This document shows positions 1-64,000 of a stretch of DNA of 64,000 nucleotides, piece after piece (the stretch's first letter is position 1; each line of letters begins with the position of its first letter). The position numbers and the translations under genes are program-made. The DNA is from an uncultured Blautia sp. (GTDB lineage Bacteria; Bacillota; Clostridia; Lachnospirales; Lachnospiraceae), in assembly GCA_946557785.1 (NCBI GenBank), contig CAMNTH010000002.1, forward strand, positions 1-64,000. Reading direction: 5' to 3'. The notes under the pieces were generated by a model, which was not told where the DNA came from, ran no database searches, and saw only the letters and a list, made by a program, of their open reading frames with translations.

Positions 1-536
1 CAGGAGGGAAGACCTATTATTTCAGTGAGGGATATGGGATTGCCCAGACTGGATTTCGGACAATAGAGGGAAAGAAGTATTATTTTGATCCGGAGACAAA
101 GGCGGCATTGACCGGAACGCAGATAATAAACGGGAAGCTGTATCACTTCGATGGAGAAGGCGTCCTCATTTCAGAAGGAAGCGGTTTTATAAGGAAAGGG
201 GACAAACTCTACTATATACAGGAAGATGGAAGCTACGCGAAGGGCCTGAAGGAGATCGAAGGAAAGGAATATTATTTTGACACGGTGACAGCCGCAGTGC
301 GCACGGGTTTTCTTAATGTAGGAGAAAAAAAATACAGCTTTGCCGGAGAGAACGGAAGTGCAGTATATGGAGTACAGGCGTGCAGCAACGGATACACCTA
401 CTATCTGGAAAAAGGAGGGAAATATAGGAAGGGCCTTCAGATATCAGGAGGGAAGACCTATTATTTCAGTGAGGGATATGGGATTGCCCAGACTGGATTC
501 CAGACAATAGAGGGAAAGAAGTATTATTTTGATCCG
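1..536 (+). repeat. Recent long direct repeat inside the wall-binding gene
   Basis: Bases 1-92 recur at 445-536 with only two mismatches (offset 444 bp), although other repeat units in the same gene share only a protein pattern. This indicates recent duplication or gene conversion of a multi-repeat block. Confidence 0.85.
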
Positions 537-3500
537 CAGACGAAAGCCGCAGTTGTTGGTTTATATGAGATTAATGGGATAAAATACGGGTTTAAAGATG
601 ATGGATCACAATATATGGCTGAATTTGCGGTGCTTAATGACAAGGCCTATTATTTTGATGCATATGGAAGAGCAGTCAATGGGTTAAAGGTAATCGAAGG
701 AAAATCTTATTATTTTGATCCTGTAACGTCTGCGGCGGTAACAGGTTTTCGAAGACTGGATAATGGTATTTATTATCTGTTTGATGGTATTCATGGAGCG
801 AAAACAGGTTTTCATGTAGTTGACGGTAAAAAACGCTATTTTTACACTGATGGAGCAATGGCGCGTGGAATGGTCAGCATTAAAGGTAAGAAGTACTATT
901 TTGACTGGAAAAATGGAGAACAAAAAACAGGACTTATTGAAATAGGAACGAATAATTATATATTTTTATATGAAAATGGCATATTTGCAACAGGCTTGTT
1001 TCATTATGCAGGAGGAGAAGTATATTATTTTGATGAAATATCCGGTGTTGCTAAGTCTGGATGGATTACTATAAATGGACAAAGCTACTACTTTAATCCT
1101 ATGACTAAAGAAGCAGTGCATGGCTTTTGCGAAATAGAAAATGCGACATATTTTTTTGACGATGCCGGGATTATGCTTACCGGACTTCAGGAAATCGACG
1201 GAAAGCTTTATAGATTCTATACAAATGGAGTTATGCTTTATGGATATTACATTGAGAATGGAAATATATATTATTTTAATAACGAAACAGGAGAGGCAAT
1301 TACCGGACTGTTTGAGTATGCCGGAAATACATATTTCTTTGATGGAATTAATGGTGCATTGAAAGGACTTCAGATAATATCTGGTAAGACATACTATTTT
1401 AGTAATAATGGTATTATGAAAAAAGGATTGGTAACTGTAGACGGAACAATATGCCATTTTGACCTAAACACAGGAGAATTGACTACCGGATTTGTTCAAA
1501 ATGAATCCAATAGATATTACTTTGATGGATTAAATGGATTTGTGACTGGCTTGCGGAGAATTGACGGCTGCTATTATTATTTTAGAAACAGTGGAGTGAT
1601 GTATACAGGCCTTATTACAATTAACAATAGGACATACTATTTTGATTTAGAAACAGGGAAATCAATATCGGGTTTGTTTACATCAGATAATGGATTCCGC
1701 TATTATGTTGACAAAGATGAGGGAGCACTTTCGGGTTTACAGACAATTCAGGGTAATCTGTATTATTTTGGCTCTGACGGTACAATGCGTTATGGAATCG
1801 TACGGTTGGGCGAAAATGCATATTATTTTGATCCAGCTACAGGTGCAGCAGCTGCTGGATTTGTAACAAATGGAGAATATACATATTATGCTGAAGGAAG
1901 TCAGGGGTTGGCTACCGGCCTTCGGAAAATTGATGGAAAAGTATACTATTTCAATCAACTTGGAATTATGCAGACAGGTCTTCGAAGAATAGAAAATGTA
2001 TTATATTATTTTGATGAAATGACAGGGGCTAGTCAAATCGGTTTCTATAGATCGGATTCTGGTTATACTTATTATCTGGATGGCATAAATGGTGCATTGA
2101 CTGGTCTGCAAAATATTGATGGAAAGATATATTATTTTGGCCCTTCAGGAAATATGAGAACAGGTCTTTTTGACGTGACAGTGAATGGCGAGATAAAGAG
2201 ATATTTTTTTGATCCTCAGACTGGATATGCAACATTTGGATTACAGGATGGGGGAAATGGTTATACTTATTATTTCTATGAAGACGGCACTGTTCATAAG
2301 GGATTAAAAGAGATTGACGGAATAAAGTATTATTTCTCTACCACTTATGGAACGATGGGAACAGGGGCAAGGTATGTTGACAATACATACTATTACTTTG
2401 ATACGGTGACGGGTGCCATGAAAACGGGAATTATCAATGTAAATGGAATAGACTATTTCTATCTTCCGGAGGGCGGAAGAACCTCAAATGTAGAAATTGC
2501 ATCTGAAAATGGATTTGTGACCGTGAAGGGATGCGTTTATTATTTTCCAGAAAACAGCGATAAGTATTCTACAGGCTTAGTTAAAACTTCTGACGATGAG
2601 TTTCACTTTTTTGATGATAATGGTGTAATGCTTACCGGTTTTCGAATGGTTGACGGAAAAATGAAGTATTTTAACCCCGAGACAGGAATTATGCAGACAG
2701 ATATTTTGGAATTAGACGGCCGGAGATATTTTTTCAGTGAGAATGGAGATTTAATAACAGGATGTGTGAAAAATGAGGGCATTTTATATTGGATCAATGT
2801 AGATGGAAAGAAGATAAACGGTTGGATAATAGATGAAAATAACCAAAAATATTATTGCAGTGACGGAAAGATTATAACCGGTTTTGCGAAGATTGCTATA
2901 AATGGAGGTTCTACAGAAACATATTATTTTAATCCGCAAACAGGTACGATGCAATCGGGCTTGGTTTCTATTGGGGGTGAAACATATTACTTTTCCGAAA
3001 ACGGTTCTATGCAATATGGTTATTATAATTTGAGAGGTAAAAGATACTATTTTGACTTGGAGACAGGTGGGAAGAAAACAGGTATTATTCAAATAAGCGG
3101 AAAAAAATATTATCTATCTGAAGCAGGAAATTTTGCAGGTTTCGTAGAAATAAACGGAAAAAAATATTATTTTTCACCTATCAGCGGCGAAATGGCAACA
3201 GGTATTTGTAAAATAGACGGTATTCGTTATTATTTTGACCCTCAAACAGGAGAGATGATTACTGGTTTCTTAAAGCTAAAGGATCGAACTTTCTATTTAT
3301 CAGAGAACGGGTATTTATATGGTCGTCAAATTATTGATGGGGATATTTATTTCTTTAATACTGATACCGGTGCTATGCAGTATGGAATTGTTAACGAAAG
3401 TCAGGAAAAGTATTTTTATAATTTCGAAGACGGAAAACAGAGTACTGGTTTAAAAGAAATAAACGATCATTTGTATTATTTTGATCCTGAATTGAAGTCT

Positions 3501-4517
3501 ATGGTTACAGGTTGGCAGAAAATTGGGGGAAAGACATACTATTTTAATCCTCAATCAGGTGCGGCAACCTCTGGGTCTGTAATTATAAGCGGCTGCCATT
3601 ATTATTTTGATCCGGAGACACATGAATTATTTACGGGCTTCAAACAGATTGGTGCCTTTACTTATTATTTCACTGATCATGGAGTATTAACTGGTTTGCA
3701 AAACATTGGAAATAATACATATTATTTTGATGAAAAATCAGGTTCTATGAAAGTTGGTTATTATAAAATTAATAATAAGAGGTACTATTTTGACCCTTCG
3801 TTAGGTGCGATGCAGTACGGAAGGATTACGGTTCCATCAGGAAGAACACTTTATTTTAAAGAGGGAGGAGGAAATGCAACTGGTTTTATAGAAGACAACG
3901 GAAGAATGTATTATTATGATGAAGTAGACGGATTTGAGGTGCATGGGTTTATGTCACTTGGAAATATCCTGTACTACTTTGATGAGGAAAAAGGTATGCT
4001 ATCAAATACTTCAATTATAGTGGATGGAGTTCGCTATGAAATTGATGGGGATGGAAAAGCATCTGTTATTGTAGATGATAATAGTTCCGATGCAGAAAAA
4101 ATGTTGGCAACAGGGTTAAAGTATATTGGATATCCATATTCCTATGATTTTACTCAAGGAATTGACTGTAGTGGATTAACGATGAAGGCTCTGGAGGCAA
4201 TTGGAGTTTCGGCACGAAGATATGCGTATGAGCAGTGGTATGATTTCAAAAATAGTGATTATATTAAGATTACGAATATAAATGAATTATGCCCAGGTGA
4301 TTTGATTTTCTTTTCCAATGGCAATTGTAAGAATGGAGAGGAATGTGAGTACTGGAATGAAGTACATCATGTTGGTATTTACTTTGGTGAAGGAAAAATA
4401 CTGGAGGCAATTAGTGAAACAGATACCAATGCTGGTATTACCTTGGTAAGGAATTTAGAAGTACAGGATAATCCGTATATATGCCTAATGGTGCGGTGCA
4501 TAAACAAGGCTATTTAG
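1..4517 (+). CDS. Giant cell-wall-binding repeat protein with C-terminal NlpC/P60 domain (5' partial)
   Basis: The frame is open from base 3, so the N-terminus and any signal peptide lie outside the window. About 1,350 residues are degenerate repeats of roughly 20 aa built on the pattern 'TG...I.GK.YYFD..TG', the glucan/choline-binding (CW_binding) type that folds into aromatic ligand-binding hairpins. The last ~140 residues (from about base 4090) are an NlpC/P60 cysteine-peptidase domain: the catalytic Cys is in DCSG and the His in HHVGIYF. The family cleaves peptidoglycan stem peptides at the cell surface. The repeats probably anchor the enzyme to a decorated wall polymer, which fits the LicD and TarI-like genes downstream. 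The first ~560 bases read less AT-rich than the rest and contain a recent duplication. The ligand of the repeats (choline, glucan or other) cannot be told from sequence. Confidence 0.9.
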   Translation, partial: GGKTYYFSEGYGIAQTGFRTIEGKKYYFDPETKAALTGTQIINGKLYHFDGEGVLISEGSGFIRKGDKLYYIQEDGSYAKGLKEIEGKEYYFDTVTAAVRTGFLNVGEKKYSFAGENGSAVYGVQACSNGYTYYLEKGGKYRKGLQISGGKTYYFSEGYGIAQTGFQTIEGKKYYFDPQTKAAVVGLYEINGIKYGFKDDGSQYMAEFAVLNDKAYYFDAYGRAVNGLKVIEGKSYYFDPVTSAAVTGFRRLDNGIYYLFDGIHGAKTGFHVVDGKKRYFYTDGAMARGMVSIKGKKYYFDWKNGEQKTGLIEIGTNNYIFLYENGIFATGLFHYAGGEVYYFDEISGVAKSGWITINGQSYYFNPMTKEAVHGFCEIENATYFFDDAGIMLTGLQEIDGKLYRFYTNGVMLYGYYIENGNIYYFNNETGEAITGLFEYAGNTYFFDGINGALKGLQIISGKTYYFSNNGIMKKGLVTVDGTICHFDLNTGELTTGFVQNESNRYYFDGLNGFVTGLRRIDGCYYYFRNSGVMYTGLITINNRTYYFDLETGKSISGLFTSDNGFRYYVDKDEGALSGLQTIQGNLYYFGSDGTMRYGIVRLGENAYYFDPATGAAAAGFVTNGEYTYYAEGSQGLATGLRKIDGKVYYFNQLGIMQTGLRRIENVLYYFDEMTGASQIGFYRSDSGYTYYLDGINGALTGLQNIDGKIYYFGPSGNMRTGLFDVTVNGEIKRYFFDPQTGYATFGLQDGGNGYTYYFYEDGTVHKGLKEIDGIKYYFSTTYGTMGTGARYVDNTYYYFDTVTGAMKTGIINVNGIDYFYLPEGGRTSNVEIASENGFVTVKGCVYYFPENSDKYSTGLVKTSDDEFHFFDDNGVMLTGFRMVDGKMKYFNPETGIMQTDILELDGRRYFFSENGDLITGCVKNEGILYWINVDGKKINGWIIDENNQKYYCSDGKIITGFAKIAINGGSTETYYFNPQTGTMQSGLVSIGGETYYFSENGSMQYGYYNLRGKRYYFDLETGGKKTGIIQISGKKYYLSEAGNFAGFVEINGKKYYFSPISGEMATGICKIDGIRYYFDPQTGEMITGFLKLKDRTFYLSENGYLYGRQIIDGDIYFFNTDTGAMQYGIVNESQEKYFYNFEDGKQSTGLKEINDHLYYFDPELKSMVTGWQKIGGKTYYFNPQSGAATSGSVIISGCHYYFDPETHELFTGFKQIGAFTYYFTDHGVLTGLQNIGNNTYYFDEKSGSMKVGYYKINNKRYYFDPSLGAMQYGRITVPSGRTLYFKEGGGNATGFIEDNGRMYYYDEVDGFEVHGFMSLGNILYYFDEEKGMLSNTSIIVDGVRYEIDGDGKASVIVDDNSSDAEKMLATGLKYIGYPYSYDFTQGIDCSGLTMKALEAIGVSARRYAYEQWYDFKNSDYIKITNINELCPGDLIFFSNGNCKNGEECEYWNEVHHVGIYFGEGKILEAISETDTNAGITLVRNLEVQDNPYICLMVRCINKAI

Positions 4518-4585
4518 TAAAACTTAAGCGGTGCATGCATGGGATGCTGGATGTAGTATAGTGATTTGGATATGGAGAGTAGTAA

Positions 4586-5221
4586 ATGAAAAATCTTGTT
4601 ATTGTCGGAGGCAGCGGCTGTGGACGAGAAGTACTGCAGTGGGCGAAAAAAGTAAATAAAATCGAAAATCGTTGGAAAGTTAAAGGTTTTCTTGACGATG
4701 ATTTGAATGTACTTGATGGTAAAAAATGTGGTATTACTGTTCTTTCCAAGGTTGATGATTATGTGATTGAACCGGGGGATGAATTTGTTTGTTGTATCGG
4801 ACATAGCAATGATCGCAAAACTGTTATGGAGAAATTAAAAGCGAAAGGAGCTGTGTTTACTACGCTTATACATCCTAGTGCGGTAATTGCGGATTCATGC
4901 ATACTTGGCGAAGGGGTAATTATATATCCTTATGCTCTTGTTTCTGATAATGTATTTATTGGTGATGGATGTATTATTAATATGTATTCATCCGTTGCAC
5001 ATGATTCAGTGCTGGGTGAATACTGTACCATCAGTGCGCATTGTGATATTACTGGAGGGTGCAAGCTTGGAAACAGAGTGTTTATGGGATCAACTTCTCA
5101 GGTGATTCCGGGGATGCATATTGGAGATGATGTGTATATCTGTGCCGGAAGTTCAGTCATGACAAATATCGGTAATGGTATGAAGGTATTTGGAAATCCT
5201 GCAAAAATCGTAAAGTTTTAA
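4586..5221 (+). CDS. NeuD/PglD-family sugar O-/N-acyltransferase
   Basis: This 211-aa protein has an N-terminal Rossmann-like nucleotide-sugar binding part (VIVGGSGCGREV) and a C-terminal left-handed beta-helix of hexapeptide repeats (from about residue 95, e.g. GEGVIIYP, GDGCIINM). The His in SSVAHDS matches the catalytic base of PglD/NeuD enzymes, which acetylate sugars in the cytoplasm. GGAGAG lies 5-10 bases before the ATG. The next gene is an acyl carrier protein, so the acyl donor may be an acyl-ACP rather than acetyl-CoA; that is inference. Family assignment is secure, substrate unknown. Confidence 0.85.
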   Translation: MKNLVIVGGSGCGREVLQWAKKVNKIENRWKVKGFLDDDLNVLDGKKCGITVLSKVDDYVIEPGDEFVCCIGHSNDRKTVMEKLKAKGAVFTTLIHPSAVIADSCILGEGVIIYPYALVSDNVFIGDGCIINMYSSVAHDSVLGEYCTISAHCDITGGCKLGNRVFMGSTSQVIPGMHIGDDVYICAGSSVMTNIGNGMKVFGNPAKIVKF

Positions 5222-5261
5222 AGCTGTGATGTCCCGTTTTAAGTAAAATAGGAGATTGATT

Positions 5262-5471
5262 ATGGAAAAATTTTTAGAGTTTGTGGCTGAAATCATGGAG
5301 GTTGATGTGAATGGAATCAGTATGGAGACGCTGTATAAAGAAGGAAAATGGGATTCACTGATGCTGTTCACACTTGTAATGGAGTTGGAGGCTGAATATG
5401 GCGTGTCTATTCCAATTGAAAAACTTGGTAATATAAAAACAATGAGGGATCTTTATGACCTTGTGGAATAA
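5262..5471 (+). CDS. Acyl carrier protein
   Basis: A 69-aa acidic helical protein with the phosphopantetheine attachment Ser in the GKWDSLML motif (about residue 31). The ATG at 5262 has AGGAG at 5249-5254 with good spacing; a TTG six bases upstream is less likely. It lies between an acyltransferase gene and an FkbH-like gene and not next to fatty-acid synthase genes, so it is probably a dedicated carrier for a hydroxyacyl or glyceryl unit used on a surface glycan (inference). Confidence 0.88.
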   Translation: MEKFLEFVAEIMEVDVNGISMETLYKEGKWDSLMLFTLVMELEAEYGVSIPIEKLGNIKTMRDLYDLVE

Positions 5472-5525
5472 AACGTATCAAACATTGGAATTCCTCTTAA
5501 CATTTGAAGGAGATTATTGCTTGCG

Positions 5526-7184
5526 ATGGCTAAAACAAAGGAAAAGGTAGCAGTTTTGTCAAATATAATGGTGGATTTGATTGTGAGTAAGCTGCGCAGA
5601 AAATATGATTTTTACCTGCCGGAGGGGTTTGATACTTGGGTGCAGGAGGCTGTTGATCTCACTTCCGGTTTATACAATGAGAGAGTGGATGCGGTTATTG
5701 TTCTCTTAGATGGAACCGAAGCGCGTTCCTGGAAAAGTTCTTCCGAAGGAGTGAACCGACTCATTCTATGGAAGCAGGCATTGACGGCACTAACAAATCA
5801 AATCACTAATATACCAATATTTGTTTCTACAATAGATATCAGGGAAAACAGGATAAAGTCACTTTCAGAGAGAAAGCAGAAGTACGAACTGGAAAATGAA
5901 TGGTATCAGCATGTTCAAATTTTGGCAGAGACTAAGATGAATGTATATTTATTTGACCTTGCGGATAGAATCGCTGAAATCGGACGAAAGCAATTTTATT
6001 CCAATAAAATGTGGTATATTAGCAGCATGCCGTATTCAAGACAAGGACTATTTGCTGTCTGCGCTGAGCTTGATAGGCTGCTTAATGCTGCATTTAGTGC
6101 AAGAAAGAAGATTATTGCCGTTGATCTTGACAATACACTTTGGGGTGGTTTTGCCGGTGAGGATGGCATAGATGGTATTGAGCTTTCTGCGCATAAAGAA
6201 GGACAGCGTTTTTATGATTTCCAACGTCAACTTTTGGAGATGAAAAACAGGGGCATTTTATTAGCTGTAAATAGTAAAAATAATCCTGAAGACGCAGAAA
6301 CTGCAATTTCCAAACATCCGGCTATGCTTCTCAGAAATGAGGACTTTGTGATACGAAAAATCAACTGGGAGAGTAAAGCTGTAAATCTTAAGGCAATGGA
6401 GAGAGAGTTAAATCTGACGGAAGGAGGATTCATCTTCATTGATGATAATCCGGTAGAGCGTGAGACGGTAAAAAATTTATGTCCGGATGTTTTTGTTCCG
6501 GAATTTCCGATGGATTCTACAGAACTTATAACTTTGGCAGAAACAATATGGTTTGATTATTGTATGCCACTTCGCGTGATCGACGATGATATGAAAAAGA
6601 CTTTAATGTACCGGGAGGAGGAAAAACGCAGGCATGACAAGTGTGGCAAGCTTAGCTTGGATGATTTTATTTCCGAATTGAAGATTACTGTTGATATTCA
6701 TTCTATGCGGTTCGAAGAATTGGATCGCGTAACACAACTTTGTAGCAAAACAAACCAGTTTAATGTGACCAGTAAGCGGTATACACGGTCAGAGATTGAG
6801 GAGATGGCTGAAGATTCCAATAATGCGATTTATGTAGTTTATTGCTCAGATAAGTATGGAGACAGTGGGCTTGTCAGTGTAATTATCCTAATGGAAGGGG
6901 AACGAGATGTGCACATTGATACATTTTTAATGAGCTGCCGTGTAATGGGAAGAAAACTGGAATACGTGATACTGAATGAATTGGCGGCATGGTATGCAGG
7001 AAAACGAAGGATTATAGGTGAATTTGTCCCCACAGAAAAAAATGCTCCGGTAAAGGAACTTTATGATAGACTTGGATTTGAACTAGTTTCAGACGAGAGT
7101 GGACATAAGATATATGAGCTTGATGTGTCTGAATATAGAAAAAAATCTTTTGACAATTATGATAATATTCGATTTGAGAAATAA
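5526..7184 (+). CDS. FkbH-like HAD-IIIC protein (putative glyceryl-ACP-forming enzyme)
   Basis: About 552 aa in three parts: an N-terminal SGNH/GDSL-like region; a central HAD-IIIC domain (IIAVDLDNTLWGG with the DxDxT nucleophile motif, later SKNN and FIDDNPVERE); and a C-terminal GNAT-like domain (about residues 390-540). FkbH-family enzymes take the glyceryl group of 1,3-bisphosphoglycerate, dephosphorylate it and load it on an ACP, and an ACP gene directly precedes this one. The start is uncertain: AAGGAG at 5507-5512 is four bases from a TTG at 5517 and 13 from the ATG at 5526. The final product is unknown; the surface-glycan context suggests polymer decoration rather than polyketide synthesis. 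Confidence 0.82.
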   Translation: MAKTKEKVAVLSNIMVDLIVSKLRRKYDFYLPEGFDTWVQEAVDLTSGLYNERVDAVIVLLDGTEARSWKSSSEGVNRLILWKQALTALTNQITNIPIFVSTIDIRENRIKSLSERKQKYELENEWYQHVQILAETKMNVYLFDLADRIAEIGRKQFYSNKMWYISSMPYSRQGLFAVCAELDRLLNAAFSARKKIIAVDLDNTLWGGFAGEDGIDGIELSAHKEGQRFYDFQRQLLEMKNRGILLAVNSKNNPEDAETAISKHPAMLLRNEDFVIRKINWESKAVNLKAMERELNLTEGGFIFIDDNPVERETVKNLCPDVFVPEFPMDSTELITLAETIWFDYCMPLRVIDDDMKKTLMYREEEKRRHDKCGKLSLDDFISELKITVDIHSMRFEELDRVTQLCSKTNQFNVTSKRYTRSEIEEMAEDSNNAIYVVYCSDKYGDSGLVSVIILMEGERDVHIDTFLMSCRVMGRKLEYVILNELAAWYAGKRRIIGEFVPTEKNAPVKELYDRLGFELVSDESGHKIYELDVSEYRKKSFDNYDNIRFEK

Positions 7185-7199
7185 AAAGCGGGGGATAGT

Positions 7200-7592
7200 A
7201 TGAAAATTGATCATATAGGATATGCAGTAAAGAACATCGGCCAAGCATTGGAGTCTTTTGAGAATCTGGGATTCACTTTTGAACCGATTGTCGATGATCC
7301 TGATCGGAATATAAGGATTGCTTTCGGCGAAAAGGATGGATATAGAATAGAACTTGTTTGTTCGTTAGATAAGTCGAAAAAATCACCCGTTCATACCTAT
7401 CTTAGCAATGTGGGTCCCATACCGTATCATATATGTTATCGGTCGATGAACTTGGACGATGAGGTGGAAAAACTAAAGCGGCAAGGGTTTAAAGTGATTA
7501 TTGAGGCAAGTCCTTCTATAGCGTTTTTGGGGAAAAGGGTTATATTTATGATGAACCTGGCTTTGGGGCTGTTTGAGATTGTTGAAGCATAA
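7200..7592 (+). CDS. VOC-fold protein, methylmalonyl-CoA epimerase/glyoxalase-like
   Basis: A 130-aa vicinal-oxygen-chelate protein with the paired beta-alpha-beta-beta-beta pattern. Likely metal ligands are the His of KIDHIGYAV, the His of PYHICYR and the Glu of GLFEIVEA, as in methylmalonyl-CoA epimerase. It starts 15 bases after the FkbH-like gene with GGGGGA before the ATG, so it is probably co-transcribed. A role as epimerase of a 2-substituted acyl thioester on the neighbouring ACP is plausible but inferred; VOC proteins are functionally diverse. Confidence 0.75.
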   Translation: MKIDHIGYAVKNIGQALESFENLGFTFEPIVDDPDRNIRIAFGEKDGYRIELVCSLDKSKKSPVHTYLSNVGPIPYHICYRSMNLDDEVEKLKRQGFKVIIEASPSIAFLGKRVIFMMNLALGLFEIVEA

Positions 7593-7607
7593 TTGGAGGA
7601 AAATGTT

Positions 7608-8522
7608 TTGCTCACATTAAAGAAAAACTATGCGTCTTTGGAAAGCGGTTCAGGCAATCTTTATGAACTTTCTGATGAAGATATAAGGAAAGTACATGAA
7701 GTCCTTTTAGAGATTTATGATGATATATTTACATACTGTCAGAAGTATGGTCTTAAACTAATTGCAGGCGGAGGAACTGCTCTTGGTGCTGTCAGGCATA
7801 GTGGCTTTATTCCTTGGGACGATGATATGGACTTAAATCTCACAAGGGAAGATTATAAGAAATTCATAAGTTATTTTGAGGATGAATTAGGCCACAAGTA
7901 TGACTTATTAGCTCCAGGATATAAAAGAGGTGCTTCGTGTTTTCTTATGCGAGTCCTTAAAAAAGACTCAACGTTTCTTAACATGATTGATGAATCATCC
8001 CCATATCCCACGGGAATATATATTGATATAACTCCTATAGATTACGCTCCGAATAGAAAAGAATTTCAGATAATCAAAGGGATAATAGCTGATGTACTTA
8101 GATTCGTTTCGTATAGTGTTTATTGGCATCAATATAAAAGCAAAAGTCTTAAAGAATTTATGACAAATTCTGAGGGGAAGATGTATTACAAGCTGAGAAT
8201 GCTGACGGGTGCCATTTGTTCTTTTACATCCGCAGAAAAATGGTTTAAGTTTTTTGATAATTATATTCAAGGGAAAAAAAGTAACTATGTAACAGTAGCT
8301 GCAGGAAGAAATAGGTATTGTGGTGAGCTTTATTCAGTAAATACTTTTTTTCCGCTGAAAAAAGCTGTTTTTGATAATAGAACGGTTTATGTCTATAACG
8401 ATATAGATGTCTATCTTAAAGGCCTTTACGGGGATTATATGAAAATACCGGATCCGAAAGACAGGGAAAAGCACTTGTGGCTGTGTCTGGATTTTTGCAA
8501 AAGCCGAGGCAAATTAATATGA
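7608..8522 (+). CDS. LicD-family phosphotransferase
   Basis: This ~304-aa protein carries the LicD nucleotidyltransferase-fold signature LIAGGGTALGAVRHSGFIPWDDDMDL, broken here as LIAGGGTALGAVRHSG and FIPWDDDMDL, where the Asp cluster binds metal. LicD proteins transfer phosphocholine or other phospho-alcohols from CDP-activated donors to surface glycans and teichoic acids. The TTG at 7608 is preferred because GGAGGA (7595-7600) precedes it by seven bases; a TTG at 7593 overlaps that site. Its TGA overlaps the ATG of the cytidylyltransferase gene (ATGA), giving tight coupling with the likely maker of its CDP donor. Confidence 0.88.
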   Translation: MLTLKKNYASLESGSGNLYELSDEDIRKVHEVLLEIYDDIFTYCQKYGLKLIAGGGTALGAVRHSGFIPWDDDMDLNLTREDYKKFISYFEDELGHKYDLLAPGYKRGASCFLMRVLKKDSTFLNMIDESSPYPTGIYIDITPIDYAPNRKEFQIIKGIIADVLRFVSYSVYWHQYKSKSLKEFMTNSEGKMYYKLRMLTGAICSFTSAEKWFKFFDNYIQGKKSNYVTVAAGRNRYCGELYSVNTFFPLKKAVFDNRTVYVYNDIDVYLKGLYGDYMKIPDPKDREKHLWLCLDFCKSRGKLI

Positions 8523-9229
8523 ATATAGCAGTTATTCTGGCTGGCGGTACAGGACAGCGAATAAATTTGGAGACAAAGCCAAAGCAATTTCTGGAATTGC
8601 AGGGGAAACCTATTCTAATTTATACAATGGAAGTGTTTCAGCAGGCACCTTCTATAGACGTAATTATTCTGGTAATGATTGAAGACTGGATATCATATAG
8701 TAATAAACTGATTAACCAGTATGAAATATCAAAAGTGAAAGAAGTTATACCGGGAGGAAGCACAGGGCAAAAATCAATATTCAATGGTGTTTCGAAAGCA
8801 TATGAATTATATCCGGATGATAGCATTATATTAATACATGATGGTGTACGGCCGCTTATTGATGTGGAAACAATTGAAAAATGCATAGAATGTGTTAAAG
8901 AAAAGGGTAATGCTATTACCGTATCACCTGCGCTGGAAACGGTTACTTTGATTGCAGAAGAAGGAGAAGTTGGTAAAATCCTGCCACGGCACAATTGTCA
9001 GATAGCGAAGGCTCCTCAGTGTTTTATTCTAGGTGATATCTATAAAACCCATCTTAGAGCGCAGGCAGAAAGAAGGCTGGATTTCGTTGATTCGGCATCA
9101 CTAATGCAATTTTACGGAAAAAAGCTGTACACAGTAATGGGGACACCGGAAAATATAAAGATTACTACGCCAGGAGATTTTTATATTTTCAAGGCAATAG
9201 TAGATGGGAGGGAGTTTTCAGATATTTAG
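8519..9229 (+). CDS. IspD/TarI-family cytidylyltransferase (probable ribitol-5-phosphate type)
   Basis: About 236 aa with the CTP-binding start LAGGTGQRI and KPKQFLELQGKPI, then HDGVRPLI and the C-terminal NIKITTPGDFYIFKAI typical of TarI more than of IspD. It should form a CDP-activated alcohol such as CDP-ribitol in the cytoplasm. The ATG overlaps the licD stop by ATGA. The glycan context, with licD before and an SDR after, favours a teichoic-acid-like role over isoprenoid synthesis, but the exact substrate is not visible. Confidence 0.85.
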   Translation: MNIAVILAGGTGQRINLETKPKQFLELQGKPILIYTMEVFQQAPSIDVIILVMIEDWISYSNKLINQYEISKVKEVIPGGSTGQKSIFNGVSKAYELYPDDSIILIHDGVRPLIDVETIEKCIECVKEKGNAITVSPALETVTLIAEEGEVGKILPRHNCQIAKAPQCFILGDIYKTHLRAQAERRLDFVDSASLMQFYGKKLYTVMGTPENIKITTPGDFYIFKAIVDGREFSDI

Positions 9230-9256
9230 GATATAGGCTACGATTGGAGTAAAATA

Positions 9257-10297
9257 ATGATAGAAGTAGGTCGTATTTTAAAAGAGGATATTGAATCTGT
9301 TGTGGAGACAGGATTTTTTTCATGGAATAAGCTAAAAGGCGCAACTATTTTGGTAACGGGTGCGACTGGCCTTATTGGAACGTTTTTTATAAAATCATTG
9401 GACTATGCAAATACAGTAAAAAAGCTGAATTTAAAAGTAATTGCATTGGTTAGAGATGAATTGAAAGCTGTTGGCAGGTTTAGTGATATTATGCCGAATG
9501 GTATGGTTACATTTCTTATCGGTAATGTGGAAAATCCTCCAGTAGTGGACGGAAAGGTTGACTATATATTGCATGCGGCTAGCCAAACAGCTAGCAGGGA
9601 ATTTATTGAACATGCGGTAGAAACCATTCAAACATCTGTTCTCGGGACGTTTAATCTGCTTAGGTTGGCGAAGGAAAAGAATGTTAAGGGGTTTGTCTAT
9701 TTGTCTAGTATGGAGGTTTATGGATATCCACAAAGAGGACACAAGGTTGCAGAGAATGAAATTGGTTTAATGTCTCCATTGATTCTCCGCAATAGTTATC
9801 CCATTAGTAAAGTCATGGCAGAGTCGATGTGCTGTGCATATGCAAAGGAATATGGTGTGCCTGTAATGATCTGCAGGCTAACACAAACCCTTGGACCAGG
9901 GGTTGATTATAATGATAACAGAATTTTTGCATATGTTAGACGCTGTGTGAAAGAGAAAAAGAATATTGTTCTTAAAACCAAGGGAGAGACAGAACGCTGT
10001 TATCTTTATATCACTGATGCTATAACCGCTATTTTGACTGTCATGCTGAATGGTGAACCATGTAAGGCATATAATGCTGCTGATGAAAGCACTTATTGTT
10101 CAATTGCAGAGCTGGCGGAAACAATTGCAGCAGATGGAGACATTGAAGTTGAATATGATGTCAAAAGTGGGGAGGATAATGGTTTTCTTCATACGCTTTA
10201 TATGAATCTGGATACTACCGCATTAAAAAATCTTGGATGGCTGCCTCAAGGGGGATATTCAATAAGAAAAATGTTCAGAAGAATGTTGGATTTATGA
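9257..10297 (+). CDS. NAD-dependent epimerase/dehydratase (extended SDR)
   Basis: A 346-aa extended short-chain dehydrogenase/reductase. It shows the glycine-rich nucleotide site TGATGLIGTFF, the catalytic Ser region YLSSMEVYG and the YPISK (YxxxK) motif. These enzymes interconvert or dehydrate nucleotide sugars. TTGGAG lies 8-13 bases before the ATG. It is the last intact gene of the glycan run before a broken glycosyltransferase gene. The particular sugar cannot be assigned. Confidence 0.85.
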   Translation: MIEVGRILKEDIESVVETGFFSWNKLKGATILVTGATGLIGTFFIKSLDYANTVKKLNLKVIALVRDELKAVGRFSDIMPNGMVTFLIGNVENPPVVDGKVDYILHAASQTASREFIEHAVETIQTSVLGTFNLLRLAKEKNVKGFVYLSSMEVYGYPQRGHKVAENEIGLMSPLILRNSYPISKVMAESMCCAYAKEYGVPVMICRLTQTLGPGVDYNDNRIFAYVRRCVKEKKNIVLKTKGETERCYLYITDAITAILTVMLNGEPCKAYNAADESTYCSIAELAETIAADGDIEVEYDVKSGEDNGFLHTLYMNLDTTALKNLGWLPQGGYSIRKMFRRMLDL

Positions 10298-10360
10298 CTA
10301 TTATTTTGGAAGATTGTTTAGATGAAAAGTATTGATGATATAAATGAGGGAGAAAATGCA

Positions 10361-10714
10361 ATGAGGATTTTGCTTGTTTGCGATGCAATTGCTCCTCAGC
10401 AGAGTATTGCGTCAATAAGGTGGACGAAATTGCAAAGTATTTGAAAAAATCTTATGGTGAGAAAATAAACATTATTTTGAGGTAAATGTTGCGAAAGGCC
10501 TTAGGTTTATTAAATGGTATAAAAAAATGTAATAGGAAGAGACAAGCATTTTATCAATGCGCAAGATAAAGCAAATCATACTTTTAAAACTTATATAAAA
10601 GCAAAAATTTATAATGCTTATGGAACATATTATAGCTATGTTGTTTGCAGAACATTAATGAAACTTATAAAAAGCAGGGTGAAGGAATACGATGTAATTA
10701 TTTCATCATATTAG
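10361..10714 (+). pseudogene. Broken family-4-like glycosyltransferase (N-terminal part)
   Basis: From the ATG at 10361 the frame reads MRILLVCDAIAPQQS and ASIRWTK, the opening typical of bacterial GT4 glycosyltransferases, but stops at 10442. The expected continuation IAKYLKKSYGEKINIIL is in another frame and would be restored by one extra A in the A-run at 10427-10429. A further block from 10526 (VIGRDKHFINAQDKANHTF ... EYDVIISSY) is back in the first frame. At least two frame breaks and probably an internal deletion make this a pseudogene. It suggests decay at the edge of the glycan island. Confidence 0.8.
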
Positions 10715-10730
10715 AAGGAGATAATTGTGC

Positions 10731-10870
10731 CTGGAGCAGTATTCGTATGAAGTGATTGCACAGCAGGTATGGGGGGATATTGAATAGCCTTTGAGCCGTA
10801 AGAAAATCAGATGAAAAATATAGTGCTTATCCCACATGGAAAATTATGGAGAGTTCTAGAAGGGATATAG
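10731..10870 (+). pseudogene. Gene debris after the broken glycosyltransferase
   Basis: Bases 10731-10787 encode LEQYSYEVIAQQVWGDIE followed by a stop, which resembles the C-terminus of a glycosyltransferase and may be the tail of the same lost gene. Bases 10811-10870 encode a 19-aa opening MKNIVLIPHGKLWRVLEGI that stops at once, possibly the start of another lost gene. In the rest of 10871-10986 I see only a short GGTCA/TGACC hairpin (10946-10959) and no gene. Confidence 0.4.
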
Positions 10871-10986
10871 ATTTAAGCAAGCATCAAAACAATGGTGCAG
10901 GCATTACAGCAAAGAAACTGCTGTGCTGCTGCGCACCATGTTTTGGGTCATTTTTGACCTTTAGGCTTTCAGGATAATTTGAATAA

Positions 10987-11241
10987 TTATTTGCCGTGAT
11001 AATATTGGAACCCTTCAAAGAACTCATCCAGGGTAGCGCGGTAGATTTCAGTCAGTGCCAGTAGGATACTGATTTTGATGCTGTATTTCCCCAGTTCCAT
11101 CTGGGAGATGACTTCACGGCTGATGGAAATGCCTCGAAGCTGCAGCTTGGCTGCTACCTGCTCCTGGGACATGCCGGATCTTTTTCTTAGATTTTGAAGA
11201 TTTTTTCCTATGGAAATATCCTGCTTAATTTGTGTAGACAT
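10987..11241 (-). CDS. XRE-family helix-turn-helix regulator
   Basis: An ~84-aa DNA-binding protein with a Cro/CI-type HTH: GKNLQNLRKRSGMSQEQVA leads into REVISQMELGKYSIK. The ATG at 11241 has GAGGAA five bases upstream; a GTG at 11253 overlaps that site. It is divergent from the LCP/cps genes, and the gap holds a perfect 16-bp palindrome, so it may control itself and the polysaccharide genes (inference). It is the only minus-strand gene among the surface-glycan genes. Confidence 0.85.
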   Translation of the reverse strand: MSTQIKQDISIGKNLQNLRKRSGMSQEQVAAKLQLRGISISREVISQMELGKYSIKISILLALTEIYRATLDEFFEGFQYYHGK

Positions 11242-11259
11242 GGTTTTCCTCACTTTTTT

Positions 11260-11325
11260 GGAATGTATAGATTACATGTTGATTGTATTGAAAATAGAAG
11301 AGGTATGTTGGAATGTATACATTCC
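11260..11325. promoter_or_regulatory. Candidate operator: palindrome plus half-site
   Basis: GGAATGTATACATTCC at 11310-11325 is a perfect 16-bp palindrome. The decamer GGAATGTATA also occurs at 11260-11269, right before the xre gene. Repeated half-sites in the gap between a divergent HTH gene and its neighbour suggest a repressor binding region. Confidence 0.5.
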
Positions 11326-11462
11326 AGTTTGGGTTCCAGAAGGAATGGGTTTGTTTTTTTAATAAACAGCTTGCTTTTCTTCGGCAGACAGTTTAAAATA
11401 GAAGCGACGTCTTTGCTATAACTTATGAGAATTTACAACACAATAGGAGGATGATTTTTATA

Positions 11463-12941
11463 ATGAGTAGAAAAAAAGACCGGCTTCCTGGTAAGATAAT
11501 TTCTGCTGTCTTTGCTGTATTAGTATTTGCTTTTATTACGCTGCTGATCTATACGGAGCTGCTGCCTGTGAAGTATTTGGCAGTCGTCTGCGGGACACTG
11601 ATACTTCTCATTTTAATTGTGTATCTGCTGGTTCGCAAAATCAGGCATAAGGTGCCTTTTGTGATTGGGACGGTGCTGATGGTTCTGGCGGCTGCAGTTA
11701 TGGGAATGGGAAGTCTTTATATTTATAAAACAATAAACACCATTGATAACATAACCGGTGTTAATACGGAAGTGGCGAAGATTGGTGTTTATGTTATGAA
11801 TGACGATACTGCAGAGTCCATTAATGAGGCTGCAGGATACACCTTTGGTATTCTTACGGCCCTTGACAGGGGGAGTACGGATGAAACTGTGAAGCAGCTG
11901 AACGCAGAGCTTCCATCGCCTATTCAGACACAGGAATTTACCACCTTAACAGAGCTTGCAGATGCTGTTTTAAGAGGACAGGCAGATGCGATTATTTTAA
12001 ACCAGGCTTATCTGGATGTACTGGATGAAATGGACGGTTATACTAACTTTTCAGGACTGGTGCGCGAGATTACAACCAGGCATGTAGAAACCGTGATTGA
12101 GCGTACAGAACCTCAGCGCGTTGTGGATAACAGTGGGAATACGAATCCAAGCGATATGGTATTTACTGTGTTTATCAGCGGTATTGATACAAGAGGGGTT
12201 ATGACGGCCAAGAGCAGAAGCGATGTAAATATTATTGCGACAATCAATACTAAGACAAAACAGGTGCTTCTGGTCTCTACTCCCCGTGATTATTTTGTTC
12301 CTCTTTCTATTTCCGGCGGAACACCGGATAAGCTGACTCATGCGGGAATTTATGGAATCAATGTTTGTATGGATACTCTGGGAATGCTTTATGACCAGGA
12401 TATCAATTATTATTTCCGGCTTAACTTCGGCGGATTCGTAAATATCATCGATGCCCTTGGCGGAATTACCATCAATTCCGATTATGACTTTAATTCAGGA
12501 AATATCACTGGTTATCATTTTAATCAGGGAGAAAATTTTGTAAATGGGGAGCAGGCGCTTGTATTTGCCAGAGAGAGATATGCTTTCCAGGAGGGAGACC
12601 GTCAGCGTGGACGGAATCAAATGGCTGTAATCGAGGGCGTGATCAATAAGGCGCTTTCACCGGAGCTTCTGAAAAATTATACTTCCGTACTCAGCGGTAT
12701 GGAGGGAAGCTTTGAAACAAATGTTCCTTATGATGTGATTGCAACACTGGTGCGTGATCAGTTAAATGAGGGCGGAAGCTGGAATATAGTAAGCTTCAGT
12801 GTGGATGGTACAGGCGATACACAAAAACCATATTCCATGAGCCAGGCGGCATATGTTATGGTTCCTGATTATTCTACAGTAGATAAGGCTAAAGGGTTAA
12901 TGGCACAGGTGAGGAACGGAGAAGTGATTACTCAGCAGTAA
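11463..12941 (+). CDS. LytR-CpsA-Psr (LCP) family wall-polymer ligase
   Basis: About 492 aa. Three N-terminal membrane segments (roughly residues 10-30, 35-55 and 65-90) are followed by an extracellular solute-binding-like region (about 100-215) and the LCP catalytic domain from about residue 225: SGIDTRG, SRSDVNIIATIN, VSTPRDYFV and ARERYAF..GDRQRGRNQ, including the Asp and Arg residues that bind lipid pyrophosphate. LCP enzymes attach undecaprenyl-linked glycopolymers to peptidoglycan. AGGAGG at 11445-11450 precedes the ATG by 12 bases; an in-frame ATG at 11451 abuts it. The adjacent cps genes support capsule or teichoic-acid attachment. Confidence 0.9.
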   Translation: MSRKKDRLPGKIISAVFAVLVFAFITLLIYTELLPVKYLAVVCGTLILLILIVYLLVRKIRHKVPFVIGTVLMVLAAAVMGMGSLYIYKTINTIDNITGVNTEVAKIGVYVMNDDTAESINEAAGYTFGILTALDRGSTDETVKQLNAELPSPIQTQEFTTLTELADAVLRGQADAIILNQAYLDVLDEMDGYTNFSGLVREITTRHVETVIERTEPQRVVDNSGNTNPSDMVFTVFISGIDTRGVMTAKSRSDVNIIATINTKTKQVLLVSTPRDYFVPLSISGGTPDKLTHAGIYGINVCMDTLGMLYDQDINYYFRLNFGGFVNIIDALGGITINSDYDFNSGNITGYHFNQGENFVNGEQALVFARERYAFQEGDRQRGRNQMAVIEGVINKALSPELLKNYTSVLSGMEGSFETNVPYDVIATLVRDQLNEGGSWNIVSFSVDGTGDTQKPYSMSQAAYVMVPDYSTVDKAKGLMAQVRNGEVITQQ

Positions 12942-12979
12942 TGCACATATTTCTTACATAAATAACATAAATATTCAGC

Positions 12980-13008
12980 TTGTCTATCGTGAGAGAATAG
13001 GATATAAT
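12980..13008 (+). promoter_or_regulatory. SigA-type promoter of the cpsBCD operon
   Basis: TTGTCT (12980-12985), a 17-bp spacer and a consensus TATAAT (13003-13008) lie about 60 bases before the cpsB start. Confidence 0.7.
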
Positions 13009-13067
13009 AATTATGTTTGCAGAAAAGTATGTGTGGATTTACCAAAAGGAAGAGATGAAATAGATTG

Positions 13068-13787
13068 ATGAGAGGATTATATGATATGCATTGCCATATT
13101 GTACCCCATGTAGATGATGGGGCGGACAATATGGAAGAAGCAATTAAAATGCTTAAATTGGAATATGCGGAAGGCGTGCGCCACATTATTGCTACTCCGC
13201 ATTTTCGGTTTAATATGTTTGAAACGCCCCTTGAGAAGGTACGGGAGCAGTATGAAGCATTGAGAAGAGAGGCATTGAATATTGGTGAAGAGGGTATTGA
13301 CCTGTACCTTGGGTGCGAGTTTCATGTGAACATGAACATGGCAGAGATGCTTCGTGATAAGAAGGTTCTTACTATGGCAGGCTCTAAGTATGTGCTTACG
13401 GAGTTCTCCGGACCTGCCCCTCACAGCCAGATCAGGGAACGCCTGTACTCTTTAATTTCCAGAGGGTATAAGCCAATCATCGCACATGTTGAACGATGTG
13501 CGAAGCTTCGCAGCGATATTAATTTTGTAGAAGAGATGGTGGAAATGGGAGCCAGGATCCAGGTAAATGCAGAGAGCATTATGGGGAAAGAGGGCTTTGG
13601 AACCAAGCGTTTCTGCAATAAGCTGATGAAGGCAGATTTACTTCACTTCGTAGGAACGGATAGTCATGGAAGTTCCTACCGGGTGCCGAAGATGAAGGAT
13701 GCATATCTCTATGTTGCTAAGAAAATGGGCGAGGAGTATGCAGAGCAGATTTTTATCGATAACCCGGCAAGAATGATTAAAAAATAG
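13068..13787 (+). CDS. cpsB: CpsB/CapC-type PHP tyrosine-protein phosphatase
   Basis: About 239 aa of the PHP metallophosphoesterase family: DMHCHIVPHVDDGA at the N-terminus, ATPHFR, GCEFHVN, IAHVERC and GTDSHGS are the metal-binding His/Asp/Glu motifs in family order. CpsB/YwqE enzymes dephosphorylate the C-terminal Tyr cluster of the cognate BY-kinase, here CpsD two genes downstream. The operon continues with cpsC 17 bases later. AAGGAAGAG lies upstream of the ATG with long spacing. Confidence 0.92.
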   Translation: MRGLYDMHCHIVPHVDDGADNMEEAIKMLKLEYAEGVRHIIATPHFRFNMFETPLEKVREQYEALRREALNIGEEGIDLYLGCEFHVNMNMAEMLRDKKVLTMAGSKYVLTEFSGPAPHSQIRERLYSLISRGYKPIIAHVERCAKLRSDINFVEEMVEMGARIQVNAESIMGKEGFGTKRFCNKLMKADLLHFVGTDSHGSSYRVPKMKDAYLYVAKKMGEEYAEQIFIDNPARMIKK

Positions 13788-13804
13788 GGGATGGAAGGAC
13801 GAAG

Positions 13805-14545
13805 ATGGAAAATCAGTACACCACGAACAATGATGAAATTGAAATTGACTTAAAAGAAATATTCGGTTTGATCCTCAGCAAGATTTGGATTATTATTTTG
13901 GCCGGAATTACCGCCGGATTGGTATTCATAGTTGTGACTATGCTGTTTATTACTCCGAAATATGAATCTACCACTAAGATGTATGTGCTGAGCAAGCAGG
14001 ACAACAGTACGCTGACCAATGCGGATATGCAGACCAGTTTATCTCTTACCAAGGACTATGCGGATATGATTACCAGCCGAACGGTTATTGAAGGCGTTAT
14101 AGCACAGCTTGGGTTAGATACCACTTATAAGGAGCTTCTGGGTAAGATTTCTGTAGGAACCAGTACGGATACCCGTATTCTTGTGATCAAAGTTACGGAT
14201 GAGGATCCTTACCAGGCTTGTCAGATAGCCAATGCAGTCAGGGATATTTCTGCCAACCATATTCAGAATGTTATGAATATTGAGGCTGTAAACGTTGTGG
14301 ATAAGGCTAATATTCCGGATGAAAAAGCAAGCCCCAGCCTTTCTAAGAATGGTGTGATCGGCGGTTTGCTTGGTGTAATTATTGCTACAGCGATTATTTT
14401 GATCGTGTATCTTACAAATGATACTATTAAGACACAGGAAGATGTTGAGAAATATTTGCACTTGAGCGTTCTTGGAACCATTCCGTTAATGGAAACTGAG
14501 AAGAAATCCAGAAAACAGAAGAAGGGTAAGGGGAGAAAGAAATAA
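13805..14545 (+). CDS. cpsC: CpsC/Wzz-type chain-length determinant, BY-kinase activator
   Basis: A 246-aa Wzz-domain membrane protein with two membrane segments, at about residues 25-48 and 175-200, flanking an extracytoplasmic region. The short basic cytoplasmic tail (KKSRKQKKGKGRKK) is where such proteins activate the separate ATPase partner. It controls polysaccharide chain length and export. The stop codon overlaps the cpsD start by one base, so the two are translationally coupled. Confidence 0.92.
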   Translation: MENQYTTNNDEIEIDLKEIFGLILSKIWIIILAGITAGLVFIVVTMLFITPKYESTTKMYVLSKQDNSTLTNADMQTSLSLTKDYADMITSRTVIEGVIAQLGLDTTYKELLGKISVGTSTDTRILVIKVTDEDPYQACQIANAVRDISANHIQNVMNIEAVNVVDKANIPDEKASPSLSKNGVIGGLLGVIIATAIILIVYLTNDTIKTQEDVEKYLHLSVLGTIPLMETEKKSRKQKKGKGRKK

Positions 14546-15258
14546 TGAAACAGATTACAGTTGCTCGTCCGAAATTGAATTATAGTGTAGATGAATCTTA
14601 CAAATCACTGCGTACCAACCTTCTTTTCTGCGGTGATGATAAGAAAATTATTGCGATTACAAGCTGTACCCCTAATGAAGGAAAGAGTAATGTTTCCTTC
14701 AATCTTTCCGTTTCGCTTGCAGAGTCCGGAAAGAGAGTTCTTCTTGTGGATGCGGATCTTCGTAAATCTGTACTTGTGGGAAGAACAGAGGTAGATGGAG
14801 AGATTAAAGGGTTATCACACTATCTTTCACAGCAGGTTTCTCTGGAAAATGTGATTTATGCTACAAATATTCCTAGATTCCATATTATTTATGCAGGAAT
14901 TGTACCTCCCAATCCTGCGGAGCTTCTTGGGAGCAAGCATTTTAGGAATCTTTTGAAGGTAGTAGGTGATGTGTATGATTATATTATTATTGATACACCG
15001 CCTCTTGGAAGTGTAATTGACAGTGCGGTTATTGCAGATCAGTGTGATGGCTCTATTATGGTAATGGAGTCAGGCGTGATCAGCTACCGTTTTGCGCAGG
15101 AAGTAAAGGAACAGTTGTCCAGATGTGCATGTCCGATACTTGGCGTTATCCTTAATAAGATGGATATGAGCAAGCAGGGATATTATGGTAAATATTACGG
15201 CAAGTATTATGGAAAATACGGCAAATACGGTAATTATGGTAATTATGGTAAGGAGTAA
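14545..15258 (+). CDS. cpsD: CpsD/CapB-family bacterial tyrosine kinase
   Basis: A 237-aa BY-kinase with Walker A (TSCTPNEGKSNVSFN), Walker A' (VLLVDADLRK) and Walker B (YIIIDTPPLG) motifs. The last ~22 residues are a striking Tyr/Gly/Lys tail (repeating YYGK, YGK and YGN) that would be the autophosphorylation cluster and the CpsB substrate. It works with CpsC to set polysaccharide length and output. The tail DNA (15181-15255) is itself a short tandem repeat, so its Tyr number can change easily. Confidence 0.93.
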   Translation: MKQITVARPKLNYSVDESYKSLRTNLLFCGDDKKIIAITSCTPNEGKSNVSFNLSVSLAESGKRVLLVDADLRKSVLVGRTEVDGEIKGLSHYLSQQVSLENVIYATNIPRFHIIYAGIVPPNPAELLGSKHFRNLLKVVGDVYDYIIIDTPPLGSVIDSAVIADQCDGSIMVMESGVISYRFAQEVKEQLSRCACPILGVILNKMDMSKQGYYGKYYGKYYGKYGKYGNYGNYGKE

Positions 15259-15266
15259 AAAAACGT

Positions 15267-16067
15267 ATGTCTAAGAAATTAGCTGTTTTTATGGCAATCA
15301 TCTGTGCGGGCTTAGTTGTATTTGTGGTATGGTTCAGGTATGGTTCTGACAAGAAAGGCCCTGAAATTAAGTGTGATAATGAAAGTATGGTTTATCATGA
15401 CGGCATGAGTAACGCCGAGCTGCTGGCGGGCGTTACTGCATATGACGAAAAGGACGGAGATGTAACCGCTTCGCTTGCTGTAGAGTCAGCCTATCCTGTG
15501 GAAAATGGCAAGGTAGTGGTAGTTTATGTCGCAAAGGATAGCTCCAATAATATTGCTAAAGCCAAGATGTTTTATTCTTATGACCAGGAAGCTTCCGCGG
15601 AGGACTCCGGAGGCGAAGGAAATCCAGCGCAGGAAGCTAATGGGGACATGCCGGCTTCCGGAACGGATGTGCTTGATGAGGCAGGTGATTCTGCGGCTGG
15701 CGGGGAAGATATAGGAAGCTCATCTGAGCTGCCTGCACCCTCTGAACAAGGGGATGCAGCTTCGGCGGAGGGTGAGCAGCGCCGTCAGGAGCAGGAAGAA
15801 ATCGCAGCTAAAATGCCTGCAGGGGCTCCGAGAATTTATCTGACGGATTATCTTGTAAAGATTCCGGTAGGAACAACGGTTGACCGCCTTTCCTATGTGA
15901 AGGAGATTACGGATGATTCGGATAATGTGTATGACCTTTGGACAAAGATCCAGATTATGGGTACATTGGATACTTTGACCGCAGGTACTTATGAATGTAC
16001 ATACTATGTAGTAGATTCTCAGGGAAATACTTCCAACCAGGCTGTACTTCAGTTTGTTGTAGAATAA
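15267..16067 (+). CDS. Membrane-anchored protein with two Ig-like (DUF5011-type) domains
   Basis: A 266-aa protein with one N-terminal membrane anchor (residues ~5-24). An Ig-like domain follows (about 30-110, with YDEKDGDVTASL and VVYVAKDSSNN), then an acidic Ala/Gly/Ser/Glu-rich linker (about 110-180) and a second Ig-like domain (about 190-266, ending YYVVDSQGNTSNQ). It is the last gene of the cps control operon, eight bases after cpsD, which suggests a surface adaptor or sensor in polymer assembly. No catalytic motif is visible. Confidence 0.75.
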   Translation: MSKKLAVFMAIICAGLVVFVVWFRYGSDKKGPEIKCDNESMVYHDGMSNAELLAGVTAYDEKDGDVTASLAVESAYPVENGKVVVVYVAKDSSNNIAKAKMFYSYDQEASAEDSGGEGNPAQEANGDMPASGTDVLDEAGDSAAGGEDIGSSSELPAPSEQGDAASAEGEQRRQEQEEIAAKMPAGAPRIYLTDYLVKIPVGTTVDRLSYVKEITDDSDNVYDLWTKIQIMGTLDTLTAGTYECTYYVVDSQGNTSNQAVLQFVVE

Positions 16068-16095
16068 TAGGCTGGATAATCTGACAAGAATAAGA

Positions 16096-16136
16096 ACAGG
16101 ACTGAATTCTTAGGAATCCGGTCCTGCTTTTTTTAT
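16096..16136. terminator. Bidirectional intrinsic terminator
   Basis: CAGGAC (16097-16102) pairs with GTCCTG (16121-16126) around an imperfect GAATTC/GGATTC stem, followed by T8. It ends the cps operon on the plus strand and overlaps the last codons of the small minus-strand gene. Confidence 0.75.
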
Positions 16137-16294
16137 TTGAATTTGACATTGTGGCATTCCCTCCAGTTTCGAAGAAATTCCATCTGTTCCTGGTCAGAAA
16201 TTGCCTGTGAGGCTGGATCGTTTCCGGCTGCTGCGCAGCAGAACAAAACAAGCGTCTGCATGGCAAAAAACAGTATGAAACACAAAATCAGCAT
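16133..16294 (-). CDS. Small membrane protein, 53 aa
   Basis: The reading frame starts at the ATG on 16294-16292 and has a very strong ribosome-binding site AAGGAGG seven bases upstream. It encodes 53 residues: an N-terminal hydrophobic helix (MLILCFILFFAMQTLVLFCC) and a polar tail containing SDQEQMEFLRNWRECHN. The stop lies inside the terminator shared with the cps operon. The membrane segment, four Cys and strong initiation signal support a real gene. I do not recognise a family. Confidence 0.6.
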   Translation of the reverse strand: MLILCFILFFAMQTLVLFCCAAAGNDPASQAISDQEQMEFLRNWRECHNVKFK

Positions 16295-16488
16295 AATAGT
16301 CCTCCTTTTTCCTTGATATGTACCAGTATTTGCATCCGGATGGAATTTTATACATGGGTATAACAGCAGAAATGCCTTTTATGATAGCTTATGCAAAAAG
16401 CCTGTCAATGATGACAGACTGCAGTTGTGGCAGGTAATCCTGGGTTTGAATAGTCTAAAGTAAAACAATCCTGTATTTGGAGATTTCA

Positions 16489-17322
16489 ATGGAACAGAGT
16501 CATTATACAGGCAGGGGAATTACAGCGGCTATTCTGGATACGGGAATTTACCCTCACCGGGATTTTGGAAATCGAATCAGGATTTTTCAGGATTTTATTT
16601 CTTTTCGGAAACAGCCCTATGACGATAATGGACATGGGACTCATGTCTGCGGAATTATGTGCGGAAGCGGAAACAGTTCATCGGGAAAATACAAAGGGAT
16701 CGCACCGGAATGCAGTGTGGCAGCCTTAAAGGTTCTGGATCGTTTTGGTAATGGAAATAAAGAGAATGTGCTGAAAGCCTTTGGATGGCTTTTAAAATAT
16801 GGAAAGCAGCAGGGGATTCGTATTGTAAACATTTCCGTAGGAACTACCTATAAAACAAGAAATGACCATGACGCCCTGATACAGGGAGTGGAGGAACTTT
16901 GGGACTATGGGTTTGTTGTGGTGACAGCGGCTGGTAATCAGGGTCCAAAGCCTTCCAGTATTACGGCACCCGGATGCAGCAGAAAGGTAATTACCGTTGG
17001 CTCCAGTGATCTTTTGGAAGGAAAGTCTGCAGTTTCCGGAAGGGGACCTACATGGGAATGTGTCTGTAAGCCGGATATTGTGGCTCCGGGAAACCGGATT
17101 GTTTCCTGTGCAGCAGGCAGTTCTTCCTATACAGTGAAAAGCGGCACATCCATGTCCACCCCTGTGATTTCCGGCGCCATTGCCTTGATGCTGGAAAAGA
17201 ATCCGGAATTGACGAATTTGGAAATTAAAATGATGCTCCGGGAAAGTGCGGATGACTTAGGCTTGCCAAGAAACCAGCAGGGATGGGGTAAATTTAACTG
17301 TAAAAGGTTCCTGTCTTTGTAA
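16489..17322 (+). CDS. S8 subtilisin-like serine protease, no signal peptide
   Basis: About 277 aa with a complete subtilase triad: Asp in ILDTGIYPH, His in NGHGTHVCG and Ser in SGTSMSTPV, plus the oxyanion Asn in TAAGNQGP. TTGGAG lies six bases before the ATG. There is no signal peptide or prodomain and the length is that of a bare catalytic domain, which suggests a cytoplasmic enzyme like Bacillus intracellular subtilases. It stands alone between the cps region and icd. Confidence 0.9.
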   Translation: MEQSHYTGRGITAAILDTGIYPHRDFGNRIRIFQDFISFRKQPYDDNGHGTHVCGIMCGSGNSSSGKYKGIAPECSVAALKVLDRFGNGNKENVLKAFGWLLKYGKQQGIRIVNISVGTTYKTRNDHDALIQGVEELWDYGFVVVTAAGNQGPKPSSITAPGCSRKVITVGSSDLLEGKSAVSGRGPTWECVCKPDIVAPGNRIVSCAAGSSSYTVKSGTSMSTPVISGAIALMLEKNPELTNLEIKMMLRESADDLGLPRNQQGWGKFNCKRFLSL

Positions 17323-17367
17323 TTTTTTGGCGAATTGGATGAAACTTACAGCAGTGCACAAAAATAG

Positions 17368-17396
17368 TTGACGTAAAAGAGAATTTTGGATAAAAT
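17368..17396 (+). promoter_or_regulatory. SigA-type promoter of icd
   Basis: TTGACG (17368-17373), a 17-bp spacer and TAAAAT (17391-17396) lie 25 bases before the icd start. Confidence 0.7.
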
Positions 17397-17420
17397 ATGT
17401 ATTATATTAAGGAGGAAATT

Positions 17421-18632
17421 ATGGAAAAAATTAAGATGCAGACTCCTCTTGTAGAGATGGACGGAGATGAAATGACCAGAATCCTCTGGCAGATGATTAA
17501 AGAAGAATTATTGTTTCCCTATATTGATTTGAATACAGAATATTATGATCTTGGTCTGAAGCACCGTGATGATACGGATGATCAGGTAACGATTGATGCA
17601 GCTGAGGCTACGAAAAAGTACGGCGTGGCGGTAAAATGTGCAACGATTACGCCTAATAAAGCCAGAATGGAAGAGTATAGCCTGAAGAAAATGTATAAGA
17701 GTCCTAACGGGACCATTCGTGCCCTGCTGGACGGGACTGTATTTCGTGCCCCGATCATTGTAAAGGGGATCGAACCTTGTGTACGCAGCTGGAAGAAGCC
17801 CATTACCTTGGCTCGCCATGCATATGGGGATATTTATAAGAATACAGAGTTTTATATTGATAAACCAGGTAAGGTGGAGCTGGTTTATACTTCCAGTGAC
17901 GGAGAAGAGAAACGTGCTCTTGTCCAGGAATTCAAAGCACCCGGTGTTGCCATGGGAATGCATAACATGGAAGCTTCTATTGAGAGCTTTGCAAGAAGCT
18001 GTTTTAATTATGCATTGGATACCAAGCAGGACGTCTGGTTCGGAGCCAAGGATACTATTTCCAAAACCTATGACAGCAGGTTTAAAGAGGTATTTTCTCA
18101 TATTTATGAAGCAGAATTTAAAGGGAAATTCAAGGATGCGGGCCTGACTTATTTCTACAGCCTGATTGATGATGTTGTAGCCCGTGTGATGAAGGCAGAG
18201 GGCGGATTTATCTGGGCATGTAAGAACTATGACGGCGATGTTATGAGTGACATGGTTTCTTCTGCTTTTGGTTCACTTGCCATGATGACCTCTGTTCTTG
18301 TATCTCCTCACGGATATTATGAATATGAGGCTGCTCACGGAACTGTTCAGAGACATTACTACCGTCATTTGGAAGGAAAAGAAACTTCTACGAATTCTGT
18401 TGCAACGATTTTTGCGTGGACAGGAGCCCTTCGTAAGCGAGGGGAGCTGGATGGAAACAGAGAATTGGTCTCTTTTGCAGATACGCTTGAGGAAGCAACC
18501 CTTACCACTATTGAGTCCGGCAAGATGACCAAGGATCTGGCTCTTATTACAAGCCTTCAGGAGGCTGTTGTACTGAACAGCAGAGAATTTATCCTTGCTG
18601 TGAAGGTTTCCTTAGACGGTTTATTGAATTAA
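17421..18632 (+). CDS. icd: NADP-dependent isocitrate dehydrogenase (eukaryote-like type)
   Basis: A 403-aa protein that oxidatively decarboxylates isocitrate to 2-oxoglutarate. Family features are [13 protein letters not shown] at the N-terminus, [29 protein letters not shown] and [13 protein letters not shown] near the C-terminus. The length fits the dimeric eukaryote-like subfamily. The ATG at 17421 follows AAGGAGG by five bases; an earlier in-frame ATG at 17397 has no such site. It is monocistronic, with its own promoter and terminator, and probably supplies 2-oxoglutarate for glutamate synthesis. Confidence 0.95.
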
Positions 18633-18713
18633 TTTGCTGAAGTGATTTTCGCCCGCTTCGCAAGGGCATCTATAACGTTGTGTGTATTCTAATTTATTGA
18701 TACACTCCATAAA

Positions 18714-18751
18714 GAAAACCGCAGGCATTTTCTTAATGTCCTGCGGTTTTC
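18714..18751. terminator. Bidirectional terminator between icd and the ABC-F gene
   Basis: AAAACCGCAGG (18715-18725) and CCTGCGGTTTT (18740-18750) form a perfect 11-bp stem with A/T tails on both sides, serving the convergent genes. Confidence 0.85.
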
Positions 18752-18757
18752 AATAGC

Positions 18758-20668
18758 TTAAGCCAGCTCTTCCCATTTTTCATAAAGCGTTTCCAGTTCT
18801 TTTTGGATGGCATCTTTTTCCCGGCTAAGCTGTGTGCATTTTGCAACATTGGTACAGACATCCGGGAGGACTAATGTGTCATCAATTTCTTTGTCCCTGG
18901 TTTCAAGTTCTTCAATTCTGGCTTCTGTTTTCTTCAGCTCGTTTTCCCGTTTTCGTTTTCGTGCCTGCTCTTCTTTTTGCTGCTGCCAGGAGACTTTGCT
19001 TTCGGAAGTCTGGGCCTGGGGCGTTAGGATATCTTCCTTTACAGGTGCATATTTTTCGGTCAGTTCGTCCTTTTTCTCCAGGTAATAATCGTAATCTCCA
19101 ATGTAATTTACAACGTTCTGGTTAGTAAGATCCAGGATCCTGGTAGCTGTTTGGTTGATGAAATAGCGGTCATGGGAAACGTAGAATACAGTTCCTGTAT
19201 AACTATTAAGCGCTTCCTCCAGGATTTCCTTGGAAGCAATATCCAGATGGTTTGTAGGCTCATCCAGGATTAGAAAGTTTGCTTCGGAAAGCATGAGCTT
19301 TGCAAGGGAAACACGTCCCCGCTCCCCTCCGGAAAGGGCAGAAATTTCTTTGAATACATCATCTCCTGTAAAAAGGAAGGCAGCCAGCATATTGCGGATT
19401 TCTGTTTCCGTAAGGGTGGGATATGTATCGGAAATTTCCTGGAAAATCGTCTTTTCCATATGAAGGACATGGTGCTCCTGGTCATAATAGCCAATGAGAA
19501 CCTTGGAACCAAGCGTGACCTTGCCGCTGTCGGGGGGAAGAAGACTGTTGATGATCTTCAGCATAGTGGTCTTTCCGGTACCGTTGCTGCCAATGAGGGC
19601 AACCCGTTCTCCCCTTTTGATTTCAAAAGAAATATTGGTAAACAATGTCTGTCCGGGGAAGCTTTTTGAAAGGTCATCCACCATCAATACGTCATTTCCG
19701 CTGATAAAACGGGGCTCCAGAGAAAGACGCATCTGATCCTGTATTACCACAGGCTTATCCAGACGATGGATTTTATCCAGCATTTTTTCGCGGCTCTCTG
19801 CACGCTTGATGGATTTTTCCCGGTTAAAGGATTTCAGTTTGGCAATAACAGCCTCCTGGTGCTTGATCTTACGCTGCTGGTTTAAGTAGGCTTTGTACTG
19901 AGCGTCCCTTAGCTGGGCTTTTTTCAGCGCAAAAGCAGAGTAGTTGCCGCTGTAGCTCATCACTTCTCCTGCTTCGATCTCCACGATCTTGGTCACCACT
20001 TTATCCAGGAAATAACGGTCATGGGAGACTATGAAAACGGCTCCGGGATAATTCATAAGGTATGTCTCCAGCCAGGAAATGCTTTCCATATCCAGATGGT
20101 TTGTAGGCTCATCCAAAAGAAGTATGTCTGGTTTGGAGATTAAGAGCTTGCCAAGAGCAACACGTGTTTTTTGGCCACCGGAAAGGGTTTCAATTTGTTT
20201 GTCAAAATCTTCCTCTAAGAAGCCAAGACCCTTTAAAACACCTGTTAGTTCACTTTTGTATGCATATCCGTTTTCAAGTTCAAATTCGTGTGTCAGGCGC
20301 GTATATGTGTTCATTAGTGCATCAAGCGCAGAACCATTGGTATGCTGCATTTCCAGTTCAATAGAACGCATGCGTGACTCCATATCCAGGATGTGCTGTT
20401 TGGTGGTAAGCAGCTCCTCATAAATGGTATGGTGTCCGTGGATATCCTGGTACTGTGCCAGATAACCGATATGTTTATCCTTGGAGATTACAACTGTTCC
20501 GGAATCGGAAGGCATTTCCTGCATGATGATGCGCAGGAGAGTAGTCTTGCCAGCTCCGTTGCTGCCGATGAGGGCGGCTTTTTCACGTTCTTCTATATGA
20601 AAAGATGCATCATGGAGAATAACCTTTTCGCCAAAGGATTTGCATATGTTCTGACATGATAAAATCAT
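18758..20668 (-). CDS. ABC-F family ATP-binding protein (ribosome-associated)
   Basis: About 636 aa with two ABC ATPase domains and no membrane segments. Walker A sites are GSNGAGKTTLL and GSNGTGKTTML, signatures LSGGQKTRVALGK and LSGGERGRVSLAK, and Walker B LLLDEPTNHLD and LILDEPTNHLD. The interdomain linker and a charged C-terminal coiled coil (from about residue 560) are typical of ABC-F proteins such as YdiF/Uup, which act on the ribosomal E site or in resistance. GGAGG lies seven bases before the ATG at 20668; the longer frame to 20692 has no such signal. No drug-specific role can be read. Confidence 0.92.
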   Translation of the reverse strand: MILSCQNICKSFGEKVILHDASFHIEEREKAALIGSNGAGKTTLLRIIMQEMPSDSGTVVISKDKHIGYLAQYQDIHGHHTIYEELLTTKQHILDMESRMRSIELEMQHTNGSALDALMNTYTRLTHEFELENGYAYKSELTGVLKGLGFLEEDFDKQIETLSGGQKTRVALGKLLISKPDILLLDEPTNHLDMESISWLETYLMNYPGAVFIVSHDRYFLDKVVTKIVEIEAGEVMSYSGNYSAFALKKAQLRDAQYKAYLNQQRKIKHQEAVIAKLKSFNREKSIKRAESREKMLDKIHRLDKPVVIQDQMRLSLEPRFISGNDVLMVDDLSKSFPGQTLFTNISFEIKRGERVALIGSNGTGKTTMLKIINSLLPPDSGKVTLGSKVLIGYYDQEHHVLHMEKTIFQEISDTYPTLTETEIRNMLAAFLFTGDDVFKEISALSGGERGRVSLAKLMLSEANFLILDEPTNHLDIASKEILEEALNSYTGTVFYVSHDRYFINQTATRILDLTNQNVVNYIGDYDYYLEKKDELTEKYAPVKEDILTPQAQTSESKVSWQQQKEEQARKRKRENELKKTEARIEELETRDKEIDDTLVLPDVCTNVAKCTQLSREKDAIQKELETLYEKWEELA

Positions 20669-20702
20669 AGAAATTCCTCCATATTTTCTCAATTAATTGA
20701 TA

Positions 20703-20764
20703 CCGGGGGCAAAAGGTACAAACCCACATGAGCTTGCTCATAGGTGGGGGCTTTTGACCCCAAC
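20703..20764 (-). repeat. Dispersed palindromic repeat, copy A
   Basis: The sequence forms a long hairpin: outer arms GGGGGCAAAAG and CTTTTGACCCC, inner arms CCCACaTGAGC and GCTCAtaGGTGG. The reverse complement matches copy B at 43418-43475 over more than 40 bases. ATTAATT occurs on both sides (near 20690 and 20768), possibly an insertion footprint. It is intergenic, upstream of both the ABC-F gene and rex. Confidence 0.7.
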
Positions 20765-20857
20765 GTGATTAATTACATGATTCAAAGTTCATTATATCGA
20801 AATCAGAGATTTTGTAAAGCAGATTTTGGGGATTTTGTCAAGATACGTGCAGAAAAT

Positions 20858-20874
20858 TTGTGAATATGCTACAA
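20858..20874 (+). promoter_or_regulatory. Possible Rex autoregulatory site
   Basis: TTGTGAATATGCTACAA has the TTGTgAA...ACAA ends of a Rex operator but a poor right half. It lies just upstream of the rex -35 box, where autoregulation would be expected. Confidence 0.3.
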
Positions 20875-20880
20875 CTTTAA

Positions 20881-20909
20881 TTGACAATAAAATGACTAGT
20901 CGTTATAAT
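20881..20909 (+). promoter_or_regulatory. Consensus SigA promoter of rex
   Basis: TTGACA (20881-20886), exactly 17 bp, then TATAAT (20904-20909): a full consensus promoter 30 bases before the rex start. Confidence 0.88.
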
Positions 20910-20938
20910 TGACGTAGTATAGTAAGGAGGGAATGTAA

Positions 20939-21589
20939 GTGGAGGCAAAAGAGATTTCAAGGGCTGTGATAAAACGTCTTCCACGTTATTACCGGTACTT
21001 GGGGGAGCTGCTGGAAGAGAATGTGGAGAGAATCTCATCAAATGATTTAAGTAAAAAAATGAAAGTCACTGCATCCCAGATTCGCCAGGATCTGAATAAC
21101 TTCGGCGGTTTCGGGCAGCAGGGATATGGATATAATGTTAAGTATCTTTATACCGAAATAGGAAAGATTCTTGGTCTTGATACCAAGCATCCGATGATTA
21201 TTTTAGGTGCAGGTAATCTGGGACAGGCTCTTGCCAATTATGTGGATTTTGAGAAAAGGGGATTTAAGTTGGTGGGCATTTTTGACATAAATCCTGTGCT
21301 GGAGGGAATTGCTGTCAGAGGGATCGAGATTCAGATGCTTAGCGAACTGCCTCTTTTTATGAAAGAAAATCTGGTGGAAATTGCAGTACTTACCCTGCCA
21401 AAGAATAAGGCAAGGGAGATGGCGGATATCCTGATTGAAAACGGAGTAAAGGCAATTTGGAATTTTGCCCATGTAGATCTTGATACGCCGGATGATGTGA
21501 TCGTAGAGAATGTTCATTTGTCAGAGAGCCTTATGACACTTTCCTATAATCTCAGCAAATACCGTCAGGAACATATTATTGAAGAATAG
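20939..21589 (+). CDS. rex: Redox-sensing transcriptional repressor Rex
   Basis: A 216-aa protein with an N-terminal winged helix (AVIKRLPRYYRYLGELL; KKMKVTASQIRQDLNNFGG) and a Rossmann NAD(H) domain (MIILGAGNLGQAL). Rex represses fermentation and redox genes when NADH/NAD is low and releases DNA on NADH binding. The GTG start follows AAGGAGG by eight bases and a consensus promoter precedes it. The TAG stop uses the first base of a MITE; without the insertion it would read TAA. The flavin/iron-sulfur complex at 28180-33977 is a reasonable regulon candidate. Confidence 0.96.
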   Translation: MEAKEISRAVIKRLPRYYRYLGELLEENVERISSNDLSKKMKVTASQIRQDLNNFGGFGQQGYGYNVKYLYTEIGKILGLDTKHPMIILGAGNLGQALANYVDFEKRGFKLVGIFDINPVLEGIAVRGIEIQMLSELPLFMKENLVEIAVLTLPKNKAREMADILIENGVKAIWNFAHVDLDTPDDVIVENVHLSESLMTLSYNLSKYRQEHIIEE

Positions 21590-21724
21590 TAACTATTCAG
21601 TAGGCAGTATCCCGCAAGGTGTTTTCATGCATGAGAATTCCGAGACATACAGGCCAAAACTCTTTCACCGAAGGTGGTTTTTAATGAATTTTGGCTCGTA
21701 ACTGTGAAGGTACTGAACAGTTAC
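21589..21724. mobile_element. MITE, 136 bp, with 8-bp target duplication
   Basis: Terminal inverted repeats are GTAACTATTCAGTA (21589-21602) and TACTGAACAGTTAC (21711-21724), 13 of 14 matching. The element is flanked by a perfect direct repeat GAAGAATA (21581-21588 and 21725-21732), as expected for an 8-bp target duplication. It has internal hairpins (GCCAAAA/TTTTGGC; CACC/GGTG) and no coding capacity. Ends in GTAA with 8-bp duplications are typical of IS66-family transposition, so an IS66-like transposase may mobilise it (inference). Confidence 0.85.
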
Positions 21725-21840
21725 GAAGAATAAAGGAAGCAGGATGAGCTGTTACCGGCCAGGAGAAGTTAAAATGGCATGGTGGCGGCTTTTTCTTAGA
21801 ATAAATATAGGATCGTGTCAGATTGGAAGTGAGGCAGCAG

Positions 21841-23352
21841 ATGAAAGATATTATAACCGCCAGCCGTATGAAGGAATTGGACGCAGCGGCCATAAAGGAG
21901 ATGGGAATGCCTTCCCTGGTGCTTATGGAGCGTGCAGCACTGAAGACATCAGAGGAAATCATAAACGGATTTCCGCTTAATAAAGAGAAGGAACATGTTC
22001 TGGTGGTCTGCGGAAGGGGAAATAACGGGGGAGATGGAATTGCCATTGCAAGGCTTCTTCATCTTCAGGGAATCCGCACGGATTGTTATCTGGCCATGGG
22101 TGCAGAAGCCATGACCAAGGAGACGAGACAGCAGTATGAGACTGCGGTAAATTATCAGGTGCCTATGGTGCATAACCCGGAATGGGATGAATATACTACT
22201 ATAGTAGATGCCATATTCGGCGTTGGCCTTTCCCGTACAGTAGAAGGACGGTGCGGGGAGATTATCCGCTGTATGAACCAGGCGGATGCATGGAAAGTGG
22301 CTGTAGATATTCCCTCAGGAGTGGATAGTGACACAGGAAGGGAATTGGGGATTGCTTTTCGGGCAGATCTGACAGTAACCTTTGCATACCGCAAACAGGG
22401 GCTTTGCTTTTATCCTGGAAGGATGTTTGCAGGGCGGGTCGTTATTGGGGATATTGGCATTTACGGGGCAGAACAGGCAGATGACCGTACCTGTTATCTG
22501 GAATGGGGGGATCTGAGACTGCTGCCGGAACGGGTTCCATTTGGAAATAAAGGAACCTTCGGGAAGGTTCTTGTGGTGGCCGGAACGGAAGGCATGTGCG
22601 GAGCAGCATTTTTTAGCGCAGCGGCAGCACTGGCGTGCGGAGCCGGAATGGTCAAGATCCAGACAGTGGAGGAAAATAGAATTCCTCTTTTGACTTTGCT
22701 GCCGGAGACCATGGTCACCTGTGAATTTACGGAAGAGTCTAACCGGAAATGCCTGGACTGGTGTGATGTTCTTATCATTGGACCTGGACTTGGACTCTCC
22801 GGAAAAAGCCGTGCCAGAGCGGAATGGTTTTTACACAATGCCGCAAAGACCCAAAAGCCGGTGATTTTGGATGCAGATGGGCTGAACCTTCTGGCAATGT
22901 ACCCTGAATGGAAATCATATCTGTCGGAGCGTGTAACGATTACCCCGCATCTGGGGGAAATGGGCAGACTTTTGAGGGAGGACATTAGCCGGATTCAGCC
23001 CCGCATGATAGAAAAATCCCGGGAATTTGCCCGGGAAACAGATGCCGTATGCGTCCTAAAGGATGCCTGTACGGTAATTGCGGATAAAAATGGAAGGACC
23101 TATCTGAATCTAACCGGAAATCCTGGGATGGCAACAGCGGGAAGCGGCGACGTTCTCTGCGGTGTGCTTGCGGCCATACACTGCATGTATCTGAAGGAAG
23201 AAAAGCCGGATTATGGATTGAGGGCGGCGCTTGGCGTTTATCTTCATGGAAAAAGCGGTGATTTGGCCGCAAAGGAGATCGGGCAAAGGGGAATGACCGC
23301 AAGAGATATCATCCGTATGATGCCAGGCATGCTTCAAAGAATAGAGAAATAG
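21841..23352 (+). CDS. nnr: Bifunctional NAD(P)H-hydrate epimerase/ADP-dependent dehydratase
   Basis: A 503-aa repair enzyme. The N-terminal YjeF_N epimerase domain (about 1-215) has CGRGNNGGDGIAIARLL. The C-terminal ribokinase-like dehydratase domain (about 225-500) has GPGLGLSG, DADGLNLLA, TPHLGEMGRLL and NPGMATAGSGDVLCGVLA. Together they restore damaged NAD(P)HX to NAD(P)H. The ATG at 21841 follows GAGG by six bases; the TTG at 21823 has no site. Its likely promoter lies in or beyond the MITE, so the insertion could affect expression. Confidence 0.94.
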   Translation: MKDIITASRMKELDAAAIKEMGMPSLVLMERAALKTSEEIINGFPLNKEKEHVLVVCGRGNNGGDGIAIARLLHLQGIRTDCYLAMGAEAMTKETRQQYETAVNYQVPMVHNPEWDEYTTIVDAIFGVGLSRTVEGRCGEIIRCMNQADAWKVAVDIPSGVDSDTGRELGIAFRADLTVTFAYRKQGLCFYPGRMFAGRVVIGDIGIYGAEQADDRTCYLEWGDLRLLPERVPFGNKGTFGKVLVVAGTEGMCGAAFFSAAAALACGAGMVKIQTVEENRIPLLTLLPETMVTCEFTEESNRKCLDWCDVLIIGPGLGLSGKSRARAEWFLHNAAKTQKPVILDADGLNLLAMYPEWKSYLSERVTITPHLGEMGRLLREDISRIQPRMIEKSREFARETDAVCVLKDACTVIADKNGRTYLNLTGNPGMATAGSGDVLCGVLAAIHCMYLKEEKPDYGLRAALGVYLHGKSGDLAAKEIGQRGMTARDIIRMMPGMLQRIEK

Positions 23353-23404
23353 AGAATCAAAAAGAAACAAAAGATATGAATGACATAGGAAGGGGAAAAG
23401 AGTA

Positions 23405-24547
23405 ATGGAAGAGTACAGCAGAGCCAAAGCCGTGATATCTCTGGATGCGATTGCCCATAATTTCATGGAAATGAAAAAGAATCTAAAACAAGGAACCAAG
23501 ATGATCGCAGTGATTAAGGCGGACGGCTACGGGCATGGGGCTTTGGCTATTGCACGTCTGGTTGAAGAATATGATTATATCTGGGGATTTGCCGTTGCTG
23601 CGGCACAGGAGGCTATGGAGCTTAAGGCTGCGGGAATGAAAAAGCCCATCCTGATTTTGGGAATTGTATTTGAGGAGTCGTTTGAAGAACTGATCCGGGA
23701 AGATATCCGTATTACCGTATGTAGCTTGGAGATGGCTGCGGGCTTATCAGGAGAGGCCCTCCGCCAGGGGAAAACCGTACATATTCATCTTGCTTTGGAT
23801 ACCGGGATGTCCAGGATCGGCTTTGCGGATACGAAGAAGAGTGCAGAGGAAATCCAAAAAATCGCAATGCTTCCTAATCTGGAAATAGAAGGTATGTTTA
23901 CTCATTTCGCCAGGGCGGATGAGTATGACCGGACCCCGGCCCTGGTACAGCTTGAGCGTTATCTGGCATTTGCGGATATGCTAAAAGAAACGGGAGTGAA
24001 GATCCCCATCCTGCATTGCTCCAACAGTGCGGGAATTATCCGGGTTCCTGAAGCAAATCTGAATCTTGTTCGGGCAGGAATTACGATTTACGGGATCTAT
24101 CCATCCAATGAAGTGGAACGGGATATCATACAGCTTGAGCCTGCTATGGAGCTTATCAGCCACATTACCTATGTAAAGGAGGTTGGACCCGGAGCGGCGG
24201 TTAGCTACGGAGGAACCTATGTAACGGACCGGATAACCAGAATTGCCACCATACCTGTGGGATATGCAGATGGCTATCCTAGAGCATTGTCTAATAAGGG
24301 CAGGGTTTTGATCCATGGAAAAACAGCCAGGATCCTGGGCAGGATCTGTATGGATCAGTTCATGGCGGATGTTACGCATATTCCGGAAGCATCTGCCGGA
24401 GATCAGGTAACGCTGATAGGCAAAGATGGGGATGAAATGATCAGTATTGAAGAATTAGGGGATCTTTCCGGCCGTTTTTCCTATGAATTTGCCTGCGGAA
24501 TCAGTAAGCGTGTTCCCAGGGTTTATATAAAGATGGAAGAGGATTGA
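23405..24547 (+). CDS. alr: Alanine racemase
   Basis: A 380-aa PLP enzyme that makes D-alanine for peptidoglycan. The PLP Lys is in MIAVIKADGYGHGALA near the N-terminus. The other catalytic residue, Tyr, is in the VSYGGTYVT region of the C-terminal domain; LVRAGITIYGIYP and RICMDQFMADVT are further family motifs. AGGAAGGGG precedes the ATG. Order nnr-alr-mazF matches many Firmicutes. Confidence 0.95.
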   Translation: MEEYSRAKAVISLDAIAHNFMEMKKNLKQGTKMIAVIKADGYGHGALAIARLVEEYDYIWGFAVAAAQEAMELKAAGMKKPILILGIVFEESFEELIREDIRITVCSLEMAAGLSGEALRQGKTVHIHLALDTGMSRIGFADTKKSAEEIQKIAMLPNLEIEGMFTHFARADEYDRTPALVQLERYLAFADMLKETGVKIPILHCSNSAGIIRVPEANLNLVRAGITIYGIYPSNEVERDIIQLEPAMELISHITYVKEVGPGAAVSYGGTYVTDRITRIATIPVGYADGYPRALSNKGRVLIHGKTARILGRICMDQFMADVTHIPEASAGDQVTLIGKDGDEMISIEELGDLSGRFSYEFACGISKRVPRVYIKMEED

Positions 24548-24657
24548 TCAGCCTTTCCTGAAGCACTACACACAATGCATGTATACTCAAGAAAAATCTG
24601 GAAATACTAATTCTAGAACACGGCAAAAGCCGGAAACAGAATCGGAGTGTGAATTGT

Positions 24658-25005
24658 GTGGTAATTAAAAGAGGGGATATATTTTATGCAGATTTAAGAC
24701 CTGTGGTGGGAAGCGAGCAGGGCGGGATCCGTCCGGTTCTGATCATTCAGAATGATGTTGGGAATAAGCACAGTCCTACAGTGATCTGTGCAGCCATTAC
24801 ATCCAAAATGAATAAGGCGAAGCTTCCGACCCATATTGAAATCGATGCCCAGGCCTACGGAATAGAGAAGGATTCCGTTATTTTGCTGGAGCAGCTTCGA
24901 ACAATTGATAAAAGGCGTCTGAAGGATAAAGTGTGTCATCTGGATCAGACCATGCTGGATAGGGTAAACCATGCGTTGGAGATCAGCCTGGAATTAACTT
25001 TCTGA
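24658..25005 (+). CDS. mazF: MazF/PemK-family endoribonuclease toxin (NdoA-like)
   Basis: About 115 aa, near-identical in layout to Bacillus Ndo[28 protein letters not shown] (written here in parts: [11 protein letters not shown] and [12 protein letters not shown]), [15 protein letters not shown] and [14 protein letters not shown]. These toxins cut mRNA at short specific sites. The GTG at 24658 has GGAG ten bases upstream; the GTG at 24649 is too close. In Bacillus an antitoxin gene lies between alr and ndoA, but here only 110 bases separate them and no antitoxin frame is visible. Confidence 0.92.
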
Positions 25006-25019
25006 GAAGCGGTAAAGGG

Positions 25020-25080
25020 ATATAGCACGACTTTTTTCCTGCGGTTCTTGACGAACGTCCGTGAAAGTGCTATATTTTAG
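25020..25080 (+). terminator. Possible terminator/hairpin after mazF
   Basis: ATATAGCAC (25020-25028) and GTGCTATAT (25067-25075) are perfect 9-bp arms followed by TTTAG; the 38-base loop holds a smaller GTTC/GAAC hairpin. Confidence 0.45.
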
Positions 25081-25127
25081 CAGTAATTAACAATGAGACT
25101 TGTACTGGAGGATGAATTAAAGAGCAT

Positions 25128-26489
25128 ATGGAAGATGGCAGTAGTTTGCCCTTATGGGGCTGTCTGGTACTGTTCCTGCTGCTGATGCTGAATGGGGTTT
25201 TTTATGGATTTTCAGCGGCAGTAAGGAACCTTAGTGAAAATGAGATACTTAAGCAGGCAATGGACGGGAATAAGAAGGCAGTTATGCTGAAAAAGATGAT
25301 GGACCGTCCTGTACAGTATGTAAATGCAATTCCGCTGATCGTGACTGCATCAGGAATTTCCATCGGAGCATTTCTGGTTCCGTGGGTGATTCGGTTATCC
25401 CGTCACTACATAGATCATTTGCCGGCAATTGTTCTGGTGCTGTTTTTTTGTATATTGCTGCTGGCTGCTTTTGGGATCCTTACATTTCGAAGAGTTGGAA
25501 CGTATTGCCCTGAGAAGTTTGCATTTCGCTATGTAGGGCTGATTTATTCCATCGTATCGCTTTTATATCCTCTGACCATGTTTATCACCTGGATTGCCAA
25601 GCTGGCGGCGGTTCCTTTTGGGGTAGAGATGAATCAAACGGGTGATGCCGTGACAGAGGAAGAGATTATCTCCATTGTGGATGAGGCTCATGAGCAGGGC
25701 GTTATTGAGGAGAATGAAGCGGAAATGATCCAGAATATTATTTCCTTTAATGAGACGGCAGCAAGGGACATTATGACCCACCGCAAGAATGTTGTCGCTT
25801 TCTGTGAAGAAGCCCTCCTGAAGGAAGTGGTGGAGCAGATGATGGAAGAGGGGATTTCCAGATATCCTGTCTATGGGGAGGATATGAATGATATTAAGGG
25901 AATCGTCCACTATAAAGACGCCATGAAATTTATGACGAAAAATTCCTGGGCCAGGTTCAAGCCTTTAAAGGAGCTTCCGGGACTGATTCGTACATCTGCT
26001 TTTATTCCGGAAACAAGAGGGATTGGAGACCTTCTGAAATCTATGCAGAGCAAAAAGCTTCATATGGCGATCGTGGTGGATGAATACGGTCAGACAGAAG
26101 GGATCGTTTCCATGGAAGATATTGTGGAGGAGATTGTAGGCGAGATCATGGACGAATATGACGACGATGAAGAGATTTCCATTCGTACTCAGAAAGACAA
26201 TAGTGTGCTTATTGACGGTCTCACCTATCTGGAGGATGTGGAGGAAGAACTTGGGATTGACTTCGGTGATCTTGACTTTGAGACGCTGAACGGATATCTG
26301 ACTTATATTCTTGGGCATATTCCTGTGGAAAAGGATCTGGATAGAGAAATAGTTGCAAACGGTTACCGTTTTAAAATTTTGTCACTGGGAAATAAGACCA
26401 TTGATAAAGTGCGGGCCGAAAAAATAAATGATAAAGAACCAAAAGGAGAAAGAGAAGTATGTCAGGACATTCAAAATTCGCAAACATAA
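25128..26489 (+). CDS. HlyC/CorC (CNNM-type) membrane protein with CBS pair
   Basis: A 453-aa protein. The N-terminal CNNM-type membrane domain (about residues 8-170) has several hydrophobic helices. It is followed by a CBS pair (about 210-335; [46 protein letters not shown] in parts) and a small CorC_HlyC domain at the C-terminus. Members are linked to magnesium or cobalt transport. The gene overlaps yebC by 31 bases, implying coupled expression. No strong Shine-Dalgarno precedes the ATG. Confidence 0.85.
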
Positions 26490-27187
26490 AGCATAAGAAA
26501 GAGAAAAATGATGCAAAAAAAGGTAAAATTTTTACGGTTATCGGCCGTGAAATCGTGATGGCTGTAAAAGCCGGAGGACCGGACCCAAATAATAACAGCA
26601 AGCTTCGAGACGTAATCGCAAAAGCAAAAGCAAACAACATGCCCAACGATACCATTGAACGCGGAATTAAGAAGGCGGCAGGCGCTGATTCTGCAGATGC
26701 ATATGAAAGAGCTACTTATGAAGGCTATGGGCCAAACGGTGTTGCGATCATAGTGGAAACGCTGACAGATAATAAAAATCGTACAGCAAGCAACGTGAGA
26801 AATGCTTTTACCAAAGGGTATGGAAACATTGGGACTCAGGGCTGCGTATCCTTTATGTTTGACCAAAAAGGCCAGATTATCATTGACAAGGAAGAATGTG
26901 AGATGGATGCAGACGAGCTGATGATGATCGCATTGGATGCAGGCGCAGAGGATTTTTCCGAAGAAGAAGACTCCTATGAGGTGATCACTGCTCCTGATGA
27001 TTTCAGCGCTGTCAGGGAAGCTTTGGAAACTGCAGGTGTACCTATGCTGGAAGCACAGGTTGCCATGGTTCCTCAGACCTATGTGGAGCTGACGGACGAA
27101 AAGGATATTAAAAATATTCAGAAGACACTTGACCTTTTGGATGAAGATGATGATGTGACAGATGTATGGCATAACTGGGATGAGTAA
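26459..27187 (+). CDS. yebC: YebC/PmpR-family protein
   Basis: A 242-aa protein with the family opening [13 protein letters not shown] and motifs [24 protein letters not shown] and [14 protein letters not shown]. The family includes transcriptional regulators and, in recent work, factors that help ribosomes through proline-rich stretches. AAAGGAG precedes the ATG, and the start lies inside the previous gene. Confidence 0.95.
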
Positions 27188-27194
27188 GAATTGA

Positions 27195-27233
27195 GGGGGA
27201 GCATTTCGGAGCTGCAAAGCCCGAAGCTCCCCC
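27195..27233 (+). terminator. GC-rich hairpin after yebC
   Basis: GGGGGAGC (27195-27202) pairs with GCTCCCCC (27226-27233), with an inner TTCGG/CCGAA stem. No T-run follows, so it may be an mRNA 3' stabiliser rather than a strong terminator. Confidence 0.5.
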
Positions 27234-27305
27234 TGTCTCCCGCACACTTTCTTGTACGCCGGTATGTTACTGGTTTTGGATAAAAAATGGATTGCTGCAT
27301 ATAAT

Positions 27306-27339
27306 ACCTCCAGGACTATATTCTTGGAGGTGTTTTTTT
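27306..27339 (+). promoter_or_regulatory. Terminator-like hairpin that contains the tepA Shine-Dalgarno
   Basis: ACCTCCA (27306-27312) pairs perfectly with TGGAGGT (27325-27331), and the 3' arm is the ribosome-binding site. A G and seven T residues lead straight into the ATG at 27340. Formed on a read-through transcript, it would end transcription or hide the site. Confidence 0.65.
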
Positions 27340-28068
27340 ATGGTTGAAGATAAGAAAAAAGAAGAAATGGAAAAAGAGAGCCAGCAGAATGAGCAGATTA
27401 AAGAGATGGGTCAGGTGATGCTGGAGGGGAACCCCAAAAAGCATAGGGTGGAATTGCTGACGATTATCGGGGAGGTGGAGGGCCATGAGTCTGCGCCTTC
27501 TCAGAGTAAGACTACAAAGTATGAGCATGTGCTTCCTAAGCTTGCCCTTATTGAGGATGATGAGGATGTGGACGGTCTTTTGATCCTTCTGAATACGGTA
27601 GGAGGTGATGTGGAGGCTGGGCTTGCCATTGCTGAAATGATCGCTTCCTTAAGCGTACCGACAGTGTCCTTGGTGCTTGGCGGCGGGCATTCCATCGGGG
27701 TTCCCATGGCGGTTTCAGCGGATTATTCCTTTGTGGTTCCAAGCGCTACCATGGTGATTCATCCGGTTCGATCAAGCGGTATGTTTATCGGTGTGGCTCA
27801 GACCTACCGGAACATGGAGAAGATACAGGACCGTATTACGACTTTTATTTCCAATCATTCCAGGATCAGCCAGAGGCGTCTTGAAGAGCTGATGCTGGAT
27901 ACCACCCAGCTTGTAAAGGATGTGGGGACTATGCTGGAGGGAAAAGAAGCCGTGGAAGAGGGTCTGATTGATGCGGTAGGCGGTATGAAGGAAGCCCTGT
28001 CAAAACTCTACGAACTGGTGGAGGATCAGAAACGTCAGAAGGAATTGAAGAAGTCTTTGGATTTATAA
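27340..28068 (+). CDS. TepA/ClpP-like serine protease
   Basis: About 242 aa of the ClpP/crotonase-fold group related to Bacillus TepA (YmfB), a cytoplasmic protease linked to spore-protein degradation or secretion. LNTVGGDVEAGLAIAEMI corresponds to the ClpP oxyanion region. The nucleophile Ser lies in GGGHSIGVPMAVSAD and the His in MVIHPVRSSG. The charged N-terminal 35 residues are family-typical. The ATG at 27340 follows GGAGG by nine bases. Confidence 0.88.
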   Translation: MVEDKKKEEMEKESQQNEQIKEMGQVMLEGNPKKHRVELLTIIGEVEGHESAPSQSKTTKYEHVLPKLALIEDDEDVDGLLILLNTVGGDVEAGLAIAEMIASLSVPTVSLVLGGGHSIGVPMAVSADYSFVVPSATMVIHPVRSSGMFIGVAQTYRNMEKIQDRITTFISNHSRISQRRLEELMLDTTQLVKDVGTMLEGKEAVEEGLIDAVGGMKEALSKLYELVEDQKRQKELKKSLDL

Positions 28069-28098
28069 TAAAAATATAAGAAAAAAACACTTTTTTAT

Positions 28099-28126
28099 TT
28101 GATTGTCTGCTTTTTTGTGCTATAAT
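28099..28126 (+). promoter_or_regulatory. SigA-type promoter of the redox-complex operon
   Basis: TTGATT (28099-28104), a 16-bp spacer and TATAAT (28121-28126) lie about 50 bases before the NuoE-like gene. Confidence 0.65.
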
Positions 28127-28179
28127 GCTAAAGAATGAATATTTATGTTTAAAAATATCTACACAGGAGGGACAATCAT

Positions 28180-28692
28180 ATGGGAAATATGTGTGAATGC
28201 CAGAACGGCGGAAATGCTGATTTTGCTGAATTGGCTCCGGTACTGGAAAAATATGCAAAGGTACCAGGCAGCCTGATCACAATTCTTCAGCAGACACAGG
28301 ATATTTACGGTTATCTCTCTCTGGATGCGATTAACTACATTGCAGAGAGAACCGGAATTATGCCTGCGAAAATTTACGGTGTAGCTACATTCTATGCACA
28401 GTTCCGTTTACAGCCCATCGGCAAATACCTCATCATGCTTTGCAAAGGTACTGCCTGCCATGTAAATGGCTCTGACATGATTGAAGAAGCAGTTTGTGAA
28501 CATCTGGGAATTAAAGATGGAGAGACTACAGAGGACGGTTTATTTACACTGAACAATGTAGCTTGTCTTGGATGCTGTTCCCTGGCGCCGGTCATGATGG
28601 TAAAAACCGCAGACGGCGAGGAAACATTCGGTAACCTGACCAAGTCTTCTGTTAAGAAGATTTTGGATGATTACAAAGCGCAGAATGCATAG
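28180..28692 (+). CDS. NuoE/HydC-like [2Fe-2S] subunit
   Basis: A 170-aa thioredoxin-fold ferredoxin subunit. Cluster ligands are the Cys pairs of LCKGTACHVNG and CLGCCSLAPVM; the helical N-terminal part is typical of NuoE. It would pass electrons between the FMN subunit and the large subunit encoded downstream. AGGAGG precedes the ATG, and the next gene starts 11 bases after the stop. Confidence 0.9.
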   Translation: MGNMCECQNGGNADFAELAPVLEKYAKVPGSLITILQQTQDIYGYLSLDAINYIAERTGIMPAKIYGVATFYAQFRLQPIGKYLIMLCKGTACHVNGSDMIEEAVCEHLGIKDGETTEDGLFTLNNVACLGCCSLAPVMMVKTADGEETFGNLTKSSVKKILDDYKAQNA

Positions 28693-28703
28693 GAGGTAGA
28701 AAT

Positions 28704-30458
28704 ATGAAAGTTGTAGTAGGACAGGGAAGCTGTGGTATTGCTACCGGTGCGAAGAAAACCTCTAATGAATTCGAAAGAATCGTTGCAGAAAAGAATCTTA
28801 CAAACGTTGTGGTTGATAAGACCGGCTGTATCGGTACCTGTTATCTGGAGCCGATCGTAGACGTTTATAATGACGAAGGGGCACTGGAAGCCAGATATGT
28901 AAAATGTACAACAGATAAAGTTGCAAGAGTCGTTGAGGAGCATCTGATCGGCGGAACCCCGGTTGAAGAATATGTGATTCCAAAAGAGGATGAGGCATTC
29001 TTATCCCAGCAGCAGAGAATCGTTCTTCGCAACTGCGGTCAGATCAATCCGGAGAAGATTGAAGAATATATTGCAGTAGGCGGATATGAGGCTGCAAGAA
29101 AAGTAATCACCTCCATGACTCCAGATGAAGTTATTGAGGAAATTAAGGTATCCGGCCTTCGCGGACGAGGCGGCGCAGGATTCCCTACTTGGTTTAAGTG
29201 GAATGCCATTAAGTCTAACAAAGGCGCACAGAAATACATGGTATGTAATGCTGACGAGGGTGACCCGGGTGCATTTATGGATCGATCCGTTTTGGAAGGT
29301 GACCCCCATTCTCTTTTGGAAGGTATGATCATCGGCGGTTTCGCAGCGGGCGCTACCGAAGGTATCATTTACTGCCGTGCTGAGTATCCTCTTGCTATCG
29401 CACGTCTGGAGATCGCCATGGCACAGGCAAGAGAAAGAGGGTATCTGGGTCAGAATCTGTTTGGAACAGGCTTTAACTTTGATATTCGTATCAAAGCAGG
29501 TGCAGGTGCATTTGTATGCGGTGAGGAAACGGCTCTGATCGCATCTCTGGAAGGCGAACGAGGAATGCCTCGTCTGAAACCTCCGTTCCCGGCTGCCAAG
29601 GGCTACTGGAAGCTTCCTACCAATATCAATAACGTAGAAACCTACGCTAATGTTGCATGGATCATTGCTAACGGCGGACAGGCCTTTGCAGACAGGGGCG
29701 CTGAGAAGTCCAAGGGATCCAAGGTATTTGCTCTTGCCGGTAAGATCAAGAAGGGCGGCCTTGTAGAGGTACCGATGGGAATGACTCTCCGTGAGGTTAT
29801 TTACAATATCGGAGGCGGAATTAAAAACGACAAGGAATTCAAGGCTGTTCAGATGGGCGGTCCGTCCGGCGGATGTATTCCGGCACAGCTGATCGATACT
29901 CCTGTTACATATGAAGACATTAACAAAACAGGTGCGATCGTTGGTTCCGGTGGTATGATCGTTATGGACGAGGATACCTGTATGGTAGATATGGCTCGCT
30001 TCTTCCTGGATTTCACCAAGAAGGAATCCTGCGGTAAATGTAACTACTGCCGTATCGGTACCAAGAGAATGCTTGAGATTCTTGAAAGAATCACAAAAGG
30101 TGAAGGAAAAGACGGAGATATTGAGCTTCTGGAAGAGCTTGCAGGCAAAATTAAAGACGGTGCTATGTGCGGCCTTGGACAGACGGCTCCGAACCCGGTA
30201 CTTACCACGATCCGTTATTTCCGCAATGAATATGAAGATCACATTTATAATCACAAGTGTACGGCAAAATCCTGTAAAGCTCTGATTCATTATGAGATCA
30301 CAGATGATTGTAAAGGCTGCGGCAAGTGTAAGAGAAATTGTCCGGTTGATGCCATCAGCGGTGATAAGAAACAGGTTCATACCATTGATCCGAATGTATG
30401 TATCAAGTGCGGCAAGTGTGAAGAAAACTGTGCATTTGGTGCAGTGAAGAGAGTTTAA
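28704..30458 (+). CDS. NuoF/HydB-like NADH-binding FMN/iron-sulfur subunit
   Basis: A 584-aa protein in three parts. The first is a thioredoxin-like [2Fe-2S] domain (about 1-95). The second is a NuoF core with NADH/FMN site (GLRGRGGAGFPTWFKW; CNADEGDPGAFMDR) and a [4Fe-4S] site (SCGKCNYCRIGTKRM with a later Cys in DGAMCGLG). The third is a C-terminal two-cluster ferredoxin domain (CKGCGKCKRNCPVDA; CIKCGKCEENCAFGA). This architecture matches HydB of bifurcating hydrogenases and related bifurcating complexes, where the FMN site handles NAD(H). Confidence 0.92.
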   Translation: MKVVVGQGSCGIATGAKKTSNEFERIVAEKNLTNVVVDKTGCIGTCYLEPIVDVYNDEGALEARYVKCTTDKVARVVEEHLIGGTPVEEYVIPKEDEAFLSQQQRIVLRNCGQINPEKIEEYIAVGGYEAARKVITSMTPDEVIEEIKVSGLRGRGGAGFPTWFKWNAIKSNKGAQKYMVCNADEGDPGAFMDRSVLEGDPHSLLEGMIIGGFAAGATEGIIYCRAEYPLAIARLEIAMAQARERGYLGQNLFGTGFNFDIRIKAGAGAFVCGEETALIASLEGERGMPRLKPPFPAAKGYWKLPTNINNVETYANVAWIIANGGQAFADRGAEKSKGSKVFALAGKIKKGGLVEVPMGMTLREVIYNIGGGIKNDKEFKAVQMGGPSGGCIPAQLIDTPVTYEDINKTGAIVGSGGMIVMDEDTCMVDMARFFLDFTKKESCGKCNYCRIGTKRMLEILERITKGEGKDGDIELLEELAGKIKDGAMCGLGQTAPNPVLTTIRYFRNEYEDHIYNHKCTAKSCKALIHYEITDDCKGCGKCKRNCPVDAISGDKKQVHTIDPNVCIKCGKCEENCAFGAVKRV

Positions 30459-30473
30459 TAGGAGGTGTAGACT

Positions 30474-33400
30474 GTGAATAAATTCAGATTAAATATCGAC
30501 GGCAAAGAAGTCTACGGACTTCCGGGACAGACAATTCTTGAAGTTTGCAGAGAGAATGATATTTTCATTCCCACTCTTTGCTATGATGAAAGAACCGAAA
30601 TTTACGGCGCATGCGGTTTGTGTATGGTTGAGTGGGAAGGAAGCCCCAAGCTTTGGAAAGCCTGCGCAACAGAGATCGCTCCCAACATGGTGATTCGTAC
30701 TAATACCCCGCGTGTTATTGAGTCCAGAAAAACAAACCTGGAGCTTCTTCTTTCCAACCACAAGGGCGACTGCCGCCCTCCGTGTATGCTGGCATGTCCT
30801 GCAGGCACAGACTGCCAGGGCTATGTAGGCCTGATTGCCAATGGTCAGTATGAAGAGGCAATTAAACTGATCAGAGAGAATATCCCGATTCCGGGTGCAA
30901 TCGGACGGGTATGCCCTCATCCTTGTGAAACAGCATGCCGCCGCGGCCTTGTGGATGAGCCGGTTGCCATTGCAAACCTTAAGAGATTTGCAGCGGACAC
31001 CGATGAATTTGGAGAAGATCCTTTTGTACCGGAGTGTGAGCCGGATACAGGAAAGAACGTTGCCATTATCGGCGGCGGACCTTACGGAATCTCCATGGCA
31101 TATTTCCTTCGCCAGTTAGGACATGACGTTACCATTTACGAGGCAATGCCGAAGCTTGGCGGTATGCTCCGCTACGGTATTCCAGAATATCGTCTTCCAA
31201 AAGAAGTTCTGGATGAAGAGATTGCTGTTTTGGAAAAAATGGGCGTTACCATGGTAACAAACACCAAGATCGGCGAGGATATTTCCTTTGAAGCTATTAA
31301 GAGAGATTTTGATGCAGTATGTATCGGTATTGGCGCATGGGTATCCACAGGCGTTCGCTGCAAGGGCGAGGACGCACAGGGCGTGATCGGCGGTATTGAT
31401 TTCCTTCGCAAGGTTGTACGCAATGAGAAGATCGACCTTGGGGAAAACGTAGCCATCGTAGGCGGCGGAAATACGGCAATGGATGCATGCCGTACAGCCG
31501 TACGTCTGGGAGCTAAGAAGGTTTACAACATCTACAGAAGAACCAAGGATGAAATGCCTGCAGATATGATCGAGATTGAAGAGGCAGAGGAGGAAGGCGT
31601 AATCTTCCTGAACCTGACCAATCCTCTGGAAATTATTTCTGATGAGAGCGGCCACTGCCGCCAGATGGTGCTTCAGGTTATGAAGCTGGGTGAGCCGGAT
31701 GCATCCGGACGCCGTGCTCCGGTTCCTGTAGAAGGCGAGACTAAGACCATTGACGTAGATACTGTCATCCTGGCAATCGGCCAGAAAGTAAATGCAGCCG
31801 GAATCGAAGGCGTAGAGCTTACCAGAAAAGGCGGCATTGTTTACGATAAAGATACTTATATGACTGCAATTCCAGGCGTATTTGCCGGAGGAGACTGCGG
31901 TAATGATAAGATTTCCATTGCTGTTGAGTCTATCGGAGATGCAAAGAAGAGCTGCGATATTGTAGACGCTTACCTTCGCGGTGAGGAGATCAAATATGAG
32001 CCCAGCTATTATGTAACAAAGAAGGACGTAACTCCGGCTACTTTTGAAGACCGTGAGAGAATGTGCCGTCCTGCAATGGAACAGCTTAATGCAGAAGAAA
32101 GAAAAGATAACTTTACAGAAGTAGTATTCGGATATGACGAAGAGCAGGCTCTTGAGGAAGCTCATCGCTGTCTGGAGTGCGGATGTAAGGATTACTTCGA
32201 ATGTAAGCTGATTTCCTATGCAAATATGTATGGCGTTGAGCCGGATCGTTTTGCAGGTGATATCAATGAAGTGGATTATAAGGATGAGCATCCGTTTATT
32301 CTGAGAGATCCCAATAAGTGTATCCTCTGCGGACTTTGTGTCCGTGCCTGTGACGAGGTTATGGGTGTAGGTGCACTGGGACTTGTGAACCGCGGATTTG
32401 ATACTGTTGTTAAACCGGCTCTGGAGCAGCCGCTGTCTGAAACAGGATGTATTTCCTGCGGTCAGTGTGTAAGCGTTTGCCCGACAGGCGCTCTTCAGGA
32501 AAGGCTGTCTCTTGAAAAATCCGTACCGCTTGCAACAGAAGCAACAGATACTACCTGTGCACATTGTTCCGTCGGCTGTTCCGTTCATCTGGAAACCTAT
32601 GGCGATATGCTGGTGAAATCTGTTCCGGATAAAGAAGGTGCTGTTAACAAAGGCCTGCTTTGCGGCCGCGGCAAATTCGGTTTTGACTGTGCGGTACTGG
32701 AAGATAAGATCCTTGACCCAATGGCAAGAAAGAACGGCGAATTGACAGAAGTTGATTATCATGAGGCATTTGTCCTGGTTGCGAAAAAAGCGGAAGCCCT
32801 TGCAGCAAAATACGGCAAGGATGCAGTTGCCGTAGCGATCTCTGACAGATACACTAATGAGGAAGCTTATGTGATCAAGAAATTTGCTGATGAGATCGGC
32901 GCTAAGACACTTTGCTTCAATAACAGAGAAAGCGGACTTGAAAAAGTTCTGGGCGTAAACGCCTCTCCCAATACAATTGATGAGCTGCTTTCTGCAGAAG
33001 TGATCCTTTGTGCAGGCTTTATTGCAAAAGAAAACCAGGTAATCCGTCTGAAACTGAAACAGGCTGCTAAGAACGGTGCAAAAGTCATTCTGGTTAATCC
33101 GGAAGGATATGAGCAGGATCATATGAGCTTTGCATATAAGACCATCACCACAAGCAACAGCCTTGCATTTTTCAAGGGCGTTGCAAAGGCTCTGACAGAT
33201 ATGGGCAAAGGCTGCGGCATGGAAGGCTACGATGCATTCAAGGCTTCCGTGGAAGGCGCTGAGGTTTGCGCTGAAGTGAAGGCAGTTGCTGAAGCTTATG
33301 CAAATGCAAAGAAAGCAATGATCGTATTCCAGCAGAATGTGATCACTACAGAGGCTGCAGTGCTTCTTTCCGATATCGCATTGGTATCCGGACACATCGG

Positions 33401-33977
33401 CAAAGCCCGTGACGGTATCCTGATGCTGAAGGCTAAGAATAATAGCCAGGGTCTGATCGACCTGGGTGTAACAGCAGGCGCCGAGGCTATGGAAGGCGTA
33501 AAAGCACTTCTGGTATTCGGTGAGGACGTTCCTGGGGATGCACTGAAAGAGCTTGTATTCCTTATGGTTTGCGATACCCATATGACAGAAACAGCTAAGA
33601 TGGCAGACGTTGTAATTCCTGGAACAGGATTTGCATCTACATACGGTACCTTTACCAATACTGAGCGCAGACTTCAGCCGGTAGAGCAGGCCATTGAAGA
33701 AGATGTGGTGTTTAACAACTGGGAAGTTGCGGCAGAGCTGGCTCATGTATATGAAATCGAAATGCCATTCGATGACGTAGAAGACATTTCTGATGAAATG
33801 AATGAAGTTCTTCCTGTTTACCGCTATGCGGAAATGGGTGAGATTTACGGCGGTGTTCTGGAGTGCAAAGATGCAAAACTTGTGGCTGTAGAAGATGCAG
33901 CACTGGTAGCACCTCTCAAATGCACAGATCATCTTATGAATATGATTGATGAGAGACTGCCGAAAGTTTCCAAATAA
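30474..33977 (+). CDS. Fused GltD/NfnB-like flavoprotein plus NuoG-like iron-sulfur subunit
   Basis: A 1,167-aa fusion. Modules in order: a [2Fe-2S] domain (Cys 36, 47, 50, 64); a Cys-rich section around H96-C114; a GltD-type [4Fe-4S] region (Cys 147-155); FAD- and NAD(P)-binding Rossmann folds (VAIIGGGPYGISMA near 196; VAIVGGGNTAMDAC near 325); an 8Fe ferredoxin (CILCGLCVRAC; CISCGQCVSVCPTGA, ~615-670); and a molybdopterin-oxidoreductase-like module from ~692 (CAHCSVGCSV). The last part lacks the catalytic Cys/Sec of formate dehydrogenases. No H-cluster motifs (TSCCPxW, MPCxxK) occur, so it is not a hydrogenase. The set best fits a Sporomusa-type bifurcating transhydrogenase (inference). Confidence 0.85.
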   Translation: MNKFRLNIDGKEVYGLPGQTILEVCRENDIFIPTLCYDERTEIYGACGLCMVEWEGSPKLWKACATEIAPNMVIRTNTPRVIESRKTNLELLLSNHKGDCRPPCMLACPAGTDCQGYVGLIANGQYEEAIKLIRENIPIPGAIGRVCPHPCETACRRGLVDEPVAIANLKRFAADTDEFGEDPFVPECEPDTGKNVAIIGGGPYGISMAYFLRQLGHDVTIYEAMPKLGGMLRYGIPEYRLPKEVLDEEIAVLEKMGVTMVTNTKIGEDISFEAIKRDFDAVCIGIGAWVSTGVRCKGEDAQGVIGGIDFLRKVVRNEKIDLGENVAIVGGGNTAMDACRTAVRLGAKKVYNIYRRTKDEMPADMIEIEEAEEEGVIFLNLTNPLEIISDESGHCRQMVLQVMKLGEPDASGRRAPVPVEGETKTIDVDTVILAIGQKVNAAGIEGVELTRKGGIVYDKDTYMTAIPGVFAGGDCGNDKISIAVESIGDAKKSCDIVDAYLRGEEIKYEPSYYVTKKDVTPATFEDRERMCRPAMEQLNAEERKDNFTEVVFGYDEEQALEEAHRCLECGCKDYFECKLISYANMYGVEPDRFAGDINEVDYKDEHPFILRDPNKCILCGLCVRACDEVMGVGALGLVNRGFDTVVKPALEQPLSETGCISCGQCVSVCPTGALQERLSLEKSVPLATEATDTTCAHCSVGCSVHLETYGDMLVKSVPDKEGAVNKGLLCGRGKFGFDCAVLEDKILDPMARKNGELTEVDYHEAFVLVAKKAEALAAKYGKDAVAVAISDRYTNEEAYVIKKFADEIGAKTLCFNNRESGLEKVLGVNASPNTIDELLSAEVILCAGFIAKENQVIRLKLKQAAKNGAKVILVNPEGYEQDHMSFAYKTITTSNSLAFFKGVAKALTDMGKGCGMEGYDAFKASVEGAEVCAEVKAVAEAYANAKKAMIVFQQNVITTEAAVLLSDIALVSGHIGKARDGILMLKAKNNSQGLIDLGVTAGAEAMEGVKALLVFGEDVPGDALKELVFLMVCDTHMTETAKMADVVIPGTGFASTYGTFTNTERRLQPVEQAIEEDVVFNNWEVAAELAHVYEIEMPFDDVEDISDEMNEVLPVYRYAEMGEIYGGVLECKDAKLVAVEDAALVAPLKCTDHLMNMIDERLPKVSK

Positions 33978-34007
33978 TCGGACTGCTTTTACCATATAAG
34001 AAAAAGA

Positions 34008-34046
34008 AAAATCCCTGCGCAGTTTTAAACTGTGCAGGGATTTTAT
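34008..34046 (+). terminator. Strong intrinsic terminator of the redox operon
   Basis: AAAATCCCTGCGCAGTTT (34008-34025) and AAACTGTGCAGGGATTTT (34027-34044) pair over almost their full length, with a U-rich 3' side. Confidence 0.9.
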
Positions 34047-34074
34047 TGTATCTTTTTTCAATCTGTGTTATAAT
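34046..34074 (+). promoter_or_regulatory. Promoter of the uppP-ftsK region
   Basis: TTGTAT (34046-34051), 17 bp, then a consensus TATAAT (34069-34074). The -35 box begins in the tail of the preceding terminator. Confidence 0.6.
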
Positions 34075-34110
34075 GTTTGCGATAATGGGTCAGTTTCCAT
34101 TAAAATCCAT

Positions 34111-34135
34111 CGAAAAATCCGCATAGGATTTTTCG
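34111..34135 (+). promoter_or_regulatory. Leader hairpin upstream of uppP
   Basis: CGAAAAATCC (34111-34120) and GGATTTTTCG (34126-34135) form a perfect 10-bp stem with a 5-base loop in the uppP leader, 25 bases before the start codon and not followed by a T-run. Confidence 0.6.
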
Positions 34136-34159
34136 GGAACTTAGGAAAAGGAAAAGATT

Positions 34160-35038
34160 ATGTCAGCTTTTTTTGCAATTATTTTGGGAATTGTTCAGGG
34201 AATTACGGAATTTCTTCCTGTCAGCAGTTTTGGGCATGGAGCTGCTTTAGAAAAATTATGGGGGATTTCCAGAAGCTCAGGAGTTCTTTTTGAGGCAATG
34301 CTTCATCTCGGCACCCTTCTTGCTGTTTATATGGCATTCCGTAAGGATATTCGGAGGCTCTGTCTTGAATTTCTGGGAATTATGGCAGATCTCATAGGGA
34401 ATCTGAATTTATATATTCATAACAGAAAGACAGGGGAACAGCTTCATTATACCAGGATCATCACCAGCAGTTACCGCAAATTTGCAGTGCTGATCATGAT
34501 TTCTTTGATTCCGACGGCTGCCATAGGATATACCTGCAGGCGTTTGGTTGTAAGAAGTGCACTTACACCTTTGATACCGGGAATCGGAATGCTGATCACA
34601 GGGATTATTCTTCTGGTAACAGATATGGGAAAAGCAGGTGGGACAAAATCCGCAAGGGAAGTTTCCTTTGATCACGCAATGTGGCTTGGAATCTGCCAGG
34701 GGATTTCTGTTTTTCCGGGATTTTCCAGAAGCGGTCTGACTATTTCCATGGCGCTGCTCCTTGGATTCAGCCGGACTTATGCAGTAAAGTTTTCTTATAT
34801 AATGTCGATCCCGGCAGTGGCTGGTGCTTTTTTTATGGAATTGGGGGAGTTTACTTCTCCATCCATGAGTCCGGAGCTTGGCTTTGACTTTGTGCTTGGT
34901 ATGCTTGCAGCTGCTGTGACGGGCTATTTTTGCGCACGTTTTTTGCTGCGCCTGGTACATAAAATGAAATTTCGCTATTTTGCATATTATTGCTTTCTGG
35001 CAGGAATAATCGTACTGGCAGGAGACTATGTGTTATAA
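34160..35038 (+). CDS. uppP: Undecaprenyl-diphosphatase, BacA/UppP family
   Basis: A 292-aa polytopic membrane enzyme that recycles the undecaprenyl pyrophosphate carrier used for peptidoglycan and surface polymers. Motifs are QGITEFLPVSSFGH near the N-terminus and FPGFSRSGLTIS in the second half. The usual SSSGH box reads SSFGH here, a substitution next to a catalytic motif. A 40-residue cytoplasmic insertion (about 70-110) makes it somewhat longer than average. AAAGG precedes the ATG. Confidence 0.9.
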   Translation: MSAFFAIILGIVQGITEFLPVSSFGHGAALEKLWGISRSSGVLFEAMLHLGTLLAVYMAFRKDIRRLCLEFLGIMADLIGNLNLYIHNRKTGEQLHYTRIITSSYRKFAVLIMISLIPTAAIGYTCRRLVVRSALTPLIPGIGMLITGIILLVTDMGKAGGTKSAREVSFDHAMWLGICQGISVFPGFSRSGLTISMALLLGFSRTYAVKFSYIMSIPAVAGAFFMELGEFTSPSMSPELGFDFVLGMLAAAVTGYFCARFLLRLVHKMKFRYFAYYCFLAGIIVLAGDYVL

Positions 35039-35059
35039 AATGAGGAGGGAGCCAATAAA

Positions 35060-37600
35060 ATGGCAGTTTCAAAAAATCAGAAAGGTAAACGTAAAACAAC
35101 ATCAAAGCGTACAGCAAAGAAGCAGTCTGTATCCAGCGGCTTTCAGACAGAAATAATCCTGCTGATCATATTGGCTGCAGCCATAATCCTGCTGATTAGC
35201 AATTTTGGGCTTGGGGGGCTTGTGGGAGATGCCATCAGCGCCTTTTCTTTTGGTACGCTAGGACTTTTGGCATATGTATTTCCTGTTTTTCTTTTTGTGA
35301 GCTGTGCATTTCTGATTTCCAACAAAAACAATCCCCTTGCTTACAAAAAGATTTTAGCATCTGTTGTTTTTTTTATCTTTTTGTGCGGGTTTGTACAGCT
35401 TATTACAGAAGGCTATATGAAGAGTACTACATTAATGGATTATTATGCCATCAGCTCAGATTACAGAACAGGGGGCGGGCTTGTTGGAGGTGCGATCTGT
35501 ATTTCCACAACCTCTGCTTTTGGCGTCTGGGGCGGATATGTGATCGTGATCCTGGTATTGCTGGTCTGTCTGATATTGATTACCCAGCGTTCCTTCTTTG
35601 AATTTTTGGAAGGGGTTGGAGTGTTTTTTGTTAATATGATAAAAGGCGGACAAAACCGGATCGCAGAAGGCAGGCCGGAAAGAGAACGAAAGAAAGAGCT
35701 TCGGGCTTTGGAGCGCCGCAGGCTGAAAGAGGAACGCCAGGCAGAGCGCCTGCGGGAATTGGAGGAAGCCCTGGCGCAGGAAGATGAAGATGAGGAGAAC
35801 TCCCATGGATTTCTGGAAGGGACTGATCTGACCCATTCCGCAAAAAAGAAAGGGAAAGCAGCCAGAAATACAAGGGAGAAAAAGGATATTGTGAAACCCA
35901 GACAGGAGCAAGTGGATTTTGAGATTCATCGTTCTCAGCCGGCAGAACAGGAAGAGGAGCTTTTGGACGAGAAAGAGCCTGCTGCTAAGGTGCCTATCCA
36001 GGAGGATGCCGTGCCCCCTTTTCAGGAGGAGAAGGTGAACAAGCCTTCCAGAAACCCAAAATCCTCCCAAAGTGAGATTGAGGATGGGATCAGGAATATT
36101 GACCATGAAATCAACAGCCAGCAGCCTGCTGTACCGAAGGTTTACCATTTTCCCCCTCTGAAGCTTTTGAAACGGGGAGACGGCAGATCTCAGGGGGATT
36201 CGGATGAATATCTGCGTAAAACAGCCCAGAAGCTTCAGGATACCCTTCACAATTTCGGCGTAAATGTTACGGTAACCAATGTAAGCTGCGGTCCTACGGT
36301 TACAAGATATGAGCTTCAGCCTGAGATGGGGGTAAAGGTCAGCAAAATTGTAGGTCTTGCGGATGACATTAAATTGAACCTTGCTACTCCGGATATTCGT
36401 ATTGAGGCTCCTATTCCGGGGAAAGCTGCCGTTGGAATTGAGGTTCCTAATAAAGAAAATACTGCGGTTATGCTTCGTGACCTTTTGCAGTCCAGGGAGT
36501 TCCAGGAGGCGAAATCCAAATTGGCTTTTGCTGCGGGAAAGGATATTGCAGGCAAACCGGTAGTAACGGATATTGCCAAAATGCCCCACCTTCTGATCGC
36601 GGGTGCAACCGGTTCCGGTAAATCCGTCTGCATTAACACGCTGATCATCAGCATCCTCTATAAAGCCAAGCCAGAGGAGGTTAAGATGATCATGATCGAC
36701 CCCAAGGTGGTGGAATTAAGCGTTTATAATGGAATTCCCCATTTGTTCATTCCTGTGGTTACAGACCCTAAGAAGGCGGCAGGGGCATTGAACTGGGCAG
36801 TTTCTGAAATGACTTCACGTTACAATACCTTTGCGGAATACAGTGTCCGCAATCTGGAGGAATATAATAAAAAAGTTGAAAATATGCGGATTCCGGAAGG
36901 AGAGGTGCGCCCGGCAAAGATGCCCCAGATCGTAATCATCGTAGACGAGCTTGCAGATCTTATGATGGTTGCCCCGGGGGAAGTGGAAGATGCCATTTGC
37001 CGTCTGGCACAGCTTGCCCGTGCTGCTGGCATCCATTTGATTATTGCTACCCAGCGTCCTTCCGTAAATGTCATTACTGGACTGATCAAGGCTAATATGC
37101 CCTCCCGTATTGCATTTTCCGTATCTTCCGGCGTGGATTCCAGAACCATACTGGATATGAATGGAGCTGAGAAGCTGCTTGGAAAAGGGGACATGCTCTT
37201 TTATCCTCAGGGATATCAGAAGCCGGCCCGTCTCCAGGGTGCTTTTGTTTCTGATGAAGAAGTAAGCAGTGTTGTGGAATTTTTATCTGATAAGAATCCG
37301 GGAGTGGAGTATGATACAAAAATAGAGCAGCAGATGAATACCGTCAGCTTGCCCGGGGCAGGGGGCGGCAGTGATGACCGTGATATTCACTTTGAAGAAG
37401 CAGGAAAATTCATCATTGAAAAGGAAAAGGCATCCATCGGAATGCTTCAGAGGATGTTTAAGATAGGATTTAACAGAGCTGCCCGTATTATGGACCAGCT
37501 TTGCGATGCCGGGGTTGTCGGACCGGAAGAGGGGACGAAGCCAAGGAAGGTATTAATGACAATGGAAGAATTCCAGAATTATATGGAAGAGCATTTGTAG
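35060..37600 (+). CDS. ftsK: DNA translocase FtsK/SpoIIIE
   Basis: An 846-aa protein with an N-terminal membrane domain of about four segments (residues 30-180) and a charged linker (about 190-370). The motor domain has Walker A GATGSGKSVCIN and Walker B IIVDELADLMM, and the C-terminal gamma winged helix (ASIGMLQRMFKIGFNRAARI in part) reads KOPS-like signals. It pumps chromosomal DNA through the division or sporulation septum. A strong GAGGAGGG precedes the ATG. Confidence 0.95.
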   Translation: MAVSKNQKGKRKTTSKRTAKKQSVSSGFQTEIILLIILAAAIILLISNFGLGGLVGDAISAFSFGTLGLLAYVFPVFLFVSCAFLISNKNNPLAYKKILASVVFFIFLCGFVQLITEGYMKSTTLMDYYAISSDYRTGGGLVGGAICISTTSAFGVWGGYVIVILVLLVCLILITQRSFFEFLEGVGVFFVNMIKGGQNRIAEGRPERERKKELRALERRRLKEERQAERLRELEEALAQEDEDEENSHGFLEGTDLTHSAKKKGKAARNTREKKDIVKPRQEQVDFEIHRSQPAEQEEELLDEKEPAAKVPIQEDAVPPFQEEKVNKPSRNPKSSQSEIEDGIRNIDHEINSQQPAVPKVYHFPPLKLLKRGDGRSQGDSDEYLRKTAQKLQDTLHNFGVNVTVTNVSCGPTVTRYELQPEMGVKVSKIVGLADDIKLNLATPDIRIEAPIPGKAAVGIEVPNKENTAVMLRDLLQSREFQEAKSKLAFAAGKDIAGKPVVTDIAKMPHLLIAGATGSGKSVCINTLIISILYKAKPEEVKMIMIDPKVVELSVYNGIPHLFIPVVTDPKKAAGALNWAVSEMTSRYNTFAEYSVRNLEEYNKKVENMRIPEGEVRPAKMPQIVIIVDELADLMMVAPGEVEDAICRLAQLARAAGIHLIIATQRPSVNVITGLIKANMPSRIAFSVSSGVDSRTILDMNGAEKLLGKGDMLFYPQGYQKPARLQGAFVSDEEVSSVVEFLSDKNPGVEYDTKIEQQMNTVSLPGAGGGSDDRDIHFEEAGKFIIEKEKASIGMLQRMFKIGFNRAARIMDQLCDAGVVGPEEGTKPRKVLMTMEEFQNYMEEHL

Positions 37601-37639
37601 GTTTGGAGCTTTATATTTAGATGGAAGGAAGTGCTTCCT

Positions 37640-38746
37640 GTGAAATGTCCCAAGTGCCATTCAGAAGTGAAGGAGGGGTCACTGTATTGTGATCAGTGTC
37701 TCACGGAGATTCCCTGGGTAAAGGAATTTAATTCTGTTGAAACACTTATGGAAAAAAAGAAATTGGAAGATCCTAAAAAGAATCTTTCTGACATGCATAA
37801 AGAACCGCTGGCTTTGGGAGCGTCTGTAAAAAAAAGGCATCTTTCTAAGCTTTTGGGCCGCAGAAGGAAAGGTCTGATTTTTTGTGTTTTTATATTGGTG
37901 CTGGGAATGTTTGCATTCAGGCAGCTCCATACTTTTTCTGCGCTTTATCAGCGTGCAGATCAGGCCTACAGGAATGGTGAATATGGAAAAGCTCTTTCTC
38001 TGGCGGAAGAGGCACTGGATAAAAAGCCCAGCCACCTGCGAGCCAACCTTCTCCGTGCTAAGATCCTGGAAGCGGAGGGAGACTTTTCTTCTGCTATTTT
38101 GGTGCTTCAGCCTGTGGTTAAGCAGTTTCCGGACAGTATTCCTGCTTATCGGATGATTCTGCGTCTGTTAAGTAATGAGAATCGTACCAGGGAAATTAAA
38201 GAGCTGTTAAGAGCGTGTTCAAGTCCGGAAGTTCTTGAAGCCTGCAGCAAATATATAGCTGATGCGCCGAAAGCCAGCCTGTTATCCGGAACCTATACTA
38301 CAAAGCAGACTGTGGATCTGACTGCGGAAGGGAAAACTATCTATTATACTATGGATGGAAAAAATCCTACAGAAAAAAGCCTTGTCTATTCCGGAACTAT
38401 TTCTCTTCCGGAGGGAAGCACTACCTTAAAGGCAATGGCCGTAAATGAGCTTGGAATATCCAGTGATGTGGAAGAATGGGAATACATCCTGTTTCATGGA
38501 GTACCGGATCCGCCAAAAATCTATCCAGAGGACGGCAATTATGATAAGAGAACCAAGATAGAGCTGACGGTTCCGGACGGGTGTGTTGCGTATTACGCAT
38601 TTGATGAAATGTCGACAGTAGACAGTACAGAGTACCAGAGTCCGATTTCCATGCCGGAGGGGTATCATGAGTTTTATGCCATTTTGAAGGCTGCAAATGG
38701 AGAAGTCAGCGAAGCTGCACGCCGGGAATATTATCTGGAATATTAA
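37640..38746 (+). CDS. Zinc-ribbon/TPR membrane protein with chitobiase-type C-terminal domains
   Basis: About 368 aa. An N-terminal zinc ribbon (CPKCHSEV ... YCDQCLTEIP) precedes one membrane segment (about residues 75-92), a TPR-like helical region (about 98-190) and two C-terminal CHB_HEX/Fn3-associated repeats (TIYYTMDGKNPTEKSLVYSG; CVAYYAFDEMSTVDSTEY). The GTG at 37640 is favoured over one at 37631, which is too close to the AAGGAA site. The cytoplasmic zinc ribbon and outer adhesive modules suggest an envelope scaffold. Function unknown. Confidence 0.75.
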   Translation: MKCPKCHSEVKEGSLYCDQCLTEIPWVKEFNSVETLMEKKKLEDPKKNLSDMHKEPLALGASVKKRHLSKLLGRRRKGLIFCVFILVLGMFAFRQLHTFSALYQRADQAYRNGEYGKALSLAEEALDKKPSHLRANLLRAKILEAEGDFSSAILVLQPVVKQFPDSIPAYRMILRLLSNENRTREIKELLRACSSPEVLEACSKYIADAPKASLLSGTYTTKQTVDLTAEGKTIYYTMDGKNPTEKSLVYSGTISLPEGSTTLKAMAVNELGISSDVEEWEYILFHGVPDPPKIYPEDGNYDKRTKIELTVPDGCVAYYAFDEMSTVDSTEYQSPISMPEGYHEFYAILKAANGEVSEAARREYYLEY

Positions 38747-38770
38747 AAATATAAGGAAATGATCGCTTTT

Positions 38771-39250
38771 ATGGAAATCCGTATTTTATCAGTAGGGAAA
38801 ATTAAGGAAAAATATCTGAATGATGGAATCAGCGAGTATGCCAAGCGACTTGGCCGATACTGCAGACTGACCTTTTGCCAGGTTGCTGATGAAAAGACAC
38901 CGGATGGGGCGTCAGAAGCTTATAATCGCCAGATCAGGGAAATGGAAGGAGAGCGGCTTATGAAGCATATCCGTGAACAGGACTATGTGATCGCCCTTGC
39001 CATTGATGGAAAAATGCTGGATTCTTTGGAGCTTTCTGAAATGCTGGGAAGGCTTGGGCTTACAGGAAGAAGCTCCGTGGCTTTTGTCATTGGGGGATCT
39101 TTAGGACTTAGCGACCGGATTCTTGCAAGGGCTGACTATAAATTGAGCTTTTCCAAAATGACATTTCCTCATCAGCTGATGCAGATGATTCTTTTGGAAC
39201 AGATTTACAGAGGTTACCGGATACTGCATCATGAGCCTTATCATAAATAA
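38771..39250 (+). CDS. rlmH: 23S rRNA (pseudouridine-1915-N3)-methyltransferase RlmH
   Basis: 159 aa, the standard length. It is a SPOUT-fold methyltransferase: IRILSVGKIKEKYL at the start, FVIGGSLGLSDRIL as the SAM-binding knot and LSFSKMTFPHQLMQMILLEQ near the end, closing with IYRGYRILHHEPYHK. It methylates helix 69 of 23S rRNA. The ATG at 38771 gives the canonical length; one at 38759 would add four residues. Confidence 0.95.
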   Translation: MEIRILSVGKIKEKYLNDGISEYAKRLGRYCRLTFCQVADEKTPDGASEAYNRQIREMEGERLMKHIREQDYVIALAIDGKMLDSLELSEMLGRLGLTGRSSVAFVIGGSLGLSDRILARADYKLSFSKMTFPHQLMQMILLEQIYRGYRILHHEPYHK

Positions 39251-39286
39251 GTTCAGTGATCTTGATAGAAAGGATTGGTAAGTTGT

Positions 39287-40462
39287 ATGCTGTCAGAAAT
39301 AAGAGATAAATTGTTTGGCGGTATGTCGGATGAGCAGGAGAGCAAATACATCCTGACGGTTGCAAAACGTATACTCCGATATTACGGTTATTTGCTTTGG
39401 GCTATTATTGGCATACAAATTTATAATTTGTTGTATGCGCTTATTTATACGAAAGGAAAGCTGCATACGATTCCAAGCAGAGTCTATTCGGCATTTTATC
39501 TGTTTTTGATACTGGTATCTGCCATTGGGCTGCTTATGCGCAGATATCTGAAGAAGCGTCTGCCTGCGTCTGCAAAATTTACAGTCAGGCTGCAGGCTTT
39601 TTATGGGTTTCTTCTGATATGGTGGGGAGCCTGCATTACTGCTTATGACCAGAGGGTATCGGATAATGTAGCGGTTTACCTTATCATGGTTTTTACCATT
39701 TCGGTATTGGTGCATATGACGCCATGGCAGGCTGCTGCGTCTTTTCTGTTTGTGCAGCTGTTTCTGTTGCTGGCCGTTCCGGTATTCCAAAGTGACGCAA
39801 CCAGGCTGCATGGTGTAAAAGTTAACACAGTTATCATGACCCTTATGTCTCTTTTTATTGCGGTATATCATTACGCAATTGATCGGAAACGATATTTGAT
39901 CGAACAGGAAATGATGGAAAAGAACAGGATCCTTAACGAGGTAGCAATGCGTGATTCCCTTACAGGGCTTTATAACAGAAGGTTTCTTAATGAGAAAATG
40001 GATCAGATATATCAGGAATGCAGCGAGAATCAGAAAGTCCTGACTGTCATGATGATTGATATTGATTTTTTTAAACGGTATAATGATACATATGGCCATC
40101 AGCAGGGAGATGAATGTCTGCGCAGAATGACATGGCGTCTTTTGCAGGAACTGGATCAGGAACAGGAATATCTCATCCGCTATGGCGGAGAGGAATTTCT
40201 TTATGTAGGGACGAATCTTGACCATGAAACGGCCAGGGAAAAAGCGGAGAAGTTTAATAAGATCATAAGGGCTTTGATCATTGGGCCATCGGAACGAGAG
40301 CCGCGAAGCATTACTATCAGTATCGGTCTGTTTACAGAAATCCCTTCTATGGAAAAAGGGGATGAGAAAGACTGGATCAGCTGCATTGCCAGGGCAGACA
40401 GCGCTTTGTATGCAGCAAAGAGTTCCGGGAAAGACAAATGGATTGATTTTTCTGTACAGTAA
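39287..40462 (+). CDS. Membrane-bound GGDEF diguanylate cyclase
   Basis: About 391 aa with five or six N-terminal membrane segments (about residues 30-205) and a C-terminal GGDEF domain opening with RDSLTGLYNRRFL. The active-site loop reads YGGEEFL, a functional variant, so it should make cyclic di-GMP from GTP. No RxxD inhibitory site is evident just upstream of the GGEEF loop. A membrane sensor controlling motility or surface polymers is plausible. Confidence 0.9.
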   Translation: MLSEIRDKLFGGMSDEQESKYILTVAKRILRYYGYLLWAIIGIQIYNLLYALIYTKGKLHTIPSRVYSAFYLFLILVSAIGLLMRRYLKKRLPASAKFTVRLQAFYGFLLIWWGACITAYDQRVSDNVAVYLIMVFTISVLVHMTPWQAAASFLFVQLFLLLAVPVFQSDATRLHGVKVNTVIMTLMSLFIAVYHYAIDRKRYLIEQEMMEKNRILNEVAMRDSLTGLYNRRFLNEKMDQIYQECSENQKVLTVMMIDIDFFKRYNDTYGHQQGDECLRRMTWRLLQELDQEQEYLIRYGGEEFLYVGTNLDHETAREKAEKFNKIIRALIIGPSEREPRSITISIGLFTEIPSMEKGDEKDWISCIARADSALYAAKSSGKDKWIDFSVQ

Positions 40463-40528
40463 AAAATTTTTAAGATATAATGATCTTGAAAATGAAAAAT
40501 AGGGCAATCTGTCATGAAGGAGGCAAAT

Positions 40529-40855
40529 ATGAAAACAGAACGAATTGAGAATATGTGCGGAGGAAATGGCCATGTGATCATCAAGCATATCCTGGAAGAG
40601 CCGGAGATGAAAGGCAAATGCAGGCTTTATGCCCAGGTAACCATAGAACCGGGGTGTTCCCTTGGCTACCATGAGCACCATGGAGAAAGTGAAATCTATT
40701 ATATCCTTTCCGGCTCAGGAATCTACAGTGATAACGGAGAACTGCGCATGGTAAAGGCAGGAGAAAAAACAGTAACTCCTGATGGGAAAGGTCATGCTCT
40801 TTCCAACTCCGGAGACGAAGATCTGGTATTTATGGCTTTGATCATTAAAGATTGA
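40529..40855 (+). CDS. Small cupin-domain protein
   Basis: A 108-aa single cupin barrel with metal-binding residues GYHEHHGESEIYYILSG (two His and a Glu) and a later His in GKGHALSNSGDED. The ATG at 40529 follows AAGGAGG by seven bases; the ATG at 40514 lies on that site. The stop overlaps the start of the dus gene. Substrate unknown. Confidence 0.85.
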   Translation: MKTERIENMCGGNGHVIIKHILEEPEMKGKCRLYAQVTIEPGCSLGYHEHHGESEIYYILSGSGIYSDNGELRMVKAGEKTVTPDGKGHALSNSGDEDLVFMALIIKD

Positions 40856-41820
40856 TGAAGCCAGCGCATATGATGAAAGACTACATGGCTCCCATGGAGG
40901 GGATTACGAACTATATTTTTCGAAATGCCTATCATCAGTTTTTCCATCCGATGGACAAGTATTTTACGCCCTTTATTTCTGCAAAATCGGATAAGCGCTT
41001 AAGCGCCAAGGAAATACGGGAGGTTTCTCCTGATACTAATCAGGGGCTGCCGGTTGTCCCGCAGATTCTTACAAACAATGCTGCAGATTTTATGCAGACA
41101 GCCAGACTTTTAAAGGAATATGGACACAAGGAGCTGAACCTGAACCTTGGCTGCCCTTCTGGTACTGTAACAGCCAAAGGAAAGGGCTCCGGATTTTTAA
41201 ACGAACCCTATCTTTTGGAAAAGTTTCTGGACAGGATTACGGAAGAGCTGGAAAAAGAGAAAATGCAGCTTTCTGTCAAAACCCGTATCGGGACCATTGA
41301 TGAGGAAGACTGGGGGCTTTTGCTTGAGATTTTTGGCCGATACCCTTTGGTGGAATTGATCATCCATCCAAGGATCCAAAAGGATTATTATAAGGGGCCT
41401 TTACGCCTGGATTCCTTTTTGACGGCATTGGATATTATGAAAGTTCCTCTTTGCTATAATGGTGATCTGTTCAGCAAACAGAGCTATGATGGGATTGCGG
41501 AGCGTTTTCCTGAGACGGAGATCTTTATGTATGGCAGAGGGCTGGTCGGGAACCCAGGATTGGTTGGAGAAATCCGTGACGGAAAGAAAATGCAGAAAGA
41601 AGATTTCCGCAAATTCCACGATAAAATTTATGAAGATTATAAGGAACTCCTTAAGGATGAGCGGAATGTGCTGTTCCGCATGAAGGAACTGTGGAGTTAT
41701 TTTCTTGGGAGCTTTTCCAATGCAGGGAAATATGGAAAAAAGATAAAAAAAGCCCAGAATTTCACCAGCTATGAGGCTTGCGTATCGGCTCTTTTTCTGG
41801 AGCAGGGGCTGATCGTATAA
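40855..41820 (+). CDS. tRNA-dihydrouridine synthase family protein
   Basis: About 321 aa, an FMN TIM-barrel enzyme. YMAPMEGITNYIFR starts the barrel, the catalytic Cys is in LNLGCPSGTVTAKGKGSGFL, and VKTRIG, IIHPR, CYNGDLF and GRGLVGNPGL bind substrate and FMN. It reduces uridine in the tRNA D-loop. The ATG overlaps the cupin stop (TGATG); ATGs at 40870/40873 are alternative starts. Confidence 0.88.
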   Translation: MKPAHMMKDYMAPMEGITNYIFRNAYHQFFHPMDKYFTPFISAKSDKRLSAKEIREVSPDTNQGLPVVPQILTNNAADFMQTARLLKEYGHKELNLNLGCPSGTVTAKGKGSGFLNEPYLLEKFLDRITEELEKEKMQLSVKTRIGTIDEEDWGLLLEIFGRYPLVELIIHPRIQKDYYKGPLRLDSFLTALDIMKVPLCYNGDLFSKQSYDGIAERFPETEIFMYGRGLVGNPGLVGEIRDGKKMQKEDFRKFHDKIYEDYKELLKDERNVLFRMKELWSYFLGSFSNAGKYGKKIKKAQNFTSYEACVSALFLEQGLIV

Positions 41821-41879
41821 AGTATTGAGATAAAGAACATGAAGTGTGTTTCGTTTATGGGACATACATAAGAGAGATT

Positions 41880-41921
41880 CCTGCGGCATAGATTAGGAAT
41901 AAAAGCCGCGGGGATTTTTTT
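41880..41921 (+). promoter_or_regulatory. Terminator-like hairpin carrying the yqfC Shine-Dalgarno
   Basis: CCTGCGGC (41880-41887) pairs with GCCGCGGG (41905-41912; one G-U). The GGGG end acts as the ribosome-binding site and is followed by A, seven T residues and the ATG, the same layout as before tepA. Confidence 0.6.
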
Positions 41922-42197
41922 ATGAAAAAAAACGGTCAATATAGGGATATGCTGGTTAATGCGCTGGAAGTGCCGGGAGATTTGGCATATCGTGATGCCA
42001 TTCTCACTGTCACAGGGAAAAATCTGGCAGTAATCGAAAACTACCGCGGTATTCTACGCTATACCAGGGAAGAAATTATTGTCCTGACATATAGGGGAAA
42101 ACTGACGATTTGCGGAAAGCGTTTGGAAATCCCCTGTTTTACCAGAGAAGAAATGCAGGTAAGGGGCTGTATTTCCAGAATTTCCCTGGAACAGTAG
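41922..42197 (+). CDS. yqfC: Sporulation protein YqfC
   Basis: A 91-aa YabP/YqfC-family protein: DAILTVTGKNLAVIENYRGI, then EIIVLTYRGKLTICGKRLEI. It is conserved in spore formers next to yqfD, as here (12 bases apart), and expressed in the mother cell under SigE in Bacillus. Exact activity is unknown. Confidence 0.92.
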   Translation: MKKNGQYRDMLVNALEVPGDLAYRDAILTVTGKNLAVIENYRGILRYTREEIIVLTYRGKLTICGKRLEIPCFTREEMQVRGCISRISLEQ

Positions 42198-42209
42198 GAG
42201 GGAGGGCCT

Positions 42210-43415
42210 ATGGAGAGATTCTTGAAATTTCTTTCCGGATATGTACAGCTTTTTATATGCGGAGATCAGTGTGAGCGTTTCTTAAATCTTTGCCGTACCA
42301 GGGGAATTTCCATCAGAAAAATATGCCGGCGGGGAGAAGAGGAAATGGTATGTGTAATGTCTGTACGGGATTTTTTTCGTCTTCGTCCCATTCGAAGTAA
42401 GACCGGGGTACATATTCACGTGTTGGAAAAACGAGGGATGCCCTTCTTTTTTTTACGCAGTAAAAAAAGAAAGGCTTTTTTTGCAGGAATCGTGCTTTGT
42501 TTTTGCCTTATGGTAATACTATCCGGAAGAATATGGAATATCCATATAGAAGGAAATCTAAAAAATACCACACCGGAAATCCTGGGATTTCTTGAGGAGC
42601 AGGGGATCGTTCATGGGATTGCAAGAGGAAAGATTAACTGCAGCAATCTGGCGGCTGCCATTCGGCGTCAGTATCCGGAAATTACCTGGGTATCTGCGCG
42701 GATCGAGGGGACGCGCCTGATTCTGACGATACAGGAAGAGGAAATCCAAAAGGAATCAGAAAAGGAAGAAGAAGCACCCTGCAGTCTCAGCGCAGATGTG
42801 GATGGAATTATCGTAAAAATTGTTACCCGCAGAGGTATTCCCCTTGTAAAGCAGGGAGATACATGCAAAAAAGGGGATGTTCTGGTATTGGGCCGTCTGG
42901 AGATTCTAAATGACAGCCAGGAAGTGGTACGTTATGAATATGTTCATGGAGATGCAGATATTTATGTAGAGCATCAGCTGGCATATTATAAGGAGTTTCC
43001 CCTGAATTACAGCAAGGAGATCCCCACAGGGGATATTAGGGCAGATTATCAGCTTCGTATTGGCAATTGGATTTTTTCCACAGGAAAGAAGAAAAAAGAC
43101 GGATGGAACAGAAGCCTTAAGGAAACCCCCCTGCGGATTACGGAAAATTTCACTCTGCCTGTTTTCTGGGGGAAAATGGTTTCTGAGGAAATGCAGAAGG
43201 TAGAGGCAGTTTATTCCAGAGAAGAGGCAAAAGCCATTGCTGCAGAGGAGCTTCAGGAATATGAAAAAAATTTAATAGAAAAGGGGCTTCAAATCTCTGC
43301 AAATAATGTTAAAATAGAAACAGATTATAAATCCTGCGTTGCCAGGGGACGCCTGACTGTAATAGAAAAAACGGGAAAAGAAACCCCTGTGGAGATGGGG
43401 GAGGATCTCCAATGA
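42210..43415 (+). CDS. yqfD: Sporulation protein YqfD
   Basis: A 401-aa sporulation stage IV-type protein. The N-terminal cytoplasmic domain is about 1-90, one membrane segment lies at about 92-112, and a long extracytoplasmic domain opens with RIWNIHIEGN. AGGAGGGAG precedes the ATG. The gene follows yqfC in the usual Clostridia order, but a DUF2284 gene sits between it and phoH. Confidence 0.92.
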   Translation: MERFLKFLSGYVQLFICGDQCERFLNLCRTRGISIRKICRRGEEEMVCVMSVRDFFRLRPIRSKTGVHIHVLEKRGMPFFFLRSKKRKAFFAGIVLCFCLMVILSGRIWNIHIEGNLKNTTPEILGFLEEQGIVHGIARGKINCSNLAAAIRRQYPEITWVSARIEGTRLILTIQEEEIQKESEKEEEAPCSLSADVDGIIVKIVTRRGIPLVKQGDTCKKGDVLVLGRLEILNDSQEVVRYEYVHGDADIYVEHQLAYYKEFPLNYSKEIPTGDIRADYQLRIGNWIFSTGKKKKDGWNRSLKETPLRITENFTLPVFWGKMVSEEMQKVEAVYSREEAKAIAAEELQEYEKNLIEKGLQISANNVKIETDYKSCVARGRLTVIEKTGKETPVEMGEDLQ

Positions 43416-43417
43416 TG

Positions 43418-43475
43418 CTGGGGGCAAAAGCACCCGCCTATAAGCAGGCTCATGTGGTTTTAGACCTTTAGATCC
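43418..43475 (+). repeat. Dispersed palindromic repeat, copy B (degenerate)
   Basis: Same element as at 20703-20764 in the opposite orientation: shared core GGGGgCAAAAGC, CACCCGCCTATAAGCAGG-like middle and GCTCATGTGG. The 3' arm is partly decayed. It lies between yqfD and the DUF2284 gene. Confidence 0.65.
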
Positions 43476-43521
43476 TGGTATCGTACAATATAGAGTACAA
43501 AAGAGTTGAGGTAGCATAGGC

Positions 43522-44076
43522 ATGAATATAGAAAGATTTGAGGAATTTATTTCAAAGTATCCTATTTTTGAATATCGGCTTCTGGATACCCGGGATATAT
43601 TTGCCAGGGAGCGTGTACGCATCATTTGCCAGACAGAGTGCAAGCGCTATGGTTCTACCTGGGCGTGCCCCCCAGCAGTGGGAACGCTGGAAGAATGTGA
43701 GGGGAAGATCAAAAGCTACACAAATGCTGTTTTTTTCTCCAGTGTAGCTGAGGTTTCGGACGTTCTGAATATGAATGAACTGCTTTCCACAAGGCAGGCG
43801 CATGAGGATCTGACTACAGAAGTAGGAAATTATCTGAAGGAGGAAGGATATGAAATCTACATTCTTTCTGCAGAATCCTGCGATATCTGTGAGCATTGCA
43901 CTTATGAGGAAGGGAAGCCGTGCCGGCATCCGGACCGCATGCATCCCTGTCTGGAAAGCCATGGCGTTGTGGCAAATGAGATTGTGGAACATGAATCCAT
44001 GGAATATAACCTGGGTGGGAATACCATCCTGTGGTTTTCCATGATACTTTTTCGGGAGCCGGAGATACCTGCATAG
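43522..44076 (+). CDS. DUF2284 Cys-rich putative metal-binding protein
   Basis: A 184-aa protein with Cys clusters CQTECKRYGSTWACPP near residue 34 and CDICEHCTYEEGKPCRHPDRM (two blocks: CDICEHC, GKPCRHP) near residue 122, consistent with iron-sulfur or zinc binding. The family occurs mainly in anaerobes, and its role is not established. It interrupts the common yqfD-phoH order, and copy B of the dispersed repeat lies just upstream, so it may be a later arrival. Confidence 0.82.
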   Translation: MNIERFEEFISKYPIFEYRLLDTRDIFARERVRIICQTECKRYGSTWACPPAVGTLEECEGKIKSYTNAVFFSSVAEVSDVLNMNELLSTRQAHEDLTTEVGNYLKEEGYEIYILSAESCDICEHCTYEEGKPCRHPDRMHPCLESHGVVANEIVEHESMEYNLGGNTILWFSMILFREPEIPA

Positions 44077-44109
44077 AAAAACAAGAAAAACAAGAAAGGA
44101 CATCAGAGA

Positions 44110-45123
44110 ATGGCTAACATTATGGAACTGCACGCCGATGTGCCTGCCAGCCTGGAAGGAAATGTTTTTGGTCAGTTTGATGAGCATTTGAAACTGATTG
44201 AGCGGACATTAAATGTTACCCTTATTTCCAGGGACGGAGCTTTAAAGATTCTTGGAGCTGAGCAGAGCGCATCTCAGGCGAAGAAACTGATAGAAGAATT
44301 GATCACCCTTGCAAAAAGGGGCAACACCATTACAAAGCAAAATGTGAATTACGCCCTTTCCCTGGCGCTTGAGCAGCAGAGCCAGGTGCTCACGGAGATT
44401 GATAAAGATTTTATCTGCAATACGATCCAGGGCAGGCCAATTAAGCCCAAGACCCTTGGACAGAAAGCGTATGTGGAAGAAATCCGCAAGAAGATGATCG
44501 TATTCGGCGTAGGACCCGCCGGAACCGGAAAAACCTATCTTGCCATGGCTATGGCAGTTACGGCTTTTCGAAATGAGGAAGTGAGCAGGATCATTCTTAC
44601 AAGACCGGCTATTGAGGCCGGAGAGAAGCTGGGATTTTTGCCCGGGGATCTGCAGAGCAAGGTAGACCCCTATCTGCGGCCTCTTTATGATGCTCTTTAT
44701 CAGATCATGGGGGCAGACAGCTTTGCAAAGAATATGGAGAGAGGGTTGATTGAGGTTGCGCCTCTTGCCTATATGCGCGGACGTACCCTGGATAATGCCT
44801 TTATCATTCTGGATGAGGCGCAGAATACCACCCCTGCCCAGATGAAAATGTTCCTGACCCGTATTGGCTTTGGTTCAAAGGTGATCATTACGGGAGATGC
44901 TTCTCAGAAGGATCTTCCAAGAGACGCTGTGTCTGGTCTGGACGTAGCCCTGAAAGTTCTTAAAAAGATTGATGATATTGGATTCTGCCAGCTTACCAGC
45001 AAAGATGTTGTGCGTCATCCCCTGGTTCAGCAGATCGTGCAGGCATATGAAACCTATGAGAAAAAGCCAAAGTCGGCAGCTGCCCCAAGACGTAATAGCC
45101 GCCGCAGTAAGGAGAACCCATGA
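44110..45123 (+). CDS. phoH: PhoH-like ATPase
   Basis: A 337-aa protein: an N-terminal KH-like region (about 1-100) and a P-loop ATPase domain with Walker A FGVGPAGTGKTYLAMAM and Walker B FIILDEAQN, then IITGDASQKDLP. It is probably an RNA helicase-like factor paired with YbeY in rRNA metabolism. It overlaps ybeY by four bases (ATGA). Confidence 0.95.
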   Translation: MANIMELHADVPASLEGNVFGQFDEHLKLIERTLNVTLISRDGALKILGAEQSASQAKKLIEELITLAKRGNTITKQNVNYALSLALEQQSQVLTEIDKDFICNTIQGRPIKPKTLGQKAYVEEIRKKMIVFGVGPAGTGKTYLAMAMAVTAFRNEEVSRIILTRPAIEAGEKLGFLPGDLQSKVDPYLRPLYDALYQIMGADSFAKNMERGLIEVAPLAYMRGRTLDNAFIILDEAQNTTPAQMKMFLTRIGFGSKVIITGDASQKDLPRDAVSGLDVALKVLKKIDDIGFCQLTSKDVVRHPLVQQIVQAYETYEKKPKSAAAPRRNSRRSKENP

Positions 45124-45614
45124 CATTACAGTTTGAATGTGAAACAGACCTGGACCTTGGAATTGACTGTGCAAGCCTTGCAAGAGCGGTGGCAGAAAAG
45201 GTGCTAAGCATGGAGCAGTGCCCTTATGAAGCATCGGTAAATCTGGTATTGACAGATAATGAGGAGATTAAGCGGGTAAATACGGAGTTTCGCAACATCC
45301 TGGCTCCTACGGATGTACTGTCCTTTCCCATGATCCCCTTTGAGTCGCCTGGGGATTACAGTGTGGTGGAGGGCGAGGATTCCTATTTTGACCTGGATAC
45401 AGACGAGCTCCTTTTGGGAGACATTATGATTTCTGCAGAAAAGGCAGCAGCACAGGCAAAGGAATACGGGCACAGCGTAAAACGGGAATTCTGCTTTCTT
45501 GTGGCTCACAGTATGCTCCACCTTTTAGGATATGACCATATGACAAGGGATGAGGCTGCCGTTATGGAAAAGAAGCAGTCTGATGCATTGGAGGAACTGG
45601 GGATTACACGATAA
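45120..45614 (+). CDS. ybeY: Endoribonuclease YbeY
   Basis: A 164-aa zinc metalloprotein with the family motif HSMLHLLGYDH (HxxxHxxxxxH) near the C-terminus and NTEFRNILAPTDVLSFPM upstream. It processes 16S rRNA and takes part in ribosome quality control. It is coupled to phoH by overlap. Confidence 0.96.
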   Translation: MTLQFECETDLDLGIDCASLARAVAEKVLSMEQCPYEASVNLVLTDNEEIKRVNTEFRNILAPTDVLSFPMIPFESPGDYSVVEGEDSYFDLDTDELLLGDIMISAEKAAAQAKEYGHSVKREFCFLVAHSMLHLLGYDHMTRDEAAVMEKKQSDALEELGITR

Positions 45615-45666
45615 GGACAACTATGGTTTACACTGGAGCAGAACAACAATCACATAGGAGGTACTT

Positions 45667-46722
45667 ATGAGAAAAAGACATTTTGGAATTATATTGGCAG
45701 CAGCATTGATAGGAAGCAGTATATCCGGTTCTTTTGCTGTTTTTGCACAGGAGCAGTCTCTGGTACAGATGGAGCCTGCGGATCAAGGGGAAGGGACCCA
45801 GGAGACAGTACAAAGCTATCTTACAGGAGAACAGGTTTTGGCTTCCTTTGGAAGAAGAAGGCCAGTGGCAGTGATGCTTGGAAACAGCCAGACAGCCTGC
45901 CCCCAAAGCGGAATCGGCAATGCAGGCGTTGTCTACGAGGCTCCTGTGGAGGGAAATATGACAAGGCTTATGGGAATTTTTGAGAATTATGACTCCCTGG
46001 AGAAGATTGGGTCTGTTCGGAGCTGCCGTGATTATTATCTGTTTTATGCAAATGAATTTGATGCGGTTTACTCCCATTTCGGACAGGCTGCTTATGCACT
46101 GCCTTATCTGGATCAGCACCTGGTGGATAACCTTAACGGCCTGAATCTGGATGGAAGCGTGTATTTCCGTACAACGGACAGGCAGGCGCCCCACAATGCT
46201 TATGCAAGCGGTGCCACCCTTGCACAGGGAATCCAGTCCTTTGAATACCGTAAGGAATATAAGGACGGGTATACAGGACATTATCAGTTTGTGCAGGAGG
46301 GACAGGAGAACCTCTTAGAAGGAGGAAGCGCTGCGAATATTGTGCATCTGGACTGCTATGGGGATAACCGCCCGTGGTTTGAATATGATGGAAATACAAA
46401 GAAATACAATCGTTTTCAGTTTGGCGGCCCTCAGGTGGATGAATTAACAAAGGAGCAGCTTTCCGTTGATAATATTATTTTACAGTATTCCGATTACCGT
46501 GCATACGATGAGAACGGATACTTAAATATCAATGTGACATCCGGCGGAGCCGGGAAATATATTACCAGGGGAAAAGCCATAGACATTCGCTGGGAAAAGG
46601 ATTCTGAGTGGGGAATCACCCGTTATTATGATTCCAATGGTCAGGAAATCCAGTTAAATAAAGGAAAGACATGGGTAGGGATCGTTTTAAATGATAAAGC
46701 TGCTTCCGTAACTTACCAGTAG
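45667..46722 (+). CDS. DUF3048 (YerB-like) secreted protein
   Basis: A 351-aa exported protein with a signal peptide (about residues 1-27, ending FAVFAQ). The YerB-type domain has PVAVMLGNSQTACPQSGIGNAGVVYEAPVEG (blocks PVAVMLGN and GVVYEAPVEG), IGSVRSCRDYY and TDRQAPHNAYA. No lipobox Cys is visible, unlike Bacillus YerB. Function is unknown. AGGAGGT lies six bases before the ATG. Confidence 0.85.
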   Translation: MRKRHFGIILAAALIGSSISGSFAVFAQEQSLVQMEPADQGEGTQETVQSYLTGEQVLASFGRRRPVAVMLGNSQTACPQSGIGNAGVVYEAPVEGNMTRLMGIFENYDSLEKIGSVRSCRDYYLFYANEFDAVYSHFGQAAYALPYLDQHLVDNLNGLNLDGSVYFRTTDRQAPHNAYASGATLAQGIQSFEYRKEYKDGYTGHYQFVQEGQENLLEGGSAANIVHLDCYGDNRPWFEYDGNTKKYNRFQFGGPQVDELTKEQLSVDNIILQYSDYRAYDENGYLNINVTSGGAGKYITRGKAIDIRWEKDSEWGITRYYDSNGQEIQLNKGKTWVGIVLNDKAASVTYQ

Positions 46723-46745
46723 GATTTCCGTATAAAGTAATGATG

Positions 46746-46831
46746 AACGCTGATACTATAGAAAAGAACCGCAGCTTTTAGCTGCAAAGGAGCGTGTACC
46801 AATGCGAAAATTTTTCTATAGTATCAGTGTT
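46746..46831 (+). promoter_or_regulatory. Long inverted repeat enclosing a ribosome-binding site and start codon
   Basis: CTGATACTATAGAAAA (46750-46765) is the exact reverse complement of TTTTCTATAGTATCAG (46812-46827). Pairing extends to about 20 bp with AACG/TGTT (one G-U). Between the arms lie an inner GCAGC/GCTGC hairpin (46771-46785), the AAAGGAG site and the ATG at 46802; the right arm is coding sequence. Confidence 0.8.
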
Positions 46832-47227
46832 ATTTTATTTCTGGGACTTTTGACTTTCGGATATTATGAAACCTATCGTCTGGCAGATATGCGAGACCGT
46901 ATCTGGCTGATGGAGAATGCGAAAACAAAACAGGGCGCCCGGGCAGAGGAGGGAGATTCTTCCAAATTGGTATTTGGGGAGACAGAGCTTCCAGGAGCTG
47001 CTGTTATGGCGAACGGAAGCAGGGAAGAAAAAGGTTATGGAATTTATTATCTTACAGAACAGGAGGGCTATGTGCAGGTGTGCCTTTCTGATAAAAAGAC
47101 AATTTTTGAAAATACCTGTATTCGTATAGAAACTCTTCCGAAAGGGCTTCAGGAGGAAATACGGAGCGGAAAATATTTAAAGGATCAGCAGGAGCTTTAC
47201 AGCTTTCTGGAAAATTATTCCAGCTAG
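46802..47227 (+). CDS. BofC-like membrane-anchored protein
   Basis: A 141-aa protein with an N-terminal membrane anchor (residues 5-22). The C-terminal domain (EGYVQVCLSDKKTIFENTCI in part, LPKGLQEEIRSGKYL) resembles the C-terminal domain of BofC, which controls forespore-to-mother-cell signalling in Bacillus. It may act in sporulation checkpoints (inference). AAAGGAG precedes the ATG within a large inverted repeat that could control translation. Confidence 0.7.
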   Translation: MRKFFYSISVILFLGLLTFGYYETYRLADMRDRIWLMENAKTKQGARAEEGDSSKLVFGETELPGAAVMANGSREEKGYGIYYLTEQEGYVQVCLSDKKTIFENTCIRIETLPKGLQEEIRSGKYLKDQQELYSFLENYSS

Positions 47228-47261
47228 GTATGAGACGTACTGAGAAAATTTCGGAAAAGAA

Positions 47262-47290
47262 TAGACGAACGAAAAAAAATGTTGTAAGAT
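47262..47290 (+). promoter_or_regulatory. Possible promoter of proB
   Basis: TAGACG (47262-47267), 17 bp, TAAGAT (47285-47290): spacing is ideal, but both boxes are imperfect. Confidence 0.35.
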
Positions 47291-47327
47291 AGTTCGAGTG
47301 AAGAAAATAATGGAGTGGCAAAAAATC

Positions 47328-48173
47328 ATGGACTATCGTGAACGACTAAAAGATAAAAAGAGAATTGTAATTAAAATAGGTACTTCCTCATTGACCCATG
47401 CGGAAACAGGAAGGCTGAACCTTCGGAAACTGGAGGTTCTGGTAAGGGAGATCAGTGACCTGCATAACCAGGGGAAGGACATTGTACTGGTATCCTCAGG
47501 AGCCATCGGCGTGGGTGCGGCAGCCCTTGGACTGGAAGGCAAGCCTGCAGAGCTGGAAAAAAAGCAGGCATGTGCCGCTGTGGGGCAGGCAAGGCTGATG
47601 ATGATCTATCAGAAGCTTTTTGCAGAATATAATCAGACGGCAGCACAGATTCTTATGACGAAAAATACAATGGTAAATAACCTGAACAGAAAAAATGCAA
47701 AGAATACCTTTGAGGAGCTTTTGAAGGTCGGAGCCATTCCCATTGTAAATGAGAATGACTCTGTATCTACATACGAGATTCAGTTTGGCGATAATGATAC
47801 GCTCTCTGCTGTGGTAGCTGCACTTATCGGGGCGGATCTTTTGATCCTTCTTTCTGATATAGACGGATTATTTACGGATGACCCTAATCAACATCCGGAC
47901 GCCAGGTTTATTGATGTGGTGGAAGCTTTGGATGAACACCTTCTCCATATGGGAAAGGCGTCAACAGGAAGCAAGGTTGGCACAGGGGGCATGGCTACGA
48001 AGCTGACGGCTGCAGAGATTGCAACGGCAGCAGGGACTGATATGGTGATCGCCAATGGGGAAGACTTCCATGTGATTCATAAAATTGCCGAGGGCCGCAG
48101 GTATGGTACGCTTTTTGTTGCCCAGGCAAAAGAGGAATTTTATCTTATTGACTATATAGAGAAGCTATTATAA
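47328..48173 (+). CDS. proB: Glutamate 5-kinase
   Basis: About 281 aa of the amino-acid kinase fold: RIVIKIGTSSL, VLVSSGAIGVGAAALGL, PIVNENDSVS, FGDNDTLSAVVAALIGADLLILLSDIDGL (in parts) and GTGGMATKLTAAEIA. It carries out the first step of proline synthesis. The PUA domain of longer ProB proteins is absent. Alternative starts are ATG 47310 and GTG 47298. The usual partner proA is not in this window. Confidence 0.92.
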   Translation: MDYRERLKDKKRIVIKIGTSSLTHAETGRLNLRKLEVLVREISDLHNQGKDIVLVSSGAIGVGAAALGLEGKPAELEKKQACAAVGQARLMMIYQKLFAEYNQTAAQILMTKNTMVNNLNRKNAKNTFEELLKVGAIPIVNENDSVSTYEIQFGDNDTLSAVVAALIGADLLILLSDIDGLFTDDPNQHPDARFIDVVEALDEHLLHMGKASTGSKVGTGGMATKLTAAEIATAAGTDMVIANGEDFHVIHKIAEGRRYGTLFVAQAKEEFYLIDYIEKLL

Positions 48174-48189
48174 GGAGCAGGAAGAAAAA

Positions 48190-48411
48190 ATGGAGAATGG
48201 GAAGATTGAAAGGATTAATGCTCTTGCCCGTAAATCCAAGAGCGCAGGACTGACAGAAGAAGAAAAGAAAGAACAGGCTGCCCTTCGCAGGGAATTTATT
48301 GCCGATATCCGGAAGAACGTCCGGGCACAGCTTGATAACGTCAGTATTCAGGAAGAGGATGGAAGCATAACGAATCTGGGAGAAAAATATGGAAACAAAG
48401 AAAGACATTAG
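48190..48411 (+). CDS. DUF896 (YnzC-type) small protein
   Basis: A 73-aa helical charged protein: IERINALARKSKSAGLTEEE, then AALRREFIADIRKNVRAQLDN. The family is associated with SOS or spore-related expression in Bacillus, and its activity is unclear. It overlaps the next gene by 23 bases. Confidence 0.9.
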   Translation: MENGKIERINALARKSKSAGLTEEEKKEQAALRREFIADIRKNVRAQLDNVSIQEEDGSITNLGEKYGNKERH

Positions 48412-48955
48412 GAAAAAAATTTTTGCTGCAAGAAAAGAGTGTACAGATAGGGAGATCCAGGCGTGGAGCAAGGATATCACCAAACGAGTGATTTCCCTTC
48501 CTGCATTTAAGAAAGCACAGCGGATCCTGGCATATGCAGATTACAACCATGAGGTGATCACGAGGTATCTTATAGAAGAAGCGTGGAACGCCGGGAAGGA
48601 AGTGGCAGTCCCGAAGGTGGCCGGTCAGGATATGGTGTTTTACCGCCTGAAAGATTTCGGACAGTTAAAGCCCGGATATTATGGCATTCCCGAACCGGAA
48701 GAAGGAGAAAGGGTGGAATGGAATGAGGCCCTTATGATTATGCCGGGGGTTGCATTTGACAGGGATAATCACAGGGTTGGGTACGGAGGCGGTTTTTATG
48801 ACCGTTTTCTGGAAAAATATCCTTTTTTGGAGCGTGTGGCAGTGGCATTTGATTTCCAGATTCTGCCTGAAGTGCCCACAGAACCTACCGATATATTTCC
48901 GCAGATCATTGTTACGGAAAAGGAAACATTTTATCTGAATATGAATGAGCTGTAA
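48389..48955 (+). CDS. 5-formyltetrahydrofolate cyclo-ligase
   Basis: A 188-aa enzyme that converts 5-formyl-THF to 5,10-methenyl-THF with ATP. The signature VGYGGGFYDRFLEKYP and the N-terminal KKDIRKKIFAARK basic region are typical. The start lies inside the DUF896 gene, indicating coupling. Confidence 0.93.
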   Translation: METKKDIRKKIFAARKECTDREIQAWSKDITKRVISLPAFKKAQRILAYADYNHEVITRYLIEEAWNAGKEVAVPKVAGQDMVFYRLKDFGQLKPGYYGIPEPEEGERVEWNEALMIMPGVAFDRDNHRVGYGGGFYDRFLEKYPFLERVAVAFDFQILPEVPTEPTDIFPQIIVTEKETFYLNMNEL

Positions 48956-48972
48956 GAAGAATCCAGGAAGGT

Positions 48973-49002
48973 TTGACTTTTTTGCAGGATTTGTGCTATA
49001 CT
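48973..49002 (+). promoter_or_regulatory. Promoter of the surface-protein gene
   Basis: TTGACT (48973-48978), an 18-bp spacer, TATACT (48997-49002), about 50 bases before the start codon. Confidence 0.65.
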
Positions 49003-49055
49003 GATTCTATATTTCGAAAAACTTTTTAATGCTCGTTTTACGGGGAGGATTTAAA

Positions 49056-51635
49056 ATGAGAAAAAAACAAGTACTTGCATTGCTTTTATCAGGAGCTTTG
49101 ACAGTGAGTCTGGCACCGGCTGCTGCTTATGCTGCAGAAGATGTCAGCACATTATCTATAGATGCAGAACAGGCTGCGGTTTTTGACGGAGGAGAAGGAG
49201 CTTTGGAGGAATCCATACCTGAGGCTTCGGAATCTGAGCCGTCGTCAGATCCTACAGATACGCCGTCAGAGCCTGCGGAGACACCGGAAGCGGATCCCAC
49301 AGATACACCACCTGCTGTGCCTCCTACGGAGACACCGGAAGCGGAACCTACGGACACACCTGCTGCAGAGCCTACAGACACACCTGCTGTGTCTCCTACG
49401 GAGACACCGATAGAGACACCTTCTGTAACTCCGGAAATAAGCCTTCCGGCAGAGCCGACACAGACGCCCGTACCGTCACCTACAGAAGTGCCCACAGGTG
49501 CCTTTGTTATGGGAAATAAGTCCTATGCTACCTTAACGGAAGCAATTATCGCTTCCCAGGCTGTGCCTGGCCCTGGCGAAAAGGCAGACATTATTTACAT
49601 AAATGAGGACATGGAGATCGACGGCAATTCCGTGATTTCTGTCCCTGCAGGCAAGAATATTGTGATCGCTGCCCCTGTAGGCAAGACGATCAATATTACC
49701 AGAAAAGCCGGATATACAGGCAATATGATCGAGGTGAAGGGCGGTAACCTTCAGCTTGGATACAGTGACGTTAGTAACGATGGCAATGACGTTTTTGGTA
49801 CCCTTGCTATTAACGGAAAGGGAGACGGAAGCACTTCTTCCGGTTCCATTGTCTCTGTAACAGAAGAAGGATGGCTTGGTCTTGTGAATGTTGTATTGAC
49901 AGGAAATACAACAAGCGGAAACGGCGGTGCAGTAAATTGTACCTCTGGTACGGTGAGCATTTCCGGCGGCAGCATTACAGGAAATGCAGCTTTGGGACAG
50001 GGCGGAGCAATTTACAGCGAGTCTACCATATATGTTGGAGGAAACGTGAACATCAGCCAAAATACAGGTGCTGCAGGTTTGGATAACATTACCCTGAATA
50101 ACACAGCTGATGAAACCAATCCGGATTTAACGGCAGTGGTAAATGTTTTTGCACCTTTATCCGGTTCTTCCATCGGCTTAAAACTGGTTAATCCTGCAGC
50201 TGGAATCCCGGCAGTTGTAATTTCCTATGAAGAAGAAGGAAAGAAACCGGAGGAAATCCTGGCAGGGGCTTTAGGGCAGTTTACGTATGAAGACAGCAAA
50301 TTTGCTTTTGATGAAACAGGTGCTTTGAAGTCTACAGAGGTGCCGCCTGTGGAAAAATTGGAATTAACATTGAAAAATGACCCGAAGTGGCTGAGCACGA
50401 ATCGTGTGGAAGTTTGTGGGATTTCTACGAAGGCTGGAGAAGCCTATATTAAAATTGTAAAGAAAGGATCAAAAGCCCCAACAGCAAAGGAGATTATTGC
50501 TGCTAATCAGACACTGAAAGGCGGAGTAAAAGCAAATACGGAATTTAAATTTGACCATACATTTTCAAGAACAGAAAAAGAAGAAGTGGGTTCCGATGCA
50601 GTGAGCGTATATATCTGCGTTAAGGATGCAGAAGGAAATACTGCAGTATCCTCCGTTGATATGAATGTAACGGCACGACCTCCGAAAGTAACAGGGGTAT
50701 CCGCCGGTACAGGCTGGACAGGCCATAACTCTGCAAATGTTGTTTGTGTATCTGATAAGGCAGGAAGCTATTATTGGGGATGGTCCGTACGTTCTGGTGA
50801 GTCTACATCTGCTTCCAGCAAGGTACCGGAGATTGATTTCTCAGCGACTGGCATTCCGGTAGCTGCAAATAAAAATTTTACCGTATTTGCCAATGATCTG
50901 GATCCGGATCATCCCATTGATATTTATGTTTATGTAAAGGGAGAAGACGGAAGTATTTCCACTCCTGTTGTTGCAAAAATGAATGAAGCCAATCGTCCTC
51001 CTGCGATTTCGCCTACAGCAACACCTCCGCGTCAGCCGGTGAATCCCTCAGTGAGCGAGAGCAAGGTTACTGGTTTGGAAAATCCGCTGGAGTTTTATCC
51101 AAACACCTTCTATGAGTTCACAGTAATTGGTGCAGGAACACAGAACAGTAATCCGGTTGAGGGCGATACCAGATGGGTGCCGTTATACTGGAGCATGTCA
51201 TCTAATCCTTCTGACAAAGATAAACATAGTTCCTGGAAGATCGGAGCAGCAGGCGGCATTAAAAATGCAGGTACCTATAACATGTATATCTTCTTCCGTC
51301 AGGATCGTTACAACGGAAGAGAGTGGCAGCCTACAGACAGTATCGTATCCCAGGTTTACCAGTTTATGTCAGCTGCAATTGACTATTCCCTGTCTCCGAC
51401 GCCAACCGTTATTCCGGGAACTTACGGGTATGATGAGAATGGTAATCCGGTTGATGAATACGGTAATCCTATCATTAGAGATGGTGATGACGAGGAAGAT
51501 ACCGGTTCTACGACTGCAGGCGGAGCTGATACGTCAGATGAATCTCCTATTGGAACCATGAGTATGCTTGCGGTATTATCCCTTCTTGCAGGAGGCTATG
51601 TCATTACCAGAAAACGTAAAAAAGTAACAGAATAA
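49056..51635 (+). CDS. Pro/Thr-rich surface protein with beta-helix region
   Basis: About 859 aa. The signal peptide (residues ~1-28, ending AAAYAAED) precedes a stalk of Glu/Pro/Thr repeats (about 55-140, units like TETPEAEPTDTP). A right-handed beta-helix-like part follows (about 170-330; GGAVNCTSGTVSISGGSITG), then all-beta modules (about 430-800) and a C-terminal anchor: hydrophobic helix plus RKRKKVTE. The sorting region reads DTSDESPIGT instead of LPXTG, so the anchor may use a different sortase or be a membrane anchor. GGGGAGGA precedes the ATG. Likely an adhesin or wall-exposed protein. Confidence 0.82.
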   Translation: MRKKQVLALLLSGALTVSLAPAAAYAAEDVSTLSIDAEQAAVFDGGEGALEESIPEASESEPSSDPTDTPSEPAETPEADPTDTPPAVPPTETPEAEPTDTPAAEPTDTPAVSPTETPIETPSVTPEISLPAEPTQTPVPSPTEVPTGAFVMGNKSYATLTEAIIASQAVPGPGEKADIIYINEDMEIDGNSVISVPAGKNIVIAAPVGKTINITRKAGYTGNMIEVKGGNLQLGYSDVSNDGNDVFGTLAINGKGDGSTSSGSIVSVTEEGWLGLVNVVLTGNTTSGNGGAVNCTSGTVSISGGSITGNAALGQGGAIYSESTIYVGGNVNISQNTGAAGLDNITLNNTADETNPDLTAVVNVFAPLSGSSIGLKLVNPAAGIPAVVISYEEEGKKPEEILAGALGQFTYEDSKFAFDETGALKSTEVPPVEKLELTLKNDPKWLSTNRVEVCGISTKAGEAYIKIVKKGSKAPTAKEIIAANQTLKGGVKANTEFKFDHTFSRTEKEEVGSDAVSVYICVKDAEGNTAVSSVDMNVTARPPKVTGVSAGTGWTGHNSANVVCVSDKAGSYYWGWSVRSGESTSASSKVPEIDFSATGIPVAANKNFTVFANDLDPDHPIDIYVYVKGEDGSISTPVVAKMNEANRPPAISPTATPPRQPVNPSVSESKVTGLENPLEFYPNTFYEFTVIGAGTQNSNPVEGDTRWVPLYWSMSSNPSDKDKHSSWKIGAAGGIKNAGTYNMYIFFRQDRYNGREWQPTDSIVSQVYQFMSAAIDYSLSPTPTVIPGTYGYDENGNPVDEYGNPIIRDGDDEEDTGSTTAGGADTSDESPIGTMSMLAVLSLLAGGYVITRKRKKVTE
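49224..49440 (+). repeat. Tandem repeat coding the Pro/Thr stalk
   Basis: Short imperfect tandem units (ACAGAYACACC and CCTACGGAGACACCGG types) encode the ETP/TDTP stalk; such tracts change length readily between strains. Confidence 0.7.
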
Positions 51636-51645
51636 AGAAATCCCA

Positions 51646-51675
51646 AGAGACAGGTCTGATAGCCTGTCTCTTTTC
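51646..51675 (+). terminator. Intrinsic terminator of the surface-protein gene
   Basis: AGAGACAGG (51646-51654) and CCTGTCTCT (51663-51671) form a perfect 9-bp stem followed by TTTTC. Confidence 0.85.
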
Positions 51676-51722
51676 ATATACTAGTCCTGTAGTGATAGAA
51701 AATAAGGGGGAGGCGTTCCTGG

Positions 51723-52631
51723 ATGGTGATGACAGAACCGCTTACCTATGAGAAGATTTATTATACACTTTGGGAAATAGGGCAGCGTTACAGCGGATTT
51801 ACTCAGTTTCGGGTAATCGGCAAAAGCCATGATGACCGTATGATTCCCATGCTGGAGATGGGAAAAGGAAGCGATGCCGTATTTTGTATTGCCGGGCTGG
51901 ATGGCTGTGACAGATGGATGCCTGCCTGTTTTGTGCAGATGATCCAGGAGTACTGCAGGGCTTATGAGTGTGGCTGGGAATTGGACGAGGAATACCATGT
52001 GCAAAAGCTTCTGGATGAAGTGAGGATCTGCTTTATTCCGGTGGTGAATCCGGATGGATATGAAATTTGTGAAAAGGGTTTTGGAACTGTCCGGAATCCT
52101 ATCTACAGGCAGATGCTGCGCATGATGGAATGGGACTCCGCGGATTTTGTTTATAATGCAAGGGGAATGGATATCCGCCGGAATTTTCCAACAAGCTACT
52201 GTGCAAGGGAGAAGATCCATCAGGAGCCTGCCAGCGAAAATGAGACAAAGGCGCTGATCCGGATATTCCAAGAATATAAAAGTGCAGGATTATTGTCTTT
52301 CTGTCATCTTGGGAAACGGATCGTTTATTTTAGGCAGCCCCAGGCTTTTTCCTATAACCAGCGCAGCTACCGTCTGGCGCGCCATCTGCAGAAGAGAACC
52401 TGTTACCGCCTGGAGCGGTTTGCCTATGAAGCCGGGGAGAAAGGGAAGGAAATACGAAGCCGGGAGAGCGGGACGCCTGAACAGTTTTATGCGGAAATTA
52501 CAAAGCAGCCGGCATTGATGATCGAAACGCCGGATTTTGGAAGAGACATTGAAAAGGAGAATGCCTTAAAGCAGGATTATGAGGAAATTCATACACTTCC
52601 TCTGGAATATGTTTTTTCTTTATATCATTAA
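51723..52631 (+). CDS. M14 carboxypeptidase-fold protein with altered zinc site
   Basis: A 302-aa protein with M14 landmarks: IPVVNPDGYEI, RGMDIRRNFP and a conserved Glu in MIETPDFG. The HxxE zinc motif is replaced by Asp60 and Asp63 (AGLDGCDRW). The third ligand His aligns with Cys in LSFCHLG, with a His next to it. It has no signal peptide. It may bind another metal, act differently or be a pseudoenzyme. GGGGGAGG lies nine bases before the ATG. Confidence 0.75.
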   Translation: MVMTEPLTYEKIYYTLWEIGQRYSGFTQFRVIGKSHDDRMIPMLEMGKGSDAVFCIAGLDGCDRWMPACFVQMIQEYCRAYECGWELDEEYHVQKLLDEVRICFIPVVNPDGYEICEKGFGTVRNPIYRQMLRMMEWDSADFVYNARGMDIRRNFPTSYCAREKIHQEPASENETKALIRIFQEYKSAGLLSFCHLGKRIVYFRQPQAFSYNQRSYRLARHLQKRTCYRLERFAYEAGEKGKEIRSRESGTPEQFYAEITKQPALMIETPDFGRDIEKENALKQDYEEIHTLPLEYVFSLYH

Positions 52632-52640
52632 AAGTTCTTC

Positions 52641-52679
52641 TTGACATTTGTTCTGTACAGTGATAAAGTACAAAACGAG
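52641..52679 (+). promoter_or_regulatory. Promoter of the symporter gene with overlapping inverted repeat
   Basis: TTGACA (52641-52646), 17 bp, TAAAGT (52664-52669). TTTGTTCTGTAC (52647-52658) and GTACAAAACGAG (52668-52679) form an imperfect inverted repeat (9 of 12) spanning the spacer and -10 box, a possible repressor site. Confidence 0.55.
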
Positions 52680-52697
52680 TAAAGGGACACAGCATTG

Positions 52698-52790
52698 ATG
52701 AGAAAAGTGACGGGGATATGGAGTTTCAAAGAGTTGCTTTCTGCTCATCTGCTGTGTCTGGTTTTATTATTAAGGAGGAAATTGAGATGA
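52698..52790 (+). CDS. Possible 30-aa leader peptide overlapping the symporter start
   Basis: An ATG at 52698, with AAAGGG 11 bases upstream, opens a 30-codon frame (MRKVTGIWSFKELLSAHLLC, then a Leu/Arg-rich end). Its TGA overlaps the symporter ATG (ATGA), and the symporter's AAGGAGG lies in its last codons. It could couple or attenuate translation, but may be chance. Confidence 0.3.
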   Translation: MRKVTGIWSFKELLSAHLLCLVLLLRRKLR

Positions 52791-53731
52791 AAGTTTTAGA
52801 AAAAATCAGTGACTTTTTTGGGAAGTACATGGCGTTTATTGTCCTGGTGGTTGCAGCCCTGGCATTATTTGTACCGGGTTCCTGCCTTTGGATCCAGACG
52901 TCCTGGGTAAATTATCTGCTGATGATCGTAATGTTTGGCATGGGTCTGACCTTAAGACTGGAAGACTTTAAGCTTGTGTTTACCCGCCCGAAGGATATTG
53001 CTATAGGCTGTATTGCTCAGTTTACGGTTATGCCGCTGCTGGCATGGATCCTGGGCACTGTATTCCAGTTGGATCCTGCGCTTTTGGCTGGCGTAGTTCT
53101 GGTAGGTACCTGTCCCGGCGGTACGTCAAGCAATGTAATTACTTATCTGTCCAAAGGTGATGTTGCCCTTTCAGTTGGTATGACAAGCGTAAATACCCTC
53201 CTGGCTCCGTTTTTAACACCGGCTATTACATTTCTTTTACTGAGAACTACTGTTACCGTGGATCTGATGAGTATGTTTTTATCCATTATCAAAGTGGTGA
53301 TCGTTCCTATTGCACTGGGCTTTATTATAAACAAGCTGTTTGGCAGATTCACACAAAAGCTGGTAACGGTTCTTCCTTCCGTTTCGGTTGTTGCCATTTG
53401 TTTGATCGTTGCAGCTGTTGTTTCCCATAATGCAGAAAAAATTATGGGCACAGGAGCCATCGTATTTGTTGTGGTTATCTTACATAATCTTCTTGGCTAT
53501 GGCTGTGGATTCGGCATTGGAAAGCTGCTGCATATGAGTACGGCAAAGACAAAAGCGGTATCCGTGGAAATCGGAATGCAGAATTCCGGACTAGCTACTT
53601 CCCTTGCTGGCACTGCATTTCCGGATCTGGCGATGGCCACTGTTCCGGGTGCTATTTTCTCTGTATGGCACAATATTTCCGGTGCAATTCTGGCAAATAT
53701 TTACAGCAGATGGACGGAAAAAGAAAAATAA
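52787..53731 (+). CDS. Bile acid:sodium symporter (BASS) family transporter
   Basis: About 314 aa with nine or ten membrane segments. BASS motifs are MFGMGLTLRLEDF, GTCPGGTSSNVITYL (the sodium-site crossover region), SVNTLLAPFLTPA and VEIGMQNSGLATSLA. The family moves organic anions such as bile acids or pantoate with sodium. The ATG at 52787 follows AAGGAGG by eight bases. A gut habitat would suit bile-acid transport, but the substrate cannot be assigned. Confidence 0.88.
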   Translation: MKVLEKISDFFGKYMAFIVLVVAALALFVPGSCLWIQTSWVNYLLMIVMFGMGLTLRLEDFKLVFTRPKDIAIGCIAQFTVMPLLAWILGTVFQLDPALLAGVVLVGTCPGGTSSNVITYLSKGDVALSVGMTSVNTLLAPFLTPAITFLLLRTTVTVDLMSMFLSIIKVVIVPIALGFIINKLFGRFTQKLVTVLPSVSVVAICLIVAAVVSHNAEKIMGTGAIVFVVVILHNLLGYGCGFGIGKLLHMSTAKTKAVSVEIGMQNSGLATSLAGTAFPDLAMATVPGAIFSVWHNISGAILANIYSRWTEKEK

Positions 53732-53736
53732 AGTCT

Positions 53737-53806
53737 TTGACAGTTCAGGTGAAATCCGATATGATGAATATGTTTCTTAATAATGCATGGGGAACATATT
53801 CATCAT
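53737..53806 (+). promoter_or_regulatory. Promoter of miaB with 14-bp inverted repeat
   Basis: TTGACA (53737-53742), 17 bp, TATGAT (53760-53765). ATGATGAATATGTT (53761-53774) and AACATATTCATCAT (53793-53806) are perfect inverted arms covering the -10 box and transcription start. There is no T-run, so an operator or leader hairpin is more likely than a terminator. Confidence 0.65.
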
Positions 53807-53833
53807 TTATGATAACGGAAAGGAATGATATTT

Positions 53834-55228
53834 TTGAATAAGACAAGCGTATCCAGATTTCAGGAGGAATACGTGGAAAAATGCAGGGGTCTGCTTCCGG
53901 AGATTTATCCGGATCATCGGCCTACCTACCGGATCCAGAATGAAGGCTGCCAGATGAATTCTCTTCAGACAGAATCTATTGCGGCGATCATGGATGAGAT
54001 GGGCTATGACAAGATCGAAAGTGAAGAAGCGGATGCTGTAATATATAACACCTGTACTGTAAGAGAGAATGCAAATCAGAAGATTTTTGGCCACCTGGGC
54101 CATTTAAAGAGTATTAAACGCAGACGTCCGGGAATGAAGATTATCCTTTTCGGATGTATGATGCAGGAACAGCATGTTGTAGAGAAAATCAGGAAGGATT
54201 ATCCGTTTGTGGACCTGGTGTTTGGCACTCATAATCTCCATAAATTCCCGGAACTGTTCTATACAGTCTTAACCGCCAATGACCAGATCATTGATATCTG
54301 GCAGGAAAGCAATGAGATTGTGGAAGGAATGCCTGCTTCCAGGAAGTATCCCTTTAAGACGGGGGTCAATGTAATGTTTGGCTGTAATAATTTCTGCAGC
54401 TACTGCATTGTACCTTATGTGCGGGGGAGGGAAAAGAGCCGTGAACCGCAGGCAATCATTGACGAGATCAAAAGTCTGGTGGAAGATGGGGTCAGGGAGG
54501 TCATGCTTCTTGGTCAAAATGTCAATTCTTATGGAAAGACTTTGGAAAATCCCGTATCCTTTGCCCAGCTTCTCCGGCGGATTGAAGAGATTGAAGGGCT
54601 TCGCCGTATTCGCTTTATGACGTCACATCCCAAGGATCTTTCCGATGAGCTTATTGAAGTTATGGCAAAAAGCAAAAAGATCTGCCATCATCTTCATCTG
54701 CCGCTCCAGTCCGGCAGCAGCCGAGTGCTGAAGGAAATGAACCGCCGCTATGATAAAGAGAAATATCTAGGCCTGGTAGAAAAGATACGTACCGCTATTC
54801 CGGATATCTCTTTGACAACAGACATTATTGTGGGATTTCCGGGAGAGACGGAAGAGGATTTTCTGGAAACTCTGGAGGTTGTGGAGAAATCCCATTACGA
54901 TACTGCGTTTACCTTTATTTATTCCAAGAGAACAGGGACTCCGGCCGCAAGTATGCCGGAGCAGATTCCGGAGGACGTAGTGAAGGAGCGCTTTAACCGT
55001 CTTCTGACTTTGGTTCAGGAAAACGGAAGAAAGGTTTCTTCTCGCTTTACGGGAACTGTAAAAGAAATCCTGGTAGAGGAAGAGAGTAAGGAGAAAGGAA
55101 TGCTTACAGGAAGAACAGAACATAATCTGCTTGTTCATTTTCCGGGAGACGTAAGCCTTATGGGACAGTTTGTGAATGTAAGCCTGGATACCTGCAAAGG
55201 GTTCTATTATTTCGGACATATTGTTTAA
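53834..55228 (+). CDS. miaB: tRNA-2-methylthio-N6-dimethylallyladenosine synthase MiaB
   Basis: About 464 aa, radical-SAM methylthiotransferase. UPF0004 domain Cys lie in NEGCQMN, NTCTVREN and FGCMMQE; radical-SAM Cys in CNNFCSYCIVPYVRG; a TRAM domain closes the protein. It adds the methylthio group to i6A37 of tRNA; miaA downstream makes the i6A. A TTG at 53834 is about ten bases from the GGAAAGG site; an ATG at 53825 is only one base away. Confidence 0.95.
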   Translation: MNKTSVSRFQEEYVEKCRGLLPEIYPDHRPTYRIQNEGCQMNSLQTESIAAIMDEMGYDKIESEEADAVIYNTCTVRENANQKIFGHLGHLKSIKRRRPGMKIILFGCMMQEQHVVEKIRKDYPFVDLVFGTHNLHKFPELFYTVLTANDQIIDIWQESNEIVEGMPASRKYPFKTGVNVMFGCNNFCSYCIVPYVRGREKSREPQAIIDEIKSLVEDGVREVMLLGQNVNSYGKTLENPVSFAQLLRRIEEIEGLRRIRFMTSHPKDLSDELIEVMAKSKKICHHLHLPLQSGSSRVLKEMNRRYDKEKYLGLVEKIRTAIPDISLTTDIIVGFPGETEEDFLETLEVVEKSHYDTAFTFIYSKRTGTPAASMPEQIPEDVVKERFNRLLTLVQENGRKVSSRFTGTVKEILVEEESKEKGMLTGRTEHNLLVHFPGDVSLMGQFVNVSLDTCKGFYYFGHIV

Positions 55229-55232
55229 ATAG

Positions 55233-55294
55233 AAAAAGCTGCTGATTCTATAGATGAAAACATCGGGTTTTCTTCTAAGATCAGCAGCTTTTTA
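55233..55294. terminator. Bidirectional terminator between miaB and the convergent membrane-protein gene
   Basis: AAAAAGCTGCTGAT (55233-55246) and ATCAGCAGCTTTTT (55280-55293) form a perfect 14-bp stem with A/T tails on both strands; a small GAAAAC/GTTTTC hairpin is nested inside. Confidence 0.88.
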
Positions 55295-55321
55295 TTTTCG
55301 GTATTATGTAGGAACGATGTA

Positions 55322-55945
55322 TTATTCCTCTTCAGCTTCCTGTGTTTCGCTGACTGTTTCCGTGTCAGACAGGGAAGCCGGCATCATGGCACGTTCATGC
55401 AGGCTTTTTTTTGGAGCCTGGCTTGCGGGGGCAGCGGATCGTTTCTGCTTATTAACTACATAGGTACGATCAGGATACTCTTTGGCAATTTTACAAAGTC
55501 TGGTAACGCTCCATAGCATATAAAGAGGAACCAGGATGGAAGTGATCAGCATACTGAAATTAAATAGTCCTGTAAAAAAGAGGAAAATCTGAACAAGGAT
55601 TTCCACGACCATCAGTCCGATGACGATCTTTTTCATAAAAAAGCACTTGTCCAGGCGGTTGCTAAGACGGATGCTGAATACGCCTGCGAAAATTTCCAGG
55701 ATGCCAAGCACTATAAAACAGATACCTGCAGCAAGAATCAGGCTGGTGGATAGCTTGGTCTGTTCCAGAAGTTCTACATATTCTTTGGTTCCCTTGGAAA
55801 ACTCACGCATAATGAGGAACATGTTCATCCCATACATTAACGTGGAGGTAACAGCGCTTAGAAGCAGGATGATACCGCCTCCCATTAAACCAATTTTTCC
55901 GTTCATAGCCATTCGCATTTCTTTTTGGTCTTTAAATTCATTCAT
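55322..55945 (-). CDS. Hypothetical four-helix membrane protein
   Basis: A 207-aa protein with about four membrane segments (roughly residues 18-45, 68-92, 105-128 and 132-150) and a cytoplasmic tail rich in Lys, Ala and Glu ending SETQEAEEE. I recognise no family. It converges on miaB through a shared terminator and is divergent from mutS. Confidence 0.7.
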   Translation of the reverse strand: MNEFKDQKEMRMAMNGKIGLMGGGIILLLSAVTSTLMYGMNMFLIMREFSKGTKEYVELLEQTKLSTSLILAAGICFIVLGILEIFAGVFSIRLSNRLDKCFFMKKIVIGLMVVEILVQIFLFFTGLFNFSMLITSILVPLYMLWSVTRLCKIAKEYPDRTYVVNKQKRSAAPASQAPKKSLHERAMMPASLSDTETVSETQEAEEE

Positions 55946-56221
55946 AGTAATTGGAATACCTGCCTTTCTGATAATAAACCATTATACTGCCTAAGGTGGA
56001 GAGTTTCAACAGGTATTTTGGATTAGTTTGCGCTGTCAGAAAAATGCCCGCTTCAAAAAATGCCTTAATTGGCAGACTTGAAAATTTCATTTCCACATGA
56101 TAATATAAGCAGTGTTGCGCATTATCCTTACAAACACGAAAGCAATCGTGTCCAAAACGTGGTTAAATCCTCTTTTGGAAAGTTGGAGGCCCGCATAAAC
56201 ACTGGAGTTGGAGGACATATT

Positions 56222-58855
56222 ATGGCATTATCACCAATGATGAAGGAATATATGAGGACGAAAGAAGAATATAAGGATTGTATTCTTTTTTATCGTTTAG
56301 GCGATTTTTACGAAATGTTTTTTGAGGACGCCCTGACAGTAACGAAAGAACTGGAAATCACACTGACAGGGAAGGACTGCGGACTTGCTGAGCGGGCGCC
56401 CATGTGCGGAGTGCCTTATCATGCTGCAGAAAACTACATTAAACGTCTGATTGAAAAGGGGTATAAAGTAGCAATCTGTGAGCAGGTGGAAGATCCCAAG
56501 CATGCCAAGGGACTTGTGAAGCGGGAGGTGATCCGCGTAGTAACGCCGGGAACCACGCTGGATGCGGCCGCATTGGATGAGTCAAAAAATAATTACCTGA
56601 TGTCCATTGTTTCTATGGAGGATCATTTCGGATGCGCCATTGCAGACATTACCACAGGAGATTGTTTCCTTACGGAAGTAGATAAGCCTTCGAAGCTTCT
56701 GGATGAAATCAACAAATTTGTTCCTGCGGAGATTATCTGCAATGATGCTTTTTTTGTAAGCGGGATTGATACGGAGGATTTGAAAAGCCGCTTGGGAATC
56801 TGCATTTATTCCCTGGATTCCTGGTATTTTGACGATGAACTGTGCCGCAGGACCTTGAAGGAGCACTTTCATGTAAGCGCAATTGAGGGACTTGGAATCA
56901 AGGATTATGACAGCGGGATTATAGCTTCAGGCGCTCTTTTTATGTATTTGACACAGACGCAGAAGACGGCTCTTTCACATATGACTGCTATTCGCCCATA
57001 TTCAGCAGATACCTTTATGCTCATCGACAGCTCCAGCAGGAGAAATCTGGAATTGGTAGAGACTCTTCGGGAAAAACAAAAGAGAGGATCCCTTTTGTGG
57101 GTGCTGGATAAAACAAAAACAGCCATGGGTGCAAGAACTCTTCGTTCTTATGTAGAGCAGCCCCTGATTGACTTTGAGGAAATCAAAAGCCGTCTGGATG
57201 CAGTGGAAGAGCTGACTAATAAACCAATGCTCAGGGACGAACTGAGGGAATATTTAAATCCGGTTTATGACCTGGAGCGTTTGGTCAGCCGAATAAGCTA
57301 TCAGTCAGCAAACCCAAGGGATATGGTGGCCTTTGCTGCTTCTTTGGAGATGATTCCTTATATGAAGCAGATTTTGAACGATTTCCAGTCGCCACTTTTG
57401 AAAAAAATAAATGAGGATATGGATGAGCTTTCGGATGTGACGGATCTGGTAAAGCGTGCCATCTGTGAGGAACCGCCCATTGCGCAGAAGGACGGAGGCA
57501 TTATTCGGGAAGGCTTTAACCAGGACGTGGATAAATTCCGCCGTTCCCGTACAGACGGAAAGAAATGGCTTTCAGAACTGGAAGCAAGGGAGCGGGACCG
57601 TACAGGGATTAAAAGCCTGAAAATCAAATTTAACCGCGTATTCGGATACTCTCTGGAGGTTACCAATACTTTTAAGGATCAGGTGCCGGATAATTATATC
57701 CGCAAGCAGACTCTTTCCAATGCAGAACGTTATATTACCCAGGAATTAAAGGAATTGGAGGATTTGATCCTGGGTGCAGAGGATAAGCTTTATGCCCTGG
57801 AGTATGAGCTTTTCTGCGATGTGCGGGATGCTGTTGGAAATGAGGTGCTTCGCATACAGAAAACCGCTAAGGCAGTAGCCGCCCTGGATGTTTTTGCATC
57901 CCTTGCGCTGGTAGCGGAGCGGAACCACTACGTGAAACCAAAGATGAATCAGAATGGAATCCTTGATATTAAAAACGGACGTCATCCGGTTGTGGAGCAG
58001 ATGATCGAGCATGATATGTTTATTGCCAATGATACCTATCTGGACAATCAGAAAAAAAGGGTTTCCATTATTACCGGCCCTAATATGGCAGGAAAATCCA
58101 CCTACATGCGGCAAAGCGCCCTGATCGTTCTTATGGCTCAGATCGGAAGCTTCGTTCCTGCAGAAAAGGCCAATATCGGAATTGTGGATCGTATTTTTAC
58201 AAGAGTGGGAGCATCTGACGATCTGGCAAGCGGGCAAAGTACCTTTATGGTAGAGATGACGGAGGTTGCCAATATTCTTCGAAATGCCACTTCCAGAAGC
58301 CTTTTAATCTTGGATGAGATAGGAAGAGGCACCAGTACCTTTGACGGGCTTTCCATTGCCTGGGCCGTGGTAGAGCATATCAGCAATACGAAGCTGTGCG
58401 GTGCAAAGACGCTTTTTGCCACACACTACCATGAACTGACGGAATTGGAGGGAAAGCTTCCGGGAGTACATAATTACTGTATTGCAGTAAAAGAAAAGGG
58501 CGATGATATTGTATTTCTCCGCAAAATTGTTAAAGGCGGCGCAGATAAAAGCTACGGAATCCAGGTAGCCAAGCTTGCCGGTGTTCCGGAGTCGGTAATA
58601 AGCCGTGCCAAGGAATTGGTGGAAGAATTAAGCAATGCGGATATTACGGCAGCAGTAAAGGATCTTACTGCACCCAAAAAGAAGCAGAAAATTGTTTATG
58701 ATCAACTGGATATGGCGCAGATGTCCTTATTTGATACAGTACAGGATAATGATATTGTGGAAGAAATTAAGGGGCTGGATCTTAGTAATCTGACGCCCAT
58801 GGAGGCTATAAACATTTTGTACAGCCTGCAGAATAAGATTAAGAACCGTTGGTGA
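56222..58855 (+). CDS. mutS: DNA mismatch repair protein MutS
   Basis: 877 aa, the standard length. The N-terminal mismatch-reading motif is CILFYRLGDFYEMFFEDA; the ATPase has Walker A TGPNMAGKSTYMRQ, then DDLASGQSTFMVEM, LDEIGRGTSTFDG and FATHYHELTEL. It recognises mispaired bases. The ATG at 56222 follows GGAGGA by six bases; upstream in-frame codons to 56069 do not look like MutS. Of the preceding 276 bases I see only a CACGA/TCGTG hairpin near 56138-56153. Confidence 0.97.
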   Translation: MALSPMMKEYMRTKEEYKDCILFYRLGDFYEMFFEDALTVTKELEITLTGKDCGLAERAPMCGVPYHAAENYIKRLIEKGYKVAICEQVEDPKHAKGLVKREVIRVVTPGTTLDAAALDESKNNYLMSIVSMEDHFGCAIADITTGDCFLTEVDKPSKLLDEINKFVPAEIICNDAFFVSGIDTEDLKSRLGICIYSLDSWYFDDELCRRTLKEHFHVSAIEGLGIKDYDSGIIASGALFMYLTQTQKTALSHMTAIRPYSADTFMLIDSSSRRNLELVETLREKQKRGSLLWVLDKTKTAMGARTLRSYVEQPLIDFEEIKSRLDAVEELTNKPMLRDELREYLNPVYDLERLVSRISYQSANPRDMVAFAASLEMIPYMKQILNDFQSPLLKKINEDMDELSDVTDLVKRAICEEPPIAQKDGGIIREGFNQDVDKFRRSRTDGKKWLSELEARERDRTGIKSLKIKFNRVFGYSLEVTNTFKDQVPDNYIRKQTLSNAERYITQELKELEDLILGAEDKLYALEYELFCDVRDAVGNEVLRIQKTAKAVAALDVFASLALVAERNHYVKPKMNQNGILDIKNGRHPVVEQMIEHDMFIANDTYLDNQKKRVSIITGPNMAGKSTYMRQSALIVLMAQIGSFVPAEKANIGIVDRIFTRVGASDDLASGQSTFMVEMTEVANILRNATSRSLLILDEIGRGTSTFDGLSIAWAVVEHISNTKLCGAKTLFATHYHELTELEGKLPGVHNYCIAVKEKGDDIVFLRKIVKGGADKSYGIQVAKLAGVPESVISRAKELVEELSNADITAAVKDLTAPKKKQKIVYDQLDMAQMSLFDTVQDNDIVEEIKGLDLSNLTPMEAINILYSLQNKIKNRW

Positions 58856-58886
58856 TGGGGAAGCTTATAAAGAATTGGAGGAAGAA

Positions 58887-60785
58887 TTGAGAAAGATTGC
58901 AGTTTTAGATCAGCATACCATTGACAAGATCGCAGCAGGCGAGGTAGTGGAACGCCCATCGTCCGTGGTGAAGGAACTGGTAGAGAATGCCATTGACGCA
59001 GGGGCTACGGCCGTGACTGTGGAGATCACGGACGGAGGAAAAAAACTGATCCGCATTACAGATAACGGCAGGGGAATGGAAGCCGCTCAGGTTCCACTGG
59101 CTTTTTTGCGCCATGCCACAAGTAAGATTGAAAAGATTGAAGATCTGGAGCATATTGCCTCCCTTGGTTTTCGGGGTGAAGCCCTTTCCAGCATTGCGGC
59201 CGTTTCCCAAGTGGAACTGATTACAAAGACGCCTTCAGCCATAAGCGGAATCAGATATTTGATCCAAGGGGGGATTGAACATTCCCTTGAGGAACTGGGG
59301 GCGCCGGAGGGAACCACTTTTCTGGTACGGAACCTCTTTTACAATACGCCGGCCAGGAGCAAATTCCTGAAATCAGATACAACGGAAGGGAATTATATTA
59401 GCATTATGATGGAACAGCTTGCACTTTCTCATCCGGAGATTTCTTTTAAATATATCCAGAATAAGCAGGTGAAGCTCCATACTTCCGGAAATTACAGTGT
59501 GAAGGATGTTATTTATAATATTTATGGGAGGGATATTACCAAAGCGCTAATCCCGGTTTCTTACGAAAATGATTTTATGAAAATTACGGGCTTTGCGGGG
59601 AAACCGGAAATATCCCGGGGAAACCGGACTTTTGAGAATTATTATATTAATGGAAGATATGTAAAAAATAATATTATAACGAAAGCCATTGAGGATGCAT
59701 ATAAAGGATTTCTTATGCAGCATAAATTCCCCTTTGTTTCCCTTCATATGGAGATGGATGGAAATGATTTGGATGTGAATGTACATCCTGCAAAAAGGGA
59801 AGTGCGTTTTGCACGGGGGCCGGAGGTTTATGACGGCGTTTATGAAATGATTCGAAAGGCAATTACACAAAGGGAGATGATTCCTAAGGTGTCCTTTGGC
59901 AAAGAGGAAAAAACGGCATGTGTAAAGGAAACAGTGAGACGGGGAGACGTGCCGGAACCTTTTGAAGTAAAACGCCGGGAACAAGACCATTCCATTCCCT
60001 CTTTTGCTGGTGAAAAGGGACGAATGGAGGAGCTTTCACTTCCAAAGGGACCGGTTCTGTCCAGCGAGGAAGAGACTTTATTTACTGGAACGCTTAAAGC
60101 CGCTGTAAAGGAAACGATACAGGAGCCTCCTAAAAGGGAGGAAGACCCGAAAGAAACAGAGCGGCAGCTGGAATTATTCGAGGAAAAGCTCCTTTCACCG
60201 GAGTCCAGGATCAGGCATCAGCTGATCGGGCAAATTTTTGATACTTACTGGCTGGTACAGTTCGGGGATGATTTCTATATTATCGACCAGCATGCTGCTC
60301 ATGAAAAGGTTTTTTATGAACATCTGGTGCGGCAGTTTCAGGAACAGACCATAGAATCCCAGTATGTGAGTCCGCCTATGATCGTTACCCTGAATCTCCA
60401 GGAGGAAGCTTTATTAAAAGCCAATGCAGAATATTTCCGGGATTTTGGCTTTGAGATCGAGCCTTTTGGGGGAAAGGAATACTGCATCAGCGCTGTTCCT
60501 TCGAATCTTTATGGGTTTGAGGAGGAAGGGCTGTTTTTGGAGATGCTGGATCACCTGGGCGCCGGCGGAGAGAAAAATGCACGGCAGCTTTTTACTTCAC
60601 GCCTTGCCACTATGGCCTGCAAGGCAGCAGTGAAAGGGAATCATAAAATGTCATCCCAGGAAGCGGACAAGCTGATAGATGAGCTTCTTACCCTGGAAAA
60701 TCCATATCACTGCCCTCATGGAAGGCCGACGATCATTTCCATGTCAAAGGCTGAGCTGGAGAAGAAATTCAAGAGAATCGTATAG
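58887..60785 (+). CDS. mutL: DNA mismatch repair protein MutL (endonuclease type)
   Basis: About 632 aa. The GHKL ATPase N-terminus has KIAAGEVVERPSSVVKELVENAIDAG (blocks IAAGEVVERP and ELVENAIDAG), DNGRGM, RHATSKI and GFRGEALSSI. The C-terminal domain has DQHAAHEKVFYE, matching the DQHAx2Ex4E endonuclease motif, and a CPHGRPT zinc-site motif, so it should nick DNA itself. The TTG at 58887 follows GGAGG by five bases. It lies 31 bases after mutS. Confidence 0.95.
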   Translation: MRKIAVLDQHTIDKIAAGEVVERPSSVVKELVENAIDAGATAVTVEITDGGKKLIRITDNGRGMEAAQVPLAFLRHATSKIEKIEDLEHIASLGFRGEALSSIAAVSQVELITKTPSAISGIRYLIQGGIEHSLEELGAPEGTTFLVRNLFYNTPARSKFLKSDTTEGNYISIMMEQLALSHPEISFKYIQNKQVKLHTSGNYSVKDVIYNIYGRDITKALIPVSYENDFMKITGFAGKPEISRGNRTFENYYINGRYVKNNIITKAIEDAYKGFLMQHKFPFVSLHMEMDGNDLDVNVHPAKREVRFARGPEVYDGVYEMIRKAITQREMIPKVSFGKEEKTACVKETVRRGDVPEPFEVKRREQDHSIPSFAGEKGRMEELSLPKGPVLSSEEETLFTGTLKAAVKETIQEPPKREEDPKETERQLELFEEKLLSPESRIRHQLIGQIFDTYWLVQFGDDFYIIDQHAAHEKVFYEHLVRQFQEQTIESQYVSPPMIVTLNLQEEALLKANAEYFRDFGFEIEPFGGKEYCISAVPSNLYGFEEEGLFLEMLDHLGAGGEKNARQLFTSRLATMACKAAVKGNHKMSSQEADKLIDELLTLENPYHCPHGRPTIISMSKAELEKKFKRIV

Positions 60786-60801
60786 GACGGAGGAATCAGG
60801 A

Positions 60802-61791
60802 ATGTGTGAACAAGAAAAAAAACCTCTGATTGTTCTTACCGGCCCTACGGCTGTGGGAAAAACCAAACTGTCTATTTCCCTTGCAAAAGCAGCAGGGGGG
60901 GAGATAATTTCGGCAGATTCCATGCAGGTATACCAGTATATGGATATCGGTTCTGCAAAGGTCCGCCAGGAGGAGATGCAGGGCGTCCCCCACCATCTGG
61001 TAGATGTGCTGAAGCCGGAAGAGGAATTCCATATTGTTCGGTTTCAGAAAATGGCAAAAACGGCTATGGAGGAAATCTATGGAAAAGGCAGAATTCCTAT
61101 TTTAGTAGGAGGTACAGGCTTTTATATTCAGGCCATTACCAGAGATATTGATTTTACGGAGGCAGAAAAAGAGGACGGCTATCGCAAAGAGCTGGAGGAA
61201 ATTGCCAGGAAACAGGGGGCAGAGGTTCTTTATGGAATGCTTGAGAAGGCAGATCCGGTAAGTGCAAAGGAGATTCATGCTAATAACGTAAAACGGGTGA
61301 TTCGTGCCCTGGAATTTTATCACCAGAACGGCATTCCCATTTCTGCCCATAATCAGGAGCAGAAGGAGCATAGATGCCCCTATAATCTGGCATATTTTGT
61401 GCTCAATGCCCCCAGGGAGCTTCTATATGAGCGGATTGACAAACGAGTGGACGAAATGATGGAGGCAGGCCTTTTAAAGGAAGTAGAAAACTTAAAGGCT
61501 ATGGGCTGTAAAAAAGGCATGGTTTCCATGCAGGGGCTAGGATATAAGGAAATGCTTTCTTATTTAGAAGGGGAATATTCCCTGGAGGAAGCTGTGCGTA
61601 TTTTAAAACGGGATACCAGGCATTTTGCAAAACGGCAGCTTACCTGGTTCCGCAGAGAGCAGGAAGTAACCTGGGTTAATAAAGATGAGTTCGGCTACGA
61701 AGACAGCCGCATCCTGGAATATATGCTTTCTGTTTTAAAGGAACTGGGAATGGTGAAACAGCAATTACAAATACAGGAAGGAACAAGTTAA
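60802..61791 (+). CDS. miaA: tRNA dimethylallyltransferase MiaA
   Basis: About 329 aa: P-loop LTGPTAVGKTKLS, ISADSMQVYQYMDIGSAK, VGGTGFYIQA and RDTRHFAKRQLTWFRR are family motifs. It transfers dimethylallyl from DMAPP to A37 of tRNA, the substrate for MiaB encoded 5 kb upstream. The gene starts 16 bases after mutL. Confidence 0.96.
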   Translation: MCEQEKKPLIVLTGPTAVGKTKLSISLAKAAGGEIISADSMQVYQYMDIGSAKVRQEEMQGVPHHLVDVLKPEEEFHIVRFQKMAKTAMEEIYGKGRIPILVGGTGFYIQAITRDIDFTEAEKEDGYRKELEEIARKQGAEVLYGMLEKADPVSAKEIHANNVKRVIRALEFYHQNGIPISAHNQEQKEHRCPYNLAYFVLNAPRELLYERIDKRVDEMMEAGLLKEVENLKAMGCKKGMVSMQGLGYKEMLSYLEGEYSLEEAVRILKRDTRHFAKRQLTWFRREQEVTWVNKDEFGYEDSRILEYMLSVLKELGMVKQQLQIQEGTS

Positions 61792-61797
61792 AATATC

Positions 61798-63078
61798 ATG
61801 ATTAAAGAAATGTATGAGCAGCTGGGGATTTCTTCCCAGGTTTATGATTTTGGACATAAAATAGAACGATCCTTAAAGGAACGCTTTGAGGGATTTGACC
61901 GTATTGCGGAATATAACCAGATGAAGGTGCTTCATGCCATGCAGAAGAATCATGTAAGTGCGGAGTGCTTCCAGTCTTCTTCAGGCTATGGATATGATGA
62001 TTTCGGCAGAGATACGCTGGAAAAGGTTTACGCAGATACCTTCCATACAGAGGCGTGTTTGGTACGTCCTCAGATTGCCTGTGGTACCCATGCGCTGGCT
62101 ATCGCACTTTTTGGAAATCTTCGCCCAGGGGATGAGCTTCTGGCTCCTGCCGGGAAACCGTACGATACCCTGGAAGAGGTGATCGGCATCCGTCCGTCTA
62201 AAGGATCTCTTGGGGAATATGGTGTAACATACCGCCAGGTAGATCTTCTTGAGGATGGTACTTTTGATTATGAAAGGATCCGCAGCGTCATCCATGAAAA
62301 TACAAGACTTGTGGAAATCCAGAGATCCAAGGGATATATGACCCGTCCTTCTTTTTCTGTAAAGGAAATCGGTGAGCTGATCTCCTTTGTAAAAAGCATT
62401 AAGCCGGATGTGATCTGTATGGTAGATAACTGTTACGGGGAATTTGTAGATATTATAGAACCAAGCGACGTAGGAGCAGATATGGTAGTGGGTTCTCTGA
62501 TTAAAAACCCGGGAGGCGGACTTGCGCCTATTGGAGGATACATTGCAGGAACGAAGGAATGTGTGGAAAATGCGTCTTACCGTATGACCTGCCCAGGTCT
62601 TGGCATGGAGGTGGGCGCCTCTCTTGGGGTAAACCGTTCTTTTTATCAGGGATTTTTCCTGGCGCCCATGATTACAAAGGGTGCGTTAAAGGGCGCTGTT
62701 TTTGCAGCGAATGTTTATGAAAAACTTGGATTCCCAGTAGTTCCCAATTCCACGGAAGCCCGCCAGGATATTATCCAGGCCGTGACCCTTGGAACGCCGG
62801 AGGGCGTAGTGGCATTTTGTCAGGGAATCCAGGCGGCAGCTCCTGTAGACAGCTATGTGGCGCCGGAGCCATGGGATATGCCGGGTTATGACAGTAAAGT
62901 TATTATGGCAGCAGGCGCTTTTGTACAGGGATCTTCCATTGAGCTTTCTGCAGACGGTCCTATGAAGCCCCCTTATGCAGTATATTTCCAGGGAGGACTG
63001 ACCTTCGAGCATGCAAAGCTTGGGGTGCTTATGTCTTTGCAGAAGATGATAGATCAGGGTCTTGTGAAACTGCCCTGA
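61798..63078 (+). CDS. Methionine gamma-lyase family PLP protein (YnbB-like)
   Basis: A 426-aa PLP-dependent protein of the family once named aluminium-resistance proteins (Bacillus YnbB). GYGYDDFGRDTLE is near the start; MVDNCYGEFVD holds the PLP-binding Asp; the Lys in VVGSLIKNPGGGLAPIGGYIAG is the likely Schiff-base residue. It probably acts on sulfur amino acids; the natural substrate is not established. It begins six bases after miaA. Confidence 0.9.
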   Translation: MIKEMYEQLGISSQVYDFGHKIERSLKERFEGFDRIAEYNQMKVLHAMQKNHVSAECFQSSSGYGYDDFGRDTLEKVYADTFHTEACLVRPQIACGTHALAIALFGNLRPGDELLAPAGKPYDTLEEVIGIRPSKGSLGEYGVTYRQVDLLEDGTFDYERIRSVIHENTRLVEIQRSKGYMTRPSFSVKEIGELISFVKSIKPDVICMVDNCYGEFVDIIEPSDVGADMVVGSLIKNPGGGLAPIGGYIAGTKECVENASYRMTCPGLGMEVGASLGVNRSFYQGFFLAPMITKGALKGAVFAANVYEKLGFPVVPNSTEARQDIIQAVTLGTPEGVVAFCQGIQAAAPVDSYVAPEPWDMPGYDSKVIMAAGAFVQGSSIELSADGPMKPPYAVYFQGGLTFEHAKLGVLMSLQKMIDQGLVKLP

Positions 63079-63124
63079 GCCGGATGAGAAACAAAAAGGC
63101 AATAACCAGAAAGCAGGTTAAATT

Positions 63125-64000
63125 ATGGAAAAGAAGCGCGTTTTTATTGTAGGAGGCGGTGCAGCCGGTTTGATGGCTGCGATTATGGCTTCAAGAGCAG
63201 GGGCGGCGGTAACGGTGCTGGAGCATAATGACCGTCCTGGCAGAAAAATCTGTGCTACAGGCAATGGCAAATGCAATCTTACAAATCTGGAGAGACCTTC
63301 CGATGCTTACAGGGGAACAAATCCAGGATTTGCAGAGAAAGCTCTGGAACAATTTCCAGTAGAAAAAACCATTGAGTTTTTTAGTGAACTTGGCATTTAT
63401 ACAGTGAATAAAAACGGCTACCTTTATCCAAGAAGCGGACAGGCAGCAAGTGTAACAGAAGTTCTTTGCATGGAGGCCGCAAGCTTAAAGGTGAAGCAAA
63501 AAACAAACGTCCATGTAACACAGGTGTTTTGGGAACAGGGGATTTGGAAGCTCCGGATTGATGGCTGGATCTATGAAGCAGATGCGGTAATCCTGGCTAA
63601 TGGCTCCTGCGCATCCAATATTCCAGGCTCAGACGGCAGCGGCTATGAAATTGCGAAGGCCTTGGGCCATAGGGTCATCCCTCCTCTTCCTGTATTGACG
63701 GGGCTAAAATGCCAGGCTTTAAATGACTTCCAGGGACAGAAGAAAAAAGGAAATCCATTCCAGCTTTGGGCGGGCGTTCGGACAGAAGGAGAATTGACTC
63801 TTTTAATAGAAGGAAAACCGATGAGGAAGCAAAGAGGCGAGCTGCAGCTTACAGAGTACGGAATATCCGGAATACCGGTATTTCAGCTGAGCAGCTATGC
63901 TGTCAGGGCCGTTTCCATAGGAAAGGATGTACAGATACGCATTGACTTTTTGCCAGGCTTTTCTAAGGAAGAACTTCACGGATGCCTGGAAGACAGAAAA
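63125..64000 (+). CDS. BaiN/HI0933-type NAD(P)/FAD-dependent oxidoreductase (3' partial)
   Basis: The frame opens at the ATG at 63125 and runs off the window after 292 codons. FAD-binding motifs are RVFIVGGGAAGLMAAIMAS, then GRKICATGNGKCNLTN and VILANGSCAS. The family includes BaiN, linked to bile-acid reduction in some Clostridia, but most members are uncharacterised. It probably belongs to the mutS-mutL-miaA operon. Confidence 0.9.
   Translation, partial: MEKKRVFIVGGGAAGLMAAIMASRAGAAVTVLEHNDRPGRKICATGNGKCNLTNLERPSDAYRGTNPGFAEKALEQFPVEKTIEFFSELGIYTVNKNGYLYPRSGQAASVTEVLCMEAASLKVKQKTNVHVTQVFWEQGIWKLRIDGWIYEADAVILANGSCASNIPGSDGSGYEIAKALGHRVIPPLPVLTGLKCQALNDFQGQKKKGNPFQLWAGVRTEGELTLLIEGKPMRKQRGELQLTEYGISGIPVFQLSSYAVRAVSIGKDVQIRIDFLPGFSKEELHGCLEDRK

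Follow-up and report, generated by a model that had tools for sequence, protein, structure and literature searches.

REP and REPIN sequences are small dispersed repeats, both short and numerous. Nearly precise excision of Tn10 is a deletion between short direct repeats inside the ends of the transposon, which leaves a short remnant between the target duplications. MITEAba12 is reportedly a further bacterial MITE, short and non-coding, with inverted ends and a target duplication. In the portions of the two reports available to us, MITEPsy1 is described with 4-nt duplications and ends that resemble those of ISPsy2 (PMC3189936), and the MITE in the fosZ paper is described with 4-bp repeats (PMC12888890). 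ISDge4, a one-ORF member of the ISBst12 group of IS66, is reported in the accessible part of its description to have the ends GTGACTACTCAGCA and GTAACTGCTCAGCA, an 8-bp repeat and active transposition (PMC12898284). Neither the family presented here nor any Lachnospiraceae MITE derived from IS66 was found described in our searches of the open-access literature. A word search for IS66 in a MITE review gave no match (PMC10969869), and the open-access papers that contain one of four 12-mers have titles without a link to transposons.

The element studied here lies at the stop codon of rex in a 64,000-nucleotide stretch of DNA (the window). Like MITEPsy1, so far as the available text of PMC3189936 describes it, the rex element is short and non-coding, has inverted ends and a target duplication, occurs in several copies and is presumed to be mobilised in trans; unlike MITEPsy1, its family has IS66-type ends and duplicates 8 bp of target. 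The MITE resembles the ISBst12 group in having ends of the GTRACTRYTCAG form and an 8-bp duplication, as judged on the accessible description of ISDge4 rather than on a group consensus (PMC12898284). The MITE ends match those of ISDge4, the one group member compared, at 10-12 of 14 positions. Unlike members of that group, the rex element is only 136 bp long and codes for nothing.

We found that the insertion at the rex end is flanked on both sides by GAAGAATA, and that its terminal inverted repeats, GTAACTATTCAGTA on the left and TACTGAACAGTTAC on the right, are 14 bp long and 93% complementary, with one mismatch. These features had been proposed in an earlier note made from the letters alone, which also read the TAG stop of rex as borrowing the first G of the element, and they proved exact to the base. 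With the element rex ends GAA GAA TAG, and removing the element with one duplicate gives GAA GAA TAA, so the Rex protein is unchanged by the insertion. The features of the locus are as follows.

20939-21589, + strand: rex, redox-sensing repressor (NF003990); its TAG stop is completed by the first base of the element
21581-21588, + strand: target duplication, left copy, GAAGAATA, read from the sequence; also the last rex codons
21589-21724, + strand: MITE, 136 bp, non-coding (from its ends, ORF check and family)
21589-21602, + strand: left terminal inverted repeat, GTAACTATTCAGTA
21652-21696, + strand: inner double hairpin, GGCCAAAA...TTTTGGCT around TCACC-GAA-GGTGG, then TTTTT; terminator-like, with compensatory changes in the family
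21698-21724, + strand: right-end hairpin unit, 27 bp, GTAACTGTGAAGGTACTGAACAGTTAC; stands alone with its own 8-bp duplication elsewhere in other genomes
21711-21724, - strand: right terminal inverted repeat, which reads GTAACTGTTCAGTA on this strand
21725-21732, + strand: target duplication, right copy, GAAGAATA
21746-21797, + strand: rex terminator hairpin, stem 21746-21791 and T run 21790-21797; 3′ of the element, its sequence also present in two relatives, G024 and the empty-site genome G028
21823-23352, + strand: downstream NAD(P)HX epimerase/dehydratase gene (YjeF_N + Carb_kinase)

The ORFs within the element or across its left part are chance-sized (40, 23 and 21 aa), and a 121-aa minus-strand ORF (21681-22046) overlaps its right end. 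The last 27 bases form a separate hairpin, GTAACTGT-11 nt-ACAGTTAC. Short and non-coding, with inverted ends, a target duplication, dispersed copies in relatives and an empty site, the rex element has the features of a MITE and is ordinary in kind.

The earlier note had suggested searching the genome and its relatives for the 136-bp unit, and dispersed copies were found in relatives, whereas the genome itself (3.17 Mb, 47 contigs, 96% complete) holds one full copy only. It also holds a 25-nt right-end remnant without a clear duplication (C18:2072-2096), and a third near-match to the end pattern, on C3, is no better than what the reversed control gives. A 211-bp query gave whole or partial matches in 20 of 61 genomes, all of the same genus and including the genome itself, and no matches in 24 genomes from the rest of the order; the MITE query matches 14 times in each of G028 and G029. 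Allowing one mismatch, the right-end 27-mer is present in 21 of the 64 genomes of the genus and, at the level of the family, in 24 of 397 sampled genomes, with a reversed-pattern control of 0 in both. Furthermore, it occurs in at least 119 stretches of a species-wide collection, and the 80 titles among the matches listed are Lachnospiraceae names or read Eubacterium, Clostridiales, Eubacteriales, Clostridia or plain bacterium. Ten genomes reached through 27-mer loci contain 5 to 130 units each (130, 99 and 77 in the top three; reversed control 0). The genus is regarded as Blautia on the ground that loci from G005 and G087 share nearly all tested 60-mers with named B. schinkii and B. wexlerae contigs, and one locus from G081 is by the same measure close to an Oliverpabstia intestinalis contig. 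Phage carriage of the 27-mer was rejected, as an exact match to either of the two variants searched was not found in a viral contig collection. In one locus (L133, minus strand, around 6189 and 6329) two tandem MITE copies share the flank AAAAAGAT, as if one had entered the duplication of the other.

To place the insertion among relatives we used a survey of Rex, which matches in 56 of the 64 genus genomes at E 1e-60 or better. Thirty loci were examined, of which 25, including that of the window, were readable and five (L247, L250, L252, L256 and L262) were unreadable by the end motif. The element is at the rex end in the genome of the window (G000) and in G024 only; the other 23 of the 24 readable relatives have none that the end scan recognises, a wording that allows for degenerate sequences such as a 27-mer present in G087. 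In G028, whose Rex is 98% identical, alignment shows the rex stop running straight into the same terminator with no insert, which is an empty site. G024 carries the same insertion reduced to 45 bp, between GACGAATC and GAAGAATA (two mismatches) and with the same right neighbourhood. As this congener carries the insertion in shortened form at a rex DNA identity of 84%, the insertion is old, unless G000 and G024 exchanged the region. The earlier note had named a single copy in all genomes and no empty site in close relatives as the outcome that would speak against a MITE; we found instead copies with duplications of their own in relatives, and an empty site at rex. The degenerate 27-mer in G087 (21/27) is a separate sequence in the gap between rex and the NAD(P)HX gene, in opposite orientation (L257, position 1401).

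The rex terminator is predicted to fold at -26.1 kcal/mol for 21738-21805 (z -4.79), and a weaker terminator-like hairpin lies within the element (21665-21677; z -2.21 for 21650-21700). Because the terminator is 3′ of the element, the insertion extends the rex 3′ untranslated region and adds this weaker hairpin. The earlier note had also raised a possible effect on transcription of the NAD(P)HX gene. Such an effect seems unlikely, since the element stands between the rex stop and a strong terminator that is also present in the empty-site relative. The copy was presumably tolerated because the Rex protein and the rex terminator were both spared. The rex-end site is typical of the family, whose insertions are often close to gene 3′ ends (with solitary 27-bp units and longer copies pooled and ORFs called crudely, 50 of 73 are no more than 50 bp from a 3′ end, versus 35 of 78 for a 5′ end). 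Upstream of rex, the window has a perfect 12/12 sigma-70 promoter (TTGACA-17-TATAAT, 20881-20909, + strand) and a sub-threshold Rfam match to the Clostridiales-1 RNA (20698-20837, + strand; 25.5 bits against a cut-off of 48; E 0.005 in a 1.6-kb search and 0.18 in a larger one), the latter between rex and a divergent gene that reads as ABC-ATPase-like from its sequence.

As for the transposase, PF03050 (IS66 transposase) is found in 31 of the 64 genus genomes and has no match in G000, G028 or G029, despite the 14 MITE-query matches in each of the last two. A 1696-bp IS66-family element in G011 (L195) has GTAACTATTCAGAACCCC at both ends and the duplication ATATTTTT; its first 12 bp are as in the MITE, and its transposase reading frame is interrupted, leaving pieces of 337 and 150 aa. 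A second such element, of 1893 bp in G021 (L201), has the ends GTAACAGTTCAGATA, the duplication CTTCACTT and a single 515-aa transposase ORF with PF03050; a single ORF is likewise what the accessible text of PMC12898284 gives for the ISBst12 group. Both proteins are IS66 by Pfam PF03050, with DUF6444, and, at 156.6 and 136.8 bits, score under the 180 bits that NCBIfam sets as its threshold for an IS66 transposase. Matches to the L195 protein were found in 13 of the 64 genus genomes at 1e-10 or better and in 4 of the 397 family genomes at 1e-40 or better. Furthermore, one end of MITE type adjoins an IS66 gene in each of L228-L232 and in L371, with GTAACTATTCAGTACCCC in L230. The TACC end is seen only in L230, which is cut by the contig end and is the nearest thing to an intact autonomous element with the exact MITE ends GTAACT[AG]TTCAGTACC; none was found among the examined loci. 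A classical 2.5-kb IS66 of the same genus (L183) was rejected as partner, its ends (GTAAGCGTCAAA, GTAAGCG) being a poorer fit.

The proposal of the earlier note that the insertion came from IS66-type transposition is thus supported by congeneric IS66-family elements that duplicate 8 bp and whose ends equal or closely resemble those of the MITE, and by the similar ends of ISDge4 in the accessible part of its description. An IS66-like element with such ends, which the note had suggested looking for, exists in congeners, but no IS66 transposase was detected in the genome of the window. An ISBst12-type transposase that would have acted on the MITE in trans is the best-supported candidate for the mover.

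In a first scan for end pairs, 66 elements, most of them 132-144 bp in length, had 8-bp flanks that agreed with at most 2 mismatches. At 205 distinct 27-mer places (358 loci, chosen for matching the unit, so that the shares are not genome-wide), 88 units form the end of a longer element whose 8-bp duplication has 0-2 mismatches (none in 62 cases), and 42 stand alone with an 8-bp duplication of their own ("solos": 23 perfect, 13 with one mismatch and 6 with two). The remaining 75 are neither, many of them with MITE-like sequence upstream and a left end that was not found. As a control, mispaired flanks were perfect in 7.2e-5 of 41,820 pairs. Over 287 places there were 67 solo calls, with duplications at 0-2 mismatches.

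Like REP and REPIN sequences, the 27-bp hairpin is short and numerous, with 77-130 units in three genomes; it differs from them in being flanked by 8-bp target duplications and in having the sequence of one end of a larger element. Like Tn10 remnants, the solos are a short remnant between target duplications; the difference is that natural remnants are many here, and that their mechanism is one we infer. The sequence GTAACT is common to the left end of the MITE and the inner start of the 27-bp unit, so that a single deletion between the two yields exactly the 27-bp remnant. Shortened family copies of 50-78 bp occur, and one site is 54 bp in G087 versus 28 bp in G086, with right flanks 97% identical and a short form one base off the 27-bp solo. 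Together with the 45-bp form at rex in G024, these copies indicate that shortening in place happens; besides rex, the G087/G086 site (L353/L354) is the one informative pair of orthologous sites differing in length among the places examined. Judged from these sequences, the 27-mers are most likely internal-deletion remnants that arose between the GTAACT repeats, an account we rank above transposition of the unit itself.

Under the latter alternative, which we think unlikely, the transposase would take the inner GTAACTGT as a second end and move the 27 bp. The number of solos with their own duplication speaks for it, as the 23, 13 and 6 cases at zero, one and two mismatches compare with cross-pair expectations of about 0.015, 0.17 and 1.8, and the targets of solos and of longer copies alike tend to begin with G followed by A (28 and 75 duplications). 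In the same direction, a single gene has a solo on either side of it in three congeneric species (G011, G016 and G073), with the duplications GAAAATTT and GAGTTATC (at 2760-2786 and 5289-5315 in L173; also in L174 and L296). However, in-place shortening is indicated by the copies described above, and 27 bp would leave little room for two ordinary transposase-binding ends. Solo duplications also look older, though not significantly so (perfect in 23 of 42 versus 62 of 88 for longer copies, p = 0.11). The G487 sample (44 places: 17 solos, 14 longer, 9 other and 4 right ends without duplication) has perfect duplications in 4 of 17 solos versus 10 of 14 longer copies, and the G483 sample (23 places: 6 solos, 12 longer, 4 other and 1 right end without duplication) in 4 of 6 versus 9 of 12. 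In the G309 sample (10 places: 2 solos, 7 longer) none of the 8 units of a subfamily whose inner GTAACT has changed to GTGACT is solo (L471-L478; 7 are the end of a longer, duplication-flanked element, and the eighth has MITE-like sequence upstream and a left end that was not found), while both units with intact GTAACT are; this is what self-transposition would give, but deletion between GTAACT repeats fits too. The G411 sample has no solos at its 10 places (7 longer), despite an intact inner end in 9. A broader form of the same idea, that the GTAACTGTGAAGGTACTGAACAGTTAC hairpin is mobilised by an ISBst12-type transposase with 8-bp duplications and seeds hairpins near gene 3′ ends across Lachnospiraceae, appears slightly more doubtful still; if true, few DNA units mobilised by a DDE transposase would be as small as the 27-bp hairpin.

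The paired 27-mers of G011, G016 and G073, which are 2.5-2.7 kb apart, were also considered as the ends of an autonomous element, which was rejected because they are two separate 27-bp solos. The gene between them reads like a glycoside hydrolase from its sequence. The bracketed stretch was reported as 100% identical in the three genomes, which hints at recent transfer, and the bracketed ORF is 57 aa shorter in G011 than in G016.

The interior of the element bears on another alternative, in which the element would be retained for a function as RNA or terminator module and would have spread only secondarily. We aligned copies of 132-144 bp in two sets, A1 with 25 Blautia-type copies and A2 with 17 others (42 of 46 copies of the first end-pair scan; L021, L085, L107 and the second copy in L152 were left out); because the ends served to select these copies, the strong conservation of the 27-mer in them proves nothing alone. 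Three internal helices are paired in 98.9% of cells in A1 and in A2, versus 28-47% in slid controls. Two-sided changes that keep pairing favour this alternative, with 41 cells in A1 (shuffled mean 14.0) and 37 in A2 (shuffled mean 9.9), reached by 0 of 500 shuffles in each set, as do the terminator-like hairpin with a T run inside the element and the location of copies within 50 bp of a neighbouring gene 3′ end (by crude ORF calls, 15 of 19 solos, versus 8 of 18 for 5′ ends, and 35 of 54 longer copies, versus 27 of 60). Two other measures are weak, however: further pair types do not exceed the shuffles (reached by 391 and 394 of 500), and the number of two-sided pairs in A1 is reached by 32 of 500. 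One-sided changes number 1 cell in A2 and 15 in A1 (9 of these at one pair), and their scarcity in A2 is no less compatible with arm-to-arm correction in a DNA hairpin than with selection on RNA. Moreover, no Rfam family matched over the element in window positions 20600-22200, or over copies in 8 loci including that of the window, and rex has its own terminator and is without the element in 23 of 24 readable relatives. We regard retention as an RNA or terminator module as improbable. Far less probable again, to the point of being negligible, is a chance inverted repeat that met a chance 8-bp repeat at the rex end. Short inverted ends are not rare (at 2 mismatches, at least 2 end-like matches were present in 11 of 100 shuffles of the window), which makes the ends alone less telling. 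The whole arrangement, in which 8-bp direct repeats flank 14-bp inverted repeats (no more than 1 mismatch, spacing 60-400 bp), is found at a single place in the window and in 0 of 40 first-order Markov resamples of it. The empty site and the many perfect duplications also contradict chance, and the existence of a dispersed family rules it out.

Taken together, the inverted ends with their 8-bp duplication, the dispersal of the family, the empty site and the IS66-family elements whose ends match and which also duplicate 8 bp are direct observations, and with a probability of roughly 0.9 we read the locus as an old structured MITE that was brought to the rex stop by an ISBst12-group IS66 transposase working in trans, with the 27-mers being most likely deletion remnants. 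Such a transposase would have acted on GTAACT[AG]TTCAG ends, and an ancestor shared by this species and G024 would have received the insertion through an 8-bp staggered cut. The source of the transposase would since have become absent from the genome, or may persist there undetected, and the copy would have been tolerated at rex. In other copies, deletion between the left-end GTAACT and the GTAACT inside the right end would have produced the 27-bp remnants.

For rex itself the insertion is probably of little consequence, its protein and terminator having been spared. The finding reveals an abundant MITE family in common gut bacteria, with up to 130 end units per genome, and links this family to the little-studied ISBst12 group of IS66. 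It also provides a natural series, from the full element to the 27-bp remnant, in which deletion and self-transposition can be distinguished.
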